NCBI RefSeq assembly: GCF_000427965.1
Contig: NZ_ATZA01000007.1
Span: forward strand, 62,001-126,000
Direction: 5' to 3'
DNA: 64,000 nucleotides
Origin: Olivibacter sitiensis DSM 17696
GTDB taxonomy: Bacteria; Bacteroidota; Bacteroidia; Sphingobacteriales; Sphingobacteriaceae
A program made the translations under genes and the position numbers. Below the pieces are notes generated by a model, which was given only the letters and a program-made list of their open reading frames with translations, was not told where the DNA came from and did no database searches. Below, in pieces: positions 1 to 64,000 of the stretch (position 1 is its first letter; every line of letters begins with the position of its first letter).

Positions 1-2
1 CA

Positions 3-1484
3 GCGATGGAGATGGCCGCTGGCTATGCCATAGATGCCCAGACAGCCAATAGCATAGAACGAGGAAAGAATAGAATCAAAGAATGGCCCTATAGCAAAAA
101 GGTATTTTTGGTACATGAGGGACAAGAGCGCGAAGCGCCGGAACCGGGGGAAGTATTTATCCAAACGGACTTACTCAATACCTTGAGCAAAATGGTGGAA
201 GCAGAGCAACAGGCCCTTCAAGCTGGAAAGGATCGCAAGACCGCCATCCAAGCTGCTTATGACCGTTTCTACAAAGGCGATATAGCCGATGAATTTGTAA
301 GGGGTAGCAAGGAACAAGGCGGATTGATCACCAAAGAGGATTTGGCCAATTGGAAGCCCATTGAAGAGGAACCACTACATATAGACTACAAGGGAATTGA
401 TGTCTACAAGTTGCAGGAATGGACCCAAGGGCCAGCGATGCTACAGGGTCTGAACATCCTGAAGCATTACGACCTACAGAAAATGGGTTACAATTCTACA
501 GAATATATTCACACGGTGTACCAAGCTATGAACTTGGCATTTGCGGATCGCGATTTTTACTATGGCGACCCCTATTTCTTGCCTAAAGCGCCCATGCAAG
601 GGCTATTAAGTGATGAATATGCCAAAGCACGAGCCACAGAAATAGATCCGGGACACAACAATCCCCTGGCAGCCCCTGGCGATCCATATCCATACGAGCA
701 AAAGACAAATCCCTATAAAGACTTGCTGCTAGAACGTGCCAAACTACTAGACCCGTCCCAAAAAGATAAAAGCGACTCTTTCTTGCCCAAACACGATGCC
801 ATTCCAGCAAATAGCCTTAACTATGAAGCTGAAAATAGGCATTGGACTCAATTGGGTATCGATAGTGCGTATATGAATCGACTGTGGCGAGGCACCACTA
901 GCGTAGAGGCGGCCGACGAAGAAGGTTGGGTAGTATCCATCACACCAAGTGGTGGTTGGTTGCCAGCTTGCATAGCAGGCAATACAGGAGTTGGCATGAG
1001 CCAGCGACTGCAAAGCTTTGTACTCGATTCATTAGTTAGCCCGTTTAACGTCATCGCTCCCGGCAAAAGACCTAGGGTTACCCTTACCCCTTCCCTAGCA
1101 CTCAAAGATGGCAAACCCTTTCTCTCGTTTGCCGTTCAAGGCGGGGATACACAAGACCAGAATTTATTACAATTTTTCTTAAATGTGGTTGAGTTTGGCA
1201 TGACGCCACAACAAGCGAGCGAAGCGGCCAACATCAACAGTAACCAGCTATGGCTCTCGTTGGGAGGAACAAAGGTAGATGACAGGAAACCCAGACCGGG
1301 AAGCATTTTGCTGGACATATCAACTCCCAAGGAGGTACAGGAAAGGTTGAAAAGCATGGGCTATACGGTCAGATTGGGAGAACGAACCAGCGGCCCTATC
1401 AATGCCATCTATTTTGACCAGAAACACCAAACACTTTGGGGCGGCAGCAGCAACAATGGCGAAGATTATGGCATAGGTTGGTAA
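3..1484 (+). CDS. Gamma-glutamyltransferase family protein (5' end outside window)
   Basis: This is the C-terminal part of a gamma-glutamyltransferase-like N-terminal-nucleophile hydrolase. Such enzymes cleave or transfer gamma-glutamyl groups, for example from glutathione, and are usually exported. The reading frame is open to the left edge, so the signal region and part of the large subunit are missing; 493 codons are seen, while the family is usually 530-600 residues. The visible part has the large-subunit helices and then Gly-Thr-Thr-Ser at about residues 296-299, where the family has the Thr at which the precursor cleaves itself and which becomes the nucleophile. After it come the small-subunit landmarks RPRVTLTPSLALKDGKP and an FAVQGGD stretch. 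The segment after the Thr differs from the classical TTHFSVVD form, so this is a divergent branch and the substrate is uncertain. Confidence 0.85.
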   Translation, partial: AMEMAAGYAIDAQTANSIERGKNRIKEWPYSKKVFLVHEGQEREAPEPGEVFIQTDLLNTLSKMVEAEQQALQAGKDRKTAIQAAYDRFYKGDIADEFVRGSKEQGGLITKEDLANWKPIEEEPLHIDYKGIDVYKLQEWTQGPAMLQGLNILKHYDLQKMGYNSTEYIHTVYQAMNLAFADRDFYYGDPYFLPKAPMQGLLSDEYAKARATEIDPGHNNPLAAPGDPYPYEQKTNPYKDLLLERAKLLDPSQKDKSDSFLPKHDAIPANSLNYEAENRHWTQLGIDSAYMNRLWRGTTSVEAADEEGWVVSITPSGGWLPACIAGNTGVGMSQRLQSFVLDSLVSPFNVIAPGKRPRVTLTPSLALKDGKPFLSFAVQGGDTQDQNLLQFFLNVVEFGMTPQQASEAANINSNQLWLSLGGTKVDDRKPRPGSILLDISTPKEVQERLKSMGYTVRLGERTSGPINAIYFDQKHQTLWGGSSNNGEDYGIGW

Positions 1485-1597
1485 AAATTGAACAGTCATT
1501 TGGTTTAAATATCCACAATACCTATCATTGCACCTCAATACCGATTTCTTGCGGCGAGGGCATAATAGCACAAGCATGCGAATCGTTTTCAGTTTAG

Positions 1598-2071
1598 ATG
1601 ATAGGTAGGTTCATAGACTTTTTTTATCCCCCTTTTAGCAGGTACTTCACCAAGCAGCAGTTTCGTTATGCGGCATGTGGAGGAGGGAACACGGTATTCA
1701 GCGTTTTGCTGTATCCCATTCTTTATAATTTTGTACTAAGAAAAGAGATACTGCATCTTGGCTTTGTTGCTATCAGCCCACATATAGCTGCTTTAGGCAT
1801 CGCCTTCGGCATTACTTTTCCAATTGGTTTTTTGCTCAATCGCTACGTAGTATTTCAGGGGTCTTACCTGCGCAAGCGTACCCAAGCGTTTAGGTATTTT
1901 CTCGTTGCTATGTGCTGCCTTTTATTCAACTACCTATTCCTCAAGCTATTTGTAGAAGTATTTGGCTGGTACCCTACCCCTTCTCAGGTACTCACTACGG
2001 CCATTATCACCATATTCAGTTACCTATCACAGAAACATTTTTCCTTCAGAACACAGAAGATTGATAGGTGA
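1598..2071 (+). CDS. GtrA-family membrane protein
   Basis: A 157-residue polytopic membrane protein with about four hydrophobic helices. The opening FTKQQFRYAACGGGNTVFSV matches the start of the GtrA family, which is thought to move or anchor undecaprenyl-linked sugars for cell-surface glycan modification. The length is typical of the family. The ATG at 1598 lies just before a conserved-looking N-terminus. No glycosyltransferase partner is adjacent, unlike in gtrAB clusters, so the donor sugar and target cannot be inferred. It starts 113 bases after the preceding gene and is probably transcribed independently or by read-through. Confidence 0.85.
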   Translation: MIGRFIDFFYPPFSRYFTKQQFRYAACGGGNTVFSVLLYPILYNFVLRKEILHLGFVAISPHIAALGIAFGITFPIGFLLNRYVVFQGSYLRKRTQAFRYFLVAMCCLLFNYLFLKLFVEVFGWYPTPSQVLTTAIITIFSYLSQKHFSFRTQKIDR

Positions 2072-2169
2072 AGTATGACGTATGAGGTCCCAAGCTAAGG
2101 CTATAAGGTTTATGGTAATGTACTTAATTTTTCATAAGTTTGCTGCCGTACACAAACCCTTGTTTCGTC

Positions 2170-2763
2170 ATGAGAAGAATATATGCCATCAAAAGCTTAT
2201 CAGCTTTACTACTATTGACTATTTTTTCCTTTTGTGGAAAAAAATATGACGTGGAGACAGAAGAAAAAATCGCCTTAGGCAACATTCTTTTTGGCATCAG
2301 TGAAGCCGAGTATCAAACTGAAATCCAAAATTTTATGTCGAACCACTTAGACAATGGCGACTCTACAAGATTTATGATAGATGGCTATATGTACGAAAGT
2401 GTGGACCCAAAATTCCATGACGGAAAACTATACAGCCTTACCATAGAAGGCAGACCATTTGGCAATTATCAAACGGCATTCTCGCAATACCTGGAAATAA
2501 AAAGTCATCTGGTGGACAAATATGGACACCCTCTACAAGACTACTCCTTTCCTTCAAAAAATTCCAAAGGTGTATCACAAATGCTTGCTAACTGGGCCAT
2601 AGGCAAAAAAGAAGTGCAATTGTGGGGGGCTGTAAACCCCAATTTCGGAAGAAGCGATATCCGAATATACGATCGCAATGCGATGTCGGAAGTAAAAAAG
2701 GGAGAAGAAAATGCCAAAAAAGAGGCTATAGAACGAGAAGAAGCAAGGCGCGATAGCTTGTAA
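2170..2763 (+). CDS. Small lipoprotein of unknown function
   Basis: About 197 residues. The N-terminus has two Arg, a hydrophobic stretch and a Cys at about residue 23 (IFSFCGKK), consistent with a lipoprotein signal peptide under the relaxed lipobox rules of Bacteroidota. The C-terminus is a charged Lys/Glu/Arg helix ending at the stop. I do not recognise a family. The ATG at 2170 is chosen because a Bacteroidota -7 box TAAGTTTG lies at 2135-2142 and would overlap any earlier start at 2140. The gene converges with the flavoprotein gene downstream with a 20-base gap. Confidence 0.65.
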   Translation: MRRIYAIKSLSALLLLTIFSFCGKKYDVETEEKIALGNILFGISEAEYQTEIQNFMSNHLDNGDSTRFMIDGYMYESVDPKFHDGKLYSLTIEGRPFGNYQTAFSQYLEIKSHLVDKYGHPLQDYSFPSKNSKGVSQMLANWAIGKKEVQLWGAVNPNFGRSDIRIYDRNAMSEVKKGEENAKKEAIEREEARRDSL

Positions 2764-2783
2764 AAGCGAAAAATTTTGCGTTT

Positions 2784-3974
2784 TTACAAGCTGTTCCCTA
2801 TAACAAAACCACTTGCCCAGGCCCATTGAAAATTGTAGCCTCCTAGCCATCCCGTTACATCTACGCACTCGCCTCCGAAATAAAGACCGGGAATATCTTT
2901 AGCTTCCAGGTTAGCTCGGTCCAAAGCTCTGGTAGAGACACCGCCACGCATCACCTCCGCCTTTTCGTAGCCTTTGGTACCGGCAGGTTTTACCTCAAAG
3001 CCATGTATAAGTTGAACGGCTTGCTTGGCGTCTGCCTTGCTCAAAGAAGCGACCTTGGTTTGCAGAGGCAAGTATTTGCCCAAGGCATCTACCAACTTCT
3101 TGGGAAAGCAATCGTTCAGCAATTGTTGGAGCAGTCGCTTTCCTCCATCATTACGTTCAGCTTTTATTAAATCGGCAAAAGAATTGTTGGGTAACAAATC
3201 GATCGTAATGGACTTGCCTGGTTGCCAATAAGAAGAAATCTGCAAGATAGCAGGGCCACTCAATCCCCAGTGCGTGAAGAGAATATTCTCTTCGAAAGAA
3301 ATCCGACCACAACTAACACGGGCATAGACCGAGATGCCAGACAAGGAAGCGAACCATTCTGCATCCTTGCCCGTTACTGTGAGCGGCACTAAGGCGGGTT
3401 GCGTGGGTACAACAAGCAATCCAAATTGCCGCGCTATGCGCAAACCAAAGTCGCTGGCACCCAATTTGGCAATGGGCAATCCGCCACTGGCCACCACTAC
3501 CTTGGGTACGTCAAGTGTGATGGTCTCATTAGCACGCACTATCGTGACGGAAAACCCGCCATTATTTGCCTGCACTGCTTTTACTTCACTATTGAGCCAT
3601 ATCTCCTGCCCCAATGTTTCCATTTGTCCCGTGAGTGCCGACAGCACGTCCTTTGCCTTATTCGAGACGGGGAACAGCTGACCTAGGGTCTTCTCCTGCG
3701 GATGAACACCATGACTGGCAAAAAACTGCAACGTATCATCTACCGTCCAACGATCTAGGATAGATTGAAGGAAATCGGCGTCTTCCGTGATAAAGTTTGA
3801 AGTATGTGTGTGCAAATTGGTATAGTTGCAACGCCCTCCACCGGAGATCAGTATTTTTGCCCCAGCCTTGGCATTGCGCTCCAAAACCAAGACCTTTTTG
3901 CCTTTATATCCAGCTTGGACAGCACACATCAGCCCGCAGGCCCCAGCGCCAATGATGATTGCATCGTAGTTCAT
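2784..3974 (-). CDS. HI0933/BaiN-type FAD-dependent oxidoreductase
   Basis: A 396-residue flavoprotein. The N-terminal dinucleotide-binding motif IIGAGACGLMCA (about residues 7-18) is followed by an acidic strand end (VLERN) and by ISGGGRCNYTN, the signature of the HI0933-like family. The C-terminus has GLYFGGECVDVTGWLGGYN, which closes the FAD site and is also typical. The family is cytosolic; characterised relatives reduce steroid or bile-acid intermediates, but most members have no known substrate, so only the fold and cofactor are supported. A -7 box (TATCTTTG on the minus strand, 3980-3987) sits only five bases upstream of the ATG, suggesting a very short or absent leader. Confidence 0.88.
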   Translation of the reverse strand: MNYDAIIIGAGACGLMCAVQAGYKGKKVLVLERNAKAGAKILISGGGRCNYTNLHTHTSNFITEDADFLQSILDRWTVDDTLQFFASHGVHPQEKTLGQLFPVSNKAKDVLSALTGQMETLGQEIWLNSEVKAVQANNGGFSVTIVRANETITLDVPKVVVASGGLPIAKLGASDFGLRIARQFGLLVVPTQPALVPLTVTGKDAEWFASLSGISVYARVSCGRISFEENILFTHWGLSGPAILQISSYWQPGKSITIDLLPNNSFADLIKAERNDGGKRLLQQLLNDCFPKKLVDALGKYLPLQTKVASLSKADAKQAVQLIHGFEVKPAGTKGYEKAEVMRGGVSTRALDRANLEAKDIPGLYFGGECVDVTGWLGGYNFQWAWASGFVIGNSL

Positions 3975-4012
3975 CGCGGCAAAGATATAAATAGCTTGGT
4001 AATTGAATGCAC

Positions 4013-4056
4013 AAAAAACCGCTTCCCTTTTTGCGCAACAAAAAAAGAAACGGTTT
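4013..4056 (-). terminator. Rho-independent terminator of the DUF5074 gene
   Basis: Read on the minus strand, a 10-bp stem (AAACCGTTTC against GAAGCGGTTT, one G-U pair) encloses a loop of about 24 bases and is followed by a run of T. It lies just after the stop of the DUF5074 lipoprotein gene and before the flavoprotein gene on the same strand, so it separates the two units. Confidence 0.7.
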
Positions 4057-4089
4057 AATAAAATCCAAACTCACTTCTAGCAAGAACGC

Positions 4090-5196
4090 TTAATAACTTG
4101 CTACAAATGCTATAGGATTAAAAGATTCGAACTTTGCAAAAAGAGTAGCGTTACTATAGCCTGGATTCCATGTATATATAAATGCCGCCCCATTGGTTGC
4201 TCCGCTTTCTTTTGAGCCTATTACCACGCAAAACAGCTCAGGTATATATTTAAAACCTGTCACTGTCTTGATTTCATTCGTACTCTGGAAATAGGTGTTA
4301 TTTGCCACAAAATTAGGCAAGTTAGTTAGACACAAATATTCTGTGGCTCCGCCACTCTTATTGCTGCTGGTAGCAAATAGAAAAGGAACACTTGCTCCAG
4401 TGGAAGTATTGAACGCATAAGCAGCTTGTACAAAATCCAGACCATAAGGAATATTGCTATTTATATTTCCGTTATCGACGCTAAAGGTATACAACTTGGA
4501 GTCCGTGAGTTTTGTATCACCATCATATGTAGCAGAAGCATTCACGTACAACGTCTTGTTGACGCTGTCTGCGGCAATTTTATCCAGATTTACGGCTCCT
4601 GGAATCGCTATACTATTTTCCAACGCAAAACTAGTCGTATTCACAACGGCTATTTTGTTATCATAGTCATCCTGATGTGCCCCACTATTCGCAATATATA
4701 GCTTGTTTCCAAAGGCCGTTAACTGCTCCGGCGTATTTCCTACTTCCATGGAATTCACGGAGAATGTCGTGGTATCAATCTGTGAAACGTACCGGTCACC
4801 ATGGGAGACATAGACTTTCCCTTTGTATCCCACTAAATAGCGCGCGTCATTGACACTCAAAGTTTGTATACCATTGCCTGTCAAAGCATCCAATACCACT
4901 ACCTTCCCACTTCCGCCTTCAAAGCTGATATACAATTTATTGCCGTATCGGATCATATCCTTGCCAGCACCGTTCAACAGAGATTGCGAATTGCCGAAAG
5001 TGGCATGATAGGTCAAGTTGTTGACCTGGAAAAAACCTAGGGAAGATGAATTAGCACTTTCCTTGTTAAGGACAAAAAAACCAAGTTTGTCCGAAACTGG
5101 TTCCACAGGAGTAGGATCCGAATCAGTGTTACAGGCCGAGAAGGCAGAAATTGCCAATGCAGCAGTTGCCAAAAAAGTAAATTTTGCTATTTTCAT
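4090..5196 (-). CDS. DUF5074/YncE-like beta-propeller lipoprotein
   Basis: A 368-residue secreted protein. The signal peptide ends in an AFSACN lipobox (Cys at about residue 21), so it is probably anchored in the outer membrane or on the surface. The mature part is a chain of repeated four-strand units (GNKLYISFEGG, YKGKVYVSHGD, FGNKLYIANSG) typical of a seven-bladed YncE/DUF5074 propeller, starting with KLGFFVLNKES, the usual opening of DUF5074 proteins. In Bacteroidota such proteins often sit with TonB-dependent receptors, including cobalamin receptors. Here the neighbour upstream on the same strand is a DUF6580 membrane protein, but no receptor is nearby. The ligand is unknown. A terminator follows the gene. 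Confidence 0.8.
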   Translation of the reverse strand: MKIAKFTFLATAALAISAFSACNTDSDPTPVEPVSDKLGFFVLNKESANSSSLGFFQVNNLTYHATFGNSQSLLNGAGKDMIRYGNKLYISFEGGSGKVVVLDALTGNGIQTLSVNDARYLVGYKGKVYVSHGDRYVSQIDTTTFSVNSMEVGNTPEQLTAFGNKLYIANSGAHQDDYDNKIAVVNTTSFALENSIAIPGAVNLDKIAADSVNKTLYVNASATYDGDTKLTDSKLYTFSVDNGNINSNIPYGLDFVQAAYAFNTSTGASVPFLFATSSNKSGGATEYLCLTNLPNFVANNTYFQSTNEIKTVTGFKYIPELFCVVIGSKESGATNGAAFIYTWNPGYSNATLFAKFESFNPIAFVASY

Positions 5197-5346
5197 AAAT
5201 ATGATTTGTCTTGTGGCACTAAGGCCTTGTCTGTTTATAGAGTACAGAACGAAACAAATCAGGAAATGCTACAGGCAAAGAGAAAGATTCCTAGAGTTTT
5301 ATTGGGACTATGGCATTAGCCTCTCGACCTTTATCATGTTTGACTC

Positions 5347-5919
5347 TTAGGAAGCTATCGGACGCAAGACGGAAACTCTTCCCTGCATCCACTCAAAACC
5401 ACCATATAAAATTGCTCCGAACACCAGATTTCCCAAAAGCAAATTGCGCTCAAAAGGGATAGCCGCTATCAGGCACCCCAGATATCCTTCCAATGTTCTA
5501 GGATACATGGGATACATACCAGACCACCAAGTGCCTATATCGGCAACCAGCCAATGAATAACAACCGAAACAATACCCGCACTCAAGACATTGACCACAT
5601 TGACCTTATCAACCAAAGTCCCCACATACACCATCAAAAGAAAGGCAAGATACACGAAGAATGCTCCGTCATAAAACAGTATAAACTGGTGCGACAAGGT
5701 ATAATTAATGATCCAATCGGTCAACAAAAACACCATTAATGGTACCAAGTAAGCTTTCCATTTATCCTTAAAGTAAGTACCGCCAAACAAGGCCATTGCT
5801 CCTATAGGTGTAAAATTGGCCCAAGCCAATTGTTCAAAATGCACCAATCGAAAGGCGGAAGCAGCTATAATCATCAGTATGATGACGATGTTTCGGAAGT
5901 TAAATTTATCGACAGCCAT
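5347..5919 (-). CDS. DUF6580-family integral membrane protein (putative ECF-like transporter component)
   Basis: A 190-residue protein with about five or six membrane helices. The N-terminal RLVHFEQLAWANFTPIGAM and the following ALFGGTYF are the DUF6580 signature, and YPRTLEGYLGCLIAAIPFERN matches its C-terminal conserved loop. The family resembles substrate-binding S components of ECF vitamin transporters, but transport has not been shown. The DUF5074 lipoprotein gene lies 150 bases downstream on the same strand, and the pair may be one uptake-related unit. A -7 box (TATATTTG on the minus strand, 5927-5934) lies seven bases before the ATG. No ATPase or T component is encoded nearby. Confidence 0.75.
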   Translation of the reverse strand: MAVDKFNFRNIVIILMIIAASAFRLVHFEQLAWANFTPIGAMALFGGTYFKDKWKAYLVPLMVFLLTDWIINYTLSHQFILFYDGAFFVYLAFLLMVYVGTLVDKVNVVNVLSAGIVSVVIHWLVADIGTWWSGMYPMYPRTLEGYLGCLIAAIPFERNLLLGNLVFGAILYGGFEWMQGRVSVLRPIAS

Positions 5920-5958
5920 AATGCGACAAATATACCGATATTTACAAGACCCGAAAAA

Positions 5959-6168
5959 CTATTTGCCGCTCAACTTATCCTCATCCGAAACATTCTGTTT
6001 CTTTTCCGTCTCCTTGGGTACATCGTTCAATTGATCTTGCTGCGAATCTACCCCACCCTCGTAGGAAAGATCTGCTTGATGTTTGCCTTTTTTTTCTTTG
6101 CTTTCCTCTTTTTTCTTCTGCGCCTTGTCCTCCAGTGGAGACAAATGTCGTTCTTTTCTTATCGCCAT
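5959..6168 (-). CDS. Small, highly charged hypothetical protein
   Basis: A 69-residue reading frame made almost entirely of Lys, Glu, Asp, Gln and Ser, with a Lys/Glu run in the middle and no hydrophobic core. It is predicted to be disordered and soluble. No family is recognised. It is favoured over the plus-strand frame at the same place, which is hydrophobic and crosses gene boundaries, and it is oriented with the genes downstream of it. No convincing promoter was found. It could be non-coding. Confidence 0.4.
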   Translation of the reverse strand: MAIRKERHLSPLEDKAQKKKEESKEKKGKHQADLSYEGGVDSQQDQLNDVPKETEKKQNVSDEDKLSGK

Positions 6169-6332
6169 GATCCTTAATTTATTTTAGCGTGCTTAGCTGT
6201 TCACCATTCTAACCACCGAAGCATATCATATGTTTGGGCAATCGTCATCAGTTTACCGATTCAGAAAAAGATTCGTCTCCTATTACCATAAAAATTTCCA
6301 ACATCGATCAATAAAAACTATTTTTACTGAAA

Positions 6333-7979
6333 ATGTATTCAGTCATGCAGCAGCGCATTCCCCTATTCCTCTTTTTAACATGGAGCATTTTATGTATTTC
6401 ATGTAATTCAAAAGAGAAAGTAGACCTTATTGTACATCATGCCAAGGTGTACACCGTAGATTCCAGTTTTTCCGTTCAATCGGCATTTGCGGTAAAAGAC
6501 GGCAAATTCGTGGCAATAGGCGATGATCAAGACATCTTGGATAAATATACGTCTGCAAACACGGTAGATGCTGCTGGCAAGCCTATATACCCCGGTTTCT
6601 ATGATGCACATTGCCACTTCTTTCATTTCGCGCATAGCCTGCATGAAGTAGATCTTGTAGATGTACCGTCAGAGGAAGAGCTGGTGAAGCGTGTACAACT
6701 GTTCAGGAAACAGTACCCAGATGATCCATGGATCATTGGACAAGGATGGGATCAGAACAAGTGGGATGACAAATCTTTTCCCACGAATGAAAAGCTAAAC
6801 GAATTGTTTCCTGAGACTCCTATATACCTCAGCAGAATAGATGGCCATGCAGCCTTGGCCAATGACAAGGCGCTTTCGTTGGCAGGTATCACGGACGACA
6901 CCAAGATGACAGGTGGTCTGGTGGTCCAAAAGGCCGGCAAGCCCACGGGTGTATTGGTAGACAATGCCATGGATCTGGTACAGGCAAAAATCCCCGCTCC
7001 TAATGAAGAAGCCATGACAAGGATGCTGTTGGAAGCAGAAAAAGCTTGTTTTCAAGTGGGATTGACGACTTTGGGAGATGCAGGATTGAGCTTGGATCAA
7101 ATTGCACTACTGCGAAAACTCTATCGCGAACAGCAATTGCACATCAGGGACTACGCCATGATAGCTATACAGCCCCACCAATTGGATTCCGTGCTGCAGG
7201 CAGGTATTTATACCAGTGATCAGCTCGATGTTCGATCCTTCAAGATAGTGGGTGATGGCGCCCTAGGCTCTCGTGGAGCGTGCCTCCTTGAACCCTACAG
7301 CGACGATCCCAGCAAGGGATTTCTATTGCTTCCGCCGGCCATGCTAGACAGTGCGGTGGCCAAAATAGCAAACAGTGACTTTCAGCTCAACGTACATGCT
7401 ATTGGCGACTCCACCAATCGCCTAGTGCTAGACCTTTTCAACAAATATTTAAGTGCTGGTGGCGATAGGCGCTGGCGCGTGGAGCATGCTCAAGTCATTG
7501 CACCGTCGGACTTTAGCAAATTTTCGCCAAAAGGCATTATCCCCTCTGTACAGCCCACGCATGCCACCTCCGATATGTTCTGGGCGCTGGACAGACTCGG
7601 GACAGACAGGCTGAAAGGAGCCTATGCCTATAAGCAGCTGCTGGATGAGACCGGCCTTGTTGCCCTCGGCAGCGATTTCCCCGTAGAGCATATCAATCCG
7701 CTATATGGCTTCCATGCCGCCGTAGCTCGGGTGAACCAGGAGAATAAGCCTGCGGGTGGTTTTCAGATGGAAAATGCGCTAAGCAGAGAAGAAGCCTTGA
7801 AAGGCATGACCATCTGGGCAGCCTATGCCAGCTTTCACGAGAAAACGAGAGGAAGCATAGAAAACGGAAAATTGGCGGATTTTGTACTATTGGATGAAGA
7901 TATTATGGAAATACCCGAAAACAGGATACGCCAAGTGAAAGTATCGTCCACCTATTTAGGTGGAAAGCGGGTGCACTAA
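6333..7979 (+). CDS. YtcJ-like amidohydrolase lipoprotein
   Basis: A 548-residue metal-dependent hydrolase of the amidohydrolase-3 (YtcJ-like) group. The signal peptide ends in CISCNS, a lipobox, so the enzyme is exported and lipid-anchored. The metal-binding start of the barrel is PGFYDAHCHFF (about residues 86-97), followed by later metal or substrate positions NVHAIGD, VEHAQ and ALGSDFPVE, all typical. The C-terminus returns to the small beta domain (IENGKLADFVLLDEDI). The substrate is not predictable. ATGs at 6333 and 6345 are both possible starts. The stop overlaps the stop of the convergent kinase gene by 4 bases. Confidence 0.88.
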   Translation: MYSVMQQRIPLFLFLTWSILCISCNSKEKVDLIVHHAKVYTVDSSFSVQSAFAVKDGKFVAIGDDQDILDKYTSANTVDAAGKPIYPGFYDAHCHFFHFAHSLHEVDLVDVPSEEELVKRVQLFRKQYPDDPWIIGQGWDQNKWDDKSFPTNEKLNELFPETPIYLSRIDGHAALANDKALSLAGITDDTKMTGGLVVQKAGKPTGVLVDNAMDLVQAKIPAPNEEAMTRMLLEAEKACFQVGLTTLGDAGLSLDQIALLRKLYREQQLHIRDYAMIAIQPHQLDSVLQAGIYTSDQLDVRSFKIVGDGALGSRGACLLEPYSDDPSKGFLLLPPAMLDSAVAKIANSDFQLNVHAIGDSTNRLVLDLFNKYLSAGGDRRWRVEHAQVIAPSDFSKFSPKGIIPSVQPTHATSDMFWALDRLGTDRLKGAYAYKQLLDETGLVALGSDFPVEHINPLYGFHAAVARVNQENKPAGGFQMENALSREEALKGMTIWAAYASFHEKTRGSIENGKLADFVLLDEDIMEIPENRIRQVKVSSTYLGGKRVH

Positions 7980-8911
7980 CTCCTTGCCAACCATTTGTAT
8001 AGTTCGTCCACATCTTCTTTCTTAAAGAGGGCCGTACCAGCGTTCATGGTAGCGGCCGTGCCACAGGCAACGCCCATTCTGGCCATTTCCAAGGTGCCTC
8101 CCCCCTTAGCCAGTACAGCTACCATACCGCCCACCATACTATCTCCGGCTCCCACCGTGCTTATCCTCTTTACATTAGGTGCCAATATATAATGGCTTTC
8201 GTCCTGTGTCACTACATAAGCTCCCTGCGCTCCCAAAGAAACGACCACCATTTCTGTACTTCCTGCTTCTATCAGCTGTTTGGCAGCTAATTCCGACGAA
8301 CGGTTGTCCAAGGATGTCCTGCCTACCAATTTTCCCAATTCACCTAAATTTGGTTTCACCATAAACACTCCTTCCTGCAGTGCTTCCCTTAATGCATCGC
8401 CCGAAGTGTCTAGGATAATTTTTGCTCCTTTTTGCTTCATCAAACGAATCAGCCTATTCATGTACCCTATAGGAAAGCCAGGAGGAAAACTGCCACTGAT
8501 AACCACGAACTCGGGAAATGGAGACAACTTTGAGATAACATAATAAACTTCGTCCACCTCTTCTTCAGTCAAAGCTTCGCCTGGCATTCCAAATCGGTAT
8601 TGTTGTTCGGTGGTGGTATCTACCACAATAAAGTTCTCCCTTGTTTCCGCATTCACCCCCAATGGGATCGCCCCTACCTGCTCCTGTGCCAACAAAGACT
8701 CGAGCAACTTCCCTTTACCTCCTCCAGAGGTAAAAAAGGCATCCACTGCTACGTCCAGACGCGCTAATGCTCGCGCCACATTGATACCTCCTCCCCCAGG
8801 TTCGTATTTGGGAGCTGAACAGCGCAACTTTTTCTCGGGTTTGATGCCATTGACCGTACTGCTTTTATCTATTGCTGGATTGAGGGTGATGGTGAGTACT
8901 TTGCTTGCCAT
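7976..8911 (-). CDS. PfkB-family hexose kinase (1-phosphofructokinase/tagatose-6-phosphate kinase type)
   Basis: A 311-residue cytosolic sugar kinase. ITLNPAIDKS near the start, the first PfkB signature GGGGINVARALARLD and the second signature with the catalytic Asp (VGAGDSMVGGMVAVLA) are all present and intact. The TLNPAID opening is characteristic of the FruK/LacC/PfkB-2 branch, which phosphorylates fructose-1-phosphate, fructose-6-phosphate or tagatose-6-phosphate with ATP. Which one applies cannot be told. The ATG at 8911 is chosen over an upstream start at 9040 because it places ITLNPA at the family position. No sugar transporter is adjacent. Confidence 0.88.
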   Translation of the reverse strand: MASKVLTITLNPAIDKSSTVNGIKPEKKLRCSAPKYEPGGGGINVARALARLDVAVDAFFTSGGGKGKLLESLLAQEQVGAIPLGVNAETRENFIVVDTTTEQQYRFGMPGEALTEEEVDEVYYVISKLSPFPEFVVISGSFPPGFPIGYMNRLIRLMKQKGAKIILDTSGDALREALQEGVFMVKPNLGELGKLVGRTSLDNRSSELAAKQLIEAGSTEMVVVSLGAQGAYVVTQDESHYILAPNVKRISTVGAGDSMVGGMVAVLAKGGGTLEMARMGVACGTAATMNAGTALFKKEDVDELYKWLARS

Positions 8912-9080
8912 AAAATACGCATTGATGTGAAATCTTAAACCTTTCCCAAAAGAATCAAGTAAGTATAGGCAAAAAAAACGTATAATGAAAAAGTAATTGC
9001 CAACATCGGAGTTTGGACACGAACATCCCTGCCCTATCAAAAACAGGTAAGAAGCCAGAACAGCCGACAGGGATGAGTGA

Positions 9081-9287
9081 TCAACCGTTCCCTTTCTTGT
9101 TTATCCACCAATACAGTGGCGGTATCAATATCGGTGCAAATAAGATATTCCTCCTGCCAATGCAAACAAAACGCATCTTATTATAAATAAGTGTATGCTT
9201 AAAATTCTTGAATAGCATGAAGACGAATACGATTACCATTATCAACGTGAGCGGAATGGTATGCAGGCAAAGCAACATAGCACCCAT
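9081..9287 (-). CDS. Possible small membrane protein
   Basis: A 68-residue frame beginning MGAMLLCLHTIPL with one long hydrophobic helix, a basic loop and a second short hydrophobic segment ending in Lys-Lys-Gly-Asn-Gly. The pattern fits a two-helix inner-membrane protein. An upstream start at 9359 would add 24 basic residues. No family is recognised. It sits alone in a gap of about 550 bases between the PfkB kinase and the universal stress protein genes, and it may be non-coding. Confidence 0.35.
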   Translation of the reverse strand: MGAMLLCLHTIPLTLIMVIVFVFMLFKNFKHTLIYNKMRFVCIGRRNILFAPILIPPLYWWINKKGNG

Positions 9288-9472
9288 TATTGAAAGGTTA
9301 CGTCTGAAGCGAAACAACATTTTGCTACTTTTGAGATCGATGCAAAAGTCTCGCTCCATTAAGGACAGGACGATTAGAGAACCGATAGAAAAAAATTAGA
9401 ATTTTATTAGATATACCACGCCCAGCGACAAAGAACTTTTTATATATTACCTTTATTTAAAATTTGGATAGC

Positions 9473-10282
9473 ATGGAGACCTTACTCGTACCAGTTGATT
9501 TTTCTGAAAACTCCGTGGATGCAACTCGATATGCCGTTGCTCTATCGTCTCAGTTGGGCATTGCCGGCATCGTTCTGTATCACAGCAATATTTTCGGGGA
9601 TAAGCCGGAATCCGACATCTTAACAGAGCTCGAAAAGTTAAAAAAGGAGTTAAATCGCGAAAGCAAAGTGGCAATTACCTGTGTGGCAAACAGCGTTCCT
9701 TTGTCTGAAGGAATCGCCGACCTGATAATACGGCATCGAGCCTCTATCATTGTAATGGGCATAAGGGGACGCAATAAAGTAGGCCAAAAACTAATTGGGA
9801 GCCACGTTTTTCAGGTATCGAAAAGCGCTACAGTCCCTGTGCTTATAGTGCCCGAGCAATCCGTTTTTTCCAAAATAGAACATGCGGCACTGGCATTGCC
9901 TATCATTGCCGAGTTAAAAAAGTATATTCCCTACGAGGCAATCAAATCGCTCATAAAAAAGCTTGGTGCAACGCTCATGGTTCTCAATATCAGCAAAATC
10001 AGAGATAAAACACCCAAACCCATTGTATATGCTGGATTGGCGGACACACTTGATATGTTTGATGACATGTCTCCTACCTATCATTTTTTTTCGGCAAGGA
10101 ATACCGCAGATGGTATCGCCCATTTTGCAAAAGACAACCATGCGCAATTGTTGATCAGCGTTGCCGGCGATTATGGATTTCTACAAGGAATGTTTAGGTC
10201 CAGCGTGACAAGAAAACTAGCTTATCAGTCTACCGTTCCTTTATTGATCTGTCGTTCAGGCAACGAAACGATTGAAAATTAA
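9473..10282 (+). CDS. Universal stress protein (UspA family), tandem-domain
   Basis: About 269 residues in two Usp domains. The first starts LLVPVDFSENS and carries the nucleotide-binding motif G-x2-G-x9-G-S (MGIRGRNKVGQKLIGSHVF) followed by VPVLIVP, so ATP binding is likely. The second, from about residue 145, lacks the full motif and ends VPLLICR. Tandem Usp proteins of this size are common in Bacteroidota and act in the cytosol in stress survival; the precise role is unknown. The ATG at 9473 is preferred to a TTG three codons upstream. Downstream lies the decayed two-component remnant, so this gene marks the left edge of the accessory region. Confidence 0.88.
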   Translation: METLLVPVDFSENSVDATRYAVALSSQLGIAGIVLYHSNIFGDKPESDILTELEKLKKELNRESKVAITCVANSVPLSEGIADLIIRHRASIIVMGIRGRNKVGQKLIGSHVFQVSKSATVPVLIVPEQSVFSKIEHAALALPIIAELKKYIPYEAIKSLIKKLGATLMVLNISKIRDKTPKPIVYAGLADTLDMFDDMSPTYHFFSARNTADGIAHFAKDNHAQLLISVAGDYGFLQGMFRSSVTRKLAYQSTVPLLICRSGNETIEN

Positions 10283-10419
10283 ATGTGATTTGACATTAGC
10301 GACTGAAAAAGTTTTCGTCAATTTTGCAAACTCAGTTTGATGGGATATATAGGTAGGCAAGCACCGACGCCAATTATGCCAAGGCAAAAGATGGCAGCTC
10401 TATCCCAAAAATGGTTTCT

Positions 10420-10733
10420 TCATGCTGTTTTGAAGTCGGATTGCATGAAAGCAATGGAGACCACACAACTTTTATCGACCGAAAACTTGCAGCCATTTTC
10501 AAAGAGGTTCGCAAATACCACTTTCAAGAGGCACTCGTTCCCATTTACCGAAATTTGTTTGTCGCTATCAAAATTGTTCTCGAAGTGAATATCGATTTTG
10601 TAATTGGGGTTTGCCTGTTGCACCTGCTGCCGTGCGTCCAACAAAACTTCATCCACACGAATTTTGCTTAAGGAAAATCTCGGAAGGATCATAACTGGCT
10701 TTTGCCAAGTCTGGCAAACTGTGTCCGTATTTT
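10420..10733 (-). pseudogene. Remnant of a sensor histidine kinase (frameshifted, both ends missing)
   Basis: Two adjoining minus-strand frames read as one histidine-kinase segment. The upstream piece (about 10681-10733) reads KYGHSLPDLAKASYDPSE, which resembles the region after the dimerisation helix. A frameshift near 10680 leads into IRVDEVLLDARQQVQQANP and then FANLFENGCKFS, the N-box of the ATPase domain. The H-box, G1 and G2 boxes are absent, so no kinase can be made. The fragment begins 14 bases from the target duplication left by the IS element. Homology assignment is from motif memory, not a search. Confidence 0.7.
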
Positions 10734-10746
10734 CACTTTTTTAGTT

Positions 10747-10755
10747 ATAAGTTAT
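10747..10755. repeat. Target-site duplication, left copy
   Basis: ATAAGTTAT lies directly outside the left inverted repeat of the IS element. The identical 9-mer follows the right inverted repeat at 12054-12062. A 9-bp duplication fits the IS4 family. The target word is itself nearly palindromic. Confidence 0.8.
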
Positions 10756-12053
10756 CATTGCTGTCCACTTAAAATAAGCTGAGGGACAGCTGTTTAACAA
10801 TACGTTCTTTGACATTTCTGTAATCTGATTTTGTAATCAACTCATTTATAGGTGTTTTATCCAACAAGGATATGCCTAACACCTGTAATATTTCGTAGGG
10901 CTGACGGCCTGTCTTGAGATCACTGCCAACGATGGCTACAAGACAATATGTCGTAATTGCAGCGAATATCTGTATTCGAACAGCGTTTTCCGTTGTGCCC
11001 CAAAACGATTTTATTTTCAGGTGTTGCTTGATCCATTTGAAGAACAGTTCTATTGCCCATCGGTGTTTATAGAGCAGGGCAACTTCGAGTGCCGTGACCT
11101 CCATGTTATTGGTCAGAAAGATGAACGTCCTTTTGGATTCGCTGTCGTAGAATTTTACCCTGCGTATCTTTTGAGGGTAATCCCGGCAGGTGTAATAACC
11201 CGCAAGTTTCCCGGTCTGGTCGCATAAGATACCGTTATCCCTGTCCGCTTTTCTGGAATACATGCGCTGGAACTTGAGGTTTGACTTGGCTCTTATGATA
11301 AAGTATGCCCCTGCATTGTGCAGAAGGTACAGCCTGGAATAATCAAGGTATCCGCGATCAAAGACATAGAATGCCCCCTGCTCATAGCTTAGCTGATCCA
11401 GGGCGTTCACATCATGTACAGCAGCGGCTGTAATATGCATGAATACAGGGATATGGCTATTGGCATCGTACAGGGTATGCATCTTGATGCCTCCTTTGTT
11501 CCTTCTGAATGATGCCCACCAGAATACGCTGAGACAAAGATCAATGGTCGTCGAATCAAACAGGTAGACCTGTGAATCTATACCTAGATCGACATTCTTA
11601 CATTTGGATCTGGCCACAGCGATCATGTGGAGGGCAAACTCCTCAAAGATCAAGCTGGCACGTTTAGCATTCGCCTTGGCCAGATTGCTTCGGGTGATCT
11701 GTTTGCCCAGCCCCAAATGGTAGGACTTGTTGCTATGTGCATCCAGTACAAGCATCAGACCCCGCAAGCTATCGCGGTTAGACAACTGACCGAACATCAT
11801 ACAAAGCAACTGGTTCCAACAAGTGAAATGCTTAACATACCTGTTGCCATCATGCCTCTGCACGATAGAGTCGAACACACGTCGTGGAAGGAATTCCGTC
11901 AACTGTGCGAAAACGTACTTGCCTCGATTCATCTATACCGCTTTTTGCGGTGAACCTAAACAAATTCAAATCGTCACGCATGAAAAACCAGCACAACAAT
12001 CAGATTATCAAGAAGTCAAAGAACAGTTTAAATAATTTTAGTAGACACTAATG
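10756..12053 (-). mobile_element. IS4-family insertion sequence (complete)
   Basis: The element is about 1.3 kb. Its ends are imperfect inverted repeats: CATTGCTGTCCACTTAAAAT at 10756-10775 and, as reverse complement, CATTAGTGTCTACTAAAAT at 12035-12053. It is flanked by a 9-bp direct repeat, has one intact transposase gene on the minus strand, and the transposase stop codon lies inside the left repeat. All parts needed for mobility look intact. It interrupts the remains of a two-component operon. Confidence 0.88.
10769..11932 (-). CDS. IS4-family transposase
   Basis: A 387-residue DDE transposase. The N-terminal 80 residues (FTCWNQLLCMMFGQLSNRDS) match the domain usually found at the start of IS4 transposases of this branch. 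The catalytic core follows: first Asp in YLFDSTTIDL, second Asp in FYVFDRGYLDY, and Glu in the YREK motif (Tyr-x2-Arg-x3-Glu-x6-Lys in YKHRWAIELFFKWIK). The protein is full length with no disruption, so it is probably active. The gene fills almost the whole element. Confidence 0.92.
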   Translation of the reverse strand: MNRGKYVFAQLTEFLPRRVFDSIVQRHDGNRYVKHFTCWNQLLCMMFGQLSNRDSLRGLMLVLDAHSNKSYHLGLGKQITRSNLAKANAKRASLIFEEFALHMIAVARSKCKNVDLGIDSQVYLFDSTTIDLCLSVFWWASFRRNKGGIKMHTLYDANSHIPVFMHITAAAVHDVNALDQLSYEQGAFYVFDRGYLDYSRLYLLHNAGAYFIIRAKSNLKFQRMYSRKADRDNGILCDQTGKLAGYYTCRDYPQKIRRVKFYDSESKRTFIFLTNNMEVTALEVALLYKHRWAIELFFKWIKQHLKIKSFWGTTENAVRIQIFAAITTYCLVAIVGSDLKTGRQPYEILQVLGISLLDKTPINELITKSDYRNVKERIVKQLSLSLF

Positions 12054-12062
12054 ATAAGTTAT
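12054..12062. repeat. Target-site duplication, right copy
   Basis: ATAAGTTAT directly follows the right inverted repeat of the IS element and matches the left copy at 10747-10755 exactly. Confidence 0.8.
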
Positions 12063-12083
12063 GAATAATAAGAAATGAGTTAT

Positions 12084-12203
12084 TTAGGTTTGATTTTGCT
12101 TTTTGTGGTTAGGATGGCACTTCGTAACATTTTTAGTATGTCGTTTGCATCTGAATAAACAGATGTGAATTCGTTGGTCGTCTTCGACTATTAAAATATT
12201 CAT
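12084..12203 (-). pseudogene. Decayed start of a response-regulator gene
   Basis: The minus-strand frame starts MNILIVEDDQRI, an exact response-regulator opening with the acidic Glu-Asp-Asp of the receiver domain. After about 12 residues it loses all resemblance and stops at 12084. The remaining receiver and DNA-binding parts are absent, so the gene has been deleted internally. Its promoter is still recognisable just upstream. With the kinase remnant on the other side of the IS, this was probably one regulator-kinase operon. A second frame over the same bases (DANDILKMLRSAILTTKSKIKPK in two parts, DANDILKMLR and SAILTTKSKIKPK) also looks protein-like and may belong to what the deletion fused on. 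Confidence 0.6.
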
Positions 12204-12208
12204 CCTAA

Positions 12209-12238
12209 CAAACTTAGATAAATTGCTTTTATATCCAA
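12209..12238 (-). promoter_or_regulatory. Bacteroidota promoter in front of the decayed response regulator
   Basis: On the minus strand TTG (12236-12238), a gap of 19 bases and TAAGTTTG (12209-12216) match the Bacteroidota -33/-7 consensus. The -7 box ends five bases from the ATG at 12203, so a transcript would have almost no leader. Confidence 0.6.
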
Positions 12239-12416
12239 TTTAATTGTATTGCATATACATAGCAATTTTATAGCTAAAATGGTTAAAATACAGCCTTTCC
12301 AAATTCTTTATTGGTTCACTTCTTCTTCAATTTGAAAACCTATGATATTTGTATGTGAATATAATCGTACGGCGATCAATATTATATTCGTAAAACCAAA
12401 GAAATATGGGGACTGA
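12239..12416. other. AT-rich intergenic stretch, nothing recognised
   Basis: This continues the gap between the decayed response regulator and the small membrane protein gene. It is AT-rich, and I see no reading frame, hairpin or repeat beyond the promoter at its left end. Confidence 0.5.
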
Positions 12417-12707
12417 CTACAACAACTGGAAGATTAGCAATAGAAGAAATACTATCTGCATTATACCTATTATCTTCTTTGGTAAGTTATCAGGTTCAAA
12501 AAAGAAATACCGAAAAGACCAAATCGTTAATACTATTGCGCTGATAGTTAAAGCCTGAGCCCCTAAACCCAAAAAAATTGACCTAAATGCCGAAACTCGC
12601 TCTTCATGCGCCGAAAGATTATAAAATAGATATATCCAAACCACATAGATTAATGTGTTGAGTGACACCGAAAGGAATCCAATAAATTTGTTAATCCTTG
12701 CCATCAT
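12417..12707 (-). CDS. Small three-helix membrane protein of unknown function
   Basis: A 96-residue protein with three clear hydrophobic segments: IGFLSVSLNTLIYVVWIYL, then a helix around ALTISAIVLTIWSFRYF, and the C-terminal IGIMQIVFLLLLIFQLL. Charged loops (SAHEERVSAFR, EPDNLPKK) lie between them. I recognise no family. Two adjacent ATG codons (12707, 12704) are possible starts. The frameshifted remnant of another membrane protein ends about 30 bases upstream on the same strand, so the two may once have formed an operon. Confidence 0.6.
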   Translation of the reverse strand: MMARINKFIGFLSVSLNTLIYVVWIYLFYNLSAHEERVSAFRSIFLGLGAQALTISAIVLTIWSFRYFFFEPDNLPKKIIGIMQIVFLLLLIFQLL

Positions 12708-12739
12708 AGTTTTCGCTTAATTCAGTCTATTCAATAATC

Positions 12740-12935
12740 CGCTTGGTCATCCTCCATGACTTTGACAAGACGACCCGCAGAGCCAACCATGTTGGCAGCA
12801 AATATACCATACGTGATGCCCAACTACAAAAGTCATTATTAAACTAACAAGATTCAGAATAGTTTCCACAGGAGCCAATCTCCCCCGTCTCTAGATATGG
12901 AGTAGCATTGGCATTAGCGGTCACTTGATCGGATA
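12740..12935 (-). pseudogene. Frameshifted remnant of a small membrane protein
   Basis: Three minus-strand frames join into one plausible C-terminal protein: SDQVTANANATPYLETGEI, then after a frameshift APVETILNLVSLIMTFVVG, then after another ITYGIFAANMVGSAGRL followed by VKVMEDDQADY and a stop near 12740. The middle part is a hydrophobic helix and the end is acidic. No single frame is open across it. I do not recognise the family. The call rests on how naturally the pieces join, so it is tentative. Confidence 0.4.
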
Positions 12936-13225
12936 TATCACCCCTTCCCAGGGACTTTTAAAAGCATTTTTTCGGACAAGTTTTTGTCCGAAAAAATGTT
13001 CAGTACCCCGGACAGGATTGTTCTCGAACCTCTTTGTGGAAGATTTGAAGCGAATTGCGGCTTTAGGAGCTTGAAATGCACTTTGAAAATATCTAAGCTG
13101 GATAGAGATCGAACTGGCAATTAACAGAATATAAAAATCCCTGGCGAAAAGTGTCCAACCTTCCGTGGTGGATAAATGACTGGAGTTTCTAACTGTAACT
13201 GTCAAATTAATCCTGATTAAAATGT
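12936..13225. other. Accessory-region gap without a supported gene
   Basis: About 290 bases between the membrane-protein remnant and the terminator of the GNAT gene. Two overlapping minus-strand frames exist (94 and 60 codons), but their composition looks unlike protein and neither has a credible start. An inverted repeat lies near 12966-12995 (TTTTTTCGGACA and TGTCCGAAAAAA). Confidence 0.45.
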
Positions 13226-13250
13226 GAAAGCCACCTTTAGGGTGGCTTTC
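13226..13250 (-). terminator. Terminator after the GNAT toxin gene
   Basis: A perfect 10-bp stem GAAAGCCACC / GGTGGCTTTC with a 5-base loop, followed on the minus strand by a weak T-rich run. It lies 20 bases after the stop of the GNAT gene. Confidence 0.75.
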
Positions 13251-13269
13251 GTGTGTTGTGATTTGCAGT

Positions 13270-13773
13270 TTACTGTTGGAACAACTGCCTAATCGTTCCC
13301 ATTGGGATGAACATCTTGTTGCTGCTCTTTAATTTAAGGAAACCATACTTCTCATAAAAGGCAATAGCCTTTTCGTCTATCGGATCAACAATAACAGCCA
13401 GCGTACCCAATTGTTCGGAAAGGTTCAAACATCTTTCTAGGGCATTCATGAGCATCAGCTCTCCACGGCGCTTGCCTTTCTCATTTTTGTCTACTGCCAA
13501 CCTGCCTAATAATACAGCAGGCAACTCCCTGTAGCTTCCAGGTAATCTTAACTTTTTAAGCAAGCCTTCGGGCAAATCATCTTTTGGGATGGAATTGCCC
13601 GACAGTGTGTAATAAGCTAAGACGATGTTTTCCTCATTGGCAAGAACGTAACAGGCGGATAGATCCCTTCGGACATCCTGAGATGCCTGTTTTTTGATGT
13701 ATTCATCTAAAAGTGGGGCTTCACTATCAAAACTACCCCGATTATGTGTTTTTTGTAGATTTATGATTTCCAC
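13270..13773 (-). CDS. GNAT-family toxin (TacT/AtaT/KacT type) of a type II toxin-antitoxin pair
   Basis: A 167-residue GNAT acetyltransferase. The acetyl-CoA region reads LLGRLAVDKNEKGKRRGELML, and FYEKYGF carries the conserved Tyr. DEYIKKQASQDVRRD near the start is typical of toxins paired with DUF1778 antitoxins. Such toxins acetylate the amino acid on charged tRNAs and stop translation; this is known for TacT, AtaT and KacT and is inferred here. The start is a GTG at 13773, lying inside the end of the antitoxin gene (32-base overlap), which implies coupled translation. The acetyl-CoA loop has Gly-Lys-Arg-Arg-Gly instead of the usual Gly-x-Gly, but is otherwise normal. Confidence 0.88.
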   Translation of the reverse strand: MEIINLQKTHNRGSFDSEAPLLDEYIKKQASQDVRRDLSACYVLANEENIVLAYYTLSGNSIPKDDLPEGLLKKLRLPGSYRELPAVLLGRLAVDKNEKGKRRGELMLMNALERCLNLSEQLGTLAVIVDPIDEKAIAFYEKYGFLKLKSSNKMFIPMGTIRQLFQQ

Positions 13774-14056
13774 TTTGCTGCGCCTCCTTAAATTTTAAAT
13801 AATTGGAATGAGCTTTCTTAAGCGCATCGTTAGGAGCCGGCGGGTTCAAAATTGCTTCCAGAAATATCTTCTTGTCCTCCATCGTGTTCAGTATGGTGTG
13901 ACTGTCCTTAATGATTTTGTTGGCTTGGGTCTGGATATGAAAAACAATAAATTCAGAAAGGCTCTTAAAGCCGCTCAGTTCTGAGGCATACTTGATCAGC
14001 TCTTTTTGTTCTCTGCTAATGCGAACATCAATTCTATCATTAATTACTGTTGCCAT
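13742..14056 (-). CDS. DUF1778 antitoxin (ribbon-helix-helix)
   Basis: A 104-residue protein. The N-terminus (NDRIDVRISREQKELIKYA, then SGFKSLSEFIVFHI) is a ribbon-helix-helix DNA-binding domain of the DUF1778 type. The C-terminal part, with LNPPAPNDALKKAH, is the conserved segment that blocks the GNAT partner. It is upstream of and overlaps the toxin gene, the usual antitoxin-first order. Such antitoxins bind palindromes and repress their own operon; a candidate palindrome lies further upstream at 14369-14389. The ATG at 14056 fits the family start. Confidence 0.9.
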   Translation of the reverse strand: MATVINDRIDVRISREQKELIKYASELSGFKSLSEFIVFHIQTQANKIIKDSHTILNTMEDKKIFLEAILNPPAPNDALKKAHSNYLKFKEAQQSGNHKSTKNT

Positions 14057-14630
14057 AACTTCTGTTATCTAATCTATTTCTGTGTTTTTTTATATTTCTG
14101 TGGCAATTCTTTTCTTAATTTTTATTGATTTTGTTTTGCTTGATCACATCTTAATCCTTTTATAAATCTACTGCTTTGTTTAACATTTCCTAAATGTTGC
14201 AATTTTTAAGTATTATCTGTTAATTCTTATTTCAATCTTCGTTGCAGAAACTTCTGTGGAAATACTTTTTTAAATCTTTTTGAATTTTTCTATACTAATT
14301 TTTTCTTTTTCAATCTTTGGTCGATAGTGGTCATCTCTGAATGACCTCATTCGCATTAGCAACACAAATGTACGTGAATTTACCGTACAATAAAAATTAT
14401 TTTAAACAAAATAGTACAAACCCGCTCCATTCATCTTAAGAATAAGCAAGCACGATTAGATATACCGTTTTATCTGGATATTTTCTATGTGCTTATGCAC
14501 TTGGCCGTTCGCAACGTGGTACATTTCGAAAAACCTAATTGAACAAGCTATTGAGAGGCACAAAGCCAGAGATCGAACCAGAAAAGCGTCTTTATGAGCA
14601 ATAAAGGCATGTTTCGATTGTCAGAAAACA
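14057..14630. other. AT-rich gap between the toxin-antitoxin operon and the tRNA genes
   Basis: About 570 bases. The first 300 are strongly A-rich on the strand transcribed towards the antitoxin and may be a long leader. A TACATTTG -7 box and a palindrome lie at 14365-14389. At about 14520-14587 the plus strand reads NLIEQAIERHKARDRTRKAS before a stop, without a start codon; it may be the end of a lost gene or chance. Confidence 0.5.
14365..14389 (-). promoter_or_regulatory. Candidate -7 box overlapped by a palindrome (possible antitoxin operator)
   Basis: CAAATGTA at 14365-14372 is TACATTTG on the minus strand, a Bacteroidota -7 box. The inverted repeat TGTACG (14369-14374) and CGTACA (14384-14389) overlaps it. 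An overlap of promoter and palindrome is what an autorepressing antitoxin would need. It lies about 310 bases before the antitoxin start, which is long, and no good -33 box is present. Confidence 0.35.
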
Positions 14631-14664
14631 AAAAAGCCTCCTTACATGCTGTAAAGAGGGCTTT
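14631..14664 (-). terminator. Terminator after tRNA-Leu
   Basis: On the minus strand a stem of AAAGCCCTCTTTACA with TGTAAGGAGGCTTT (one bulge) is followed by a run of T. It starts two bases beyond the tRNA 3' end. Confidence 0.75.
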
Positions 14665-14665
14665 G

Positions 14666-14751
14666 TACTCGGAGCGGGAATCGAACCCGCACTCGCTTTA
14701 AGGCGAACAGGATTTTAAGTCCTGCGTGTCTACCAGTTCCACCATCCGAGC
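14666..14751 (-). tRNA. tRNA-Leu (UAA)
   Basis: On the minus strand an 86-base class II tRNA. The acceptor is GCTCGGA with TCCGAGT, the anticodon stem CAGGA/TCCTG holds the loop CTTAAAA giving anticodon TAA, a long variable arm (TTCGCCTTAAAGCGA) is present as in Leu tRNAs, and the T-arm is GCGGGTTCGATTCCCGC. The first acceptor pair is G-U. CCA is not encoded. Confidence 0.95.
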
Positions 14752-14771
14752 AACACATTGCTTTTTAAAGC

Positions 14772-14805
14772 AAAAACCCTTCTCTTAACTAAAGAAGAAG
14801 GGTTT
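14772..14805 (-). terminator. Hairpin between tRNA-Gly and tRNA-Leu
   Basis: On the minus strand AAACCCTTCTTCTT and AAGAGAAGGGTTT form a stem of about 10 bp ending in a T run. It may terminate part of the transcription or mark processing between the two tRNAs. It overlaps the encoded CCA of tRNA-Gly. Confidence 0.6.
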
Positions 14806-14880
14806 GGAGCGAAAGACGAGGTTCGAACTCGCGACCTCAACCTTGGCAAGGTTGCGCTCTACCAACTGAGCTACTTTCGC
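14805..14880 (-). tRNA. tRNA-Gly (GCC)
   Basis: A 73-base tRNA body (14808-14880) plus an encoded CCA (14805-14807). The acceptor is GCGAAAG with CTTTCGC, the D-arm AGCTCAGTTGGTAGAGC, the anticodon stem-loop CAACC-TTGCCAA-GGTTG gives anticodon GCC, and the T-arm GCGAGTTCGAACCTCGT is standard. It lies 54 bases upstream of tRNA-Leu and shares its promoter. Confidence 0.95.
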
Positions 14881-14922
14881 ATTTTGAGAAAGAACTTTAT
14901 ATCGTTTTCTCTTTTGGTGATG

Positions 14923-14953
14923 CAAATATAGGCAGTTTTCTATTTCTGCCAAA
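14923..14953 (-). promoter_or_regulatory. Promoter of the tRNA-Gly/tRNA-Leu unit
   Basis: On the minus strand TTTG (14950-14953), exactly 19 bases, then TATATTTG (14923-14930): a full match to the Bacteroidota consensus. The -7 box ends 42 bases before the tRNA-Gly 5' end. Confidence 0.8.
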
Positions 14954-14981
14954 TACTTTTTTTCAAAAATTCACATTCCAC

Positions 14982-15470
14982 CTATAAGTTATTGGCATTC
15001 AGGAAAAGAAAAATCGCATCATTTTCATAGCCTTTGCCCATAGCATAGCGAGCCAACTTCATTTTCCGCACATAGGGATCGGTATCCTTCAGTAGCGAGG
15101 CCTTCTTTCGCAGCAGGCTTTCCAAGCGTTCTTCATAGTCGTCCTTTTCCAAGCTGGCCAATGCTTGGGCCACCAACCTCGCTGATACCGCTTTGGCTTT
15201 TAGCCCTTGTTCAATCTTTTTCTTTCCCCAGCCTTTCAATTGAAATTTCCCTCTCGCATAGGCCATCGCAAAGCGTTCCTCGTTCAGAAAGTTCTCGGCT
15301 ATCATCTCGGCAATGAGCTGCTCTACTTCCTGGCGGTGCAGCCCCCAGCTATACAGTTTATCGCGCAGCTCCTGCTGCGACCGCTCCTGGTAGGCACAGA
15401 AGGATTCCGCCTTTCTCCTAGCCTCTTGCAGGCTCAAGGGAGGCTTTTGTCTTGGTATATGCGAGTCCAT
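14982..15470 (-). CDS. recX: Regulatory protein RecX
   Basis: About 162 residues of helical repeats typical of RecX, which binds RecA filaments and limits recombination and SOS induction. AESFCAYQERSQQELRDKL matches the first three-helix repeat, and ENFLNEERFAMAYARGKF with GWGKKKIEQGLKAKAV matches the conserved second repeat (FLDD.RFA, RG.K..G...I). The start at 15470 (MDSHIPRQKPP) is chosen because a longer frame to 15560 would run into the divergent murF-alr gene. recA is not in the window. Confidence 0.9.
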   Translation of the reverse strand: MDSHIPRQKPPLSLQEARRKAESFCAYQERSQQELRDKLYSWGLHRQEVEQLIAEMIAENFLNEERFAMAYARGKFQLKGWGKKKIEQGLKAKAVSARLVAQALASLEKDDYEERLESLLRKKASLLKDTDPYVRKMKLARYAMGKGYENDAIFLFLNANNL

Positions 15471-15530
15471 AGCGGCAAATTTGTAATAAATATATGGCAT
15501 AGCTAAAAAAATGCTGAAATTCGCATCAAA

Positions 15531-18008
15531 ATGAGCACAAAAACATATCATATAGCGCAAATAGCAGAATTATTGGGTTGCCCAAAAGCTCCTTATTTTC
15601 AGCAAGACAGCTCCATATCATGGTTAGGTTACGACAGCCGGAAAATAGGCGATGCAAAAGCTACCCTGTTCTTTGCCTTGCAAGGACGAAGGAACGGCCA
15701 TGACTATCTAGCAGAAGCCTATAAAAAGGGAGTTCGCCACTTTGTCGTCAGCGAGGACAGGCCCTATGGTGACCTGTTTCCTGAGGCCAACTTCCTCTTA
15801 GTCCCAGACACCTTGATGGCACTACAGAAATTGGCGGCATACCACCGCTCCCAGTTTCACTATCCAGTAGTGGCTATTACGGGCAGTAACGGGAAAACGG
15901 TGGTGAAGGAATGGTTGTATGAACTACTCTCACCAGATTACTCCATCGTACGTAGTCCCAAAAGTTACAATTCGCAGCTTGGCGTTGCCCTATCGCTTTG
16001 GGCAATGAACGAGTCCGCTAATTTGGCCATCATAGAAGCGGGCATTAGCCAAGCAGGCGAAATGCAGGCCTTACAAACCATGATAAAGCCTAGCATTGGT
16101 ATACTAACCAATATAGGCACTGCCCACGATGCGGGCTTTGACAGCGTAGAACAAAAAGTGCAGGAAAAGCTCTCGCTTTTCACAAACGTATCTACACTGA
16201 TTTATAGTCCCAAATACCTGCACGGGCAACAAATCTCGCAACAAGCAGAAAAAAGCTGCAGCTGGGGCGAACAGGGATCGGAAGACCTCGCCATCATAAA
16301 CTATGCGCAGACGACCAACGGATATACGACCATCAAGGCCAGATATAATGGAAAGGAGATTTCCATAACGGCGCCTTTTACGGATGCCGCCTCATTGGAG
16401 AACGTGGTTTGTTGCTGGGCCACCCTACTGGCCTTGGGCTATGATCACCGCACCATTGCCCAAAGGGTTGCCTCCCTCTCGGCCATCAGTATGCGGCTGG
16501 AACTGAAGAACGGCATCAATAGCTGCTCCATCATAGACGACTCGTATAGCAACGATATTTCTTCACTGGAGATAGCACTGGATTTCCTAAGCCAGCAACA
16601 GCAGCACCAGGCTAAGGTGCTTATCCTTTCCGACATGCCCATACAGGGCATGGAAGATGTCCTGACCTACCAAAGGGTTGCAGAACTGGTCAACAGGCAA
16701 CGGCTCTCCCTATTCGTCGGCATAGGCGAACAGCTCAGCCGCTATCGTCATCTATTTGCGGGCAAGACGGCATTTTACCCATCTACCGCCTCATTTTTGG
16801 CTTCGGGTCTTTCCTTTCAGCATAGCACTATTCTCCTGAAAGGTGCCCGCTCCTACTCGTTTGAACGAATTAGCAAAACACTGTCGGCACAAATGCACGA
16901 TACCGTCTTGGAAATAAACCTAAATGCCTTGGAAAACAACCTAAACCAATATAGGATGATATTGCCAGAAGGAGTGAAACTGATGGCCATGGTAAAGGCA
17001 TTTTCTTATGGTAGTGGCAGTTTCGAGATCGCCAACGTGTTGCAGTTCAACAAAGTTGACTACCTTACGGTAGCCTATGCCGACGAAGGCATTGCCCTTC
17101 GTCGGGCAGGTATCACACTCCCCATCATGGTCATGAATGCCGGCATACAAAATATGGAAATGCTTCTGCGCTACGATCTGGAACCAGAGATTTATAACCT
17201 ACATGAATTACAGGCATTATCACGAGCCATTATAGCGTCCAATGTAGAGGGAGTATCCCATGCGGTCCATATAAAGTTGGATACGGGCATGCATCGTTTG
17301 GGCTTCATGGAAGACGAACTGGAGGCACTAATCAAATTATTGCACCAAATGCCACACGTTAAGGTAAAAAGTGTATTTTCGCATTTGGTAGCCAGCGGTG
17401 ATTCATCCCAAGACGACTATACTAGGAAACAGATTGCCCTCTTTAAGGACATGGCCTCTCGGATAAAAGCATCTCTACCCTATGAAATATGGATGCATAT
17501 TGCCAATACATCGGCCATCAGTCGTTTTCCGGAGGCCAATTTTGACATGGTAAGATTAGGCATAGGGCTGTATGGTGTGTCGGCAGATGAGACACAGCCG
17601 ATAGCCTTGAGCACGGTGGCAACACTCAAAACCAAGATCACACAGATCAAACATATTCCCGCAGGAGATACCATAGGTTATAATAGGCACGGTAGACTTA
17701 AAGGAAACGGTTCTGGGATGACTGCCACGGTGAAGATCGGCTATGCCGATGGCTATAACAGACGTTTGGGCAATGGTCACTGCTATATGCTCATAGGGGG
17801 ACAAGCCGCCTATACCGTAGGCGACATATGTATGGACATGTGCATGCTGGACATTACCGGACTGCCAAATATCAGTGAGGGCGATGAGGTTATTATCATG
17901 GGCGAAAAACCCCATGTGAACGAACTGGCCAAGGCCATTGGCACTATCCCTTACGAGGTGCTGACGGGCATATCTCCCAGGGTGAAGCGGGTATATTACT
18001 ACGAATGA
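15531..18008 (+). CDS. murF-alr: Bifunctional MurF-alanine racemase fusion
   Basis: An 825-residue fusion. Residues 1-450 are MurF, which adds D-Ala-D-Ala to the UDP-MurNAc tripeptide: ATP loop ITGSNGKT with Lys122, then KSYNSQLGVALSLW and IIEAGISQAGEM. Residues about 458-825 are a PLP-dependent alanine racemase: Lys489 in MAMVKAFSYGSG forms the Schiff base, Tyr717 in IGYNRHGR is in the place of the second catalytic base, and KIGYADGYNRRLGNG follows. So one protein makes D-Ala and uses the dipeptide it leads to. The fusion is common in Bacteroidota. The MurF catalytic set has diverged in places, so MurF activity is likely but not certain. It is divergent from recX across a 60-base gap. Confidence 0.95.
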   Translation: MSTKTYHIAQIAELLGCPKAPYFQQDSSISWLGYDSRKIGDAKATLFFALQGRRNGHDYLAEAYKKGVRHFVVSEDRPYGDLFPEANFLLVPDTLMALQKLAAYHRSQFHYPVVAITGSNGKTVVKEWLYELLSPDYSIVRSPKSYNSQLGVALSLWAMNESANLAIIEAGISQAGEMQALQTMIKPSIGILTNIGTAHDAGFDSVEQKVQEKLSLFTNVSTLIYSPKYLHGQQISQQAEKSCSWGEQGSEDLAIINYAQTTNGYTTIKARYNGKEISITAPFTDAASLENVVCCWATLLALGYDHRTIAQRVASLSAISMRLELKNGINSCSIIDDSYSNDISSLEIALDFLSQQQQHQAKVLILSDMPIQGMEDVLTYQRVAELVNRQRLSLFVGIGEQLSRYRHLFAGKTAFYPSTASFLASGLSFQHSTILLKGARSYSFERISKTLSAQMHDTVLEINLNALENNLNQYRMILPEGVKLMAMVKAFSYGSGSFEIANVLQFNKVDYLTVAYADEGIALRRAGITLPIMVMNAGIQNMEMLLRYDLEPEIYNLHELQALSRAIIASNVEGVSHAVHIKLDTGMHRLGFMEDELEALIKLLHQMPHVKVKSVFSHLVASGDSSQDDYTRKQIALFKDMASRIKASLPYEIWMHIANTSAISRFPEANFDMVRLGIGLYGVSADETQPIALSTVATLKTKITQIKHIPAGDTIGYNRHGRLKGNGSGMTATVKIGYADGYNRRLGNGHCYMLIGGQAAYTVGDICMDMCMLDITGLPNISEGDEVIIMGEKPHVNELAKAIGTIPYEVLTGISPRVKRVYYYE

Positions 18009-18115
18009 GCTTGAACATATAGATAGAGCTGCTTTTTTATTCCGATAGGTATTGGCACCTCACTACGTTCAGCTATTTTGATTTTTTGTTTTTTTTACTT
18101 TTTACTTAACGCCAT

Positions 18116-18748
18116 ATGTGGACAAAAAACAGAGCGATTAAAGTCCTTTTTTACTATCTCATAAAAGGTGTGCTGGTGCTTGTTCCTATCGCTGGCGCCT
18201 TATTCCTGATATTTTGGATTGTAGCTACTATTGACTCGGTACTCAATCTAAGTTGGCTCATTCGCGATGAAATGGGCAGGCCGTTGTACATACCAGGCCT
18301 AGGTATTATCGCCATGCTGGTCATACTCATATCGGCTGGCTGGGTGTTCACCAATTTTGTCACCGAGCCTATCTTGGAGTGGTTCCAAAAGCAGATGAAC
18401 AAGATTCCCCTATTCAACACACTATATTCTTCCATCAAGGATTTTACCGAGGCATTTGTGGGCGATGAAAAAAAATTCAACGATCCTGTTCTGGTGGAAA
18501 TCAATGAAACGGGACTGAAGAAGATCGGTTTTCTCACCCAAAGCGATCTGCACAAGATCGATCTGCCTGATGAAGTGATTGTCTATTTCCCCTATTCATA
18601 TTCCTTTGCTGGCCAGGTATGCGTGGTGAAGGCCAGTAAAGTCACAAAACTGAACATGAACGCTACGGATGCCATGAAACTGGTAGTGTCTGGAGGAGTG
18701 AGCGGGTTGGAAGGGCATGCCTCACAGCCCAGCATAAGCGAAAAGTAA
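18116..18748 (+). CDS. DUF502 integral membrane protein
   Basis: A 210-residue protein with two N-terminal membrane helices (VLFYYLIKGVLVLVPIAGALF and a second at about 60-80) and a soluble C-terminal domain. IPGLGIIAMLVILISAGW, NKIPLFNTLYSSIKDF and the segment VIVYFPYSYSFAG are the conserved blocks of DUF502. Its function is unknown; relatives occur in plants as membrane-trafficking partners. The ATG at 18116 gives the usual family length. It lies 107 bases after murF-alr and is followed by a strong terminator. Confidence 0.88.
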   Translation: MWTKNRAIKVLFYYLIKGVLVLVPIAGALFLIFWIVATIDSVLNLSWLIRDEMGRPLYIPGLGIIAMLVILISAGWVFTNFVTEPILEWFQKQMNKIPLFNTLYSSIKDFTEAFVGDEKKFNDPVLVEINETGLKKIGFLTQSDLHKIDLPDEVIVYFPYSYSFAGQVCVVKASKVTKLNMNATDAMKLVVSGGVSGLEGHASQPSISEK

Positions 18749-18800
18749 ATACTGTTGCCTAATGCCATAGTTAGAAAACCACATTTACATTTTTTATTTA

Positions 18801-18838
18801 TTTAAAGAGACTCTATCTTTCGGCAGAGTCTCTTTAAA
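18801..18838 (+). terminator. Strong hairpin terminator after the DUF502 gene
   Basis: A perfect 14-bp stem TTTAAAGAGACTCT / AGAGTCTCTTTAAA with a 10-base loop. It lies between two convergent genes and is symmetrical enough to act in both directions. Confidence 0.85.
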
Positions 18839-18907
18839 TTTGGTTCTCAGATTTTTGTTAACGTCGTGGTGCCTACTTTGCTCCGCTTGCAATACCAACG
18901 TTCAACA

Positions 18908-19882
18908 TTAATTGGATACCGTTCTCACTTTATACAGTTTAACAGACGGGATATGCAATTTAATCTTTGGATTTTCACCATAAATATTAAATGTCCACCA
19001 ACTTTCTTCTGCAATCGTAAACACCAGATTATCGCTGTTTCGATCGTAATTTGCTGATTTCACATTGACATGCGTTGCCAGCGGCACAAAAGGCTCAAAA
19101 AGTTCCTTCTCGGTATCAAAGACCCACACACCATGGTGCGTAGACACAAGAAAATGCTCCTTATCAACTTTACTCAGATCATGTCCTCCTTCGTCTGGCA
19201 ATTTGTAGGATTTAACAAGATGCAACTTCGGTTCTGAAGAAGACCAATTTGCCAATTCATAAATTCGCAACTCGTCAAAACCAAGTGCCAGCAACTGTTT
19301 GCTAGCATCATCCCAAACAATTCCATGTCCCGAGTACAAGCTGTCTTTATAGATCACTTGTTCGTTTTTCCCAATATCGTAAATTTCCAAGCTATTGCCA
19401 GATACATGCGTTGAATTGGCAACTCCTATCCGATTATTGGGCAGCAGGTCTGCTGAATGAGCCATAGGTGTTTTGGCATAAAAGAGAACTTTCTTAGATG
19501 CTATATCTAGCAATATCGTAGCACCACCAGATGACGTAATTAATAGTTTCGTATGATGATCTACGGGTTTACATTCGTCCAGGGTAGCCAGTAGCCCTTG
19601 ATAGCTTGCCGGGAGCTCCTCTTTGGCCTCACTTGCGCGCCATTTCCATTTATATTTTACTTCGCCCTTCTTTGCTGCATCCCCGTTAAGGACAAACACC
19701 TGATCATCGCCACATACAACGAGGTCGCCAGTACTCAATACAAAATCGCGATGCTCGGCAATTCCGAGCCCGATGGGATTATTGGCTTGAACGGTATTTT
19801 TATTTTGACCTACTGTAAAAAAGTAATTCAAAAACAGATTAGCGAAAAGGGCTAAAAAGAATATTTTTTTCATTTTCATCAC
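18908..19882 (-). CDS. DUF6528-like secreted beta-propeller protein
   Basis: A 324-residue protein with a cleavable-looking signal peptide (MKKIFFLALFANLFLNYFF). The mature part consists of repeated beta-sheet units: LVVCGDDQVFVLNGDAA, WKWRASEAKEELPASYQ, LDECKPVDHH, LLITSSGGATILL, and KVLFYAKTPMAHSADLLP, the hallmarks of DUF6528. The Asp-Glu-Cys-Lys and His-Ser clusters are conserved positions of the family, which suggests a shared ligand site. Some relatives accompany carbohydrate-use genes, but none is adjacent here. Function unknown. Starts at the first or fourth codon are both possible. Confidence 0.75.
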   Translation of the reverse strand: MMKMKKIFFLALFANLFLNYFFTVGQNKNTVQANNPIGLGIAEHRDFVLSTGDLVVCGDDQVFVLNGDAAKKGEVKYKWKWRASEAKEELPASYQGLLATLDECKPVDHHTKLLITSSGGATILLDIASKKVLFYAKTPMAHSADLLPNNRIGVANSTHVSGNSLEIYDIGKNEQVIYKDSLYSGHGIVWDDASKQLLALGFDELRIYELANWSSSEPKLHLVKSYKLPDEGGHDLSKVDKEHFLVSTHHGVWVFDTEKELFEPFVPLATHVNVKSANYDRNSDNLVFTIAEESWWTFNIYGENPKIKLHIPSVKLYKVRTVSN

Positions 19883-20101
19883 TACTAGTTGAACAAATAT
19901 CTCAAAAACCTTACACCCAAAAGATATTAAGGTAAACTTGGGTGAGCGGGATTAAAATCACCAATTCGGATTATATCCATATGGCTTGAGTGCCCTTAAT
20001 TCTATAGCGGCTCAAGTTCATTTTTACTCGCACCCCATGGTTCTTGGCACTGCAAATTGGGCCATGCTATTGCAAGGTGCTGGCTTTGGCTTGCTCCGTA
20101 T

Positions 20102-21913
20102 TTAAAATTGTCTCAACCACCTATTGCGTACCAGAAGTTGTTTGGGATTAAGCTGATCTTTTTCTACCAATTGGAATGCCTTGGCTGTACTTGGCTTCAT
20201 CTTTATGTTGAGTTCTTGAACGATGCCATCACGGCTTAATAGCACTTTCCACTCATCTCCCACGCTGGCCGCTGCCGTGACACGTGCCAATTCTCGGCCG
20301 GCCACATCCAACCGATAGCCGTTTATCGCTATCAGTTCATCGTTCACATTGATGCCTCCATCCCAAGCGGTACTGGCGCGACTCACGGAAGATACAATTA
20401 TTTCCCCATCGACTATCTTTGTCCTAATCCCCAAGTCTGCAGTGACTTTTCCTTCGTTGAGATCTATCAATTCCAGTCCTGCATAAGCTAAGTAGCTATT
20501 ATAGTCTGGACTACTCGCCGTATTGACTAAGTCGTAAATATCATCCAAAGATATACCGCCTACTTTTTCGGCCAATGTCTTGAATTCCTCGTCATTATAA
20601 CCGCGACCTTCTCTTTTATAAAACTCGCGGTAAGCGGCATGCATCACCTCGTCCAAGCCAATGGCGCCATTGTTCTCATGCAACAATTTCAGGTCGATAA
20701 GCAAGGCCATAAGCGCCCCTTTATTGTAGTAGGAAACGCCCGTATTGACTGAATTTTCGTCCTGTCGATAATACTTGATCCACGCATCAAAACTTGCTTC
20801 GCCCAATGGCTGTACGTGATTACCAGCCCTGTTTTCCACCGCCTGTATATCACCCAATATATCCTGAAAGTACTGTTCCTGACTGCTAAAACCAGCCCTA
20901 TGTACCAATAGGTTGTCGTAATAGGCGGTAAAGCCCTCTCCTATCCACAAATTGGTTGTATAATTTTCGGCACTGTAGTCAAATGGTCCCAAGGCAGCGG
21001 GTCGTAGGCGCTTAATATTCCATAGGTGGAAATATTCATGAGCTACCAAGCCAAGAAAACCCTTGTAGCCATTTTCCGTTTCGTAGGCAAAGCGCGATGC
21101 TCCCAATACGGTAGAGTTGAGATGTTCGAGACCACCGCCCCCATTGGCATAATGGTGCACAATGAACACATAGCGCTTATTGGGGTTTTCGTCGAATATT
21201 TGGGTGGCTCCTTCAACGATTTTAGCCATATCCTTCTGCAATCGCATTTTGTCGTAATTGCCTCCACCTACCATGGCTACCTCGTGGTGCACGCCCGCAG
21301 CATCGAACGTAAACACATCCTGATTGCCAATTTCTATGGGTGAATCGAAGAGAATATCAAAATTTTCGGCATAATAGGCATCAGTTTTTCCCGAAACCAG
21401 TTCTAGCCCGGTGGAGACTTTCTTCCAGCCAGCAAAAGGGATGACTTTAACCTCGCTAGGTCTATCAATCATGTCATCTACGAACATGAAGACGCCTGTG
21501 GGGGAGATGAATGCGTGTGAGGCATCTACAAAACTAGTCCGCACGGACACTTCAAAAGCATAGACCCGATAGGTGACAGTGATGTTTTCTTCCCCACCGG
21601 CAATTACCTGCCACTTGTTCTTGGCCGTCTTGGTCGTTTTGAGGGATTGACCGGCACTTCCAAAGGCTTCGAAGGCCTCCACATTTTTGGAGAACTCTCG
21701 TATAAGGTAAGATCCGGGCGCCCATACGGGCATAGTAAGTTCTACCGATTCCTTCTTCACGCCTGGAATGGTCATTCTCACATCTATGTAATGTGCCTGC
21801 GGCTCGGAAAAAGACAACTCAAAATAAACTGGTGAGGCGTTATGAAGCTGTGCCATTGCGGTAATAGAGGTTACTAAAAAGAAAGTCAAAAATTGAAAAA
21901 CACATTTAAGCAT
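20102..21913 (-). CDS. M61-family glycyl aminopeptidase-like metallopeptidase
   Basis: A 603-residue exported peptidase. After the signal peptide (ending about AMAQ) comes an N-terminal beta domain (VWAPGSYLIREFSKNV, a classic M61 block). The zinc motif HEYFH is in LVAHEYFHLWNIKRLRP (about residues 288-292) and the third ligand Glu in LWIGEGFTAYYDNL. A C-terminal PDZ domain contains WDGGINVNDELIAING. The family removes N-terminal residues such as Gly or Ala from peptides in the periplasm. The ATG at 21913 is preferred over a TTG at 21934. A -7 box TATTTTTG (minus, 21932-21939) overlaps that upstream TTG. It is divergent from the efflux operon. Confidence 0.92.
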   Translation of the reverse strand: MLKCVFQFLTFFLVTSITAMAQLHNASPVYFELSFSEPQAHYIDVRMTIPGVKKESVELTMPVWAPGSYLIREFSKNVEAFEAFGSAGQSLKTTKTAKNKWQVIAGGEENITVTYRVYAFEVSVRTSFVDASHAFISPTGVFMFVDDMIDRPSEVKVIPFAGWKKVSTGLELVSGKTDAYYAENFDILFDSPIEIGNQDVFTFDAAGVHHEVAMVGGGNYDKMRLQKDMAKIVEGATQIFDENPNKRYVFIVHHYANGGGGLEHLNSTVLGASRFAYETENGYKGFLGLVAHEYFHLWNIKRLRPAALGPFDYSAENYTTNLWIGEGFTAYYDNLLVHRAGFSSQEQYFQDILGDIQAVENRAGNHVQPLGEASFDAWIKYYRQDENSVNTGVSYYNKGALMALLIDLKLLHENNGAIGLDEVMHAAYREFYKREGRGYNDEEFKTLAEKVGGISLDDIYDLVNTASSPDYNSYLAYAGLELIDLNEGKVTADLGIRTKIVDGEIIVSSVSRASTAWDGGINVNDELIAINGYRLDVAGRELARVTAAASVGDEWKVLLSRDGIVQELNIKMKPSTAKAFQLVEKDQLNPKQLLVRNRWLRQF

Positions 21914-22060
21914 ATTCAAGTCGTTTTTCAGCAAAAATATAACAATGGCACGAAAACATCACATCAAACTAGCATATTCCATAAAAAAAAGAGTGCATCA
22001 ATATTGTTGCATTGTTCTTCTAATTTTATATTTATCTTTATGCTTCCGATAGAAAAGCCG

Positions 22061-22068
22061 TATTTTTG
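22061..22068 (+). promoter_or_regulatory. -7 box of the RND efflux operon
   Basis: TATTTTTG fits TAnnTTTG. TTTA at 22037-22040 with a 20-base gap could serve as a weak -33 element. It lies 85 bases before the adaptor start, leaving room for a leader or operator. No repressor gene is adjacent. Confidence 0.5.
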
Positions 22069-22152
22069 TGTAACATCGGTTATTCGATTTTATAAAAATC
22101 TAAATAAAAAATCGGCCTTTTCTGACATTGGATAGATACTATTAAACAGTTC

Positions 22153-23214
22153 ATGAAAAAAAAATACATATATCTTGGCATAGGCATCATTGTCATTGCT
22201 TTCTTGGCTTATCGTTTTAGTTCTTCTATCAATGAAAAAAAAGATGCTCCTACGGAGAATAGGAGCGCCAGCTCGCTGCAGGTGAGTGGTGTCGTGGCCA
22301 AATCCAGCAGGTTTTCCAATGAACTGACCGTATCCGGTAGCATAGAGGCCAATGAACAGGTGCAGCTACGCAGTGAGGTTTCCGGCATCATCAGGCAACT
22401 GTACTTCCAAGAGGGCACCTACGTACAAGAAGGCCAGGTGCTGTTCACCATTGATGATACCGAATTGCAGGCACAGCTGATACAGCGACGCACCGAAGAA
22501 AAACTGGCCGAAGACAACTCGCAACGTGCTACCCTGTTGTTTGAAAAGGAAGCCATCAGCAGTCAGGAAAAAGACGTGGCCCTTGCCGACCTGGAGTCTG
22601 CCAAGGCCCAGACGCAGCTCATCAAGGCGCAAATCGCTAAGACAAAAATTACCGCGCCGTTCAGTGGCAAGATTGGCTTGCGATCGGTTTCCAAAGGCGA
22701 GTATCTTACGCCCACTACAGTGGTGGCCACCCTGATGAATACCAACCCAGTGAAGATACTTTTTTCCGTGCCGGAAAAATACTCGTCGCAGGTCAAGATA
22801 GGCCATCCATTGAGCTTCACTACGAGCAGCTCGCAGCAGAAATTTGACGCCAAGATATATGCGATTGAACCGGGTATAGATGCAGAGACACGTACAGTAC
22901 AGATTAGGGCCATTGCCCAAAACCCGAATGGAGCCTTGATGCCCGGAGCTTTTGCCCGCGTACAATTGCCCATCAACATGGTAGAAAATGCCATTTTGGT
23001 ACCTACGGAAGCTATTATCCCCATACAAAATGGGCAGCAGGTATTTGTGGCAAAAAATGGAAAGGCCAAATCTTTGGAAGTACAAACGGCGGGCAGAACG
23101 AGCACAGACGTATTGGTAACAACTGGGGTGGGCGTAGGCGACACGGTGCTTACTTCGGGCATCATGTCGCTAAAAGATGGCAGTCCAATTCAAGTAAAAC
23201 TAACTAGCAATTAA
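22153..23214 (+). CDS. RND efflux periplasmic adaptor (HlyD/MFP family)
   Basis: A 353-residue membrane-fusion protein that links the inner-membrane pump to the outer-membrane channel. One N-terminal membrane anchor (YIYLGIGIIVIAFLAYRF) is followed by the lipoyl-like half (QVQLRSEVSGIIRQLYFQEG, with VQEGQVLFTIDD), a coiled-coil hairpin (about 105-165), the second lipoyl half (ITAPFSGKIGLRSVSKGEYL) and the beta-barrel domain ending in GALMPGAFARVQLP. Length and order are normal. First gene of a three-gene operon, 5 bases from the pump gene. Confidence 0.93.
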   Translation: MKKKYIYLGIGIIVIAFLAYRFSSSINEKKDAPTENRSASSLQVSGVVAKSSRFSNELTVSGSIEANEQVQLRSEVSGIIRQLYFQEGTYVQEGQVLFTIDDTELQAQLIQRRTEEKLAEDNSQRATLLFEKEAISSQEKDVALADLESAKAQTQLIKAQIAKTKITAPFSGKIGLRSVSKGEYLTPTTVVATLMNTNPVKILFSVPEKYSSQVKIGHPLSFTTSSSQQKFDAKIYAIEPGIDAETRTVQIRAIAQNPNGALMPGAFARVQLPINMVENAILVPTEAIIPIQNGQQVFVAKNGKAKSLEVQTAGRTSTDVLVTTGVGVGDTVLTSGIMSLKDGSPIQVKLTSN

Positions 23215-23219
23215 GTGTT

Positions 23220-26200
23220 ATGAGTTTATCCACGCTTAGCATAAAACGTCCCGTACTGACGATAGTCCTCAACCTCATGTTGATACTGTTCGGGATTGTA
23301 GGTTATACTTTCTTGGGTATAAGGGAGTTCCCGTCCATAGACCCACCTATCGTTTCCGTGCGCACCAGCTATGCGGGAGCCAGCCCAGATATCATAGAAT
23401 CACAGATTACCGAGCCTTTGGAGAAATCCATCAACCAGATAGACGGGATCAGAAACATATCTTCATCCAGCAATCAGGGCACCAGCGTCATCAACATTGA
23501 GTTTGTGCTAGGCAAGGACCTAGAGGAAGCCACCAATGATGTGAGAGACAAGGTTTCCCAGGCACAACGCAATCTCCCACAGGATATCGACTCCGCTCCA
23601 GTGGTCTCCAAGGCTGATGCAGACTCTGAACCCATCATCACGCTGACTGTGAGAAGTGACACACGACCTGCGCTAGATCTCAATGATATCGCCGAAAATG
23701 TCATTGCCCAGCGCCTGCAGACCTTACCTGGAGTGAGCACTGTGCAGATAATGGGGCAAAAGCGCTATGCCATGCGCCTGTGGATTGAACCGATGCGACT
23801 TGCAGCCTATGGGCTGACGCCTTTGGATGTGCGAAATGCCCTCAACACGCAGAACGTGGAACTACCATCGGGCAAGATTACCGGAGACAATACCGAACTG
23901 ACAGTAAAAACCGTGGGCAACTTGCTGACGGAAGATGATTTCAATAATATGATCATCAAAACCCAGGGTGATCGCATCATCCGATTCGGCGATGTGGGAA
24001 AGGCCGCACTTGGCCCCGAAAACCTGGAGACCAATCTTCGCGAATCAAGAACCCCTATGGTCGCCCTGGCTATCATTCCACAACCGGGCACCAATTACAT
24101 AGAAATAGCCAACGCCTTTTACGAACGCCTGGAACAAATAAAAAACGAGGTTCCCGAAGACCTCCAGTTGCAAGTTTCGATCGACAATACCTTGTTTATC
24201 AAAAAATCGGTTACCGAAGTAGCTGAAACTATCCTCATTTCCCTGATATTGGTTATTATCATTATTTACCTGTTTTTCAGAAATTGGGGTATCGCTTTCA
24301 GGCCTTTGATTGATATTCCCGTGTCGCTGATAGCTACTTTCTTTATCATGTACCTTTGTGGGTTTTCCATCAACGTGCTCACCTTGCTGGCCATCGTACT
24401 AGCCACCGGCTTGGTAGTGGATGATGGCATCGTGGTAACGGAGAACATCTACAAGAAAGTGGAAGAAGGGATGTCACCCATACAGGCTGCCATCAAAGGT
24501 TCGAACGAAATATTCTTTGCAGTGATTTCCATATCCATCACCCTGGCGGCGGTATTTCTTCCGGTTATGTTCCTGGAAGGATTTGTGGGACGGCTATTCC
24601 GCGAATTTGGCGTGGTCATCGCCTCCGCCGTGCTGATATCGGCTTTTGTGGCCCTCACGCTCACACCTATGCTCAATGCCTATCTGATGCCAAAAAATGG
24701 CATCAAGCATTCGCGATTCTATGAAATCACGGAGCCTTATTTCGAGAAAATGACCACAGGCTATGGGCGCATGCTCGCTGGCTTTCTTAAATACAGTTGG
24801 CTGAGTTTTCCCATCCTCCTTGGCTGCTTTTTCCTAATCGGCTATTTTTGGGTAAACCTCAAAAAAGAAACCGCGCCTTATGAAGACCGCAGCCTTATCA
24901 ACGTGAACGTGACGGCACCAGAAGGCAGCTCGTTCGATTATATGGATCGCTTTATGATGGAGCTGGCAGACATGGTGAACGATTCTATTCCCGAGAAGAA
25001 AATCAATCTGGTCGTCACTTCTCCAGGCTTTGGCGGTACAGGTGCCACCAATAGTGGTCGTATGCGCATCGCGCTGGTACCCCCTGAAGAGCGCGTCAGA
25101 TCGCAAAGCGAGATTGCCGATTTCCTTACCCGCGAGACAAAGAAGTATAACGAAGCACGCGCCTTTGTCACCCAACAGCCCACCATTGCCGTCAATAGAC
25201 GTGGAGGGCTACCCATTCAGTACGTCATTCAAGCTCCCAATTTCGAGAAATTACAGGAAAAGATCCCCGCTTTCATGGAAGAGGCCAACAATGACCCTAC
25301 ATTTTCCGCCGTGGATATCAACCTCAAGTTCAACAGGCCCGAGCTGAACATCAGCATTGACAGGGATAAGGCGCAAAGCATGGGCGTGAGCGTACTCGAC
25401 GTGGCGCAAACCCTGCAGCTTTCGCTCAGTGGCCAGCGTTTTGCCTATTTTATCATGAATGGCAAGCAATACCAGGTCATAGGTCAGTTTGACGATGCCG
25501 ATAGAAGCTCGCCGCTAGACCTGACCTCCATATTCGTACGCAACAACCGCAATCAACTTATCCAGCTAGACAATGTGGTGAGCGTAAGCGAAAGAAGCAG
25601 TCCACCACAGCTATATCACAACAATCGATTCATGTCTGCCACGGTATCCGCCGGCTTAGCGCCAGGCATGAGCATGGGCGATGGCATAGAAGCCATGGAC
25701 CGCATAAGCGAGAAAGTACTGGACGACAGCTTTTCCATCGACCTAGGTGGCGAATCGCGCGATTTCCGCGAAAGCGGTTCCAATACACTCTTTGCTTTTG
25801 GCTTGGCCTTGTTGCTGGTATACCTTATCCTAGCGGCACAGTTTGAAAGTTTTCTGGATCCGTTCATGATCATTCTTACTGTACCCATGGCGGTAGCCGG
25901 TGCCATGCTCTCCCTATGGATCACGGGAGAGACCTGGAATGTGTTCAGCCAGATAGGAACCATCATGCTGATCGGTCTGGTAACAAAAAACGGCATCCTG
26001 ATCGTGGAATTTGCCAACCAACTGAAGGCAGAGGGAAAAAGCAAGGCCGTTGCCATTTTGGAAGCTTCGGAAGCACGGTTAAGGCCCATATTGATGACAA
26101 GTTTGGCCATTGCGCTGGGAGCGCTCCCCATCGCCCTTGCGCTGGGGGCGGCAGCTACCAGCCGTATAGGTATGGGTGTAGTTATCGTGGGTGGAACCAT

Positions 26201-26330
26201 ATTTTCCCTCATTCTCACTTTGTTCGTCATCCCTGCTATATATATGATGTGGTCAAGAAAACATGTTGTCAACAAGGATTTGGAAGAGGCCATCAAGATT
26301 GAAAAAGAAGAAGCGCTGACAAGCATATAA
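23220..26330 (+). CDS. RND efflux pump, inner-membrane permease (AcrB/HAE1 type)
   Basis: A 1036-residue proton-driven drug or solute exporter with 12 membrane helices and two large periplasmic loops. Helix 4 carries the proton-relay pair Asp401-Asp402 in GLVVDDGIVVTENIY, and helix 10 has the matching Lys in LIGLVTKNGILIVEFANQ. The N-terminus (FPSIDPPIVSVRTSYAGASP) and the RND signature around helix 11 (RLRPILMTSLAIALGALPIA) are standard. It is of the hydrophobe/amphiphile group, not the metal-export group, which has a different helix-4 motif. The substrate is unknown. Second gene of the operon. Confidence 0.95.
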   Translation: MSLSTLSIKRPVLTIVLNLMLILFGIVGYTFLGIREFPSIDPPIVSVRTSYAGASPDIIESQITEPLEKSINQIDGIRNISSSSNQGTSVINIEFVLGKDLEEATNDVRDKVSQAQRNLPQDIDSAPVVSKADADSEPIITLTVRSDTRPALDLNDIAENVIAQRLQTLPGVSTVQIMGQKRYAMRLWIEPMRLAAYGLTPLDVRNALNTQNVELPSGKITGDNTELTVKTVGNLLTEDDFNNMIIKTQGDRIIRFGDVGKAALGPENLETNLRESRTPMVALAIIPQPGTNYIEIANAFYERLEQIKNEVPEDLQLQVSIDNTLFIKKSVTEVAETILISLILVIIIIYLFFRNWGIAFRPLIDIPVSLIATFFIMYLCGFSINVLTLLAIVLATGLVVDDGIVVTENIYKKVEEGMSPIQAAIKGSNEIFFAVISISITLAAVFLPVMFLEGFVGRLFREFGVVIASAVLISAFVALTLTPMLNAYLMPKNGIKHSRFYEITEPYFEKMTTGYGRMLAGFLKYSWLSFPILLGCFFLIGYFWVNLKKETAPYEDRSLINVNVTAPEGSSFDYMDRFMMELADMVNDSIPEKKINLVVTSPGFGGTGATNSGRMRIALVPPEERVRSQSEIADFLTRETKKYNEARAFVTQQPTIAVNRRGGLPIQYVIQAPNFEKLQEKIPAFMEEANNDPTFSAVDINLKFNRPELNISIDRDKAQSMGVSVLDVAQTLQLSLSGQRFAYFIMNGKQYQVIGQFDDADRSSPLDLTSIFVRNNRNQLIQLDNVVSVSERSSPPQLYHNNRFMSATVSAGLAPGMSMGDGIEAMDRISEKVLDDSFSIDLGGESRDFRESGSNTLFAFGLALLLVYLILAAQFESFLDPFMIILTVPMAVAGAMLSLWITGETWNVFSQIGTIMLIGLVTKNGILIVEFANQLKAEGKSKAVAILEASEARLRPILMTSLAIALGALPIALALGAAATSRIGMGVVIVGGTIFSLILTLFVIPAIYMMWSRKHVVNKDLEEAIKIEKEEALTSI

Positions 26331-26345
26331 AGCAATCGGTATTAC

Positions 26346-27656
26346 ATGAAATTTAGCATTATATTATTCCTAGTTATCTTTGCCCCTACCATTAGCAGCT
26401 ATGCGCAATCGGACACCTTATACCTCGATGAGGCCATTAGTATTGCTCTTAAACAGAATTACGACATCCAATTGGTGTCCAATGATGTATCCATAGCCAA
26501 GAACAACGCCAATATAGCCAATGCAGGCATGCTGCCCAGTGTCAGCGGCAACTTCAATCGCTCGGCAACCAGACAAAACACTACACAAACGCTCCTCAGC
26601 GGCGAAACGCGGTCACTGAGTGGTGCCAACAACACCAACCTGCTATATGGAGCTTCTCTCGACTGGACTATCTTTGACGGATTCCAGATGTTTGCTCGCT
26701 ACGAACAACTTAAGGAGTTACAGAAACTGGGCGAAGCGACACTCAAACAACAGATATTGGATACCGTATTTGAAATTATCAGCCAGTATTTCACAATGGT
26801 GCAACAAAAGAAGCAGCTGAAAGCCTTGCAAATGGCTCTTGATTTATCCAAATACCGATTGGAAATGGCGCAAAACAGGTATCAGATTGGGCGGGCCTCC
26901 AAACTCGAGGTACTGGCCGCTAGCGTGGATCTCAATACGGATACGACAAATCTCATGCGTCAATCAACTGCTTATAAAAACATCAAATACCGCATCAACG
27001 AGCTAATAGGACGTGAGGTGCAGCAAGATTTTGAGGTGGCAGATACCATCAAAATAAAAACTAATCTGATATACGACGATCTCTTTAACCTTGCAAAAAA
27101 ACACAATCCCGATCTGCAAGCAGCACTGGTAAGCAGAAGGATAGCAGAACTTGACCTGAAACAGGTGAAAGGCCAACGGCTTCCTCAAATAGCGCTCAGC
27201 TCCGCCTATACACGCACAAGGGCCACCTCACCGCTTGGCTTTGCTACCCGAAGCGTAGGCAATGGACTCAGCTATGGCGTTACTGCTTCACTAAACATAT
27301 TCAATGGTTTTCTTCAACGCCGCAATGAGCAAAATGCCGAAATCGAAATCACTTCCAGCTTAATAAATATAGAGAAAACGAATGCCAGCATCAAATCCCA
27401 GCTTTCTGCTGCCTACCAGACCTATTTGGTCAATCTGGATCTCGTAGGCCTGGAAGAGAAGAACCAGCAAATAGCCAAGCAGAACATGGACATCACACTG
27501 GAAAAATACAGATTGGGAAGTATCACCCCACTGGAATTCCGGGAGGCACAGCGCAACTACGTAGATGCAAGCGTACGCTACAGCAACGCCCAGTTCGACG
27601 CAAAAGTATCAGAAATAGCTTTGAAACAAATAGCAGGGGCATTGACCTTTGACTAA
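26346..27656 (+). CDS. TolC-family outer-membrane channel of the RND pump
   Basis: A 436-residue outer-membrane factor. The signal peptide ends near SYAQS. LYLDEAISIALKQNYDIQ is the first helical repeat start of TolC proteins, and the internal repeat begins at LFNLAKKHNPDLQAAL. Long coiled-coil helices and two strand pairs follow in the normal order, ending with YSNAQFDAKVSEIALKQIAG. It trimerises to make the exit duct for the adaptor-pump pair just upstream (16-base gap), completing the operon. Confidence 0.93.
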   Translation: MKFSIILFLVIFAPTISSYAQSDTLYLDEAISIALKQNYDIQLVSNDVSIAKNNANIANAGMLPSVSGNFNRSATRQNTTQTLLSGETRSLSGANNTNLLYGASLDWTIFDGFQMFARYEQLKELQKLGEATLKQQILDTVFEIISQYFTMVQQKKQLKALQMALDLSKYRLEMAQNRYQIGRASKLEVLAASVDLNTDTTNLMRQSTAYKNIKYRINELIGREVQQDFEVADTIKIKTNLIYDDLFNLAKKHNPDLQAALVSRRIAELDLKQVKGQRLPQIALSSAYTRTRATSPLGFATRSVGNGLSYGVTASLNIFNGFLQRRNEQNAEIEITSSLINIEKTNASIKSQLSAAYQTYLVNLDLVGLEEKNQQIAKQNMDITLEKYRLGSITPLEFREAQRNYVDASVRYSNAQFDAKVSEIALKQIAGALTFD

Positions 27657-27787
27657 GAACCACGCGTATTCTATATATTTCAAAAAAAGCAGCCCTTTTT
27701 TCTCTGCCCATCATGTTTTCCGACAGATTTCGTCGCTTGGTTTCAATAGGCAACAAAACCCTAAGGACGAAAGATTAAGGGCATTTG

Positions 27788-27819
27788 TTTGCAGATAAGG
27801 TAGGTTTTCATTAAGTTTG
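27788..27819 (+). promoter_or_regulatory. Promoter of the BadF-type kinase gene
   Basis: TTTG (27788-27791), 20 bases, TAAGTTTG (27812-27819): a full Bacteroidota consensus match ending 30 bases before the ATG. Confidence 0.75.
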
Positions 27820-27849
27820 TTTGTTATAATCTAAAGCGTATCTCCACCG

Positions 27850-28701
27850 ATGATATTAGTTGTAGATAGTGGTTCGTATAAGTCTGACTGGATGTTGGAA
27901 TCGCCAGACAGCAGCCCCATTAGAGAGAAGAGCAAGGGATTAAACCCTTTCTTTACGAAGGAAAAAGAAATTGTCCGAATCATTCAAGGCTTAGATAGCA
28001 TTACGAAACATGCATCTGAAATACGGGAAATCTATTTTTTTGGTTCTGGTTGTACAAATCCTGACAGAAGGGAAATGATGTCCAATGCATTATCACAGGT
28101 ATTCCAACATGCATTTATCTCTGTAGAGAACGATCTTATTGGTTCTGCCTATGCTACCTGTGGAAATGAACCTGGCTATACCGCTGTACTCGGTACAGGC
28201 TCCAACATTACTTTCTTTGATGGTGAACAGGTATTACCCACCAAACAAGGGCTTGGCTTTATACTTGGAGATCAAGGGTCTGGTGTTTGGTTTGGCAAAA
28301 AACTGATTACTTCTTTCTTATATGGTGTCATGCCCGAAGAGCTTGCAAAGCAATTCAGCAAGAGCTACCAAGTCACCAAAGAGCTCGTGATGAAGCATGT
28401 TTACCACAAAGGTAGTCCTAATGCCTACCTGGCGTCATTTGCGCCTTTCATGCACGCAAACCAACAGCACCCCTATATCCAAGGCCTGTTGCATCAAGGT
28501 TTTGAGCTCTTTATCAAAACACATATATTGCTCTATCCCGACTATCAGCAGCATGTATGCCATTTTGTGGGAGGAATAGCCTATCATTTTCAACGGGAAC
28601 TAGCTCAGGTGTGTCGACAGTATTCCGTGAATATAGGTAAGATCATCAAAGAACCAATAGAAGAACTATACAATTTCGTTATTGAAAGAGAAACAGCTTG
28701 A
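27850..28701 (+). CDS. BadF/BadG-type ATPase, probable N-acetylglucosamine kinase
   Basis: A 283-residue actin-fold kinase. The phosphate-1 loop is LVVDSGSYKSDWML, ENDLIGSAYATCG gives the catalytic Asp region, phosphate 2 is AVLGTGSNITFFDG, followed by GFILGDQGSGVWFGKK, and CHFVGGIAYHF forms the adenosine loop. This matches the BadF/BcrA family branch that acts as N-acetylglucosamine kinase in Bacteroidota and in eukaryotes. Product GlcNAc-6-phosphate would enter amino-sugar or cell-wall recycling. The substrate is inferred from the family. It is transcribed from a clear promoter. Confidence 0.85.
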   Translation: MILVVDSGSYKSDWMLESPDSSPIREKSKGLNPFFTKEKEIVRIIQGLDSITKHASEIREIYFFGSGCTNPDRREMMSNALSQVFQHAFISVENDLIGSAYATCGNEPGYTAVLGTGSNITFFDGEQVLPTKQGLGFILGDQGSGVWFGKKLITSFLYGVMPEELAKQFSKSYQVTKELVMKHVYHKGSPNAYLASFAPFMHANQQHPYIQGLLHQGFELFIKTHILLYPDYQQHVCHFVGGIAYHFQRELAQVCRQYSVNIGKIIKEPIEELYNFVIERETA

Positions 28702-28745
28702 TATTTGTCTGTTATAAGTAGTAAGTTTTAAATGGAAAATAAATT

Positions 28746-29258
28746 ATGAAAGCATTTGTTTTATTAATCGGATTAATCACTATGACTAATGCACCAAGTG
28801 TATACGATTTCTCCTTTCAGAGCCTGGAAGGTGTGAAGGTTCCTTTTGAGCAGTTCAAAGGCAAGAAAATCTTGATAGTAAACACCGCATCCAAATGCGG
28901 CTTTACTCCACAATACAAGGACTTGGAAACCCTTTCACAAAAATACAAGGATAAATTAGTCGTGATCGGTTTCCCGGCCAACAACTTTGGGCAACAAGAA
29001 CCAGGGAGCAATGAAGACATCAAGTCGTTCTGCGAACAAAACTATGGGGTCACCTTTTTGATGGCCGAAAAGAGTAGCGTGAAAGGAGACGATATCAGCC
29101 CTCTGTTCAAATACCTCACCAACGAAGCTAATGCAAACTTGACTGGGGAAGTAAAATGGAACTTTGAGAAATTTCTGATAGATGAACAAGGACACCTGAT
29201 AGCTCGCTTTCCTTCCAAGGTCAACCCATTGTCGGAAGAATTGACCAGCAAGCTGTAA
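28746..29258 (+). CDS. Glutathione peroxidase-family protein (Cys type)
   Basis: A 170-residue thiol peroxidase. Peroxidatic Cys51 in VNTASKCGFTPQY, then FPANNFGQQEPG with the catalytic Gln and WNFEKFLID with the catalytic Trp-Asn complete the tetrad. It uses Cys, not selenocysteine. Enzymes of this type in bacteria usually take electrons from thioredoxin. A hydrophobic N-terminus (MKAFVLLIGLITMTNAPS) suggests export or a membrane anchor, which is common in Bacteroidota homologues. It follows the kinase gene by 44 bases and converges with the phosphoesterase gene. Confidence 0.92.
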   Translation: MKAFVLLIGLITMTNAPSVYDFSFQSLEGVKVPFEQFKGKKILIVNTASKCGFTPQYKDLETLSQKYKDKLVVIGFPANNFGQQEPGSNEDIKSFCEQNYGVTFLMAEKSSVKGDDISPLFKYLTNEANANLTGEVKWNFEKFLIDEQGHLIARFPSKVNPLSEELTSKL

Positions 29259-29261
29259 AGG

Positions 29262-30482
29262 TTATCCCTTGCGCAAGGTAATGACCGATATTTCGGGCCA
29301 GATGCCTACTCTACCGGAAAAACCGATGAAACCAAAACCTCGGTTCACGTTGAGGAGTTGGTTTCCTTTGCGGTATATCCCTGCCCATTGTTTGTAGATA
29401 TACTGTACAGGACTCCATCGAAATCCCGGGATTTCCACACCAAATTGCATTCCATGGGTGTGTCCTGCAAGTGCTAGGTGAATATGCTTGGGATGTTTCA
29501 ATGCTTGTGCCTCCCAATGAGATGGATCGTGCGAAAGCAACACCGTAAATGTGTTCGGTTCCACCTTCGTCATTGCTTTGTTCAGATCGCCATATTGTGC
29601 AAATCCCCTGGCTCCCCAATTTTGGATGCCCACTAGATTGATGAATTGGCCGTTCCTTTCCAGTTTCACCTGCTCATCCAACAATAGGCGAAAGCCCATC
29701 TCGCTTTGCATTTTCTTCAATCGCCGCAGATTAGTTTCCTTTGCCATGACGGACGGCCATTGCACATAATCGCCATAGTCGTGGTTGCCCAGTATGGAAT
29801 AGACGCCCATAGGGGCATTTAGTCTGGCGAGGAGTGGCTGCCATTCGTCCAGCTCGATGGATTCATTATTGACCAAGTCACCAGTTAACACTATCAGATC
29901 ACTCTTTTGGGCATTGGCCATATCTATTCCCCTTTTCACGGCATCCCTATCGGTGAAGCTGCCGCAGTGGATATCGGACAACTGTGTGATGGTGAATCCG
30001 TCAAAGGCATCGGGCAGATCCTTAAAACGTAAGGTATGACGATGCACTTTATAATCGTATTTTCCTTTCAACATGCCGTATATAATGGCCGAAAAAGGGA
30101 TAGCACTAATGCCGATAATAAGCTGGCTGATAAACCTACGACGTCCTTGTCCACTGGATTCCTTACCATAATGGATCACAAAATGTCCCAAGCGATAAAT
30201 ATCCTCCAACAGCAAAAAGGGCAAAGCCACAAGCTTGGGGACTATGGACAGCAATACCAAACCGACAAGCACGTAGCCATACTTTGACGGTATAGCTTTC
30301 GTATTGACCAATACCAGATACAGGATAAAGAGTACTAAACAAAGATCCAACAGCCAATACGACCAATGGATAAAGTATCTTGTAGAAGGAGGTAAAGTGC
30401 TTATAGCGTTTCGGACAGCTTGGAAAAAATAAAAATCAAGCAATATCCAAACGGGGATGATAAATAATATTCTGCTCAGCAT
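29262..30482 (-). CDS. Membrane-anchored metallophosphoesterase (YkuE/YaeI-like)
   Basis: A 406-residue protein. The first 150 residues hold about four membrane helices; the rest is a calcineurin-like phosphoesterase with all metal motifs: ITQLSDIHCGSF, LTGDLVNNESI, LGNHDYGDY, LLSHDPSHW and ALAGHTHGMQFG. Related proteins cleave lipid-linked phosphates such as UDP-diacylglucosamine or phosphodiesters near the membrane; the exact substrate is unknown. The active domain should face the side set by the fourth helix. It ends 3 bases from the glutathione peroxidase stop (convergent). Confidence 0.9.
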   Translation of the reverse strand: MLSRILFIIPVWILLDFYFFQAVRNAISTLPPSTRYFIHWSYWLLDLCLVLFILYLVLVNTKAIPSKYGYVLVGLVLLSIVPKLVALPFLLLEDIYRLGHFVIHYGKESSGQGRRRFISQLIIGISAIPFSAIIYGMLKGKYDYKVHRHTLRFKDLPDAFDGFTITQLSDIHCGSFTDRDAVKRGIDMANAQKSDLIVLTGDLVNNESIELDEWQPLLARLNAPMGVYSILGNHDYGDYVQWPSVMAKETNLRRLKKMQSEMGFRLLLDEQVKLERNGQFINLVGIQNWGARGFAQYGDLNKAMTKVEPNTFTVLLSHDPSHWEAQALKHPKHIHLALAGHTHGMQFGVEIPGFRWSPVQYIYKQWAGIYRKGNQLLNVNRGFGFIGFSGRVGIWPEISVITLRKG

Positions 30483-30582
30483 AACGCGTTCGAAAATGAA
30501 AGACAGCGAATTTAGTCATTTGAGCAGTTAATCCAACTTTTGTAGCCATCAGTCTCGATAAATGAAAGTGAAATTACATATC

Positions 30583-31272
30583 TCACATCTCATCTATCAT
30601 CAATTTGTACCCTTTAGCTCGGATATTTAGGATAGCTATACGTTCATCCTCTTTCATGTACTGCCGCAGTCTGCTGATATAGACGTCCAAACTCCTTCCG
30701 TTAAAGAAACGATCATTCGGCCATACCGTATTGATGATATTTTCCCTGGGCAATAGCTCGTTTTTATGTTTGCTGAGCATTTCCAAGAGAACAGCTTCCC
30801 GATAGGATAGATTAAATGTTTGCCCATGTCCTATCAATTGCTGCCGCACGGGATCTAGTTCATAGCTACCTATGTTAATCTTGCTTGAGGGCGCTTTAGA
30901 AGTACGTTCGTTGGCCCTTTTCGCCAAGGCAGTAACACGAACTACAAGCTCTTGCATGCTAAAAGGTTTTCTCAAATAATCGTTGGCACCGATATGAAAG
31001 GCATTGACCACATCATCGGTACTTGTTCTCGCCGTCAGAAAGAGTATGGGAACAGAAAAATTCTCCTTTCTGATCAAACTGGCGGCCGTAAATCCATCCA
31101 TTCCAGGCATCATTACGTCTAGGATGACCAAGGCTGGTTGCATTCTCCTAAAAGCATCCAATACCTGATCTCCGTCACTAACGTGCAATACATCAAAACC
31201 GGCTTCCTCCAGGTTGTCCTTCACAATGAGCGCCAAGTCTTCCTCATCTTCGGCAAACAATATAGAATTCAT
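30583..31272 (-). CDS. OmpR/PhoB-type response regulator
   Basis: About 229 residues. The receiver domain has the acidic pair in FAEDEED, phospho-acceptor Asp52 in LVILDVMMPGMDGF, Thr in FLTART and Lys in YLRKPF. A winged-helix DNA-binding domain follows (NLSYREAVLLEMLSKHKN, SLDVYISRLRQYM, RAKGYKLMI). The ATG at 31272 is chosen because it puts the receiver at the usual distance; a GTG at 31296 overlapping the kinase stop would add 8 residues. It is second in an operon with its kinase. Likely targets are the TTAAC boxes upstream of that kinase. Confidence 0.93.
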   Translation of the reverse strand: MNSILFAEDEEDLALIVKDNLEEAGFDVLHVSDGDQVLDAFRRMQPALVILDVMMPGMDGFTAASLIRKENFSVPILFLTARTSTDDVVNAFHIGANDYLRKPFSMQELVVRVTALAKRANERTSKAPSSKINIGSYELDPVRQQLIGHGQTFNLSYREAVLLEMLSKHKNELLPRENIINTVWPNDRFFNGRSLDVYISRLRQYMKEDERIAILNIRAKGYKLMIDEM

Positions 31273-31295
31273 ATTCAAATAATCTATTTCCTTCA

Positions 31296-32672
31296 CTAAT
31301 GTATTGGTAATTTCAGTATAAAAGTAGCCCCTTTGCCCAATGTGCTCTCTACGGAAACCGTACCACCATGAGCCTCTATAACTTGCTTCACATAATAGAG
31401 CCCTATACCAAAACCCTTGACCTGATGCCTATTGCCCGTAGACACCCGGTAAAAGGGTTGAAATATCAGGTTTAAGTCTCTTTTATGAATACCAATTCCA
31501 TTATCCTTAATCTTTATTTCCAAATAAGTTTCCATAGCGCGGATCTCAATGATGACTTCGGGGCTGCCGTCGGCATATTTAATGGCATTGTCCAGGATAT
31601 TGTTCATCACATTGTGCATATGCAAGATATCCATCGATAAAACAGGTACATCCCTCTCTTGCCAGTACTGAATAGTCAACCTATCGCCATACATGGCTCG
31701 CTTCTCCTCCACTATCTCCTTGATAAGAACAGCCATGTCTACATCGTCCCTGTGTAGCTCAACGCCGTTGGATTGCCAGTAGGCGATTTCGAGCACTTGG
31801 TCTATAAGCTCGGTCAAGTGTGCGACCGCTTTTTGTCCTAACCCCAGATAGCGCGCTACTTTCTTATTGTCACGCAAATTTTGCGGCTTTTCCAGAGTAT
31901 CCAGTGCTGCCATTACCGTAGCTACGGGGGTGCGCAGCTCGTGGGTCATATTATTGACAAAATCATTCTTAATGTCCGACAATCGCTTCTGCTTGATGAT
32001 CACATACAACATATAGATTAAACAACCTACCGTTATGACCATTAATAAAATAGACGCGCAAAAAGGCCAAAACAATTGTCCCAACATCCAAGGCAATGGG
32101 GCATTAAAGCTGAGCTGCAGAAACACATGCTCATCCATATCAATCAACATGGGGTTAGTATGATAACTGTAACCCGAGGCTGCTGTAGGTAATAGGAAGA
32201 AGTCAGTTGATAGATTGGATTTAATAGTGTCCAATTTACGATCTAGCTGGCCCAGACCCTCTACCTCAAGAGCCACGTGCAGGTCGTTCTCAAAAACCTC
32301 TTTATGGAAATGTTGCATAGTCATTTGCTCTCCCATCGGCGACATAGGTCTTCGAGGCATCCTCTCCCTATCAATCCTTGGCATCAAAGATCTTGGCGGC
32401 CGAGCGTTGCGCCTATCGTCCCTAAGCCCATTTCTTCGAAACATAGGCATAGCTCCTTCCCTATCCATGGGACCAAATTCTCCAAAAAATTGCTTTCTAA
32501 AAGTCTCGAAAAAAATTCTGTCCACCATACCCCTCAACCTGTCCTCTGTATTGGCATAATTGGTATATAACCAAAAGCACTGGAACAGCACAGAGCCCAG
32601 ACCAGCCAAACACATCAGTATCAGCAAGGGTCTGAATTTGGAAGGTATCCAATATCTAAACGCAAAGTTCAT
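31296..32672 (-). CDS. Sensor histidine kinase with Met/Arg-rich periplasmic domain
   Basis: A 458-residue kinase. Two membrane helices (about 15-36 and 200-225) enclose a periplasmic domain of about 165 residues that includes a stretch unusually rich in Met, Arg and Pro (about 67-115, for example MPRIDRERMPRRPMSPMG). The cytoplasmic part has the H-box with His244 in NNMTHELRTPVA, N-box NILDNAIKYA, G1 DNGIGI and G2 GFGIGLYYV. It is a normal phosphodonor for the overlapping response regulator gene. The signal is unknown; Met-rich segments can bind copper(I) or silver, but that is inference. A -7 box TAATTTTG (minus, 32701-32708) lies 28 bases upstream. Confidence 0.93.
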   Translation of the reverse strand: MNFAFRYWIPSKFRPLLILMCLAGLGSVLFQCFWLYTNYANTEDRLRGMVDRIFFETFRKQFFGEFGPMDREGAMPMFRRNGLRDDRRNARPPRSLMPRIDRERMPRRPMSPMGEQMTMQHFHKEVFENDLHVALEVEGLGQLDRKLDTIKSNLSTDFFLLPTAASGYSYHTNPMLIDMDEHVFLQLSFNAPLPWMLGQLFWPFCASILLMVITVGCLIYMLYVIIKQKRLSDIKNDFVNNMTHELRTPVATVMAALDTLEKPQNLRDNKKVARYLGLGQKAVAHLTELIDQVLEIAYWQSNGVELHRDDVDMAVLIKEIVEEKRAMYGDRLTIQYWQERDVPVLSMDILHMHNVMNNILDNAIKYADGSPEVIIEIRAMETYLEIKIKDNGIGIHKRDLNLIFQPFYRVSTGNRHQVKGFGIGLYYVKQVIEAHGGTVSVESTLGKGATFILKLPIH

Positions 32673-32705
32673 AGTCTTCCATCTGGCTTTTTCACAAGGA
32701 CAAAA

Positions 32706-32770
32706 TTAACACAGGTTAAATGGTTTTCTGTTTACTTAACCATTTTTAACAATTTGAAACAGTAATTAAC
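32706..32770. promoter_or_regulatory. Four TTAAC boxes in helical phase (candidate response-regulator sites)
   Basis: TTAAC occurs at 32706-32710, 32736-32740, 32746-32750 and 32766-32770, so the starts are 30, 10 and 20 bases apart, all multiples of one DNA turn. OmpR-type regulators bind direct repeats spaced in this way. The boxes lie between the kinase gene and the divergent DUF4270 gene. The kinase -7 box overlaps the first box and has no -33 element, which fits activator dependence. Confidence 0.5.
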
Positions 32771-32826
32771 ACTACTCCTGACCACCTTTGCAGCAAATGA
32801 TATCACATAAGCTAACAACACTAGAC

Positions 32827-34206
32827 ATGTCCGTAAATAAGACGTATCGCATATTGATTTTTCTGCTCATATCATCGGTCTTTATGGCTTGCGAAAAAGA
32901 GGGGATCGTGAGCCTCAGTAACAGCATAGATGGCATAGGAGCGGAAATAAGCGATACATCTACCGTGCTGGTATCCACTCACCAGTTTTCAGAATTACCT
33001 TCCAGTAACAAGGAGGTAATACTCGTAGGAGCCGTCAATGATGAACTGGGAACAGTGACAGCATCCAGTTATTTCAGAATAGGCAACAGTGCCATAAGCA
33101 GCATCGCGGGAAGCCTACCATCGGACGCGCAATTCGACTCGCTATCGCTGGAGTTGCCGTACAACACTTATTACTATGGGGACACTACACAATATCAAAC
33201 CATCGCCTTGCATAGGATTACAGAAGACATGGCTTTAGTGGAAGTTTCCTCTGCGCTTGAGAGCGACGAGATACCAGTCTTCGTAAGTGGCAGTGCCCTC
33301 TATACAAACAGCACGTTTGAATACGACCCAATACCTCTCGGTAGCACTAGATTTCGTCCAAAACCCAGCGCTTCTACAGGTACCAGTACCGATACACTAA
33401 TGATTAAAGTAAATGGAGAATTCGGGCTAGATCTTTGGAACAAAATTTTGGCTTATGATGTAAGGACAACGGATAGTGAGCAGTTTCTCGATTACCTGAA
33501 AGGCTTTGTTTTGTTTCCGTCCAGCGATGCGCAAAGCATTACCGGCTTTTACACCGATTCCTTGACGCTAAGGCTACACTATAGCTACTATGGATCTGAC
33601 GGAATGAAAACCCATTCCTTCATCAGTATGAAGATAGATGACAGAACCTATCAATTTAACCATATAGAGCACAATAGACAAAATAGCGAAATCAGCACCC
33701 TTGAGGCCAATGTGGAAGGCTCCATTAGTTCTACCGAAACCGACAACAAAGCCTATATACAAGGCTTGACAGGTCTGGTCACTAAGATACAGTTTCCTTA
33801 TATGGACGAGATGATGAACAGAAACGACCTCATTCTCAACAAGGCAGAGCTGATCATAGAATCGCCCAACAAAAATCAGGATATCTATCCTTCCCCCAGC
33901 TCATTGGTACTTTTGGTATCCAATGATTATGGCGTGCCTTCCTCCCTGTTGCCAGTGAGCTATGAAACAAGCACTCAAACCATCGGCATTCAAAAAGCCA
34001 CTATCGGCAGTACGGCCACTAACAAATACACATTCGATTTGACGGAGTACATTAGCAACTACAGAAGTGCCACAAACAATGCAAAAAAGATCCTTTATCT
34101 AAGCTTGCCAACCAGCGACCTCACCGCTACGGTGAACCGTTTGGTCGTGGCCTCCGGACAGGGTAAGCCCTTAATAACGCTTAGAATGATTTATACCAAA
34201 CATTAA
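32827..34206 (+). CDS. DUF4270 lipoprotein
   Basis: About 459 residues. The signal peptide ends in the lipobox VFMACEKEG. The mature protein is beta-rich with repeated blocks typical of DUF4270: a start with Gly-Ile-Gly and Asp-Thr-Ser, SLSLELPYNTYYYGD, FVLFPSSDAQSITGFY, LRLHYSY and a C-terminal LNKAELIIES followed by FDLTEYISNY. The family is confined to Bacteroidota and its function is unknown; the build suggests a surface or periplasmic adhesion or binding protein. The ATG at 32827 gives a compact signal peptide; 32797 is an alternative. It is followed after 25 bases by a Kelch lipoprotein gene. Confidence 0.85.
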   Translation: MSVNKTYRILIFLLISSVFMACEKEGIVSLSNSIDGIGAEISDTSTVLVSTHQFSELPSSNKEVILVGAVNDELGTVTASSYFRIGNSAISSIAGSLPSDAQFDSLSLELPYNTYYYGDTTQYQTIALHRITEDMALVEVSSALESDEIPVFVSGSALYTNSTFEYDPIPLGSTRFRPKPSASTGTSTDTLMIKVNGEFGLDLWNKILAYDVRTTDSEQFLDYLKGFVLFPSSDAQSITGFYTDSLTLRLHYSYYGSDGMKTHSFISMKIDDRTYQFNHIEHNRQNSEISTLEANVEGSISSTETDNKAYIQGLTGLVTKIQFPYMDEMMNRNDLILNKAELIIESPNKNQDIYPSPSSLVLLVSNDYGVPSSLLPVSYETSTQTIGIQKATIGSTATNKYTFDLTEYISNYRSATNNAKKILYLSLPTSDLTATVNRLVVASGQGKPLITLRMIYTKH

Positions 34207-34231
34207 CCCTTTAACATAATAAACAAATAAA

Positions 34232-35215
34232 ATGAACAACAAATGGATTAAACTGACCTTGATGGTACTCGTCATGCTGACGGCATATTCCTGCTCTTCT
34301 GATGACGACGATGATGAAGATGACGAGTGGACAAGGAGTGTGGACTTCGACGGTCTTCCGCGCGGGGCAGCCGCAGGCTTCATGATCGGCGACAATGCCT
34401 ATCTCACCACGGGATATGGTGCCAATAGCAATAGGTATGTGGACACCTGGAGATTCGACAACAGTACCACAACCTGGCAGCGGCAGGAAGACTTTCCTGG
34501 CCCCGCACGCAACGGTGCAACGAGTTTTTCCGTGAACGGCATAGGTTATGTGGGCCTGGGAACAAACGGCACTGTCATGTACAAAGACTTTTACGCCTAC
34601 AATCCCACCACAAATACATGGAGCCAGATTGCCGATTTCCCTGGAACAGCACGCTATGGATCGGTAGCTTTCGTAGTGAACGGCGTGGCCTATGTGGGCG
34701 CAGGACAAGACATTGACCAGCAAGACTACAACGATTTCTACCGCTATGATCCCAATTCCAATACTTGGACACAGATTAGCAGTACGCCTATGAAAAGGGC
34801 TTTTGCCTTTACCTTCGTTATCAACAATGTGGCTTATTTGGGCGGAGGCACCAACAATGGCGCTTATGTATCTACCTTTTACGCATTTGATGGCAACACT
34901 TGGACAGAGAAAAATCCTTTGAGTGGTCGTACCGATGACTATACCTATGATCTGCGTCGCATCAATCCGGCCGTGTTCGTCATAGGCGGTTATGGTTACA
35001 TTGCGGGAGGTACCATGAGCTCTACCCTGAGTTCTACATGGAGATACGATCCCAATAATGACTATTGGATCGAGCACGATGCCTTTACCATAGGTGGCGC
35101 TACCGCAAGGGCACAGGCCTACGGCTTCAGCGTAGATGGTATAGGCTACGTAACCACCGGGCGTAGCGGGAGTCAATCTTTTGATGATACGTGGAAATTT
35201 ATCCCGCAGCTGTAG
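34232..35215 (+). CDS. Kelch-repeat beta-propeller lipoprotein
   Basis: A 327-residue protein. The lipobox AYSCSSD is directly followed by an Asp/Glu-rich run of about ten residues, an export signal for surface lipoproteins in Bacteroidota. Six Kelch-like repeats follow with the double-Gly and Tyr/Trp pattern, for example GIGYVGLGTNGT, YAYNPTTNTWSQIADFPG, GVAYVGAGQDI and RYDPNSNTWTQI. The fold is a galactose-oxidase-like propeller, probably binding glycan or protein. It is co-transcribed with the DUF4270 gene. A long minus-strand frame across it is a shadow. Confidence 0.85.
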   Translation: MNNKWIKLTLMVLVMLTAYSCSSDDDDDEDDEWTRSVDFDGLPRGAAAGFMIGDNAYLTTGYGANSNRYVDTWRFDNSTTTWQRQEDFPGPARNGATSFSVNGIGYVGLGTNGTVMYKDFYAYNPTTNTWSQIADFPGTARYGSVAFVVNGVAYVGAGQDIDQQDYNDFYRYDPNSNTWTQISSTPMKRAFAFTFVINNVAYLGGGTNNGAYVSTFYAFDGNTWTEKNPLSGRTDDYTYDLRRINPAVFVIGGYGYIAGGTMSSTLSSTWRYDPNNDYWIEHDAFTIGGATARAQAYGFSVDGIGYVTTGRSGSQSFDDTWKFIPQL

Positions 35216-35334
35216 GCCTTATACACGATAAAAATTTATTTTAGCGGATGGATAAATTTGGCTTCTAAGCCGCTTTGCCATCTGCTTTTTTGCTTTTATT
35301 TGTGCATATTGCAGGCGTAATTACCAAGTTAATC

Positions 35335-37245
35335 ATGTTCAGCATAAAATCCGCCTTTTTATCTATGGCTACCTTGGCCCTCTGTACCCCTTTAGTTGCC
35401 CAAGATCTTGCTGATGCACCAAAACCTTTTGGTGCCTTGCCTAGCGAAAGACAAATCAAATGGCACGAAACCGAGCTGTATTGCCTCATACACTTTACAC
35501 CTACTACCTTTCAGGACAAGGAATGGGGATATGGAGATGCCGATCCCAAAATATTCAACCCCAAACATTTCAATGCCGAGCAAATTGTCGGAGCGGCAAA
35601 AGCAGGAGGTTTCAGGGGTATTATTTCGGTGGCTAAGCATCACGATGGCTTTGCCCTTTGGCCCACCAAAACTGCCAGCTATAACATCAGTGAAAGTCCA
35701 TTTCGCGATGGAAAGGGCGATATGGTCAAAGAATTTCAGCTAGCTGCCCAAAAACTGGGAATGAAATTTGGCGTGTACTGTTCTCCTTGGGACAGAAACA
35801 ATCCGGACTACGGAAGCCAAACCTATGTAAATACCTATCGCCAACAGCTGAAAGAACTCTACAGCAACTATGGGCCGCTATTTATGAGCTGGCACGATGG
35901 TGCCAACGGTGGAGATGGCTATTATGGCGGACTGAAAGAGAAAAGAAAGGTCGATCAATCGACCTATTATGACTGGATGAATACCTGGGCCATCACACGC
36001 GAGATGCAACCAGATGCAGCCATTTTCAGCGATATCGGCCTCGATGCTCGTTGGGTAGGCAATGAGAAAGGCTTAGCGCCCGAAACCAGCTGGTCTACCA
36101 TTACGCTTCGCGGCAAAGAAGGCAAAGCGCCCATGCCAGGCTTTTTGGACGACAGCAACCTAGGGGAAGGCACGCGTCATGGCGAACGGTGGATCGGCGT
36201 AGAATGCGATGTTTCCCTGAGACCAGGGTGGTTTTACCACTCCTCTCAAGACAATCAAGTAAAAACGCCTCAACAACTTTTCGACCTGTATTGCAAAAGC
36301 GTGGGGCGAGGAGGGGCGCTCGACCTTGGGCTATCGCCCAATATGGATGGACTGCTCCACCAAAATGATGTAAAAGCCTTAACAGATTTTGGCCTATTGC
36401 TGCAATCTGTCTTTAGCGACAACTTAGCCCAACATGCCCGCATAGAAGCCAATGAAACAAGGAACGACCATCAAGCACGCTATGGCGTATCCAACTTGCT
36501 GGATGCGGACCGCTATAGCTATTGGGCCACTTCAGATGGGGTGCACCAGGCGAATCTCGTGGTCGAATTCCCAAAGGAACAAAAGTTCAATATTATCCAA
36601 ATGCGCGAAAACATCAAACTGGGCCAACGACTAGATAGTGTAGTGGTGGAGCAATGGCAACAGGGGAAGTGGGTAGCCTTAGCACACGCCACTAGCATAG
36701 GGGCCAACCGCATCATCAGGTTAGACCACTACGTGCATACAGACAAGATTCGCATTAGCTTATACGCCCCCGTCAGCATTACGCTCAGCGATCTAGGAAT
36801 ATATGCGGAACCTGCATTGGCCACTCATGCCTCCACGAGATCAACAACAAGCATAGACCGTACAAATTGGACTATCACACCCCGCACCCTCATTGGAAAG
36901 GCGAGCGATGTCCTTGACAACGATGAAAACACCTTTGCTCTCTTCGAAGGAAATGAAATCACCATCATCTTGGATCAAACAATCCCCGTGGCCAGGTTGA
37001 CCTATCTGCCCCGGCAAGACGGCAAATTGCAGGGTACCATTAGTAGGTATAAACTGCTCGCCAGCAGTGATGGAAAGGACTGGCAAGAAGTGGCACAGGG
37101 CGAATTTGCCAATATTAAGGCCAACCCAATAGCACAGACCATCCTACTTAAGGAAAACTTACAAGTTAACCAACTAAAGTTGGTTGCTTTGGAAACGTTA
37201 GATGGAAAAGTGACACTATCGGCCGCTGAGTTATATGTAGAATAA
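35335..37245 (+). CDS. GH29-family alpha-L-fucosidase with discoidin-like C-terminus
   Basis: A 636-residue exported glycoside hydrolase. The signal peptide ends in PLVAQ. The catalytic barrel begins ERQIKWHETELYCLIHFTP and carries VAKHHDGFALWPT, SPWDRN and the nucleophile Asp188 in MSWHDGANGGDG, all GH29 features; it would release alpha-L-fucose from glycans. After about residue 350 come two beta-sandwich regions (NLLDADRYSYWATSDGVHQA and VLDNDENTFALFEGNE), F5/8 type C-like carbohydrate-binding domains. The ATG at 35335 gives a proper signal peptide, and the -7 box TAAATTTG lies at 35253-35260. No other fucose gene is nearby. Confidence 0.9.
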   Translation: MFSIKSAFLSMATLALCTPLVAQDLADAPKPFGALPSERQIKWHETELYCLIHFTPTTFQDKEWGYGDADPKIFNPKHFNAEQIVGAAKAGGFRGIISVAKHHDGFALWPTKTASYNISESPFRDGKGDMVKEFQLAAQKLGMKFGVYCSPWDRNNPDYGSQTYVNTYRQQLKELYSNYGPLFMSWHDGANGGDGYYGGLKEKRKVDQSTYYDWMNTWAITREMQPDAAIFSDIGLDARWVGNEKGLAPETSWSTITLRGKEGKAPMPGFLDDSNLGEGTRHGERWIGVECDVSLRPGWFYHSSQDNQVKTPQQLFDLYCKSVGRGGALDLGLSPNMDGLLHQNDVKALTDFGLLLQSVFSDNLAQHARIEANETRNDHQARYGVSNLLDADRYSYWATSDGVHQANLVVEFPKEQKFNIIQMRENIKLGQRLDSVVVEQWQQGKWVALAHATSIGANRIIRLDHYVHTDKIRISLYAPVSITLSDLGIYAEPALATHASTRSTTSIDRTNWTITPRTLIGKASDVLDNDENTFALFEGNEITIILDQTIPVARLTYLPRQDGKLQGTISRYKLLASSDGKDWQEVAQGEFANIKANPIAQTILLKENLQVNQLKLVALETLDGKVTLSAAELYVE

Positions 37246-37400
37246 ATAGCGGTCAATTAATTATACGGATTTTAGAGATATCCGCTACCGCACATGGCTA
37301 TCTTCTCTGTTCGCAAATAACTATTTAACAATCTATTAAACCAATAATAGCTCTTTCAAAAAGAAACTTATCCAATTTTTCTTGGATAATAAGAATATAC

Positions 37401-37408
37401 TATCTTTG
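37401..37408 (+). promoter_or_regulatory. -7 box of the OmpA-like gene
   Basis: TATCTTTG fits TAnnTTTG and ends 26 bases before the ATG at 37435. TTG at 37382-37384 is only 16 bases upstream, so the -33 element is weak. Confidence 0.5.
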
Positions 37409-37434
37409 ATTATCTTAAATAGCATAACAATTGT

Positions 37435-37974
37435 ATGAAAATCACAAGCAACAACTTTCTTATTTCATGTTTTATCTGCGCGGGCATTTTTGTATCCGCC
37501 TGTAAATCTAAAATGGTCGTAAAACCAAGCGCCGAGGTAGAACAGGTACAAAAAGAAGAACCAGTGGAAGAAAAAAAGGAAGAGCCAGCTCCCGTTAGAA
37601 AGGAAGAACCAAAACCTGAGCCTGTAGTAGAAAAACCGAATTTAAATTTCAAGAATATCCTGTTTGAATTTGACTCAGGCGTACTGAAAACCGATTCCTA
37701 TGCCGTGCTAGATGGCATCGCCAGAGAGATGAGAAAGGCTCCGTCCACCAAATTTGTCATTGATGGACACTCCTCTGCAGAAGGTACGGCAGAATACAAC
37801 ATGTCATTGTCCATAGATAGGGCCAATGCCGTAAAAATGTACTTGGTCAATGCCGGCATCAGTCCAGACAATTTGAGCACCAAAGGCTATGGCGCTACAA
37901 AACCCGCTACTTCCAACGATACGGAACATGATCGTGCGCTGAACCGTAGGGTAGAGATCAAAGTAGTAAAATAA
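37435..37974 (+). CDS. OmpA-family (Pal-like) lipoprotein
   Basis: A 179-residue protein. A lipobox (FVSACKS) is followed by a Pro/Glu/Lys-rich linker of about 45 residues (EEPVEEKKEEPAPVRKEEP) and a C-terminal OmpA peptidoglycan-binding domain: ILFEFDSGVLKTDSYAVLDG, VIDGHSSAEGTAEYNMSLS and NDTEHDRALNRRVEIKV. The Asp and Arg that bind diaminopimelate are in place. It ties the outer membrane to the cell wall. It is not in a tol-pal cluster, so it is one of the additional OmpA-like lipoproteins common in this phylum. Confidence 0.92.
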   Translation: MKITSNNFLISCFICAGIFVSACKSKMVVKPSAEVEQVQKEEPVEEKKEEPAPVRKEEPKPEPVVEKPNLNFKNILFEFDSGVLKTDSYAVLDGIAREMRKAPSTKFVIDGHSSAEGTAEYNMSLSIDRANAVKMYLVNAGISPDNLSTKGYGATKPATSNDTEHDRALNRRVEIKVVK

Positions 37975-38001
37975 GAGACCTATTGCCATTCCTATAAGAC
38001 A

Positions 38002-38038
38002 AAAAAAGGGGGTACAGTTTATAGCTGTTCCCCTTTTT
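38002..38038. terminator. Bidirectional terminator between the OmpA-like and SusD-like genes
   Basis: AAAAAGGGGGTACAG pairs with CTGTTCCCCTTTTT (one bulge) with a short loop. It has A/T runs on both sides and sits between two convergent genes. Confidence 0.8.
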
Positions 38039-38068
38039 GCGTTCGAATGCGGAGTATCACCCCAGCAC

Positions 38069-39583
38069 CTAATCGTTATCCCACCATACGCTTCCTGTCA
38101 GCACGCCTACATCTCCTTGGCTTGTGGCATTTGCATTATTGGTATTTAGTTCGGTCTCCGGATACATGAAACGCCTTGGGTATGCCCCTGGCGTAGGAGA
38201 CGTCACCGAATTGGGAAAATCGGGATATCCCAGACGACGTTGGTCATGCCATGCTTCGATATTGTTTATGCCGTTCAATGCCAGCCATTTTTGTGTAATG
38301 ATTCTTTCAATCCTATTCGTTGCCGCATCCAAACTGACTGCTGCCTGAGCCACATAGGAAGATATATCGTAATTATTGACGTTGAACAAATAATTGAAAG
38401 AGGCCTGAATACCGCTATTGTACAGGGTAGTGCTATTGGTACTGATCCAACCGCGTTCTGCAGCCTCGGCTTGCAGGAAATAGGCCTCGGACAATGACAT
38501 GATAACCGTCGACTGGTTAAATGCTTTCAAAATACCCGCAGGACTATTTCCATTCTCAACAGGACCTTTAAATGCAGAGGTATTCAATGCGGCGTATTCG
38601 TCGGCTACCGTGTTTTCTCCAAAAACAACCCCCTTATAGTCTCCACTCACAGCCACGTAATTTTGTGCCAAACGTGGATCGTTATACTCCTTATACTTTT
38701 CGATAAGGTATTGGGTTGGGCGGATAATGGCGTAGTTGTTAACCGCTACACCGGCATTGTTGCGATAAAAAGACTCGTAAAAGGGATTCAGCTTGCCAGA
38801 TGTATTCAGATAACCCGGATTGACCGCTGCGTTATCACTTAAGAAGCCAGACCCTTCCTGGTTGATTTTTGCGATCTCTTGATTGATATAGCCTTCCCTT
38901 CCCGAGACTTCTGATTGTCTCAATAGTGCCCTAAGTTTAAGGGTATTGCCAAATCGCACCCAGCTGTCCCTATCGCCTCCAAACAGGATATCGTCGTTTC
39001 CCGGTACTATGGATGCGGCTTTTATGTCGGCAATACCTTCGGTAATGAAGTCCATGGATTTCGTATAGACTTCCTGACCGGGTTCATAGGCCGGCTGCAA
39101 ATAAACAGACCCCCGTAATGCCTCCTCGAAAGGAACATTATTGTAAAAGTCCACCAAGATGAAAAAGTGGTAGGCCATCATTATTTTGGCAATACCGGCA
39201 TAGAACAAGGAACTTTCTGCAGTTGCCTGATCCAGGATCTGCTTATAATAGAACAAAGTGGTAAAGGTAGATTCCCAAACCGGAATGCCGTCTCTGGTAT
39301 CCCTGATGGCCGGACCGTTATAATTCTTCAATGAGCTAAAAGAACCCACGCCTTCGTTTGAAGTCCCCCAGTAGCCTCCCCATAGGCCTCCTATTTGATT
39401 CAGCTGGGTCGCCTCATAACTCGCAGATGAATTCAATGCTGCCGGAAGTTTGACGTTCAAACCCAGATTTTCGTCGGTCGGCGCATTGGGGTTGTCATTT
39501 ACGTCCAGAAAATCATTGCACGCAAGAAACGCAAAGGAAAGGACCGTCAATAGGCCAATTTTTATATATTTCAATTTCATCAC
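38069..39583 (-). CDS. SusD/RagB-family outer-membrane lipoprotein
   Basis: A 504-residue surface lipoprotein. The signal peptide ends in FLACNDFLDVNDNPNAPT, the opening of the SusD-like group 2 proteins. Helical TPR-like repeats follow (LFYYKQILDQA, GIAKIMMAYHFFILVDFYNNVPFEE in two parts), with SLSEAYFLQAEAAERG and RIITQKWLALNGINN near the end, all typical. It forms the lid over the SusC-like barrel and captures an extracellular nutrient, glycan or peptide. It is downstream of, and 7 bases from, its susC partner. No degradative enzyme is encoded in the same unit, so the ligand is unknown. Confidence 0.94.
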   Translation of the reverse strand: MMKLKYIKIGLLTVLSFAFLACNDFLDVNDNPNAPTDENLGLNVKLPAALNSSASYEATQLNQIGGLWGGYWGTSNEGVGSFSSLKNYNGPAIRDTRDGIPVWESTFTTLFYYKQILDQATAESSLFYAGIAKIMMAYHFFILVDFYNNVPFEEALRGSVYLQPAYEPGQEVYTKSMDFITEGIADIKAASIVPGNDDILFGGDRDSWVRFGNTLKLRALLRQSEVSGREGYINQEIAKINQEGSGFLSDNAAVNPGYLNTSGKLNPFYESFYRNNAGVAVNNYAIIRPTQYLIEKYKEYNDPRLAQNYVAVSGDYKGVVFGENTVADEYAALNTSAFKGPVENGNSPAGILKAFNQSTVIMSLSEAYFLQAEAAERGWISTNSTTLYNSGIQASFNYLFNVNNYDISSYVAQAAVSLDAATNRIERIITQKWLALNGINNIEAWHDQRRLGYPDFPNSVTSPTPGAYPRRFMYPETELNTNNANATSQGDVGVLTGSVWWDND

Positions 39584-39590
39584 TTTTTAA

Positions 39591-42500
39591 TTAAAAGGTT
39601 ACATTAACATTAAAGCCCATAGATCTCGACGTCGGAATTTGCCTAAAGCTAGAGTACCCATCCGTTTGATTGTACAGGGCCTCTGGATCACCTATCCGGT
39701 TAGAGCTGTGGCGAATGATAAACAGGTTGTTGCCAACGAAACCTATACTTGCCTTTTTGATCAGTTTCTGTCCCGCCAGCAGCTTACTAGGCAACGCATA
39801 TCCAACATACAGTTCCCTGAGCTTCAAATAGTCGCCCTTAGCGGCCGTTACCGTTTGAATGTTGCCATAGGCATCCCACCAAGCCCTGTCGCCCTGCGAA
39901 TACACGTTGGTATTTTCAACAATGGAGCCATCGGCCAAACGTACCATGGAGTTTGGCATGATGAAAGGCTGGCGATCGTACTGTACCGTCTCTATATGGG
40001 TACCTGCGGTGTACATGCGGGGAATGACTTCCGAGTACATCCAGGCTCCAAGCCTAGTATCTACCTGGAATCCGAAAGTGATTCCTTTATATTTAAAATT
40101 GGAATTGAGGCCAAATAGATAAGGCGGAACCATGGTACCCAAGATCACTTCTTCTTCGGAAGGAATCACATTGCCATTTTGATCTAGAACAATTTTGCCA
40201 TCCTGCCTCAGGAAATCGGTCATGCGCAAAGTGGGATACTGCTCGCCAACGATGGCATATTGTTGCCTAAAGATAGTAAACTCATTTCCTGTGTACAGGC
40301 TGAGCGCCCTGGTTTTGGTATAGGTGAAGTTCAGGCCCAAATCCCAAGAGAAATTCTGCTTTTTTATAAGGGTGCCATTCAATGCGACCTCAATGGTGCT
40401 GTTAATCATCTGCCCTGCATTGACCGTGGTACTGCTAAAACCTGTGGCACGCGAGGTCTGCGCATTGAAAATTTGCCCATCGGAATCCGAATAGGCATAT
40501 GCGATATCTGCATTCAACCGGTTATGGAAGAAACCCAGTTGGGTACCGACCTCAAAGGAACGGACAAATTCGGGGTTGATCAATGCATTGGGCTCCGTTG
40601 ACGAAGGGATATAGCCCACTAAACTACCGTATGGAAATCCCGTGGCCTGACTATAGTTCAAGTTGAGCGCATAGGGGTTTAATGTCACATTGCCTGTCCT
40701 GTTGAAGGAGCTGTAGAGACGCCCATAGTTCAAGAAACCATTGGACTGAAGGCTGGGGATGGCATCGGTAAACACGAAGGACGCACTCACGCCCGGAGAG
40801 AAATAATTGTTCCGGTCGCGGTGTAGGACAGATACCTTGTCATTTCTCCCCGTAAAGGTCAAGAACAAATAATTCTTATACCCGGCCGTAAACTCTCCGT
40901 AGGTTGCTATGGACCTATATTTTGTAATGGTAGACCCACCGCCAAGCTCCCCGGTACGCGAGTCTTGATTGAATATATCGTCAAACAGCAGGTTGTTGGC
41001 CTGCACGTTGATGCTCTTGGTATTGTCCATTCTCATATTCTGCCCCACCAATAACTTGGTAGAGAAATCGCCAAAATCCTTATGGAAACTCAGAATGAAA
41101 TCATTATTGAACCGGTTGAAATCGCGATGTGTATCGTTTACCGTTCCGTTAATATTCCTGCTGGCCACTGTTGACACCAGCTGACGGTTGGTCACGCGGC
41201 CAGGTTCGGACTGTAGGTAAAGACCTGTCCGGTTAATTACGTCCAGCCAATCCGTCAACTCATAGCTCAATTCGAGCCTGGTATTAAAGGTATGCTGATC
41301 GAACGTATTGCGGTTATTGTCGGCCATAAAGATGGGGTTTCTTGCTCCCGATACCGGCGTGTACCAGTTCAATGGATGGTTTGGAGAGGTCGGGTCTTCC
41401 CAATCCCTGGCCGCCTGGTAATCGATATTGGCCGGTTGCGCATATACCGATGCCCAAGGGCCGTCACTGGTCGTATTGTTTTTGAAGAATACGTAATTCA
41501 TATTGAAAGACGTGCTCAACTTACCAAAACGACGAGAACCATTAAATCGGGCACCGGTCCGGCTGGATTTGTCGCCGGGAATAACGCCGTTGATCCGCAC
41601 ATCTTGTAAAGACAGGAAATAGGCACCGTTCGCATCGCCACCGGAGAAGGAAAGGTCATTTTGAACGGTGATACCCGTATCAAAGAAACCCAAACGATTA
41701 TCTTCTGAAGGAGCGGCATACAACTTTGTCGGTTGTACTCCATTGATCGGAAGCCCAAAATCCCTAACTTCACCATCAAACCTATCGCCCCATGACTCAT
41801 TGGCCGTTGGACTATACAGGCCATTCTGTCCCTGGCCAAAAAGTGTTTGCTGTGGCGGAAGGAGGAATACATTCGCGAATGTCGTATTATTGCTGAAGCT
41901 CACTTCCCCGCTACCCGATTTGCCAGACTTAGTGGTAATCATAATCGCCCCATTGACACCTTCCGAACCGTACAGGGCGGCTGCGTTTGAGCCTTTCAAC
42001 ACCGTAATATCTTCGATATCATTAGGATTTATACGTGTTATATCGGGCAAAGGGACACCATCTACCACATAAATCGGGTCGTTCTGGTTTCTATTTAACG
42101 AACGTGTACCTCTTAGGCGAATCTGGATCCCGGGGTCTGTTTTACCGGTCGTGAGGTCAGTGGCGTTCACCCGTAGGCCGGCCACCTTGCTGGATAGGGC
42201 CAATAAAGGATTTACTACTTTTCCCAGATTCAGCTCCTCATTGCCCACGGACTGAGCCGAGGTGCCCAGCTCCCTCGCCGATCGTTTGATGCCCAGCGCA
42301 CCAGTCACTACGACTTCGGACAAGTCCGTGATTTGTGGGCTAAGGGCAATGTCCAAAACCCTGTTTTCACCTATTATGACAGCTTCGTGCGAGGCATAGC
42401 CTATATAATTGACTACCAAGGTTTGTCCTTCATCTGCCCGAAGCGAGAAAGTACCGTCTTGGCCCGTCGTTGTACGCTGTCCTGTTCCCTTAACCGCTAT

Positions 42501-42644
42501 ACTGGCACCACTTATCGGTGCACCGGAGTCTTGATAAACCACCTTTCCCGTGATCTGCCTACGCTGTTGCTGAGCCATCGCCCCAGAGCCGAGGCACAGT
42601 AATGACACAAAAATCAAAATTGGTAATAGCTTTCTTCTATACAT
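39591..42644 (-). CDS. SusC/RagA-type TonB-linked outer-membrane transporter
   Basis: A 1017-residue nutrient importer. After the signal peptide (ending AMAQ) comes a carboxypeptidase-regulatory-like domain (ITGKVVYQDSGAPISGAS, about 30-115), then the plug with LSEVVVTGALGIKRS, PIYVVDGVPLPD and EDITVLKGSNAAALYGSEG, then a 22-strand barrel ending in GFNVNVTF with a terminal Phe. All expected parts are present. It works with the SusD-like lipoprotein just downstream; energy comes from TonB-ExbBD. An AraC-type regulator is divergent from it and is the likely controller. Confidence 0.95.
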   Translation of the reverse strand: MYRRKLLPILIFVSLLCLGSGAMAQQQRRQITGKVVYQDSGAPISGASIAVKGTGQRTTTGQDGTFSLRADEGQTLVVNYIGYASHEAVIIGENRVLDIALSPQITDLSEVVVTGALGIKRSARELGTSAQSVGNEELNLGKVVNPLLALSSKVAGLRVNATDLTTGKTDPGIQIRLRGTRSLNRNQNDPIYVVDGVPLPDITRINPNDIEDITVLKGSNAAALYGSEGVNGAIMITTKSGKSGSGEVSFSNNTTFANVFLLPPQQTLFGQGQNGLYSPTANESWGDRFDGEVRDFGLPINGVQPTKLYAAPSEDNRLGFFDTGITVQNDLSFSGGDANGAYFLSLQDVRINGVIPGDKSSRTGARFNGSRRFGKLSTSFNMNYVFFKNNTTSDGPWASVYAQPANIDYQAARDWEDPTSPNHPLNWYTPVSGARNPIFMADNNRNTFDQHTFNTRLELSYELTDWLDVINRTGLYLQSEPGRVTNRQLVSTVASRNINGTVNDTHRDFNRFNNDFILSFHKDFGDFSTKLLVGQNMRMDNTKSINVQANNLLFDDIFNQDSRTGELGGGSTITKYRSIATYGEFTAGYKNYLFLTFTGRNDKVSVLHRDRNNYFSPGVSASFVFTDAIPSLQSNGFLNYGRLYSSFNRTGNVTLNPYALNLNYSQATGFPYGSLVGYIPSSTEPNALINPEFVRSFEVGTQLGFFHNRLNADIAYAYSDSDGQIFNAQTSRATGFSSTTVNAGQMINSTIEVALNGTLIKKQNFSWDLGLNFTYTKTRALSLYTGNEFTIFRQQYAIVGEQYPTLRMTDFLRQDGKIVLDQNGNVIPSEEEVILGTMVPPYLFGLNSNFKYKGITFGFQVDTRLGAWMYSEVIPRMYTAGTHIETVQYDRQPFIMPNSMVRLADGSIVENTNVYSQGDRAWWDAYGNIQTVTAAKGDYLKLRELYVGYALPSKLLAGQKLIKKASIGFVGNNLFIIRHSSNRIGDPEALYNQTDGYSSFRQIPTSRSMGFNVNVTF

Positions 42645-42759
42645 CTCTTGTTTGATAAATTAGAATACGATTAGAATTAAGTAGGGATTATTTAAAATAA
42701 GTCTAATTAACTTAATTTAGCGCAAAATAACATAGAACCATTCTAAACAACACGACGTA

Positions 42760-42788
42760 AAACGGAAGAAATACAACGCTAAACGGAA
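42760..42788. repeat. AAACGGAA direct repeat, 21-base period (candidate AraC-type site)
   Basis: AAACGGAA occurs at 42760-42767 and 42781-42788, two helical turns apart, directly in front of the AraC-type regulator gene and within the regulator-susC intergenic region. AraC-family proteins bind such direct repeats. The second copy ends three bases before the regulator start codon, so binding would block its expression. Confidence 0.45.
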
Positions 42789-42791
42789 AAC

Positions 42792-43772
42792 ATGTTAAAC
42801 CAGAAGAACAATATGCCCGTGGAAGTCTCTGTGACCTTCGAGGATTTGTCGGAAGAATTTGCGGATTTAGAAAAGAAAACGCTCTACAGCGAATCGAAAA
42901 AAGAAAAGGAAGATTACATCAGCCATGATTTTTCCTTTGATGGGATACAGGTCTTGCACATCAAGCGTTTTTTAAGAAAAGCTACCCGAATAAACATCAG
43001 CGCCAAGCAGTCGATTGTGCAACTGAAATTCAACCTGACACGCCAAAACAGCTATTATGAAAACGGTGTGTTGCTTTCAAAAATCCCGGCGAAGCACCAC
43101 AACCTTTTCTATCTCGCAAACAAGAATGATTTTTACAGTGTAGTAGATGCCGGTGCCAAGGAGATTTTCGTCATCAATATGCCTATTGACTTTTTCTTCA
43201 GCAATTGCCCCCAAGTGATGTCCGGTTTTTTGGATTTTCGCAACAAGGTACGGGCAGACGAAACCGCCTTTCTCACGCCCAATGGTATGCCCATCAACCT
43301 AAAAATAGGCCAGATCATCTACGATATCATCCACTCTGAGCATCCCCCTTATTTACGTCATGTGTACCTCCGGGCCAAAGTGATAGAGCTGCTTTCCCTC
43401 CAATTGGAGCAGTGCGAAAAACACGATTATGCCCAAGGTCCCGAAAGCCTAAAGGCAGAGGAAATACAACGCATGGAAACGGTAAAAAAGCTAATCGAAG
43501 ACCAATACGACAAAGACCACTCCCTGATAGGCCTGGCTAGAGCAGTGGGCACCAATGATGCCACCTTGAAAAAACATTTTAAAATGGCCTTTGGATGTAC
43601 CGTATTTTCGCACCTCACGGCCGTGCGCATGCAACGTGCAAAAGATATGCTGGGCGAGAAAAACGCCAAGATATTACATATTGCCAACCATATTGGCTAT
43701 AAACATGCCAGCCACTTCTCCGCGGCCTTCAAGAAGCATTTCGGCTATTTGCCTACCGCTTTTAAGGACTAA
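42792..43772 (+). CDS. AraC-family transcriptional regulator
   Basis: A 326-residue regulator. The C-terminal 100 residues hold two helix-turn-helix motifs: LIGLARAVGTNDATLKKHFK and ILHIANHIGYKHASHFSAAF, ending HFGYLPTAFKD, the classical AraC signature. The N-terminal 220 residues are a ligand or sensing domain without an obvious cupin match, similar to the PchR-like group. It is divergent from the SusC/SusD genes and likely controls them. Starts at 42792 and 42813 are possible; 42792 is kept. A direct repeat overlaps its start region. Confidence 0.92.
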   Translation: MLNQKNNMPVEVSVTFEDLSEEFADLEKKTLYSESKKEKEDYISHDFSFDGIQVLHIKRFLRKATRINISAKQSIVQLKFNLTRQNSYYENGVLLSKIPAKHHNLFYLANKNDFYSVVDAGAKEIFVINMPIDFFFSNCPQVMSGFLDFRNKVRADETAFLTPNGMPINLKIGQIIYDIIHSEHPPYLRHVYLRAKVIELLSLQLEQCEKHDYAQGPESLKAEEIQRMETVKKLIEDQYDKDHSLIGLARAVGTNDATLKKHFKMAFGCTVFSHLTAVRMQRAKDMLGEKNAKILHIANHIGYKHASHFSAAFKKHFGYLPTAFKD

Positions 43773-43787
43773 AGCCGAAAGACTAGA

Positions 43788-43843
43788 GCAGAAAGACTAA
43801 AGTGCCGCACGTGTGAACTAGCTTTATTCTTTAGTCTTTCTGC
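43788..43843. terminator. Long inverted repeat between convergent genes
   Basis: GCAGAAAGACTAAAG (43788-43802) and CTTTAGTCTTTCTGC (43829-43843) form a perfect 15-bp stem with a 26-base loop, between the AraC-type gene and the NUDIX gene. It probably terminates both. The words inside resemble those in other intergenic gaps of this window. Confidence 0.65.
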
Positions 43844-43850
43844 TTTTAGC

Positions 43851-44498
43851 TTATAAAATCAACCATTCTCGCCATAGTGCTTCCAGCTCCGACAAGATCA
43901 TGGCCGTAGCTCCCCATATGATATGTCCTCCTTCAGTTTGATAGGCCGGGACTTTCCATTTCAGCGTCGGATTTAGGGATGGCTGTACCGAGGTGATTAC
44001 CTTATGCTCAAACAAACGCAACAAGGGTACCTCCAGAATAGATGCCACCTCCCATTCGGAAGCTCTAAGTTCGGGGGCCTCCCCACTGGCCATCACTACG
44101 GTCTGCACCTTGAAATAGCTTACCGGAATATAGATCGGACTTAAAAACCCGAGCAACTCCGCTTGCTCCCGCTTAAAGTTCACTTCCTCGTTAGCTTCGC
44201 GAAGTGCCGTAGCGATCAAATCCGCATCCGACTCTTCGCGCTTACCCCCGGGAAAGGCAATCTGTCCACTATGTACTCCCCCATCGCTACTCCGCTCTAT
44301 CATGGTGGTAAACAATTCACCTCCTTGTGGATAAAGCAACAACATGACGGCACTCTCCCGTGCTTCTTTTGGAATGTTTGCCCGCTTGCTCGCCTCGCTT
44401 TTGATGATCATCTTCGATTGAGCCTCAAAACCGGGAAGCGGCTTATTCAGCCGACAAGACAACCATGCTATAAATTTTTCGGAATCATTGAACGTCAT
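43851..44498 (-). CDS. NUDIX hydrolase, CoA pyrophosphatase type
   Basis: A 215-residue hydrolase. HSGQIAFPGGKREESD runs into the Nudix box (Gly-x5-Glu-x7-Arg-Glu-x2-Glu-Glu with TALREANEEV), and the preceding GQIAFPGG block is the mark of the CoA diphosphatase subgroup (UPF0035, NudL-like). Such enzymes cut CoA or acyl-CoA to 4'-phosphopantetheine and ADP. The catalytic Glu residues are all present. The length fits. The ATG at 44498 leaves a normal N-terminus. Confidence 0.9.
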   Translation of the reverse strand: MTFNDSEKFIAWLSCRLNKPLPGFEAQSKMIIKSEASKRANIPKEARESAVMLLLYPQGGELFTTMIERSSDGGVHSGQIAFPGGKREESDADLIATALREANEEVNFKREQAELLGFLSPIYIPVSYFKVQTVVMASGEAPELRASEWEVASILEVPLLRLFEHKVITSVQPSLNPTLKWKVPAYQTEGGHIIWGATAMILSELEALWREWLIL

Positions 44499-44534
44499 AT
44501 AATAGGCAACATTTTCAATGCGTACAATGTTATG

Positions 44535-45524
44535 CTATTTGAAAATTTCATGCTTTATGTAGTTATAGCTTTTATCGATACTTTCAAAAGCATCTCCCTT
44601 AATAGTATCTTGCTCTGCAAAGGCAAGCTTCAGCCCCGCCTTTTCCCTTTCGGCATAGATAGCTTGGAAATCTATGGTACCACTACCCACCTCTGTATAG
44701 GCGATATCGCCTAATAACGACATAGATGGCTGCTTGTCCAGATCACCTCCTACAATGACCTTGTCTTTGGACTTATCCACATCCTTCACATGCCATAGAG
44801 GGAAACGGCCGGGGTATTTGTCGAAATAGGCAACGGCATCCACGCCCGATTTTGCCAACCAAAAAAGATCGGGTTCAAAGACCACCAAACTAGCATCCGT
44901 ATCATCCAATAGAATATCGTATCCCAACAGACCATCACCCAAATCCCTGAACTCCCAGAAATGATTGTGATAGCCCACGTTAATGTTTGACGCCTTTGCC
45001 AATTCTCCCGCTTTGTTCAACTGTTCGGCCATAAACTTAAAGTCGTCCGCCGTCAGCTTGTCTATCAGTTGGAAAGGGGGAACCGGGACAATTAAATAGG
45101 ATTGACCCAATTGTGCCGCTACTTCCAATTGTCTCTTTAGCCCGTCCTCATCTCCCACTCCCTTTGTCAGATAAGCAGAAAGGTCATAATGCCCACTATA
45201 CGTTTTGAGACCTAGGTCGGTCAATAGCTTGGACAAGTCGCCCAGGGCCACATTCCAGAAGCGGGCCGCAGCATCTTCCAACTGTAGACCGAAAGTCTCT
45301 ACATGGTTAAAACCGATGTCGGCCACCTTTTGTAAGGTACTCTTCACATCCTCGGCCAGCTGTTCGCGCAGGGTGTACAATTGAATACCAATGCCCGTAT
45401 CAAGGCCATTTGAACCTGTGTGGTCTGTACTTCCCTTGCAGGCAGATAGCAAGGTACCAGAAAACGACAACCCAGCCATTCCCCATACAGCTTGCCTAAC
45501 GAAAACTCTTCTTTTTATTTTCAT
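44535..45524 (-). CDS. Tat-exported sugar phosphate isomerase/epimerase-like lipoprotein
   Basis: A 329-residue TIM-barrel protein of the xylose-isomerase-like AP-endonuclease-2 superfamily. The N-terminus has a twin-arginine motif (KRRVFVRQAVWGM) and a lipobox (LLSACKG), so it is exported folded and lipid-anchored. The barrel has GIQLYTLREQL at strand 1, HVETFGL, VGYHNHFWEF, VFEPDLFWLAKSG with metal-binding Glu/Asp, PLWHVKDVD and FAEQD. Relatives epimerise or isomerise keto-sugars or inositol derivatives; the substrate here is unknown. A full promoter lies 30 bases upstream. Confidence 0.88.
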   Translation of the reverse strand: MKIKRRVFVRQAVWGMAGLSFSGTLLSACKGSTDHTGSNGLDTGIGIQLYTLREQLAEDVKSTLQKVADIGFNHVETFGLQLEDAAARFWNVALGDLSKLLTDLGLKTYSGHYDLSAYLTKGVGDEDGLKRQLEVAAQLGQSYLIVPVPPFQLIDKLTADDFKFMAEQLNKAGELAKASNINVGYHNHFWEFRDLGDGLLGYDILLDDTDASLVVFEPDLFWLAKSGVDAVAYFDKYPGRFPLWHVKDVDKSKDKVIVGGDLDKQPSMSLLGDIAYTEVGSGTIDFQAIYAEREKAGLKLAFAEQDTIKGDAFESIDKSYNYIKHEIFK

Positions 45525-45553
45525 AACTGGTTAAGTAATAAATATAATATTGC

Positions 45554-45584
45554 CAAACTTAGAGAAATTCCAGTTCAAATACAA
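45554..45584 (-). promoter_or_regulatory. Promoter of the TIM-barrel lipoprotein gene
   Basis: On the minus strand TTG (45582-45584), 20 bases, TAAGTTTG (45554-45561), ending 30 bases before the ATG at 45524. Confidence 0.7.
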
Positions 45585-45670
45585 TATATGGAAACATGCC
45601 TGTCGATAGCGCGACACAAAACTTTCGTTGCCCATCGTTGTTGTTTCTCCGCAGGGTATATAACTAACCA

Positions 45671-46423
45671 ATGAAAGATATGATCGAAACGGCAGAGCAA
45701 AAAAGAGAATCGAATGCCTTCTTTAAGGAAGCCATACAAGCATTGAATGAGTCTGATGCCGAATATCTATTGGGCGGTGCCTTTGCTATGTTCCATTATA
45801 CGGGAATTTTCAGGGATACCAAGGATCTGGACATCTTCTGTCGGGCAAAGGACTATCCCAAAATACTGAAACATTTTGAACAGGCTGGTTACAAAATAGA
45901 ACTTACGGATTCAAGGTGGCTGGCCAAGATCTTCAAGGGAGATTATTTCATCGATATTATCTTCGACACCACCAGCAATATCTGCCGGGTAGACGATACG
46001 TGGTTCCAATATGCCTCAGAAGGCGAATTTGTAGGACAACCTGTCAAATTCATTCCGGCAGAGGAGCTGGTCCAGTGCAAGCTCTACGTGCAGAACAGGG
46101 AGCGAAACGATAATGCGGACATCAATCATACCTTCTTGAGGTATGGCAAGCAGCTCGACTGGGAGCGACTCCTCAAACTGGTGGATCAACACTGGCACCT
46201 GCTGCTTGCCCAGATACTCATATTCCAATTTGTATACCCATCGGACTACCGCGACATCGTTCCGCAATGGCTCTTTGACGAATTGATCAGGCGCGCGCAG
46301 GAGCAATATGACTTGCCTCCCTCCGTAGAGAAAGTGTGCAGGGGGCCTATCATAGACCAAACGCAATACCGGGTAGACATAAAAGAATGGGAGTACAAAT
46401 CGTACACCATCAAAACCGTTTAA
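45671..46423 (+). CDS. Nucleotidyltransferase-fold protein
   Basis: A 250-residue protein with a DNA-polymerase-beta-like nucleotidyltransferase core near the start: YLLGGAFAMFHYTG, then RDTKDLDIFCRA with the Asp-x-Asp metal pair, and a third acidic strand at FIDIIFD. PAEELVQCKLYVQNRERND follows, as in stand-alone nucleotidyltransferases related to AbiEii-type toxins. It should transfer a nucleotide to a small molecule, protein or RNA; the target is unknown. It overlaps nothing, and is separated by 4 bases from a metallophosphoesterase gene, which implies one functional unit. Confidence 0.78.
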   Translation: MKDMIETAEQKRESNAFFKEAIQALNESDAEYLLGGAFAMFHYTGIFRDTKDLDIFCRAKDYPKILKHFEQAGYKIELTDSRWLAKIFKGDYFIDIIFDTTSNICRVDDTWFQYASEGEFVGQPVKFIPAEELVQCKLYVQNRERNDNADINHTFLRYGKQLDWERLLKLVDQHWHLLLAQILIFQFVYPSDYRDIVPQWLFDELIRRAQEQYDLPPSVEKVCRGPIIDQTQYRVDIKEWEYKSYTIKTV

Positions 46424-46427
46424 AAAT

Positions 46428-47171
46428 ATGCCAAAGAAAGAAAAGAGTGTGACCATTGCCGCAACTGCGGATATACATGTAAAAATGGCCGATAAAGGGA
46501 AATGGGCGCCCTTGTTCAAAAACGTGGGAGAAAAAGCAGACGTATTGGTGATATGTGGCGATCTCACGGATACGGGCGACGAGCAGGAAGCCGAAATTCT
46601 CGCCGACGAATTGAAGTCTTGCCCTATACCTGTTGTTGGCGTACTGGGCAATCACGATTTTGAAAAGGGACGTGAGAAATTGATCCGTAAGGTATTAATC
46701 GATCAGGGGATGGTGCTGTTGGACGGTGAGTACACCATCGTTGGAGAAATTGGCTTTGCTGGCATTAAAGGTTTTGGCGGCGGTTTTGACCGCTATATGT
46801 TGTCCCTGTTTGGAGAGGCTGAAATGAAAGCATTTGTCAATACCGCCGTGGAAGAAGCCCTGAAACTGGAAAGGGCCTTAGCCAAGCTCGACCAAGAGCA
46901 CAGCCATCTCGAATACAAGGTGGCACTGATGCATTATGCGCCCATTGCCACCACGGTGGTGGGCGAACCCGAGCAGATTTTTCCCTTTCTAGGATCATCT
47001 CGGCTGGCGGAGCCTATAGACAGGCGCAACGTGAAGATAACATTGCATGGCCATGCCCACAAGGGCACCCTCGAAGGAAAAACGGTGAACGGAAATGCCG
47101 TATACAACATAGCTGCCCCAGTGCTCCGAAGTGCCGATTATGATGTTCCTTTTCGGTTCTTTGAGTTGTAA
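46428..47171 (+). CDS. Soluble metallophosphoesterase partnered with the nucleotidyltransferase
   Basis: A 247-residue calcineurin-like phosphoesterase without signal peptide or membrane segments. All metal motifs are visible: TIAATADIHVKM, VICGDLTDTGDE, GVLGNHDFEKG, ALMHYAPIA and TLHGHAHKG. It would act on a phosphate mono- or diester in the cytosol. It starts 4 bases after the nucleotidyltransferase stop, so the two are translated together. An adding and a removing enzyme side by side suggests a reversible modification, but this is inference. It converges with the giant alpha-2-macroglobulin gene. Confidence 0.88.
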   Translation: MPKKEKSVTIAATADIHVKMADKGKWAPLFKNVGEKADVLVICGDLTDTGDEQEAEILADELKSCPIPVVGVLGNHDFEKGREKLIRKVLIDQGMVLLDGEYTIVGEIGFAGIKGFGGGFDRYMLSLFGEAEMKAFVNTAVEEALKLERALAKLDQEHSHLEYKVALMHYAPIATTVVGEPEQIFPFLGSSRLAEPIDRRNVKITLHGHAHKGTLEGKTVNGNAVYNIAAPVLRSADYDVPFRFFEL

Positions 47172-47214
47172 CGAATCGGCTTCTCCGCTGAAGCAGCTTA
47201 TTCTTCCAGCCAAT

Positions 47215-50200
47215 TTATTCTTCAATCCTTACCATAATCCCTTCGGAGTGACTGCTCAATTCCGGCGCATACATGTTTTGCAAAGTAGTGATACCATTGG
47301 AGAACGTACCGGCATTATTGGCTCTCAACTCATATTCGAAAACATATACGCCTTTTGGCATATAATCGATAAAGAAGTTGGTGGCCGCGTCTCGCGTACT
47401 TTCATAATAGCCCAAGCCATCTTGCCATTTATAGGACGAAAGCACGTTGATAGGCTCGAATCCACTTGCCCGCATATCCTTTATGTGGACAAACTCCATG
47501 GTCCTATCGGCCTGTATTTCCAGACGCACCACTACCCTATCCCCTATCTTGATGGGAGACGCTTCCGTAATAGCCTGCAGCTCGTGGCCTTTGTTCGTAT
47601 TTTTCTTCACGAAGAGCCTCTTACGCAACACCACGCCTGTTTCTGCGAACTTTATGGCGTTCAAGTCTTCCAAATATTGCCAGTAAAGTGCGCCCCACAT
47701 GACACCTGGCGAACTTTTCTTCACCTCCACTTTACCCATGCCGGGTGTTATCTCGGTTTTACCCCACGAGCGCTTCACATAACCGCTTCCTGCCTGTTGG
47801 TCTTTCATTTGATTGTCGATAGATTCATCTCCTACCTTAACGTCTACTCCATCGGCCGCTGCCACCCAATCTTTGCCAGCAAACAACAGCGCGTACACGG
47901 CCTCCGTCGTCGCCTTGGTGCTGTTCCATCTATTGCTCTGCCTGTTTTTGAGCAGCCACACTTTCATGCTTTCTACGCTGGGTTCATCTTTTAGAACGAC
48001 ATGAAAAGCCTCTATCAAGATGGCCTGTGTTTCTACAGGCGCTTGGTGCCAGTTCCATCCGCTTTGGTTCTCTTTCCAGTACATGCCCATCTCGTCGCTT
48101 TGCACTGCATGGTCTTCAACGGATTTCAGCAATTGGCTCGCTGCGCTACCTTTCCCAAAACGATGGAAAACCAAGGCCAACATGGCTTTGGTCTGTAAGG
48201 GATATTCCATCATCTCCTTTTCCAGTACCTGCATGACGGAATCGACCTGCTTTTTCAATATAGTGGAAAATGGATATTTCTCCGTAAAATAGGTCCTGGC
48301 ATAGAGATATTGTACCCATTCTGACGATAGCATTTCCGGCTTGTTGGTTTTGGGGTTGATATCCTGAAGGGTCTTTTTATCCAAATAGCTTATGGCCTTC
48401 CCAACAACATCATCCATATCGGCCGTATATAGCTGCATTTGTTGCAAATGCCCAAAACCGGCAAGAATATGCGTGGTGATGGTTCTACTTTCCCTACCTC
48501 CATCAAACCAGGCAAAACCTCCCGAAACCATTTGCCTTGCCTTCAATTTTTGATAAGCCGTCTCTTGTTCGTTGCGCATGGTATTGAGGTCGAACAAGAG
48601 GACCATACGCTTCATTTGTTCGCTTTCGCTCTCGGCTTGGCGTACCCAGGGCGTTTCCTCCAGTAAAAGAGATTTCAGTTCGCTATTGCTTTCCAGTTTG
48701 GATTTCAGCTCTCCTTTCTTTCCCCACTCATCAAATACGGCCTTGATCCTGGGCGAGGAATTGACCAAATGTTGCGAGATCCTATTGCCATACCATCTGC
48801 CAAAAAGCTGCTCGGAACACTCATAAGGGAACTCCCTGAGATAAGGTAAGGAGAACAAGGCATACCATATTGGATTGGTGGTCATTTCCAAGGTCAGTTT
48901 TACCTGCTCCAAGCTTTGCGACTTGTTGTTGCTTAGGTTTTCCATCACGAAGGTCTTTTCCTGTCCTTCACGAGCAAATAGGGGCATGGTCTCGGTCACC
49001 AGCATGCGATTGGTGAGCACGGGCAGGATAGATTCTTCTCCGTCGCTGAAGCTACCCGAGCTGGCCACTACGCGATAGGTCACTGCCTGAACATCGCTTG
49101 GCACCTGCATTGTCCAAGATACGCTGGCACTTGCACCTTTTGGGGCAGAAAAATCCCTGGTGTTTTGCAGGTTTCCGAATACCTTGTCGAGCGGTTGCAT
49201 GGTGAAGGCATCAAAGAGCAAAAGTTGGGCTTTTCCAACCTGTACCGTATCCGACATATTCACTACCTTGGCCTGTACGTGCAATTGATCGCCCTGCCGA
49301 ATGAATCGCGGCATATTCGGTACGACCATCAGGTCCTTTGACGTGCGCACCGTTTTTTCAAAGTAGCCCGTTTTCAAGTCTTGGGTATGTGCAAGGGCCA
49401 TGAATTTCCACTGTGTGAGGCTTTCGGGCGTAGTAAACCGGATTTTGACATTGCCTGCCGAATCCGTTTTCAGGTGCGGAAAGAAGAAGGCTGTTTCGTT
49501 GAGGTCTTTCCTTGGGACGATGCCCTCCAATTGGGTCGCTTGTTTGGCTCCAAGTTTGGTGGTGACAATCACTACGCCTTGCGCCGCACGAGCGCCATAG
49601 AGCGCGGTGGCTTCGGCATCTTTGAGCACTTCCATACGCTCGATATCTTCAGGACTTATAGCGCTCATGTCCTCCACTACCTTCCCATCAACCACGTAGA
49701 GTGGCGTATTGCTATCGGCTATCGAGCTATTGCCCCTAACTGTAACGCCGGCAACAGCGCCAGCCAACATAGTTCTCTTTTGTTGTGTACCGTATCCGGT
49801 TACTACTACTTCATTGAGGCTATTGGTTGTGTCAAAATCAAACGGTTGCTGTAGCCCACCATTTTTTTCCAACTTCATATTAGCAACATATTGATTTTGC
49901 AACCATGTATTCGTCAAAGAGAATCCGAATCGATTGAGTTCGTCAAATTGCCATTGCGGAAAATAATAATTGTAGTTGCCATACCCCACGTGCTGCAAAC
50001 TTTGAATCCCAAAAGACTGAGATATATTCCAGTCGCCTAAATGACTATAACCTACTCGTTCATTTAACTCAAAATAAAGCCCATGTGGCTTAAATTGATC
50101 CAGGGAGCTATCATACATCGTGGCCAACATCTCTGCCAATACGAAATCCCTATCCGGTCCCTTTACCGTGAGTTCCCAGTTTTCTTCCTGTCCCGGGGTC

Positions 50201-53200
50201 AGTTTATCCCGAAGTGTGGCCACTTCGATGGAAAGGTCCCGCGATTTCGGCTGCACATAGATCATCGCTTTTCCTTGTTCGACACTGTTATACTTACCCG
50301 TGAAATAATGGATATAGATATTTCCTTGATAATGTTCCCTAATGGGAAATGTCAGTGCTTCCAGCCCGTCCTTTAAGTACAACAGTTGGCTATGTATGGT
50401 CTTGCCTTCGTATTCCACCTCGGCAATCACCGTCAGCGATTTGTCCGCCGTACCAAACCATATCCTAGCCACTTCACCCGTACGGTACACATCCTTTTCA
50501 GGATAGAGGGCAAATAGCTTGTTGTCTGCCACTTTGCTGCTAGCTGTGCGATATAATTCTAGCTGTTTCTCCACCTTCAAGGTGTCGTCACCATCCAATA
50601 CATAGCCTGTCAGCAAATAGAGTCCCTCTTGCCAATCCGAAGTTACTTGCATGTCTATCCTTGTGGAGTGCTTGGTGTCAAAGTCCGTATCAAAAACCAC
50701 TTCCCCTCTTTGCCAATGCTGCATGTTTTGTTCATCGGCATAGGCATCATGGGGGAAGTACTCTTCAAATTGCTTTCTGTCGTACAAGCTGTAATTGGTC
50801 TTTTGGAAATCGTTCCTGCGCAATATACGATTGGGTGCGGCTAGCTTCACCAAGTTGATCTTGCCCTGGCCGGCAACGAATGCGCCGTTCAAATTTTCCG
50901 TCTTAATAAGTACGGAATCCAGGGCGTGCATATCTACCTTGTCGGGCAGCAGCACCGATAAGGTCAACGACTTATCCCCCACCCTGACTAGCTGTTGCCC
51001 GGTGCGGGTCTCGCCGCTTATATCGGTCACATCCGCCTCGATCTGATAGCTGTAGGTACGAAAAACGCCATCTTGTCTCTCAGTGGCCGCCTTGGCCACA
51101 AACCGGATCTCGAAGTTACCTTCGCCATCTGTCGTGGTTTCACCTTGTACGATCTCTTCCCTTACTGACGAAATAGGCCTTCTGCTCCATCCCCAATAAG
51201 GTTGGATATCTTGCCGGTACACCCGATAACTAACCTTGGCTCCATCAATTTGTGCACCCGAAAATGCCTGTGCCTCCCCTTTCACCGCTATCTCCTGCTC
51301 CAACCGATAATTGCCCTTAAGGGTATCAAATGTCACCTCAAATTTGGGCCTTTTGTATTCTTCCACACTGAAATGACATTGGTAATCACCACTTTCGTCT
51401 TCCAGGTAATAATCTCCCGTCAGGCCATTTGCCGGCAACACGAAACTACCGGAGAAAGAACCAAACTCATTGCTTTTCAGATCCAGTTCACCAATGGATT
51501 TATCATTGGGATCATATAGTTCCACACTGGTTTCCACGTTCTTGGCCACCTTGCGTTCGTTCTTCCTTTCTCGATACATGATGCCCTTAAAATAGACCGT
51601 TTGTCCGGGTCTATATATAGCTCTATCCGTAAATAAATGGATTTTTGGATCTTCTTCTTCCTCGTCATCACTGTCTTCTTGCCGATAATTGTAGAAGTAC
51701 GCATCAAAAAAAACGTCCTCATCTTTGATCTTATAGACCAATTGCCTGGTAGTATAACGATCGAGATTCTCCTTTACCCTGGCCCTGCCTAATTTATCGG
51801 TCCGTACCGTTTGACTGAGAACCAAATCCTTGTTATTCCCTGCTCGTTTATACACTTCCAGGGTTTTCCCTGCCAGAGGAGCCCCATTGTCCCTGTCGGT
51901 CAATTGCACTTCATCGTCGCGCCATGCCAAAGCATAGCTTGTCACGGCAAAGCTTTGATAGTAGCCATTGGCCAACTGCTTTACGTCTGGCTGAAACTTA
52001 AAATCGGGATTGTCGGCCACGAGCACCACGTATGTTCCAAGCTCCAATGGATTGAACTTGACCATAGTAGCGTGCTTTTGATAGTCATCGAAGGTTCTCA
52101 GATCTATGGAAAACGTGTCAACGATCGGCAAAGTCGCTATAAGCGAATCAAACTGTGAACTATTGCCAGACATACGCCAAGCAGATAATTTATCTTCATA
52201 ATAGCCTTTGGCATCACGTTTATAATTCAGGATTTTCACATAGATCTTGTCCGTGTTTTTGTGCGACAGGTACACGGGAATAGGAGCATTGGGCAGCACA
52301 AAATGCTCTATTTGTATCTCCAGGGTGGGCGCAAGGATAGCAGCTTGGAGTGCTTTCATGCTTTCATTGGCTGGTGTGGCAGGGTATTTTTCTTTTACCT
52401 GCTCGGCAATCTGGAGTACACTATCCAAATACCGCTTCTTTTCCGAAAAAGTATCTTCATCGGCGGCATTAGCCTTTGATTGATAGGCCAATGCCAACGC
52501 ATGAAGTACCTCCGAAGTGTACCAGGTCCCGGGATCGCTATTGCTCAATGATTTTAGACCATCTATGTATACCTGACTTGCTTTGTCGTCGTACCTCAGC
52601 TTTAAGCGATTCAACTCATTATATAGTAGCGCATTCCGGTTGGACACTGCTGCATGGGCTTGAATAAGCTGATCGTACAGCTCTTCGGCCCGCTCTTTTT
52701 TTGTAACTTGATAATAACGGATTGCTCGATGTGCCAATAGGTCAAAAAGACTGGGCCTTAATTCCCGGTAGGTGCTTGCCGTATCCAATATCTTTTCCCA
52801 AGCAGCCACTTGTTCATGCTGCAAACTGGTCTTGGGAGTGAGGGATTGAATATATAATGTTGCTATCGTATCGGTAAATGAAGCTTTTGGCCATGTTCTG
52901 AAATCGGACGAAAGGCTGTCTCGTACGTTTGTCCGCTGATCTATACTATAGCGGTTGTTTTGGTAATATTCATCCAATAGGGTCGCCAATAAGGATCTTA
53001 ATATGGCCTTTGCCACAGGTCTGGCCTTTGCGATCTCTTGCCCGAAATCATTGACTACATGCAATAGCACGTCCTTGTCATCTTCGGTGATTACTGCTAT
53101 TTTGGAACGATATAGCAAGGCTCGAATGAGTTGCTGGTCTTCCTTTTCCTTTTTGGCTTGCAGGTATATGCTATCCACCAGAGGAACTACCGATTTCAAA

Positions 53201-53340
53201 AGCCCCTCGAATTCCATTTTTTCTATGTGATGCCAAGCCGTATCGTATTCAAGCCTGTCCTGCGCAAAAGCACTGTTTGCAAAGCAGTGCATCAGGCAAC
53301 AAACCAGCAGCCATTGAAAAAAAGCGAAAGAAAATCTCAT
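47215..53340 (-). CDS. Alpha-2-macroglobulin family protein with internal TonB-type plug domain
   Basis: About 2041 residues, exported (signal peptide ends AFAQ). In order: a helical N-terminal region (about 20-340), macroglobulin domains including MG2 (FTDRAIYRPGQTVYFKGIMY, about 565), a SusC-type plug (about 1174-1262: NEVVVTGYGTQQKR, PLYVVDGKVVED, IERMEVLKDAEATALYG), the A2M domain (FTTPESLTQWKFMALAHT), a thioester-type motif CSEQ (Cys near 1508) and an alpha-toroid, then C-terminal MG domains. Such proteins trap proteases. The plug has no barrel of its own and sits where bait regions usually lie. The ATG at 53340 has AGGA before it; 53364 and 53376 are alternatives. Confidence 0.9.
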   Translation of the reverse strand: MRFSFAFFQWLLVCCLMHCFANSAFAQDRLEYDTAWHHIEKMEFEGLLKSVVPLVDSIYLQAKKEKEDQQLIRALLYRSKIAVITEDDKDVLLHVVNDFGQEIAKARPVAKAILRSLLATLLDEYYQNNRYSIDQRTNVRDSLSSDFRTWPKASFTDTIATLYIQSLTPKTSLQHEQVAAWEKILDTASTYRELRPSLFDLLAHRAIRYYQVTKKERAEELYDQLIQAHAAVSNRNALLYNELNRLKLRYDDKASQVYIDGLKSLSNSDPGTWYTSEVLHALALAYQSKANAADEDTFSEKKRYLDSVLQIAEQVKEKYPATPANESMKALQAAILAPTLEIQIEHFVLPNAPIPVYLSHKNTDKIYVKILNYKRDAKGYYEDKLSAWRMSGNSSQFDSLIATLPIVDTFSIDLRTFDDYQKHATMVKFNPLELGTYVVLVADNPDFKFQPDVKQLANGYYQSFAVTSYALAWRDDEVQLTDRDNGAPLAGKTLEVYKRAGNNKDLVLSQTVRTDKLGRARVKENLDRYTTRQLVYKIKDEDVFFDAYFYNYRQEDSDDEEEEDPKIHLFTDRAIYRPGQTVYFKGIMYRERKNERKVAKNVETSVELYDPNDKSIGELDLKSNEFGSFSGSFVLPANGLTGDYYLEDESGDYQCHFSVEEYKRPKFEVTFDTLKGNYRLEQEIAVKGEAQAFSGAQIDGAKVSYRVYRQDIQPYWGWSRRPISSVREEIVQGETTTDGEGNFEIRFVAKAATERQDGVFRTYSYQIEADVTDISGETRTGQQLVRVGDKSLTLSVLLPDKVDMHALDSVLIKTENLNGAFVAGQGKINLVKLAAPNRILRRNDFQKTNYSLYDRKQFEEYFPHDAYADEQNMQHWQRGEVVFDTDFDTKHSTRIDMQVTSDWQEGLYLLTGYVLDGDDTLKVEKQLELYRTASSKVADNKLFALYPEKDVYRTGEVARIWFGTADKSLTVIAEVEYEGKTIHSQLLYLKDGLEALTFPIREHYQGNIYIHYFTGKYNSVEQGKAMIYVQPKSRDLSIEVATLRDKLTPGQEENWELTVKGPDRDFVLAEMLATMYDSSLDQFKPHGLYFELNERVGYSHLGDWNISQSFGIQSLQHVGYGNYNYYFPQWQFDELNRFGFSLTNTWLQNQYVANMKLEKNGGLQQPFDFDTTNSLNEVVVTGYGTQQKRTMLAGAVAGVTVRGNSSIADSNTPLYVVDGKVVEDMSAISPEDIERMEVLKDAEATALYGARAAQGVVIVTTKLGAKQATQLEGIVPRKDLNETAFFFPHLKTDSAGNVKIRFTTPESLTQWKFMALAHTQDLKTGYFEKTVRTSKDLMVVPNMPRFIRQGDQLHVQAKVVNMSDTVQVGKAQLLLFDAFTMQPLDKVFGNLQNTRDFSAPKGASASVSWTMQVPSDVQAVTYRVVASSGSFSDGEESILPVLTNRMLVTETMPLFAREGQEKTFVMENLSNNKSQSLEQVKLTLEMTTNPIWYALFSLPYLREFPYECSEQLFGRWYGNRISQHLVNSSPRIKAVFDEWGKKGELKSKLESNSELKSLLLEETPWVRQAESESEQMKRMVLLFDLNTMRNEQETAYQKLKARQMVSGGFAWFDGGRESRTITTHILAGFGHLQQMQLYTADMDDVVGKAISYLDKKTLQDINPKTNKPEMLSSEWVQYLYARTYFTEKYPFSTILKKQVDSVMQVLEKEMMEYPLQTKAMLALVFHRFGKGSAASQLLKSVEDHAVQSDEMGMYWKENQSGWNWHQAPVETQAILIEAFHVVLKDEPSVESMKVWLLKNRQSNRWNSTKATTEAVYALLFAGKDWVAAADGVDVKVGDESIDNQMKDQQAGSGYVKRSWGKTEITPGMGKVEVKKSSPGVMWGALYWQYLEDLNAIKFAETGVVLRKRLFVKKNTNKGHELQAITEASPIKIGDRVVVRLEIQADRTMEFVHIKDMRASGFEPINVLSSYKWQDGLGYYESTRDAATNFFIDYMPKGVYVFEYELRANNAGTFSNGITTLQNMYAPELSSHSEGIMVRIEE

Positions 53341-53625
53341 AAAAATCCTATTAAGTGAATCCATATGGACAAGCATGCAACAACATCCAAAATTCCATAA
53401 AAGTAGTTCATTTTTCCGTTTAAACTCAAAAACGAAACTTGTTAAAAAAAGAATAGATGTCGGAACTTCGTTCGATTGAATTTGGATAAAATTTTAGAAA
53501 AGAGGCTTTCCGCTTTTATCTTAGAAGCAAAATCGGCAAGAGGCTCTAGCGATTAAAAAGACCGCTATTGCCTTTTATAGTTAATTATGCGTAAAAAACA
53601 TGCAAAGTATTATTTTGGAAAAGTA

Positions 53626-54636
53626 TCAAATCCCTTTATCCAAAGTAATCACTCCTCCTGCCCAAGATAACCCCACGCCAAAGCCACAAATTAACACGGT
53701 TTCCTGTTGTTTGTGCATACAGTTATCGCTGTAGTTTTTCAAGGCAATCGGTATAGTGGACGAAACGGTATTTCCACCATTGGCTAAATCGATATAAAAT
53801 TTTGACGCATCGATCCCCAACGTTCTCCGCATTTGGTTGAGCATATAGGCATTGGCTTGATGAAACACATATTGATCGATGTCCTTTTTACGCATATTAT
53901 TTTCCGCCAACACTTTTTCTACAAACGGAGGGATTACCGAGCTGGTGAAACGAAAAACTTCCGGCCCGTTCATATATAGGTTGTTGTCTGTATAGACATT
54001 ACCCCTTCCATAATGATGTTCCTCGGCATTCTGATCGTACTTATGCCTAGTAGCTCCATTCCTGATAATGAGTTTGTCATGCCCTTCGCCGTCCGTCCCA
54101 AATTTGAAAGTAAAAATCTGCTCCACCTCCGAACTAGTGACCAAAGTAGCAGCGGCACCATCACCAAAAATAGATCGGCTAGACCGATCGTGCGGATGCA
54201 CGTATTTGGAATAAGTGTCGGTAGTAACGAGTAATACATTTTTGGCCTGGCCACTATTTATAAAAGCTTTGGCCATGCTGATACCATACACAAAACCAGA
54301 ACAACCTAAATTAAAGTCGAATGCACCGACATGACTACCAAAATCGAGCCTCTTTTGAAGCAGACAGGCTGTTGAGGGAATGATATATTCTGGACTTTGC
54401 GTGCAATATAGAATAAAGTCGATGCGATCTTTATCTATCCTTTCAAATAAAGAAAGGGAGGCCTGATAAGCCAAATCTAGAGCAGTTTCATACTCATCTG
54501 CGATGTATCTCGTTTTTATTCCTACTTTTTCCTCAAATCGTTGAAAATCGTACCCAGGATAAAGCTCCTTTAAATCTTGATTTGTTAATGTGTTTTTTGG
54601 ATAATAATAAGCTATGGCCTCTATCTTTGCCCCCAT
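53626..54636 (-). CDS. 3-oxoacyl-ACP synthase III-like protein (stand-alone)
   Basis: A 336-residue ketosynthase of the FabH superfamily. The triad is complete: Cys112 in FNLGCSGFVYG, His in YVFHQANAYML and Asn in DLANGGNTVSSTIP. GVGLSWAGGVI ends the fold. These enzymes join an acyl-CoA primer to malonyl-ACP. The sequence differs from housekeeping FabH (for example in the substrate loops, with KTRYIADEYETALDLAYQAS), and no other fatty-acid gene is next to it, so it is probably a specialised version for an envelope lipid, surface glycan or small metabolite. Confidence 0.9.
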   Translation of the reverse strand: MGAKIEAIAYYYPKNTLTNQDLKELYPGYDFQRFEEKVGIKTRYIADEYETALDLAYQASLSLFERIDKDRIDFILYCTQSPEYIIPSTACLLQKRLDFGSHVGAFDFNLGCSGFVYGISMAKAFINSGQAKNVLLVTTDTYSKYVHPHDRSSRSIFGDGAAATLVTSSEVEQIFTFKFGTDGEGHDKLIIRNGATRHKYDQNAEEHHYGRGNVYTDNNLYMNGPEVFRFTSSVIPPFVEKVLAENNMRKKDIDQYVFHQANAYMLNQMRRTLGIDASKFYIDLANGGNTVSSTIPIALKNYSDNCMHKQQETVLICGFGVGLSWAGGVITLDKGI

Positions 54637-54942
54637 TTGTGCACTCTATATTGTTTTATTCAGTTAGAATCGGCCAAATTATATAAAACATTTGGATTAC
54701 AACATAAACCTAGCTTTTTATCCTGAAGCCCGTAATTCATGTCTTCCTACAAAAAATTGAAGGTCTAGCTAAAAATTGATTTTTTATACTGAATGACAAA
54801 ATAGTTTTTAGTTATGCATCAAAAACTTATTACAAATAGATGACCAAAGGTCGTTTCTATCTCAGGTGACTTATCAAAAACCTTGCACATTGGCATACTT
54901 TTTTCTATCTTTAATCGAAAGTGGGATTGGAGTAAACAGAGA
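54637..54942. other. AT-rich divergent intergenic region
   Basis: About 306 bases between the divergent ketosynthase and hybrid kinase genes. It must hold both promoters, but I found no full match to the TTG/TAnnTTTG consensus, no strong hairpin and no repeat. A TTG-initiated extension of the kinase (54883) lies in its right part but is not favoured. Confidence 0.5.
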
Positions 54943-57519
54943 ATGGCTCAACAAAGAAAAGAAAACCATAATGTACGGAGCAAGGTCATTATAGTATTTC
55001 TATTGGGATGCATGGCCATCATTGGCGCATGGATTACCAGTAGAAATGCATTTGAGCAAGTTTTATTTTCGGTTGACAACATTTCCAAACCCAACGAAAA
55101 ACTCATATTGGTAAGTCATTTATCTCGCCAAATCATGCAGCTTGATCAGCTGCAACGTACCCAGGCTTTTCATACCAAATCAAACGCTTTGAGTAGCTTT
55201 GAAAAAGAGTCAAAATTGGTGGCACTCCGCTTGGATACGCTCAAGAACATGTATGCCTATGATCCCAATCAGGTGAAGCGGATAGATTCCATAAAAACGA
55301 TCTTACGCGAACGCGAGAAGTTATTCAAATCTTATATCAGGGTTAGAGATCGCCTGGTGGACAACGATGAATTTACGGAACAGCTGCAGTCTATCGGTAA
55401 TCTGGTGCAGGACCAGGCGGAAAATGTAGAGGAAAGAGTTGTCACTACCGAAAAAAGAAACCAAACCACCACCGTCACCGACGAGGGAAGCAATAATAAT
55501 AATAAACGAGATGAGCGCTCATTTTTCTCTAAGATATTTGGGAGAAAAGCTCCTCAACAGGAAGAGGAAAGCAAAACCACAAAAACTATACAGGACGAAA
55601 TAAATGTATTGATAGATAGTATAAAAGTCGAAAAAAAGGACAGCTTACTGCACATTATCGATTCAACTTTAAAGAGACTAGACGAACGTCAAAGACAACA
55701 AAGTACCAATTTCGTCAACCGCGAAATTGAACTGACCATAGCCGGCAACTATCTAGTCAATAATATGCTCACCATCTTGCAAGCCGTAGAACAAGAAGGG
55801 GAAGCAGAACGTACTCAGGAGAACCAACAGGCAAGAATGTTCATCAATGGTAGTATTGACAGGCTCAATCTGATTTTGATAGCCTTTCTCTTTATCACCG
55901 CCATCATGGTACTGACCATACTTGCCGACATTCGTAAAGCCAACAAGAACCGGAAGGAGCTGATAAGGGCAAAGGAAGAGGCAGAATACCACAGCGCAGC
56001 CAAGCAGCGCTTCCTTTCCAATATGAGCCACGAACTGCGCACGCCCTTGCAGTCTATCATTGGCTATACCGAACAAGCCAGAGATGCCCAGTATGCTACA
56101 CCGCAACAAATCGACGTGATATATCGCTCGTCTGAACACCTTTTGCAAATCGTAAACGAGGTGCTTGACTACAACCGTATCAACTCAGGCAAATTCAATT
56201 TTGAAACCAAAGCCTTTGATCTTGACAAACTTGTCGATGAGGTAACGGAAAGCATGAGGGTACAGGCAGAGCAAAAGCAGCTCCATTTCTTCAGCGAAAA
56301 GAAGTTTGACAAGAATGTCCGTTATCTTGGCGATCCATTCCGTATCAAGCAAATTCTCTTTAACTTGGTAAGCAATGCGATCAAATTTACTTCTGCGGGA
56401 CAAGTACACTTATATACGCGGGTCTATATGGACGGAGATGAGCAAAAGTTTATTATACAAGTAGAAGACAGCGGGAAAGGAATACCTCAAGAGGATTTGG
56501 GCCGCATATTCAACGAGTTTGAGCAGGCAGGCAACTCCAATTCTGGAGTACATTTTGGTAGTGGCCTTGGTCTCAGCATAGTGAAAACGTTATGCGAGGC
56601 GATGCATGGCAGCATTCAGGTAAAGAGTAAAGTAGGTCAAGGCTCCGTCTTTACGGTAAGTATTCCTTTGGAAACAGCAGATTCTTCTGTGGCAATACCA
56701 TCGGACGATGATTCATTAATCCCTTCTTCCTCTTTTAAAGGGACAGTATGGATTGTAGACGATGACGAGTTTATCCTCAGCCTATCGGGAAATATACTCA
56801 GCAAACATCATATTTCACATCAACTATTCTCATCACCAGCCGCCATCTTGGCTCAGCCAGTTGACCCTAATGTAACTCATGTCATAATGGATATGCGCAT
56901 GCCCGGTATGACCGGTATGGAGTTATTGGATAAGTTAAAGAAGAAGATAAATGACGAAAACCCCAACCGTCAGGTCAATATGTCGGCATTTACCGCACAG
57001 GCGCTGCCTGAAGAACGGCAACATATTCTCGACCATGGTTTTGATCAGGTATTGGTGAAGCCGATAAAGGAGGCCGAGCTATTGCGTTTGCTGGGGGTAA
57101 GCGCCAAAAACGGACAGGAGGTAATGCCAACGCCAACTTCTGATTTGGAAAATCAGTCCTTGCCATTTTCGCTAGACAAGCTCCGCCAATTTGCCATGAA
57201 CGATGAATTTCAAATGAGGCAGGTGCTCCAACTTTATATCAAGGACACGACTGCAGATCTTACTGTATTGCAAGAGGCAATAAATGCAGGCGACAATGAG
57301 CTGGCTGGTTTTATTTTTCATAGACTGGCTGGCAGAACTGGTCAATTAGGTCATGATAAACTCTGTATAAAGTTGAGAAAAATGGAAATAGACCTCAAAT
57401 CGTCCATTCCTGCGGACACGAAGGAAATATCCACCATTGTGAAAGAAGTGACAGAACTACTCGACCTGATAGGTTTTCATCTTCAAATTTCCCATGCACA
57501 GGCAAAATCCCTATCGTAA
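54943..57519 (+). CDS. Hybrid sensor histidine kinase with receiver and Hpt domains
   Basis: About 858 residues. Two membrane helices (about 14-33 and 308-330) flank a long helical extracytoplasmic sensor. That sensor has a low-complexity Asn/Lys/Glu-rich loop (about 170-220). Then HisKA with SNMSHELRTPLQSI (about 359), an ATPase domain (NLVSNAIKFTS, DSGKGI, GSGLGLSIV), a receiver (VWIVDDDEF, Asp near 649 in VIMDMRMPGMTG, about 600-713) and a C-terminal Hpt with FIFHRLAGRTGQLG (about 736-856). So all relay steps but the output are in one protein. The convergent sigma-54 regulator is the likely partner. The ATG at 54943 is chosen over an upstream TTG. Confidence 0.93.
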   Translation: MAQQRKENHNVRSKVIIVFLLGCMAIIGAWITSRNAFEQVLFSVDNISKPNEKLILVSHLSRQIMQLDQLQRTQAFHTKSNALSSFEKESKLVALRLDTLKNMYAYDPNQVKRIDSIKTILREREKLFKSYIRVRDRLVDNDEFTEQLQSIGNLVQDQAENVEERVVTTEKRNQTTTVTDEGSNNNNKRDERSFFSKIFGRKAPQQEEESKTTKTIQDEINVLIDSIKVEKKDSLLHIIDSTLKRLDERQRQQSTNFVNREIELTIAGNYLVNNMLTILQAVEQEGEAERTQENQQARMFINGSIDRLNLILIAFLFITAIMVLTILADIRKANKNRKELIRAKEEAEYHSAAKQRFLSNMSHELRTPLQSIIGYTEQARDAQYATPQQIDVIYRSSEHLLQIVNEVLDYNRINSGKFNFETKAFDLDKLVDEVTESMRVQAEQKQLHFFSEKKFDKNVRYLGDPFRIKQILFNLVSNAIKFTSAGQVHLYTRVYMDGDEQKFIIQVEDSGKGIPQEDLGRIFNEFEQAGNSNSGVHFGSGLGLSIVKTLCEAMHGSIQVKSKVGQGSVFTVSIPLETADSSVAIPSDDDSLIPSSSFKGTVWIVDDDEFILSLSGNILSKHHISHQLFSSPAAILAQPVDPNVTHVIMDMRMPGMTGMELLDKLKKKINDENPNRQVNMSAFTAQALPEERQHILDHGFDQVLVKPIKEAELLRLLGVSAKNGQEVMPTPTSDLENQSLPFSLDKLRQFAMNDEFQMRQVLQLYIKDTTADLTVLQEAINAGDNELAGFIFHRLAGRTGQLGHDKLCIKLRKMEIDLKSSIPADTKEISTIVKEVTELLDLIGFHLQISHAQAKSLS

Positions 57520-57536
57520 TAGCCCTTGATTGAGAT

Positions 57537-58178
57537 TTACGCCTTCTCGTTCTTATATATCCTCTCTACCATATTATCCAAAGCTTGGTGTATTCTGCTT
57601 TTGCCATCCTCTTCATTGAGGTCGATGCCGCAGAAAAGGCTATTGCCCACTTTCGCATGGAGCACCAAAAAGTAGATGCCAGCTACCAAGATGGCTATCT
57701 CTGCCTCGATATCTACATTCCTGCCATCAAAATTGGGTTCAAACAAGCTAAATAATTTTGCTCCGACAGCTTCCCTCTCTTCACATATTTTTTGCAGCGC
57801 TTCCGTTTTCTCACTGATTTGCCATCTCACTATCTGCTGCATTTCTCTGTTATCGTCCAAATAATCGAGCTGATCTTTCAAGATTGATTTTGTCAGTTCT
57901 TTTATGTTTTGATTTGGCAGGCCAGTGATGACACCTTTGGCACGTTCGGCATATTTAAGCCAATAATCTTGCTCCCTGAGATAAGTAGTTATCAACCCAT
58001 CTATACCACCAAAGTATTCATATAGAAGCTTCTTGTCCAATTTGGCTTGTTTCATTACCCTATTGACACCAAGTTCCACGTATCCTTCTTCGGTGAGGAT
58101 TTCACCTACCGCATCTAATAGCTTCTTTTTAGTCCTTTCTTTATTACGTATGGGACCATCGTAAACTTTCCTTGCCAT
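57537..58178 (-). CDS. TetR-family transcriptional regulator
   Basis: A 213-residue regulator. The N-terminal helix-turn-helix is KKLLDAVGEILTEEGYVELG followed by NRVMKQAKLDKKLLYEYFG, the TetR signature, and the rest is a helical ligand or dimer domain. The start is preceded by basic residues (MARKVYDGPIRNKERTKKK). It follows the sigma-54 regulator gene by 16 bases on the same strand and is thus in its operon. It does not face an obvious efflux gene, so its target is unknown. Confidence 0.9.
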   Translation of the reverse strand: MARKVYDGPIRNKERTKKKLLDAVGEILTEEGYVELGVNRVMKQAKLDKKLLYEYFGGIDGLITTYLREQDYWLKYAERAKGVITGLPNQNIKELTKSILKDQLDYLDDNREMQQIVRWQISEKTEALQKICEEREAVGAKLFSLFEPNFDGRNVDIEAEIAILVAGIYFLVLHAKVGNSLFCGIDLNEEDGKSRIHQALDNMVERIYKNEKA

Positions 58179-58194
58179 AATAAAAAGATAAGCT

Positions 58195-59589
58195 TTATTC
58201 TATACCGTATTTCTCCAGCTTATTATATAGGGTTTTTCTATCTATATTGAGTAATTGGGCTGCTTTACTTTTATTATATTTCACTTGTTTCAGCGTGTCC
58301 ATGATCATCTGTTTCTCTTGCGCTTCACTGAATGATTTCAAATCCAACCCTAGGGTATTTACCTGATTTTCTTGCTGTAGCGAATTGTTTTCTGATTTAG
58401 CTCGCTTCAAATTCGTCACCATTTCGTCGGGCAGTGCGTCTGGCTGTGCAACATCGCCAGTACTAAGAAGCACCATGCGTTTTATGATGTTTTTGAGTTC
58501 GCGCAAGTTGCCTGGCCAATCATATGACCGGAAGATGCGCTCTACGTCTGTAGAAAGACGATGAACATGACGACCTAATTCTTCATTTGCCTGCTTTAGA
58601 AAAAAAGATATAAAGGTGTCCAAATCCTCGCCCCTGTCTCGAAGTGCCGGCACCAGAATTTCAAATTCATTGATACGATGATATAGGTCCTCCCGAAAAT
58701 GTCCTTGTGAAGCACCGTGCAGCAAATCATCATTGGTAGCTGCAATGACCCGTACATCAACCTTAATCTGCTTATTTGCGCCAATCGGCTGAATGACTCT
58801 TTCTTGTAATGCCCGCAACAATTTCACCTGAACATCATAAGAGAGATTCCCAATCTCATCCAAGAAAAGTGTTCCCCCATTTGCTTGTTCAAACTGCCCT
58901 ACTTTATCACTAAACGCCCCAGTGAAAGATCCTTTCATATGCCCGAAAAGCTCACTAGCCGCCAATTCTTTTGATAGTGTTCCACAATCTATGGAGACGA
59001 AGGGCTTGTCCGCACGCTTGCTCAATTGATGAATGGACCTGGCCACGTATTCCTTGCCAGTACCACTCTCGCCCCTTATCAGTACGGACATATCCGTGGG
59101 AGCCACCAGCTGGATATAATCATGAAGCTTTTTGGCTACTGGACTTTCTCCATCGACGTATTCCTCCTTTTCGACGGTGCTGTTTACGGCTCTTTTAGAT
59201 GTAGACTTTGTACCCTCAGGCTCGACATCGTTTTCTTCCAAAGCCTCCTTTAGTACCATCAGCAGTTGATCGGGATTCACGGGCTTGGTTATATAGTCAA
59301 ACACCCCTCTTCTTATGGCATTGACAGCAGTCCGGACATCGTTGAAACTGGTCATCATGATGGCAGGGATCTTCTTCATCCCCCTATCGCGCATGGCATC
59401 TATCACGTCCAGCCCTGTACCATCTCCCAATCTGTAGTCTAGTACCAATAGCTCATACGTGTCGTCCAAGGCCTCCAATGCCGAGCGAACATTATATTTC
59501 ACATCTACTATATGCCCATTTTTCTTAAGAAATCCTTCCAAGATGGTCGCAAATGTAGTATCATCCTCCAGCAAAAGTATTTTAGCCAT
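58195..59589 (-). CDS. Sigma-54-dependent response regulator (NtrC family)
   Basis: A 464-residue activator. The receiver has the acidic LLLEDD, phospho-Asp in LLVLDYRLGDGTG and Lys in YITKPVN. The AAA+ domain (about 145-385) has Walker A GESGTGKE, the sigma-54 contact loop GSFTGAF (GAFTGA class), Walker B GGTLFLDEIG, and the arginine-finger region with REDLYHRINEF. A Fis-type helix-turn-helix closes the protein (KSKAAQLLNIDRKTLYNKL). It would open promoters bound by sigma-54 RNA polymerase. Its kinase is probably the convergent hybrid kinase. A good promoter lies 53 bases upstream. Confidence 0.95.
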   Translation of the reverse strand: MAKILLLEDDTTFATILEGFLKKNGHIVDVKYNVRSALEALDDTYELLVLDYRLGDGTGLDVIDAMRDRGMKKIPAIMMTSFNDVRTAVNAIRRGVFDYITKPVNPDQLLMVLKEALEENDVEPEGTKSTSKRAVNSTVEKEEYVDGESPVAKKLHDYIQLVAPTDMSVLIRGESGTGKEYVARSIHQLSKRADKPFVSIDCGTLSKELAASELFGHMKGSFTGAFSDKVGQFEQANGGTLFLDEIGNLSYDVQVKLLRALQERVIQPIGANKQIKVDVRVIAATNDDLLHGASQGHFREDLYHRINEFEILVPALRDRGEDLDTFISFFLKQANEELGRHVHRLSTDVERIFRSYDWPGNLRELKNIIKRMVLLSTGDVAQPDALPDEMVTNLKRAKSENNSLQQENQVNTLGLDLKSFSEAQEKQMIMDTLKQVKYNKSKAAQLLNIDRKTLYNKLEKYGIE

Positions 59590-59641
59590 ATGAGTTTACC
59601 TTATTTCAAAAAGGTATCTTTTTTAATTCCAATAATTAAAA

Positions 59642-59672
59642 CAAACTTAGACAAATTGCCGGTCATATGCAA
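59642..59672 (-). promoter_or_regulatory. Promoter of the sigma-54 regulator/TetR operon
   Basis: On the minus strand TTG (59670-59672), 20 bases, TAAGTTTG (59642-59649): a full Bacteroidota consensus ending 53 bases before the ATG at 59589. Confidence 0.7.
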
Positions 59673-59728
59673 CTTCACGGAACTGCCACAACAAGTAGGC
59701 CCTAATAGTAAAGCCCAAATACACTTAG

Positions 59729-60109
59729 TTATCCTCGTTCAAACTGTACTTTCTTCAAGTTTTTCCGCAATTTATCGTCGGCCTTGAAACATATTTTGTT
59801 TGCTATTACTTTCTTGGGCGTACACGCTTCCTCGCTTTCATAGCCAGCACTGGTGACAGACAGGTAAAATGTACCCAATTGCCCCAGTTTCACCCTATAA
59901 CCATTGTGCAGATATTTTTCTACCAAAGCCGTGAGCCCTATCATCGTAGCATAAACATCGCTCTTAGTCAAAGAACTTTGCTCGCTAAGGTGCTCAGCAA
60001 GCATGTCCAGATCTACCTTACCACTCTTTGTAGGAATGGCATAATACAATACATCGTTGTTGCCCCCAATTACGTTACGCTTGGGCCTGCATGCATATTT
60101 TACCGCCAT
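59729..60109 (-). CDS. HU-like DNA-binding protein (Bacteroidota type)
   Basis: A 126-residue nucleoid-type protein. It matches the divergent HU-like domain common in Bacteroidota: an N-terminal extra strand region (VLYYAIPTKSGKVDLD), helices (LAEHLSEQSSLTKSDVYATM), and the beta-arm region YRVKLGQLGTFYLSV that fits the HU pattern Val-x-Leu-x2-Leu-Gly-x-Phe. The C-terminus is basic (KADDKLRKNLKK). It should bend or coat DNA. It stands alone. The upstream region carries a regular 5 x 23-bp array that may be its binding site or control region. Confidence 0.82.
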   Translation of the reverse strand: MAVKYACRPKRNVIGGNNDVLYYAIPTKSGKVDLDMLAEHLSEQSSLTKSDVYATMIGLTALVEKYLHNGYRVKLGQLGTFYLSVTSAGYESEEACTPKKVIANKICFKADDKLRKNLKKVQFERG

Positions 60110-60195
60110 AATAACCGCAAATAAAAAATAAAAGAAACTTGAGATATTTGGGACAAGATAAGGAAAAATTCAAAAAAGAAGGGCAAAGTTTTCTC

Positions 60196-60310
60196 ATAGA
60201 TGTACATCTCCATAGCGTATAGATGTACATCTATGAACTTTACACATGTACATCTATAAGGTACAGAGATGTACATCTACGGGCCTTATACATGTACATC
60301 TATGGGGAAA
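60196..60310. repeat. Five tandem 23-bp units with palindromic ATGTACAT core
   Basis: ATGTACAT starts at 60200, 60223, 60246, 60269 and 60292, exactly 23 bases apart. Each is followed by CT, giving the near-constant half ATGTACATCT, and three of the five are AGATGTACATCT, a 12-base perfect palindrome. The other 11-13 bases of each unit vary. The array lies between the HU-like gene start and the serS stop. It looks like an iteron set or a row of operator sites. Confidence 0.9.
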
Positions 60311-60368
60311 AAGACAAGGAGAAACCCAAAAAACAAGGGCCAAGATTTAAAAGTCGAAATAAGAGACT

Positions 60369-61640
60369 TTAATCAATCCACTCAAAGCCCGTATACGGCA
60401 CCAATACATCCGGTATTTTTATCCCTCTTTCCGTTTGATTCTCCTCCAAAATACACGCTACAATACGTGGCAATGCCAACGCACTGCCATTGAGCGTATG
60501 CACCAACTGCATTTTGCCATCAGCGTCTTTAAACCGAGCCTTAAGTCTATTGCTCTGATAAGTCTCAAAATTGGAAACGGAAGAGACTTCCAGCCAACGT
60601 TTCTGTGCAGCGCTCCATACTTCCATATCATAAGTCATGGCAGAGGTGAAACTCATATCGCCACCACACAGACGCAACACACGGTAAGGCAATCGCAGCT
60701 CCTTGAGCAAGGATTGCACATACAGGCTCATTTCCTCCAGTACTTCATACGATCTTTTGGGATGAACAACCTGTACCAATTCCACCTTATCAAACTGGTG
60801 TAGTCTATTAAGTCCGCGCACATGTGCACCGTAAGATCCAGCCTCGCGCCTAAAACAGGGCGTATAAGCCGTATTTTTGATGGGGAAATCTTCTTCCTTC
60901 AAGATCACGTCACGGTACATATTGGTGACCGGTACCTCAGCCGTGGGAATAAGGTACATATCGTCGTTCCCGACATAGTACATCTGCCCTTCCTTATCGG
61001 GTAGCTGCCCAGTACCAAAGCCAGAATCGGAATTGACCAATATAGGCACCTGCACTTCCCGATAACCGGCAGCATTGGCCTTATCGAGAAAGAAATTGAT
61101 CAAAGCGCGTTGCAGCCTTGCTCCCTTTCCTTTATAGACAGGAAAACCTGCACCACTCACCTTTACGCCAAGTTCAAAATCGATGATATCGTACTTGGCC
61201 GCCAATTCCCAATGCGGCAACGCTCCTTCTGGCAATTCTACCAGATCGCCATGCTGCAATACCACCTCATTATCTTCTGCATCCTTTCCTTCTGGAACCA
61301 AATGATACGGCAAATTGGGTAACTGAACCAATGTATCGAAAAATTTAGCTTCCAATGGGCCGAGCTGTTCGGTATATTGTTTCAACTGTTCTTTATAGCT
61401 GGCAGATTGGGCTTTGATTGCCTCCGCTTCCTCTTTTTTGCCTTGACGCATCAACTCGCCTATCTTTTTTGCCGCCGAATTAGCCTCCGCTGAAATGGAC
61501 TCGGAAGCCACTTTCAATGAGCGAAGCTCTTCGTCTAAACGAAGCACCTCGTCTACCAAACCCAACTGACCAAAGTTCTTAACCTTCAACCGATCGATTA
61601 CTTCCTCCCTGTTTTCCCGGATATAACTAATCTGCAACAT
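60369..61640 (-). CDS. serS: Seryl-tRNA synthetase
   Basis: A 423-residue class II synthetase that charges tRNA-Ser. The N-terminal coiled-coil arm (about 30-105) binds the tRNA, followed by motif 1 (about 180-215), motif 2 with FRREAGSYGAHVRGLNRLHQ and FDKVE, and motif 3 NGSALALPRIVACILEENQ. All catalytic residues are in place and the length is standard. A -7 box TATCTTTG (minus, 61664-61671) lies 23 bases before the ATG. Confidence 0.97.
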   Translation of the reverse strand: MLQISYIRENREEVIDRLKVKNFGQLGLVDEVLRLDEELRSLKVASESISAEANSAAKKIGELMRQGKKEEAEAIKAQSASYKEQLKQYTEQLGPLEAKFFDTLVQLPNLPYHLVPEGKDAEDNEVVLQHGDLVELPEGALPHWELAAKYDIIDFELGVKVSGAGFPVYKGKGARLQRALINFFLDKANAAGYREVQVPILVNSDSGFGTGQLPDKEGQMYYVGNDDMYLIPTAEVPVTNMYRDVILKEEDFPIKNTAYTPCFRREAGSYGAHVRGLNRLHQFDKVELVQVVHPKRSYEVLEEMSLYVQSLLKELRLPYRVLRLCGGDMSFTSAMTYDMEVWSAAQKRWLEVSSVSNFETYQSNRLKARFKDADGKMQLVHTLNGSALALPRIVACILEENQTERGIKIPDVLVPYTGFEWID

Positions 61641-61828
61641 ATAAATTTTGTATATTTTTGCAGCAAAGATAGTCGTTAATGATCAATTGTTATATGGTTA
61701 ATTAAAGACTAAAGCTGAAAACTTGCCTGACGGCAGTCAGGGACTAGAGACCAAAGCGGCTTAGCAAGCTTGAAAGTCAATCTAGACACTTGATACGCAC
61801 AACACATAACTCACAACGCGCAACAAAA

Positions 61829-62494
61829 ATGCTATACCTCGTTCCCACCCCCATTGGCAATCTGGAAGACATGACCTTTCGGGCAGTACGCATACTAAAG
61901 GAATCGGACATTATCTTAGCCGAAGATACGCGCACAAGCACCCCTTTGTTGAAACACTTTGGCATCGACAAGAAATTATTTGCCCATCACCAGCATAACG
62001 AACACAAAGCCTTGAGCGAGGTCATCCGTTTCCTGAAGGAAGGACAGCAGGTTGCCTTGATCTCTGATGCCGGCACACCGGCTATCTCAGACCCCGGCTT
62101 CTTATTGGTACGCGAAGCAATTAAGGAAGGCATAGCCATATGCTGTCTTCCGGGAGCTACTGCCTTCGTGCCGGCACTTGTAGTCTCGGGACTACCCAGC
62201 GATAGTTTCGTCTTCGAGGGCTTTCTGCCCGTCAAAAAAGGGAGGCAAACAAAACTCAAATCATTGGTTAACGAACAGAGAACGATGATTTTCTATGAAT
62301 CGCCTTACCGTATATTGAAAACCTTAGATGAGTTGACCGTTTATTTTGGCGCCGACCGTTTGTGCTCGGTATCGAGGGAGATCAGTAAGGTTTTTGAAGA
62401 AACAGTTCGAGGAAGTCTTTTGGAAGTAAAAGAATATTTTGAAAACAATGTGATAAAAGGCGAGTTTGTTATTTGTGTACATGGAAATTCGTAA
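61829..62494 (+). CDS. rsmI: 16S rRNA (cytidine-1402 2'-O)-methyltransferase
   Basis: A 221-residue SAM-dependent methyltransferase of the SIROHEME/diphthine type. LYLVPTPIGNLEDMTFRAV is the exact RsmI opening, followed by ILAEDTRTSTPLLKHFGI, ALISDAGTPAISDPGFLL and LPGATAFVPALVVSGLP, all diagnostic. It 2'-O-methylates C1402 in the ribosomal P site. The ATG at 61829 is chosen over a TTG at 61790 because it starts the conserved domain immediately. The C-terminal extra domain of proteobacterial RsmI is absent, as is usual in Bacteroidota. Confidence 0.96.
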   Translation: MLYLVPTPIGNLEDMTFRAVRILKESDIILAEDTRTSTPLLKHFGIDKKLFAHHQHNEHKALSEVIRFLKEGQQVALISDAGTPAISDPGFLLVREAIKEGIAICCLPGATAFVPALVVSGLPSDSFVFEGFLPVKKGRQTKLKSLVNEQRTMIFYESPYRILKTLDELTVYFGADRLCSVSREISKVFEETVRGSLLEVKEYFENNVIKGEFVICVHGNS

Positions 62495-62633
62495 TTTAGC
62501 CGTCGTAGCACTAGTTAATTGGTCATTGGCAGATTTGGCAACGGCCAATTATAACAACGCAAAAACAGTATTTTAGAAAACGGAAAGAACGCTGACGGCC
62601 AATAGCCGAAAGCCGATAGTCAAAAATAAGATC

Positions 62634-63278
62634 ATGTATATAGATCAATATCTAACGGAAGAACAGGATCCAAAGGTAGTGGAAAAAACCTTGGACAAGC
62701 TAAAAGACATGCTCACCTCTGGCGAAGTAATTCGTTACATTGCTGTTCAGAAGAAGCCGGCGGTCACCATATTGCCAGATTGCGTGGTGATCAGCAATAA
62801 ACGTATTTTTCTTTGCGAATCCGCCAAACTGGGACTTACCACCAATTACGAGATTTTCCCATGGAAGGATGTAAAGGAGGTAACTTTCAAGGAAGATTTC
62901 TTTGGCGCACGCTTCACGGTCATTCCTTACACGGGAGAAAACCTCACAGTAGAATATATACCAAAAGTACAGGCTCGCAAACTATTTCAGCTTTCAAACG
63001 AAGCCTTAGAGAAGCAAGAGGAACAAACTCGTTTACAAGAAGTTGATCTTAAAAAAGCGAGTACACCTCAAATCAATACCCCAAGCGAGCTAGAGGAAGA
63101 GACGGAAGCACCTCTCAAACCCGAAGAGGAGCCTACATTAAAAACTCCCGAGCCTGTTCAAGAACCTGTGGATGAGGTGACGTTGAAATTGCAAAAACTA
63201 AAAACATTGTTTGAACGGCAATTGATTACCCAAGCCGAATACGAAAGCAAGAAAAACGAAATACTGTCTCAGCTGTAA
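62634..63278 (+). CDS. PH-like and SHOCT domain protein
   Basis: A 214-residue protein. Residues about 25-125 form a bacterial PH-like domain (VVISNKRIFLCESA, FPWKDVKEVTFKEDFFGARFTV in two parts). A Pro/Glu/Lys-rich linker (about 140-185) leads to a C-terminal SHOCT motif (LQKLKTLFERQLITQAEYE, then KKNEILSQL). SHOCT motifs usually mediate oligomer formation. No signal peptide, so it is cytosolic or membrane-peripheral. Function unknown. It is followed after 13 bases by lnt. Confidence 0.85.
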   Translation: MYIDQYLTEEQDPKVVEKTLDKLKDMLTSGEVIRYIAVQKKPAVTILPDCVVISNKRIFLCESAKLGLTTNYEIFPWKDVKEVTFKEDFFGARFTVIPYTGENLTVEYIPKVQARKLFQLSNEALEKQEEQTRLQEVDLKKASTPQINTPSELEEETEAPLKPEEEPTLKTPEPVQEPVDEVTLKLQKLKTLFERQLITQAEYESKKNEILSQL

Positions 63279-63291
63279 AACAACCATTACC

Positions 63292-64000
63292 TTGAAACGA
63301 AACTACCTTTTGGCCTTGTCCAGTGCCCTATTGCTTTGGCTGGCATGGCCGCCTATCCCATTTACCGGCGTTATCCTGCTCGTTGCCTTTGTTCCACTCT
63401 TATTGGCTCTCGAGCAAATTATCACCAGCCCTGGCAAGAAAAAAGGGACGAAGGTCTTCCTCACCGCAGGTTTGTGTGCACTGGTATGGAATACGGCGAG
63501 TATCTACTGGGTTTTCAATGCCATTAGCGCCGTAATGCCAATCTATGCGGCCATATTCATATCACTTATTCCGTTCGGACTTGCCGCTCTGCTCATTGCC
63601 CTTGTGTTCAGGTTGTATTACCAACTAAGGAAAACATATAATCTTGGGGTAAGCCTAATAGGATTGGCTTGTTTCTGGGTTTGCTACGAATACCTACATC
63701 AATGGTGGGATTTGGCTTTCCCATGGATGACATTGGGCAACGGTTTTGCCAATAGTACGGTACTGGTGCAGTGGTACGAGTATACGGGCGTATATGGTGG
63801 AACCCTCTGGATCTGGATATGCAACATATTATTCTTCATATTATTCATTCGACATAAGCAGCAATCCAAAGCAAGCTTTCTGACTAGCTACCTGGCATTG
63901 GCGGCTATCGTTTTTGTGCCCATTGCTTGCTCACTCCTGCGCTACACCACCTATGAGGAAAATGAAAATCCTTCCAATATCGTGGTGGCCCAGCCCAATA
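63292..64000 (+). CDS. lnt: Apolipoprotein N-acyltransferase (3' end outside window)
   Basis: The first 236 codons of Lnt, which adds the third acyl chain to lipoproteins in the inner membrane. The reading frame is open to the right edge. Hydrophobic helices include LLLWLAWPPIPFTGVILLV and FWVCYEYLHQWWDLAFPW, where TLGNGFA is the conserved membrane block of Lnt, and the start of the nitrilase domain (NIVVAQPNI) is just reached. The start is a TTG at 63292 (KRNYLLAL follows); no ATG lies nearby in frame. Its presence fits the many lipoproteins in this window. Confidence 0.88.
   Translation, partial: MKRNYLLALSSALLLWLAWPPIPFTGVILLVAFVPLLLALEQIITSPGKKKGTKVFLTAGLCALVWNTASIYWVFNAISAVMPIYAAIFISLIPFGLAALLIALVFRLYYQLRKTYNLGVSLIGLACFWVCYEYLHQWWDLAFPWMTLGNGFANSTVLVQWYEYTGVYGGTLWIWICNILFFILFIRHKQQSKASFLTSYLALAAIVFVPIACSLLRYTTYEENENPSNIVVAQPN

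Follow-up and report, generated by a model that had tools for sequence, protein, structure and literature searches.

Why does a bacterial alpha-2-macroglobulin (A2M) carry a piece of a SusC-type, TonB-dependent receptor, and what might that piece do there? The window, by which we mean the whole 64,000-nucleotide stretch of Olivibacter sitiensis DSM 17696 that was analysed, encodes a type I-like A2M whose reading frame runs to 2053 aa in full, or 2041 aa when counted from the methionine of the signal peptide (Table 1). The original prediction held that this protein contains a complete SusC-type plug signature with no barrel behind it, located where bait regions usually sit, and that the plug could dock to TonB, plug a pore or act as bait. 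MG2, A2M and bMG10 domains above their cut-offs, a CxEQ motif, and a bait region ahead of the alpha'NT strand within an MG domain place the protein among the type I A2Ms, and its Pfam domains follow the order MG2, A2M_BRD, Plug, A2M and bMG10. A lipobox-like motif was found in none of the 119 full-length relatives, and the window A2M is expected to be soluble in the periplasm.

Table 1. Features of the A2M gene, with residues of the 2053-aa frame and positions in the window.
Feature	Residues	Window positions	Strand	Basis
Type I-like bacterial A2M, 2053 aa		47215..53376	-	ORF
Predicted cleavable signal peptide (cut between ..NSAFA and QDR), without lipobox	13-38	53263..53340	-	Sequence reading
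MG2 domain	578-660	51397..51645	-	Pfam PF01835, E=1.4e-19
A2M_BRD	958-1070	50167..50505	-	Pfam PF07703, 25.3 bits vs cut-off 22.7
Entire bait-site insert, from ..YDSSLDQF to RKDLNETAFFFP	1096-1288	49513..50091	-	150-relative alignment and structural mapping
Linker ahead of TonB box	1131-1187	49816..49986	-	AlphaFold2 pLDDT <50 across ~1121-1220
TonB box and next aromatic, NEVVVTGY	1188-1195	49792..49815	-	Profile match p103-130
LAGAVAGV and VRGNSS segments, equivalents of SusC GRVAGV and IRG	1204-1218	49723..49767	-	
Plug core PLYVVDG...VVIVTTK, beta-alpha-beta	1225-1274	49555..49704	-	Pfam, pLDDT 84-90, fold matches
alpha'NT strand RKDLNETAFFFP	1289-1300	49477..49512	-	R, E, F columns invariant in 150 relatives
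A2M domain	1295-1378	49243..49494	-	Pfam PF00207, E=2.3e-21
Thioester motif CSEQ	1520-1523	48808..48819	-	Sequence; CxEQ in 139/150 relatives
bMG10 domain	1914-2039	47260..47637	-	Pfam PF17973, E=1.6e-35

The domain search that had been proposed found both PF07715 (Plug) and PF00207 (A2M) above their cut-offs, with Plug at residues 1205-1268 (39.1 bits against a cut-off of 23.9), and the NCBIfam SusC_RagA signature TIGR04057 was likewise detected (58.5 against 46.2 bits). A SusC profile matched the plug core with E = 2e-34, which rules out a chance resemblance. The SusC-type TonB box and plug together span residues 1188-1284, with PLYVVDG at 1225-1231, and the coordinates given in the original prediction are correct, the TonB box lying at 1188-1195 and the core ending with TTK at 1274. 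It was also right that no barrel follows, as the Pfam scan of the full protein found no barrel domain, but the plug is not complete: about 33 SusC profile positions (131-163) are deleted after the TonB box and ahead of the IRG strand, leaving a compacted plug. The full-length SusC model TIGR04056 stayed below its cut-off (110.2 against 368.25 bits, mainly from positions 135-213 of 981). Since the window protein lacks both a barrel and a full-length SusC match, we regard it as receptor-derived only and not as a receptor. Its own genome holds ~70 SusC-like loci. Short plug ORFs of this genome were considered as possible further fusions and rejected, as those read appear to be broken SusC genes; several SusC genes (own genome, L189, L318-L321) are apparently split into shorter frames.

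Structure prediction covered residues 890-1400 with AlphaFold2. The MG strands on either side of the insert were well modelled, residues ~1121-1220 had pLDDT values below 50, TonB box included, and a folded core was modelled at ~1222-1284. NEVVVTGY, the candidate TonB-client sequence, therefore lies in an exposed, low-confidence stretch that is modelled as disordered. When modelled alone, the plug core reached pLDDT values of 84-90, which rules out a purely disordered insert as far as the core is concerned, and its nearest solved structures were TonB-dependent transporter plugs, with modest scores (Z 4.9 and below). The core was missing from the structure matches of the long model, a list that the MG domains fill. 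The flanks of the insert superpose on residues 757-1062 of E. coli A2M (Z 15.2), which places the insert over the bait region, the limits of the E. coli bait being taken from PMC4498604. Immediately after the insert comes the alpha'NT strand, a segment that runs through a channel in A2M relatives and withdraws once the bait has been cut (PMC9352918). Together, the model and the superposition make it very probable that residues 1096-1288 occupy the A2M bait region, which bears out the earlier placement and refines it to the bait position itself. The TonB box resembles the experimentally mutated VDEVVV / DEVVVTG (PMC7782687); in Bt1763, the experimental TonB box is DEVVVTG (PMC7782687), followed by Y89 (PMC7618045).

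We surveyed A2Ms of the same subfamily, gathered from genomes and named species, and excised 150 distinct baits, the sampled loci being the best-scoring ones rather than a random draw. Against a SusC profile built from 40 full-length SusC proteins, all of the O. sitiensis genome, 81 of the 150 baits matched at E up to 0.01, compared to 0.1 expected from shuffled baits, which rules out a restriction to a single genome, and 67 had no clear SusC match. Every match fell within SusC positions 20-248 of 1006, which correspond to the CarboxypepD_reg extension, the TonB box and the plug. On the other hand, no bait matched barrel positions, although the profile detects 85-91% of barrel fragments taken from other genomes at lengths of 80-150 aa, and 41% at 40 aa. 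The Pfam scan of the same baits found CarbopepD_reg_2 in 40, CarboxypepD_reg in 37 and Plug in 32, in line with the expectation that similar fusions with a conserved order exist in other Bacteroidota. All four A2Ms recovered from the window's own genus contain the plug, which rules out an assembly join, and their plugs are closest to one another, which points to vertical inheritance within the genus. When the inserts were deleted from 120 full-length A2Ms as a control, only two SusC matches were left (L158 and L159). In these two proteins, the plug core lies in a different MG-domain loop (residues 886-937 and 843-902, respectively), while the TonB box and IRG pieces stay in the bait.

Sorted by content, 14 baits hold the full module, 22 the extension together with a TonB box and 21 a plug that lacks the extension, and others have short pieces. 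Among the 150 unselected baits, the TonB box window was found in 79, IRG in 58, GRVAGV in 53 and the last core window in 37, so that the core windows are rarer than the TonB box although they carry more information. We also considered the 90 baits in which both the extension and a long core are missing. Of these, 37-40 contained short matches to the TonB box, 25 GRVAGV and 13 IRG, compared to 0.9 by chance, whereas short core pieces, which remain visible in a subset preselected for having no long core match, numbered 0-5 and barrel windows averaged chance level. The order of these pieces was reversed relative to SusC, with GRVAGV preceding the TonB box in 9 of 9 cases and IRG preceding it in 8 of 10, and the reordered arrangement was consistent across unrelated genera. 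The pieces that are kept lie at the TonB box and directly after it. The plug of BtuB has a half that is mechanically weak, made up of the 50 residues that follow the TonB box (PMC11658791), and we infer that the kept pieces may parallel this half. A further recurrent motif, about I(K/A)GDP(D/S)A..(V/M)(D/E)EP, was seen in the inserts of L048, L173, L012 and L160.

The bait site has seen repeated gain, loss and replacement of receptor pieces. On an A2M backbone tree (FastTree, with some long branches), the minimum number of changes was 19 for the plug, 25 for any SusC match and 31 for the TonB box. Two Winogradskyella A2Ms (L087 and L077), with a backbone dN of 0.03-0.04, differ in their baits, one being a plug and the other a TonB box piece. 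In a Maribacter pair (L141/L130), dN and dS both rise in the bait alone, which indicates replacement rather than fast point mutation. In L087, the clearest case of replacement, the plug shares 61% protein identity with the closest SusC of its own genome and 41% with the A2M plug of a congener; at the DNA level, L087 and that SusC gene have just short matches, and no recent copy from a donor gene was found. Where modules are kept, six close pairs gave dN/dS values of 0.12-0.24 and one (L101/L102) gave 0.68, with 0.30-0.54 in other pairs that are more divergent or hold different or shorter pieces. These ratios suggest that retained modules are mostly under purifying selection.

Whether the module arose once was examined on an improved module tree, the first quick one having been of poor quality. 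The AU test retained a single-clade origin (p 0.24 when only the main family is included, 0.18 once the second subfamily is added), and the module sequences may reflect one ancient capture with many losses and some renewals. Since the module tree does not separate single from multiple origin, the case for repeated capture rests on the backbone tree, the sister pairs, the reordered motifs, other receptor types and a second subfamily. The last is a distant Bacteroidota A2M subfamily taken from the control set (L346-L349), with a full module at the equivalent site in 4/4 members. As for other receptor types, one bait (L178, genome G328) is a compressed plug of that genome's own Oar-like receptors, and another (L177, genome G387) fuses a repeat-protein piece with a receptor plug piece. 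This combination, with the piece YPNPQIAxGAVKxNRIYDSxVTTQ of a large repeat protein, occurs in the L177 insert, L382 and L384, so that a bait and a VWA protein from the same genome share it. No conserved gene neighbourhood was found among the few loci examined. Altogether, the trigger of this trap is recurrently rebuilt from the N-termini of TonB-dependent receptors, often as reordered short pieces, which goes beyond the original prediction.

Also beyond that prediction, VWA/YfbK proteins share the cassette. A SusC-like N-terminus was present in 24 of the 30 VWA/YfbK proteins of Bacteroidota that we sampled (L322:2644-4737 from Winogradskyella, and L385-L414); about 16 of these 24 matches extend to the TonB box and only four to the plug core. 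The copy in the O. sitiensis genome (L408, G000:C35:30013-31416) has a worn TonB box besides the extension and LAGRVNGVMIRGRS. Protease baits are thus not the only place where the cassette occurs; we know of no bait in VWA/YfbK proteins. Two other proteins outside the A2Ms bear similar segments. A segment of a BlaR1-type M56 peptidase of Winogradskyella pelagia (L325:938-3022) resembles the plug core (E=0.005 with PF07715, E=7e-11 with the SusC model), and a 241-aa protein of Maribacter flavus (L078:11451-12176), encoded next to the A2M gene and followed by a transglutaminase-like gene, combines an apparent membrane segment with CarboxypepD_reg and a TonB-box-like end, GDVVVGGAY.

The module of the window protein is SusC-derived and sits at the bait site; its core is modelled as folded and its TonB box stretch as disordered. 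We hypothesize, with a rough probability of 0.4, that the insert serves as the functional bait of a thioester trap in the periplasm and is built from the N-terminal, periplasm-facing part of TonB-dependent receptors of the same cell. From A2M biology, a protease would cut the flexible bait stretch, the alpha'NT strand would withdraw from its channel, and the newly exposed thioester would capture the protease; by this analogy, the insert probably acts as a cleavable bait. Less certainly, the receptor pieces may mimic the TonB-loosened TonB boxes and plugs that proteases meet on the periplasmic side of the outer membrane, in which case the trap would fire on whatever attacks the receptors. We propose such mimicry only tentatively as the reason for the receptor pieces. 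It accounts for the site, the source, the turnover and the constraint, and it leaves the VWA proteins unexplained. Counting against it are the cassette in 24 of 30 VWA/YfbK proteins, the non-receptor piece in L177, the 67 of 150 baits without a match and the dN/dS of 0.68 in L101/L102.

These same observations fit a different explanation, in which insertions are simply tolerated in the bait and come most often from the multi-copy receptor genes, barrel pieces are purged because they would do harm, and the receptor identity has no function. A permissive site of this kind would explain why baits range from an intact module to the unrecognisable and why VWA proteins hold the same pieces, with ~70 SusC-like loci in the O. 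sitiensis genome at hand as donors; the chimeric L177 bait and the relaxed L101/L102 pair also point this way. While the chimera, the decay and the VWA proteins can be explained in this way, the constraint in the six close module pairs, the excess of the TonB box over the core (79 against 37 of 150, despite the greater information in the core windows) and the reordered arrangement common to unrelated genera cannot, and the full modules in 4/4 members of the second subfamily likewise argue against it. We consider a purely permissive site rather doubtful. The TonB box excess is what would be expected if the soluble trap is anchored to TonB-ExbBD, where receptors open, by an exposed TonB box, either alone or together with the CarboxypepD_reg extension, and TonB pulling might in addition help to load or spring the trap. 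The TonB box is the most widespread element, matches a sequence that was mutated experimentally and sits in a stretch modelled as disordered; a link between the extension and TonB has been proposed (PMC7782687), and the VWA/YfbK proteins, where about 16 of the 24 matches reach the TonB box, are accounted for as well. However, a TonB box can be recognised in only about half of the baits, it changes at least 31 times on the backbone tree, and the GRVAGV and IRG pieces have no known TonB binding. Docking leaves this frequent loss and the other pieces unexplained, and we hold it to be somewhat more doubtful than a permissive site.

A third possibility is that the core, as a pore plug or an adaptor, binds the barrel of a receptor, a second plug or the machinery of outer membrane assembly. 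The folded core does resemble transporter plugs, but it is missing in most relatives, the plug is partly deleted in the window protein, and nothing in our data points to a barrel partner, which makes such an interaction highly improbable. For the same reasons, together with the modelled disorder of the TonB box stretch, the earlier suggestion of pore plugging finds no support. Mimicry is thus the reading that we narrowly favour over a permissive site and TonB docking. An extended form of it seems unlikely: Bacteroidota would have an evolving, self-mimicking trap, refreshed with the cell's own TonB box and plug pieces and firing at proteases that attack the receptors' inner face, and TonB may tether or mechanically load it, which would link protease capture to the proton-motive force.

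If the triggers are made from receptors, one could read the probable site of attack, or else the docking partner, from the sequence alone, and the bait differences between sister species would be ready-made variants. Such a trap would join protease trapping with TonB-linked transport, and the receptor N-terminus would be reused as a mobile cassette across unrelated periplasmic proteins. As far as we found, a receptor-derived macroglobulin bait is undescribed: full-text searches of open-access papers found no account of an A2M with plug, SusC or TonB, although automated domain listings may contain the architecture.

With the A2Ms of E. coli and Salmonella (YfhM/ECAM; PDB 4ziq, 4rtd, 4u48), the window A2M shares the MG domains, the bait position and the CxEQ thioester, and the trap fold around the insert is alike (Z about 15). 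However, the bait of ECAM, which is a lipoprotein, is largely disordered, whereas the window A2M is predicted to be soluble, with a bait that is receptor-derived and partly folded. With the SusC/RagA transporters (RagA, 6sli; BT1763, 6z9a), it has in common the TonB box, the plug sequence and the core fold, and it differs from them in having no barrel, in its expected soluble periplasmic state and in its compacted plug. The VWA/YfbK proteins of Bacteroidota carry the same kind of CarboxypepD_reg and TonB box, and sometimes the plug, on a non-receptor protein, but there the cassette is N-terminal, while in the window A2M it lies in the protease bait. A folded domain at this site has a precedent in complement C3, C4 and C5, where the anaphylatoxin (ANA) domain fills the equivalent position before the alpha'NT strand (PMC9352918); ANA is helical and released as a signal, whereas the plug of the window A2M is of unrelated, receptor origin.
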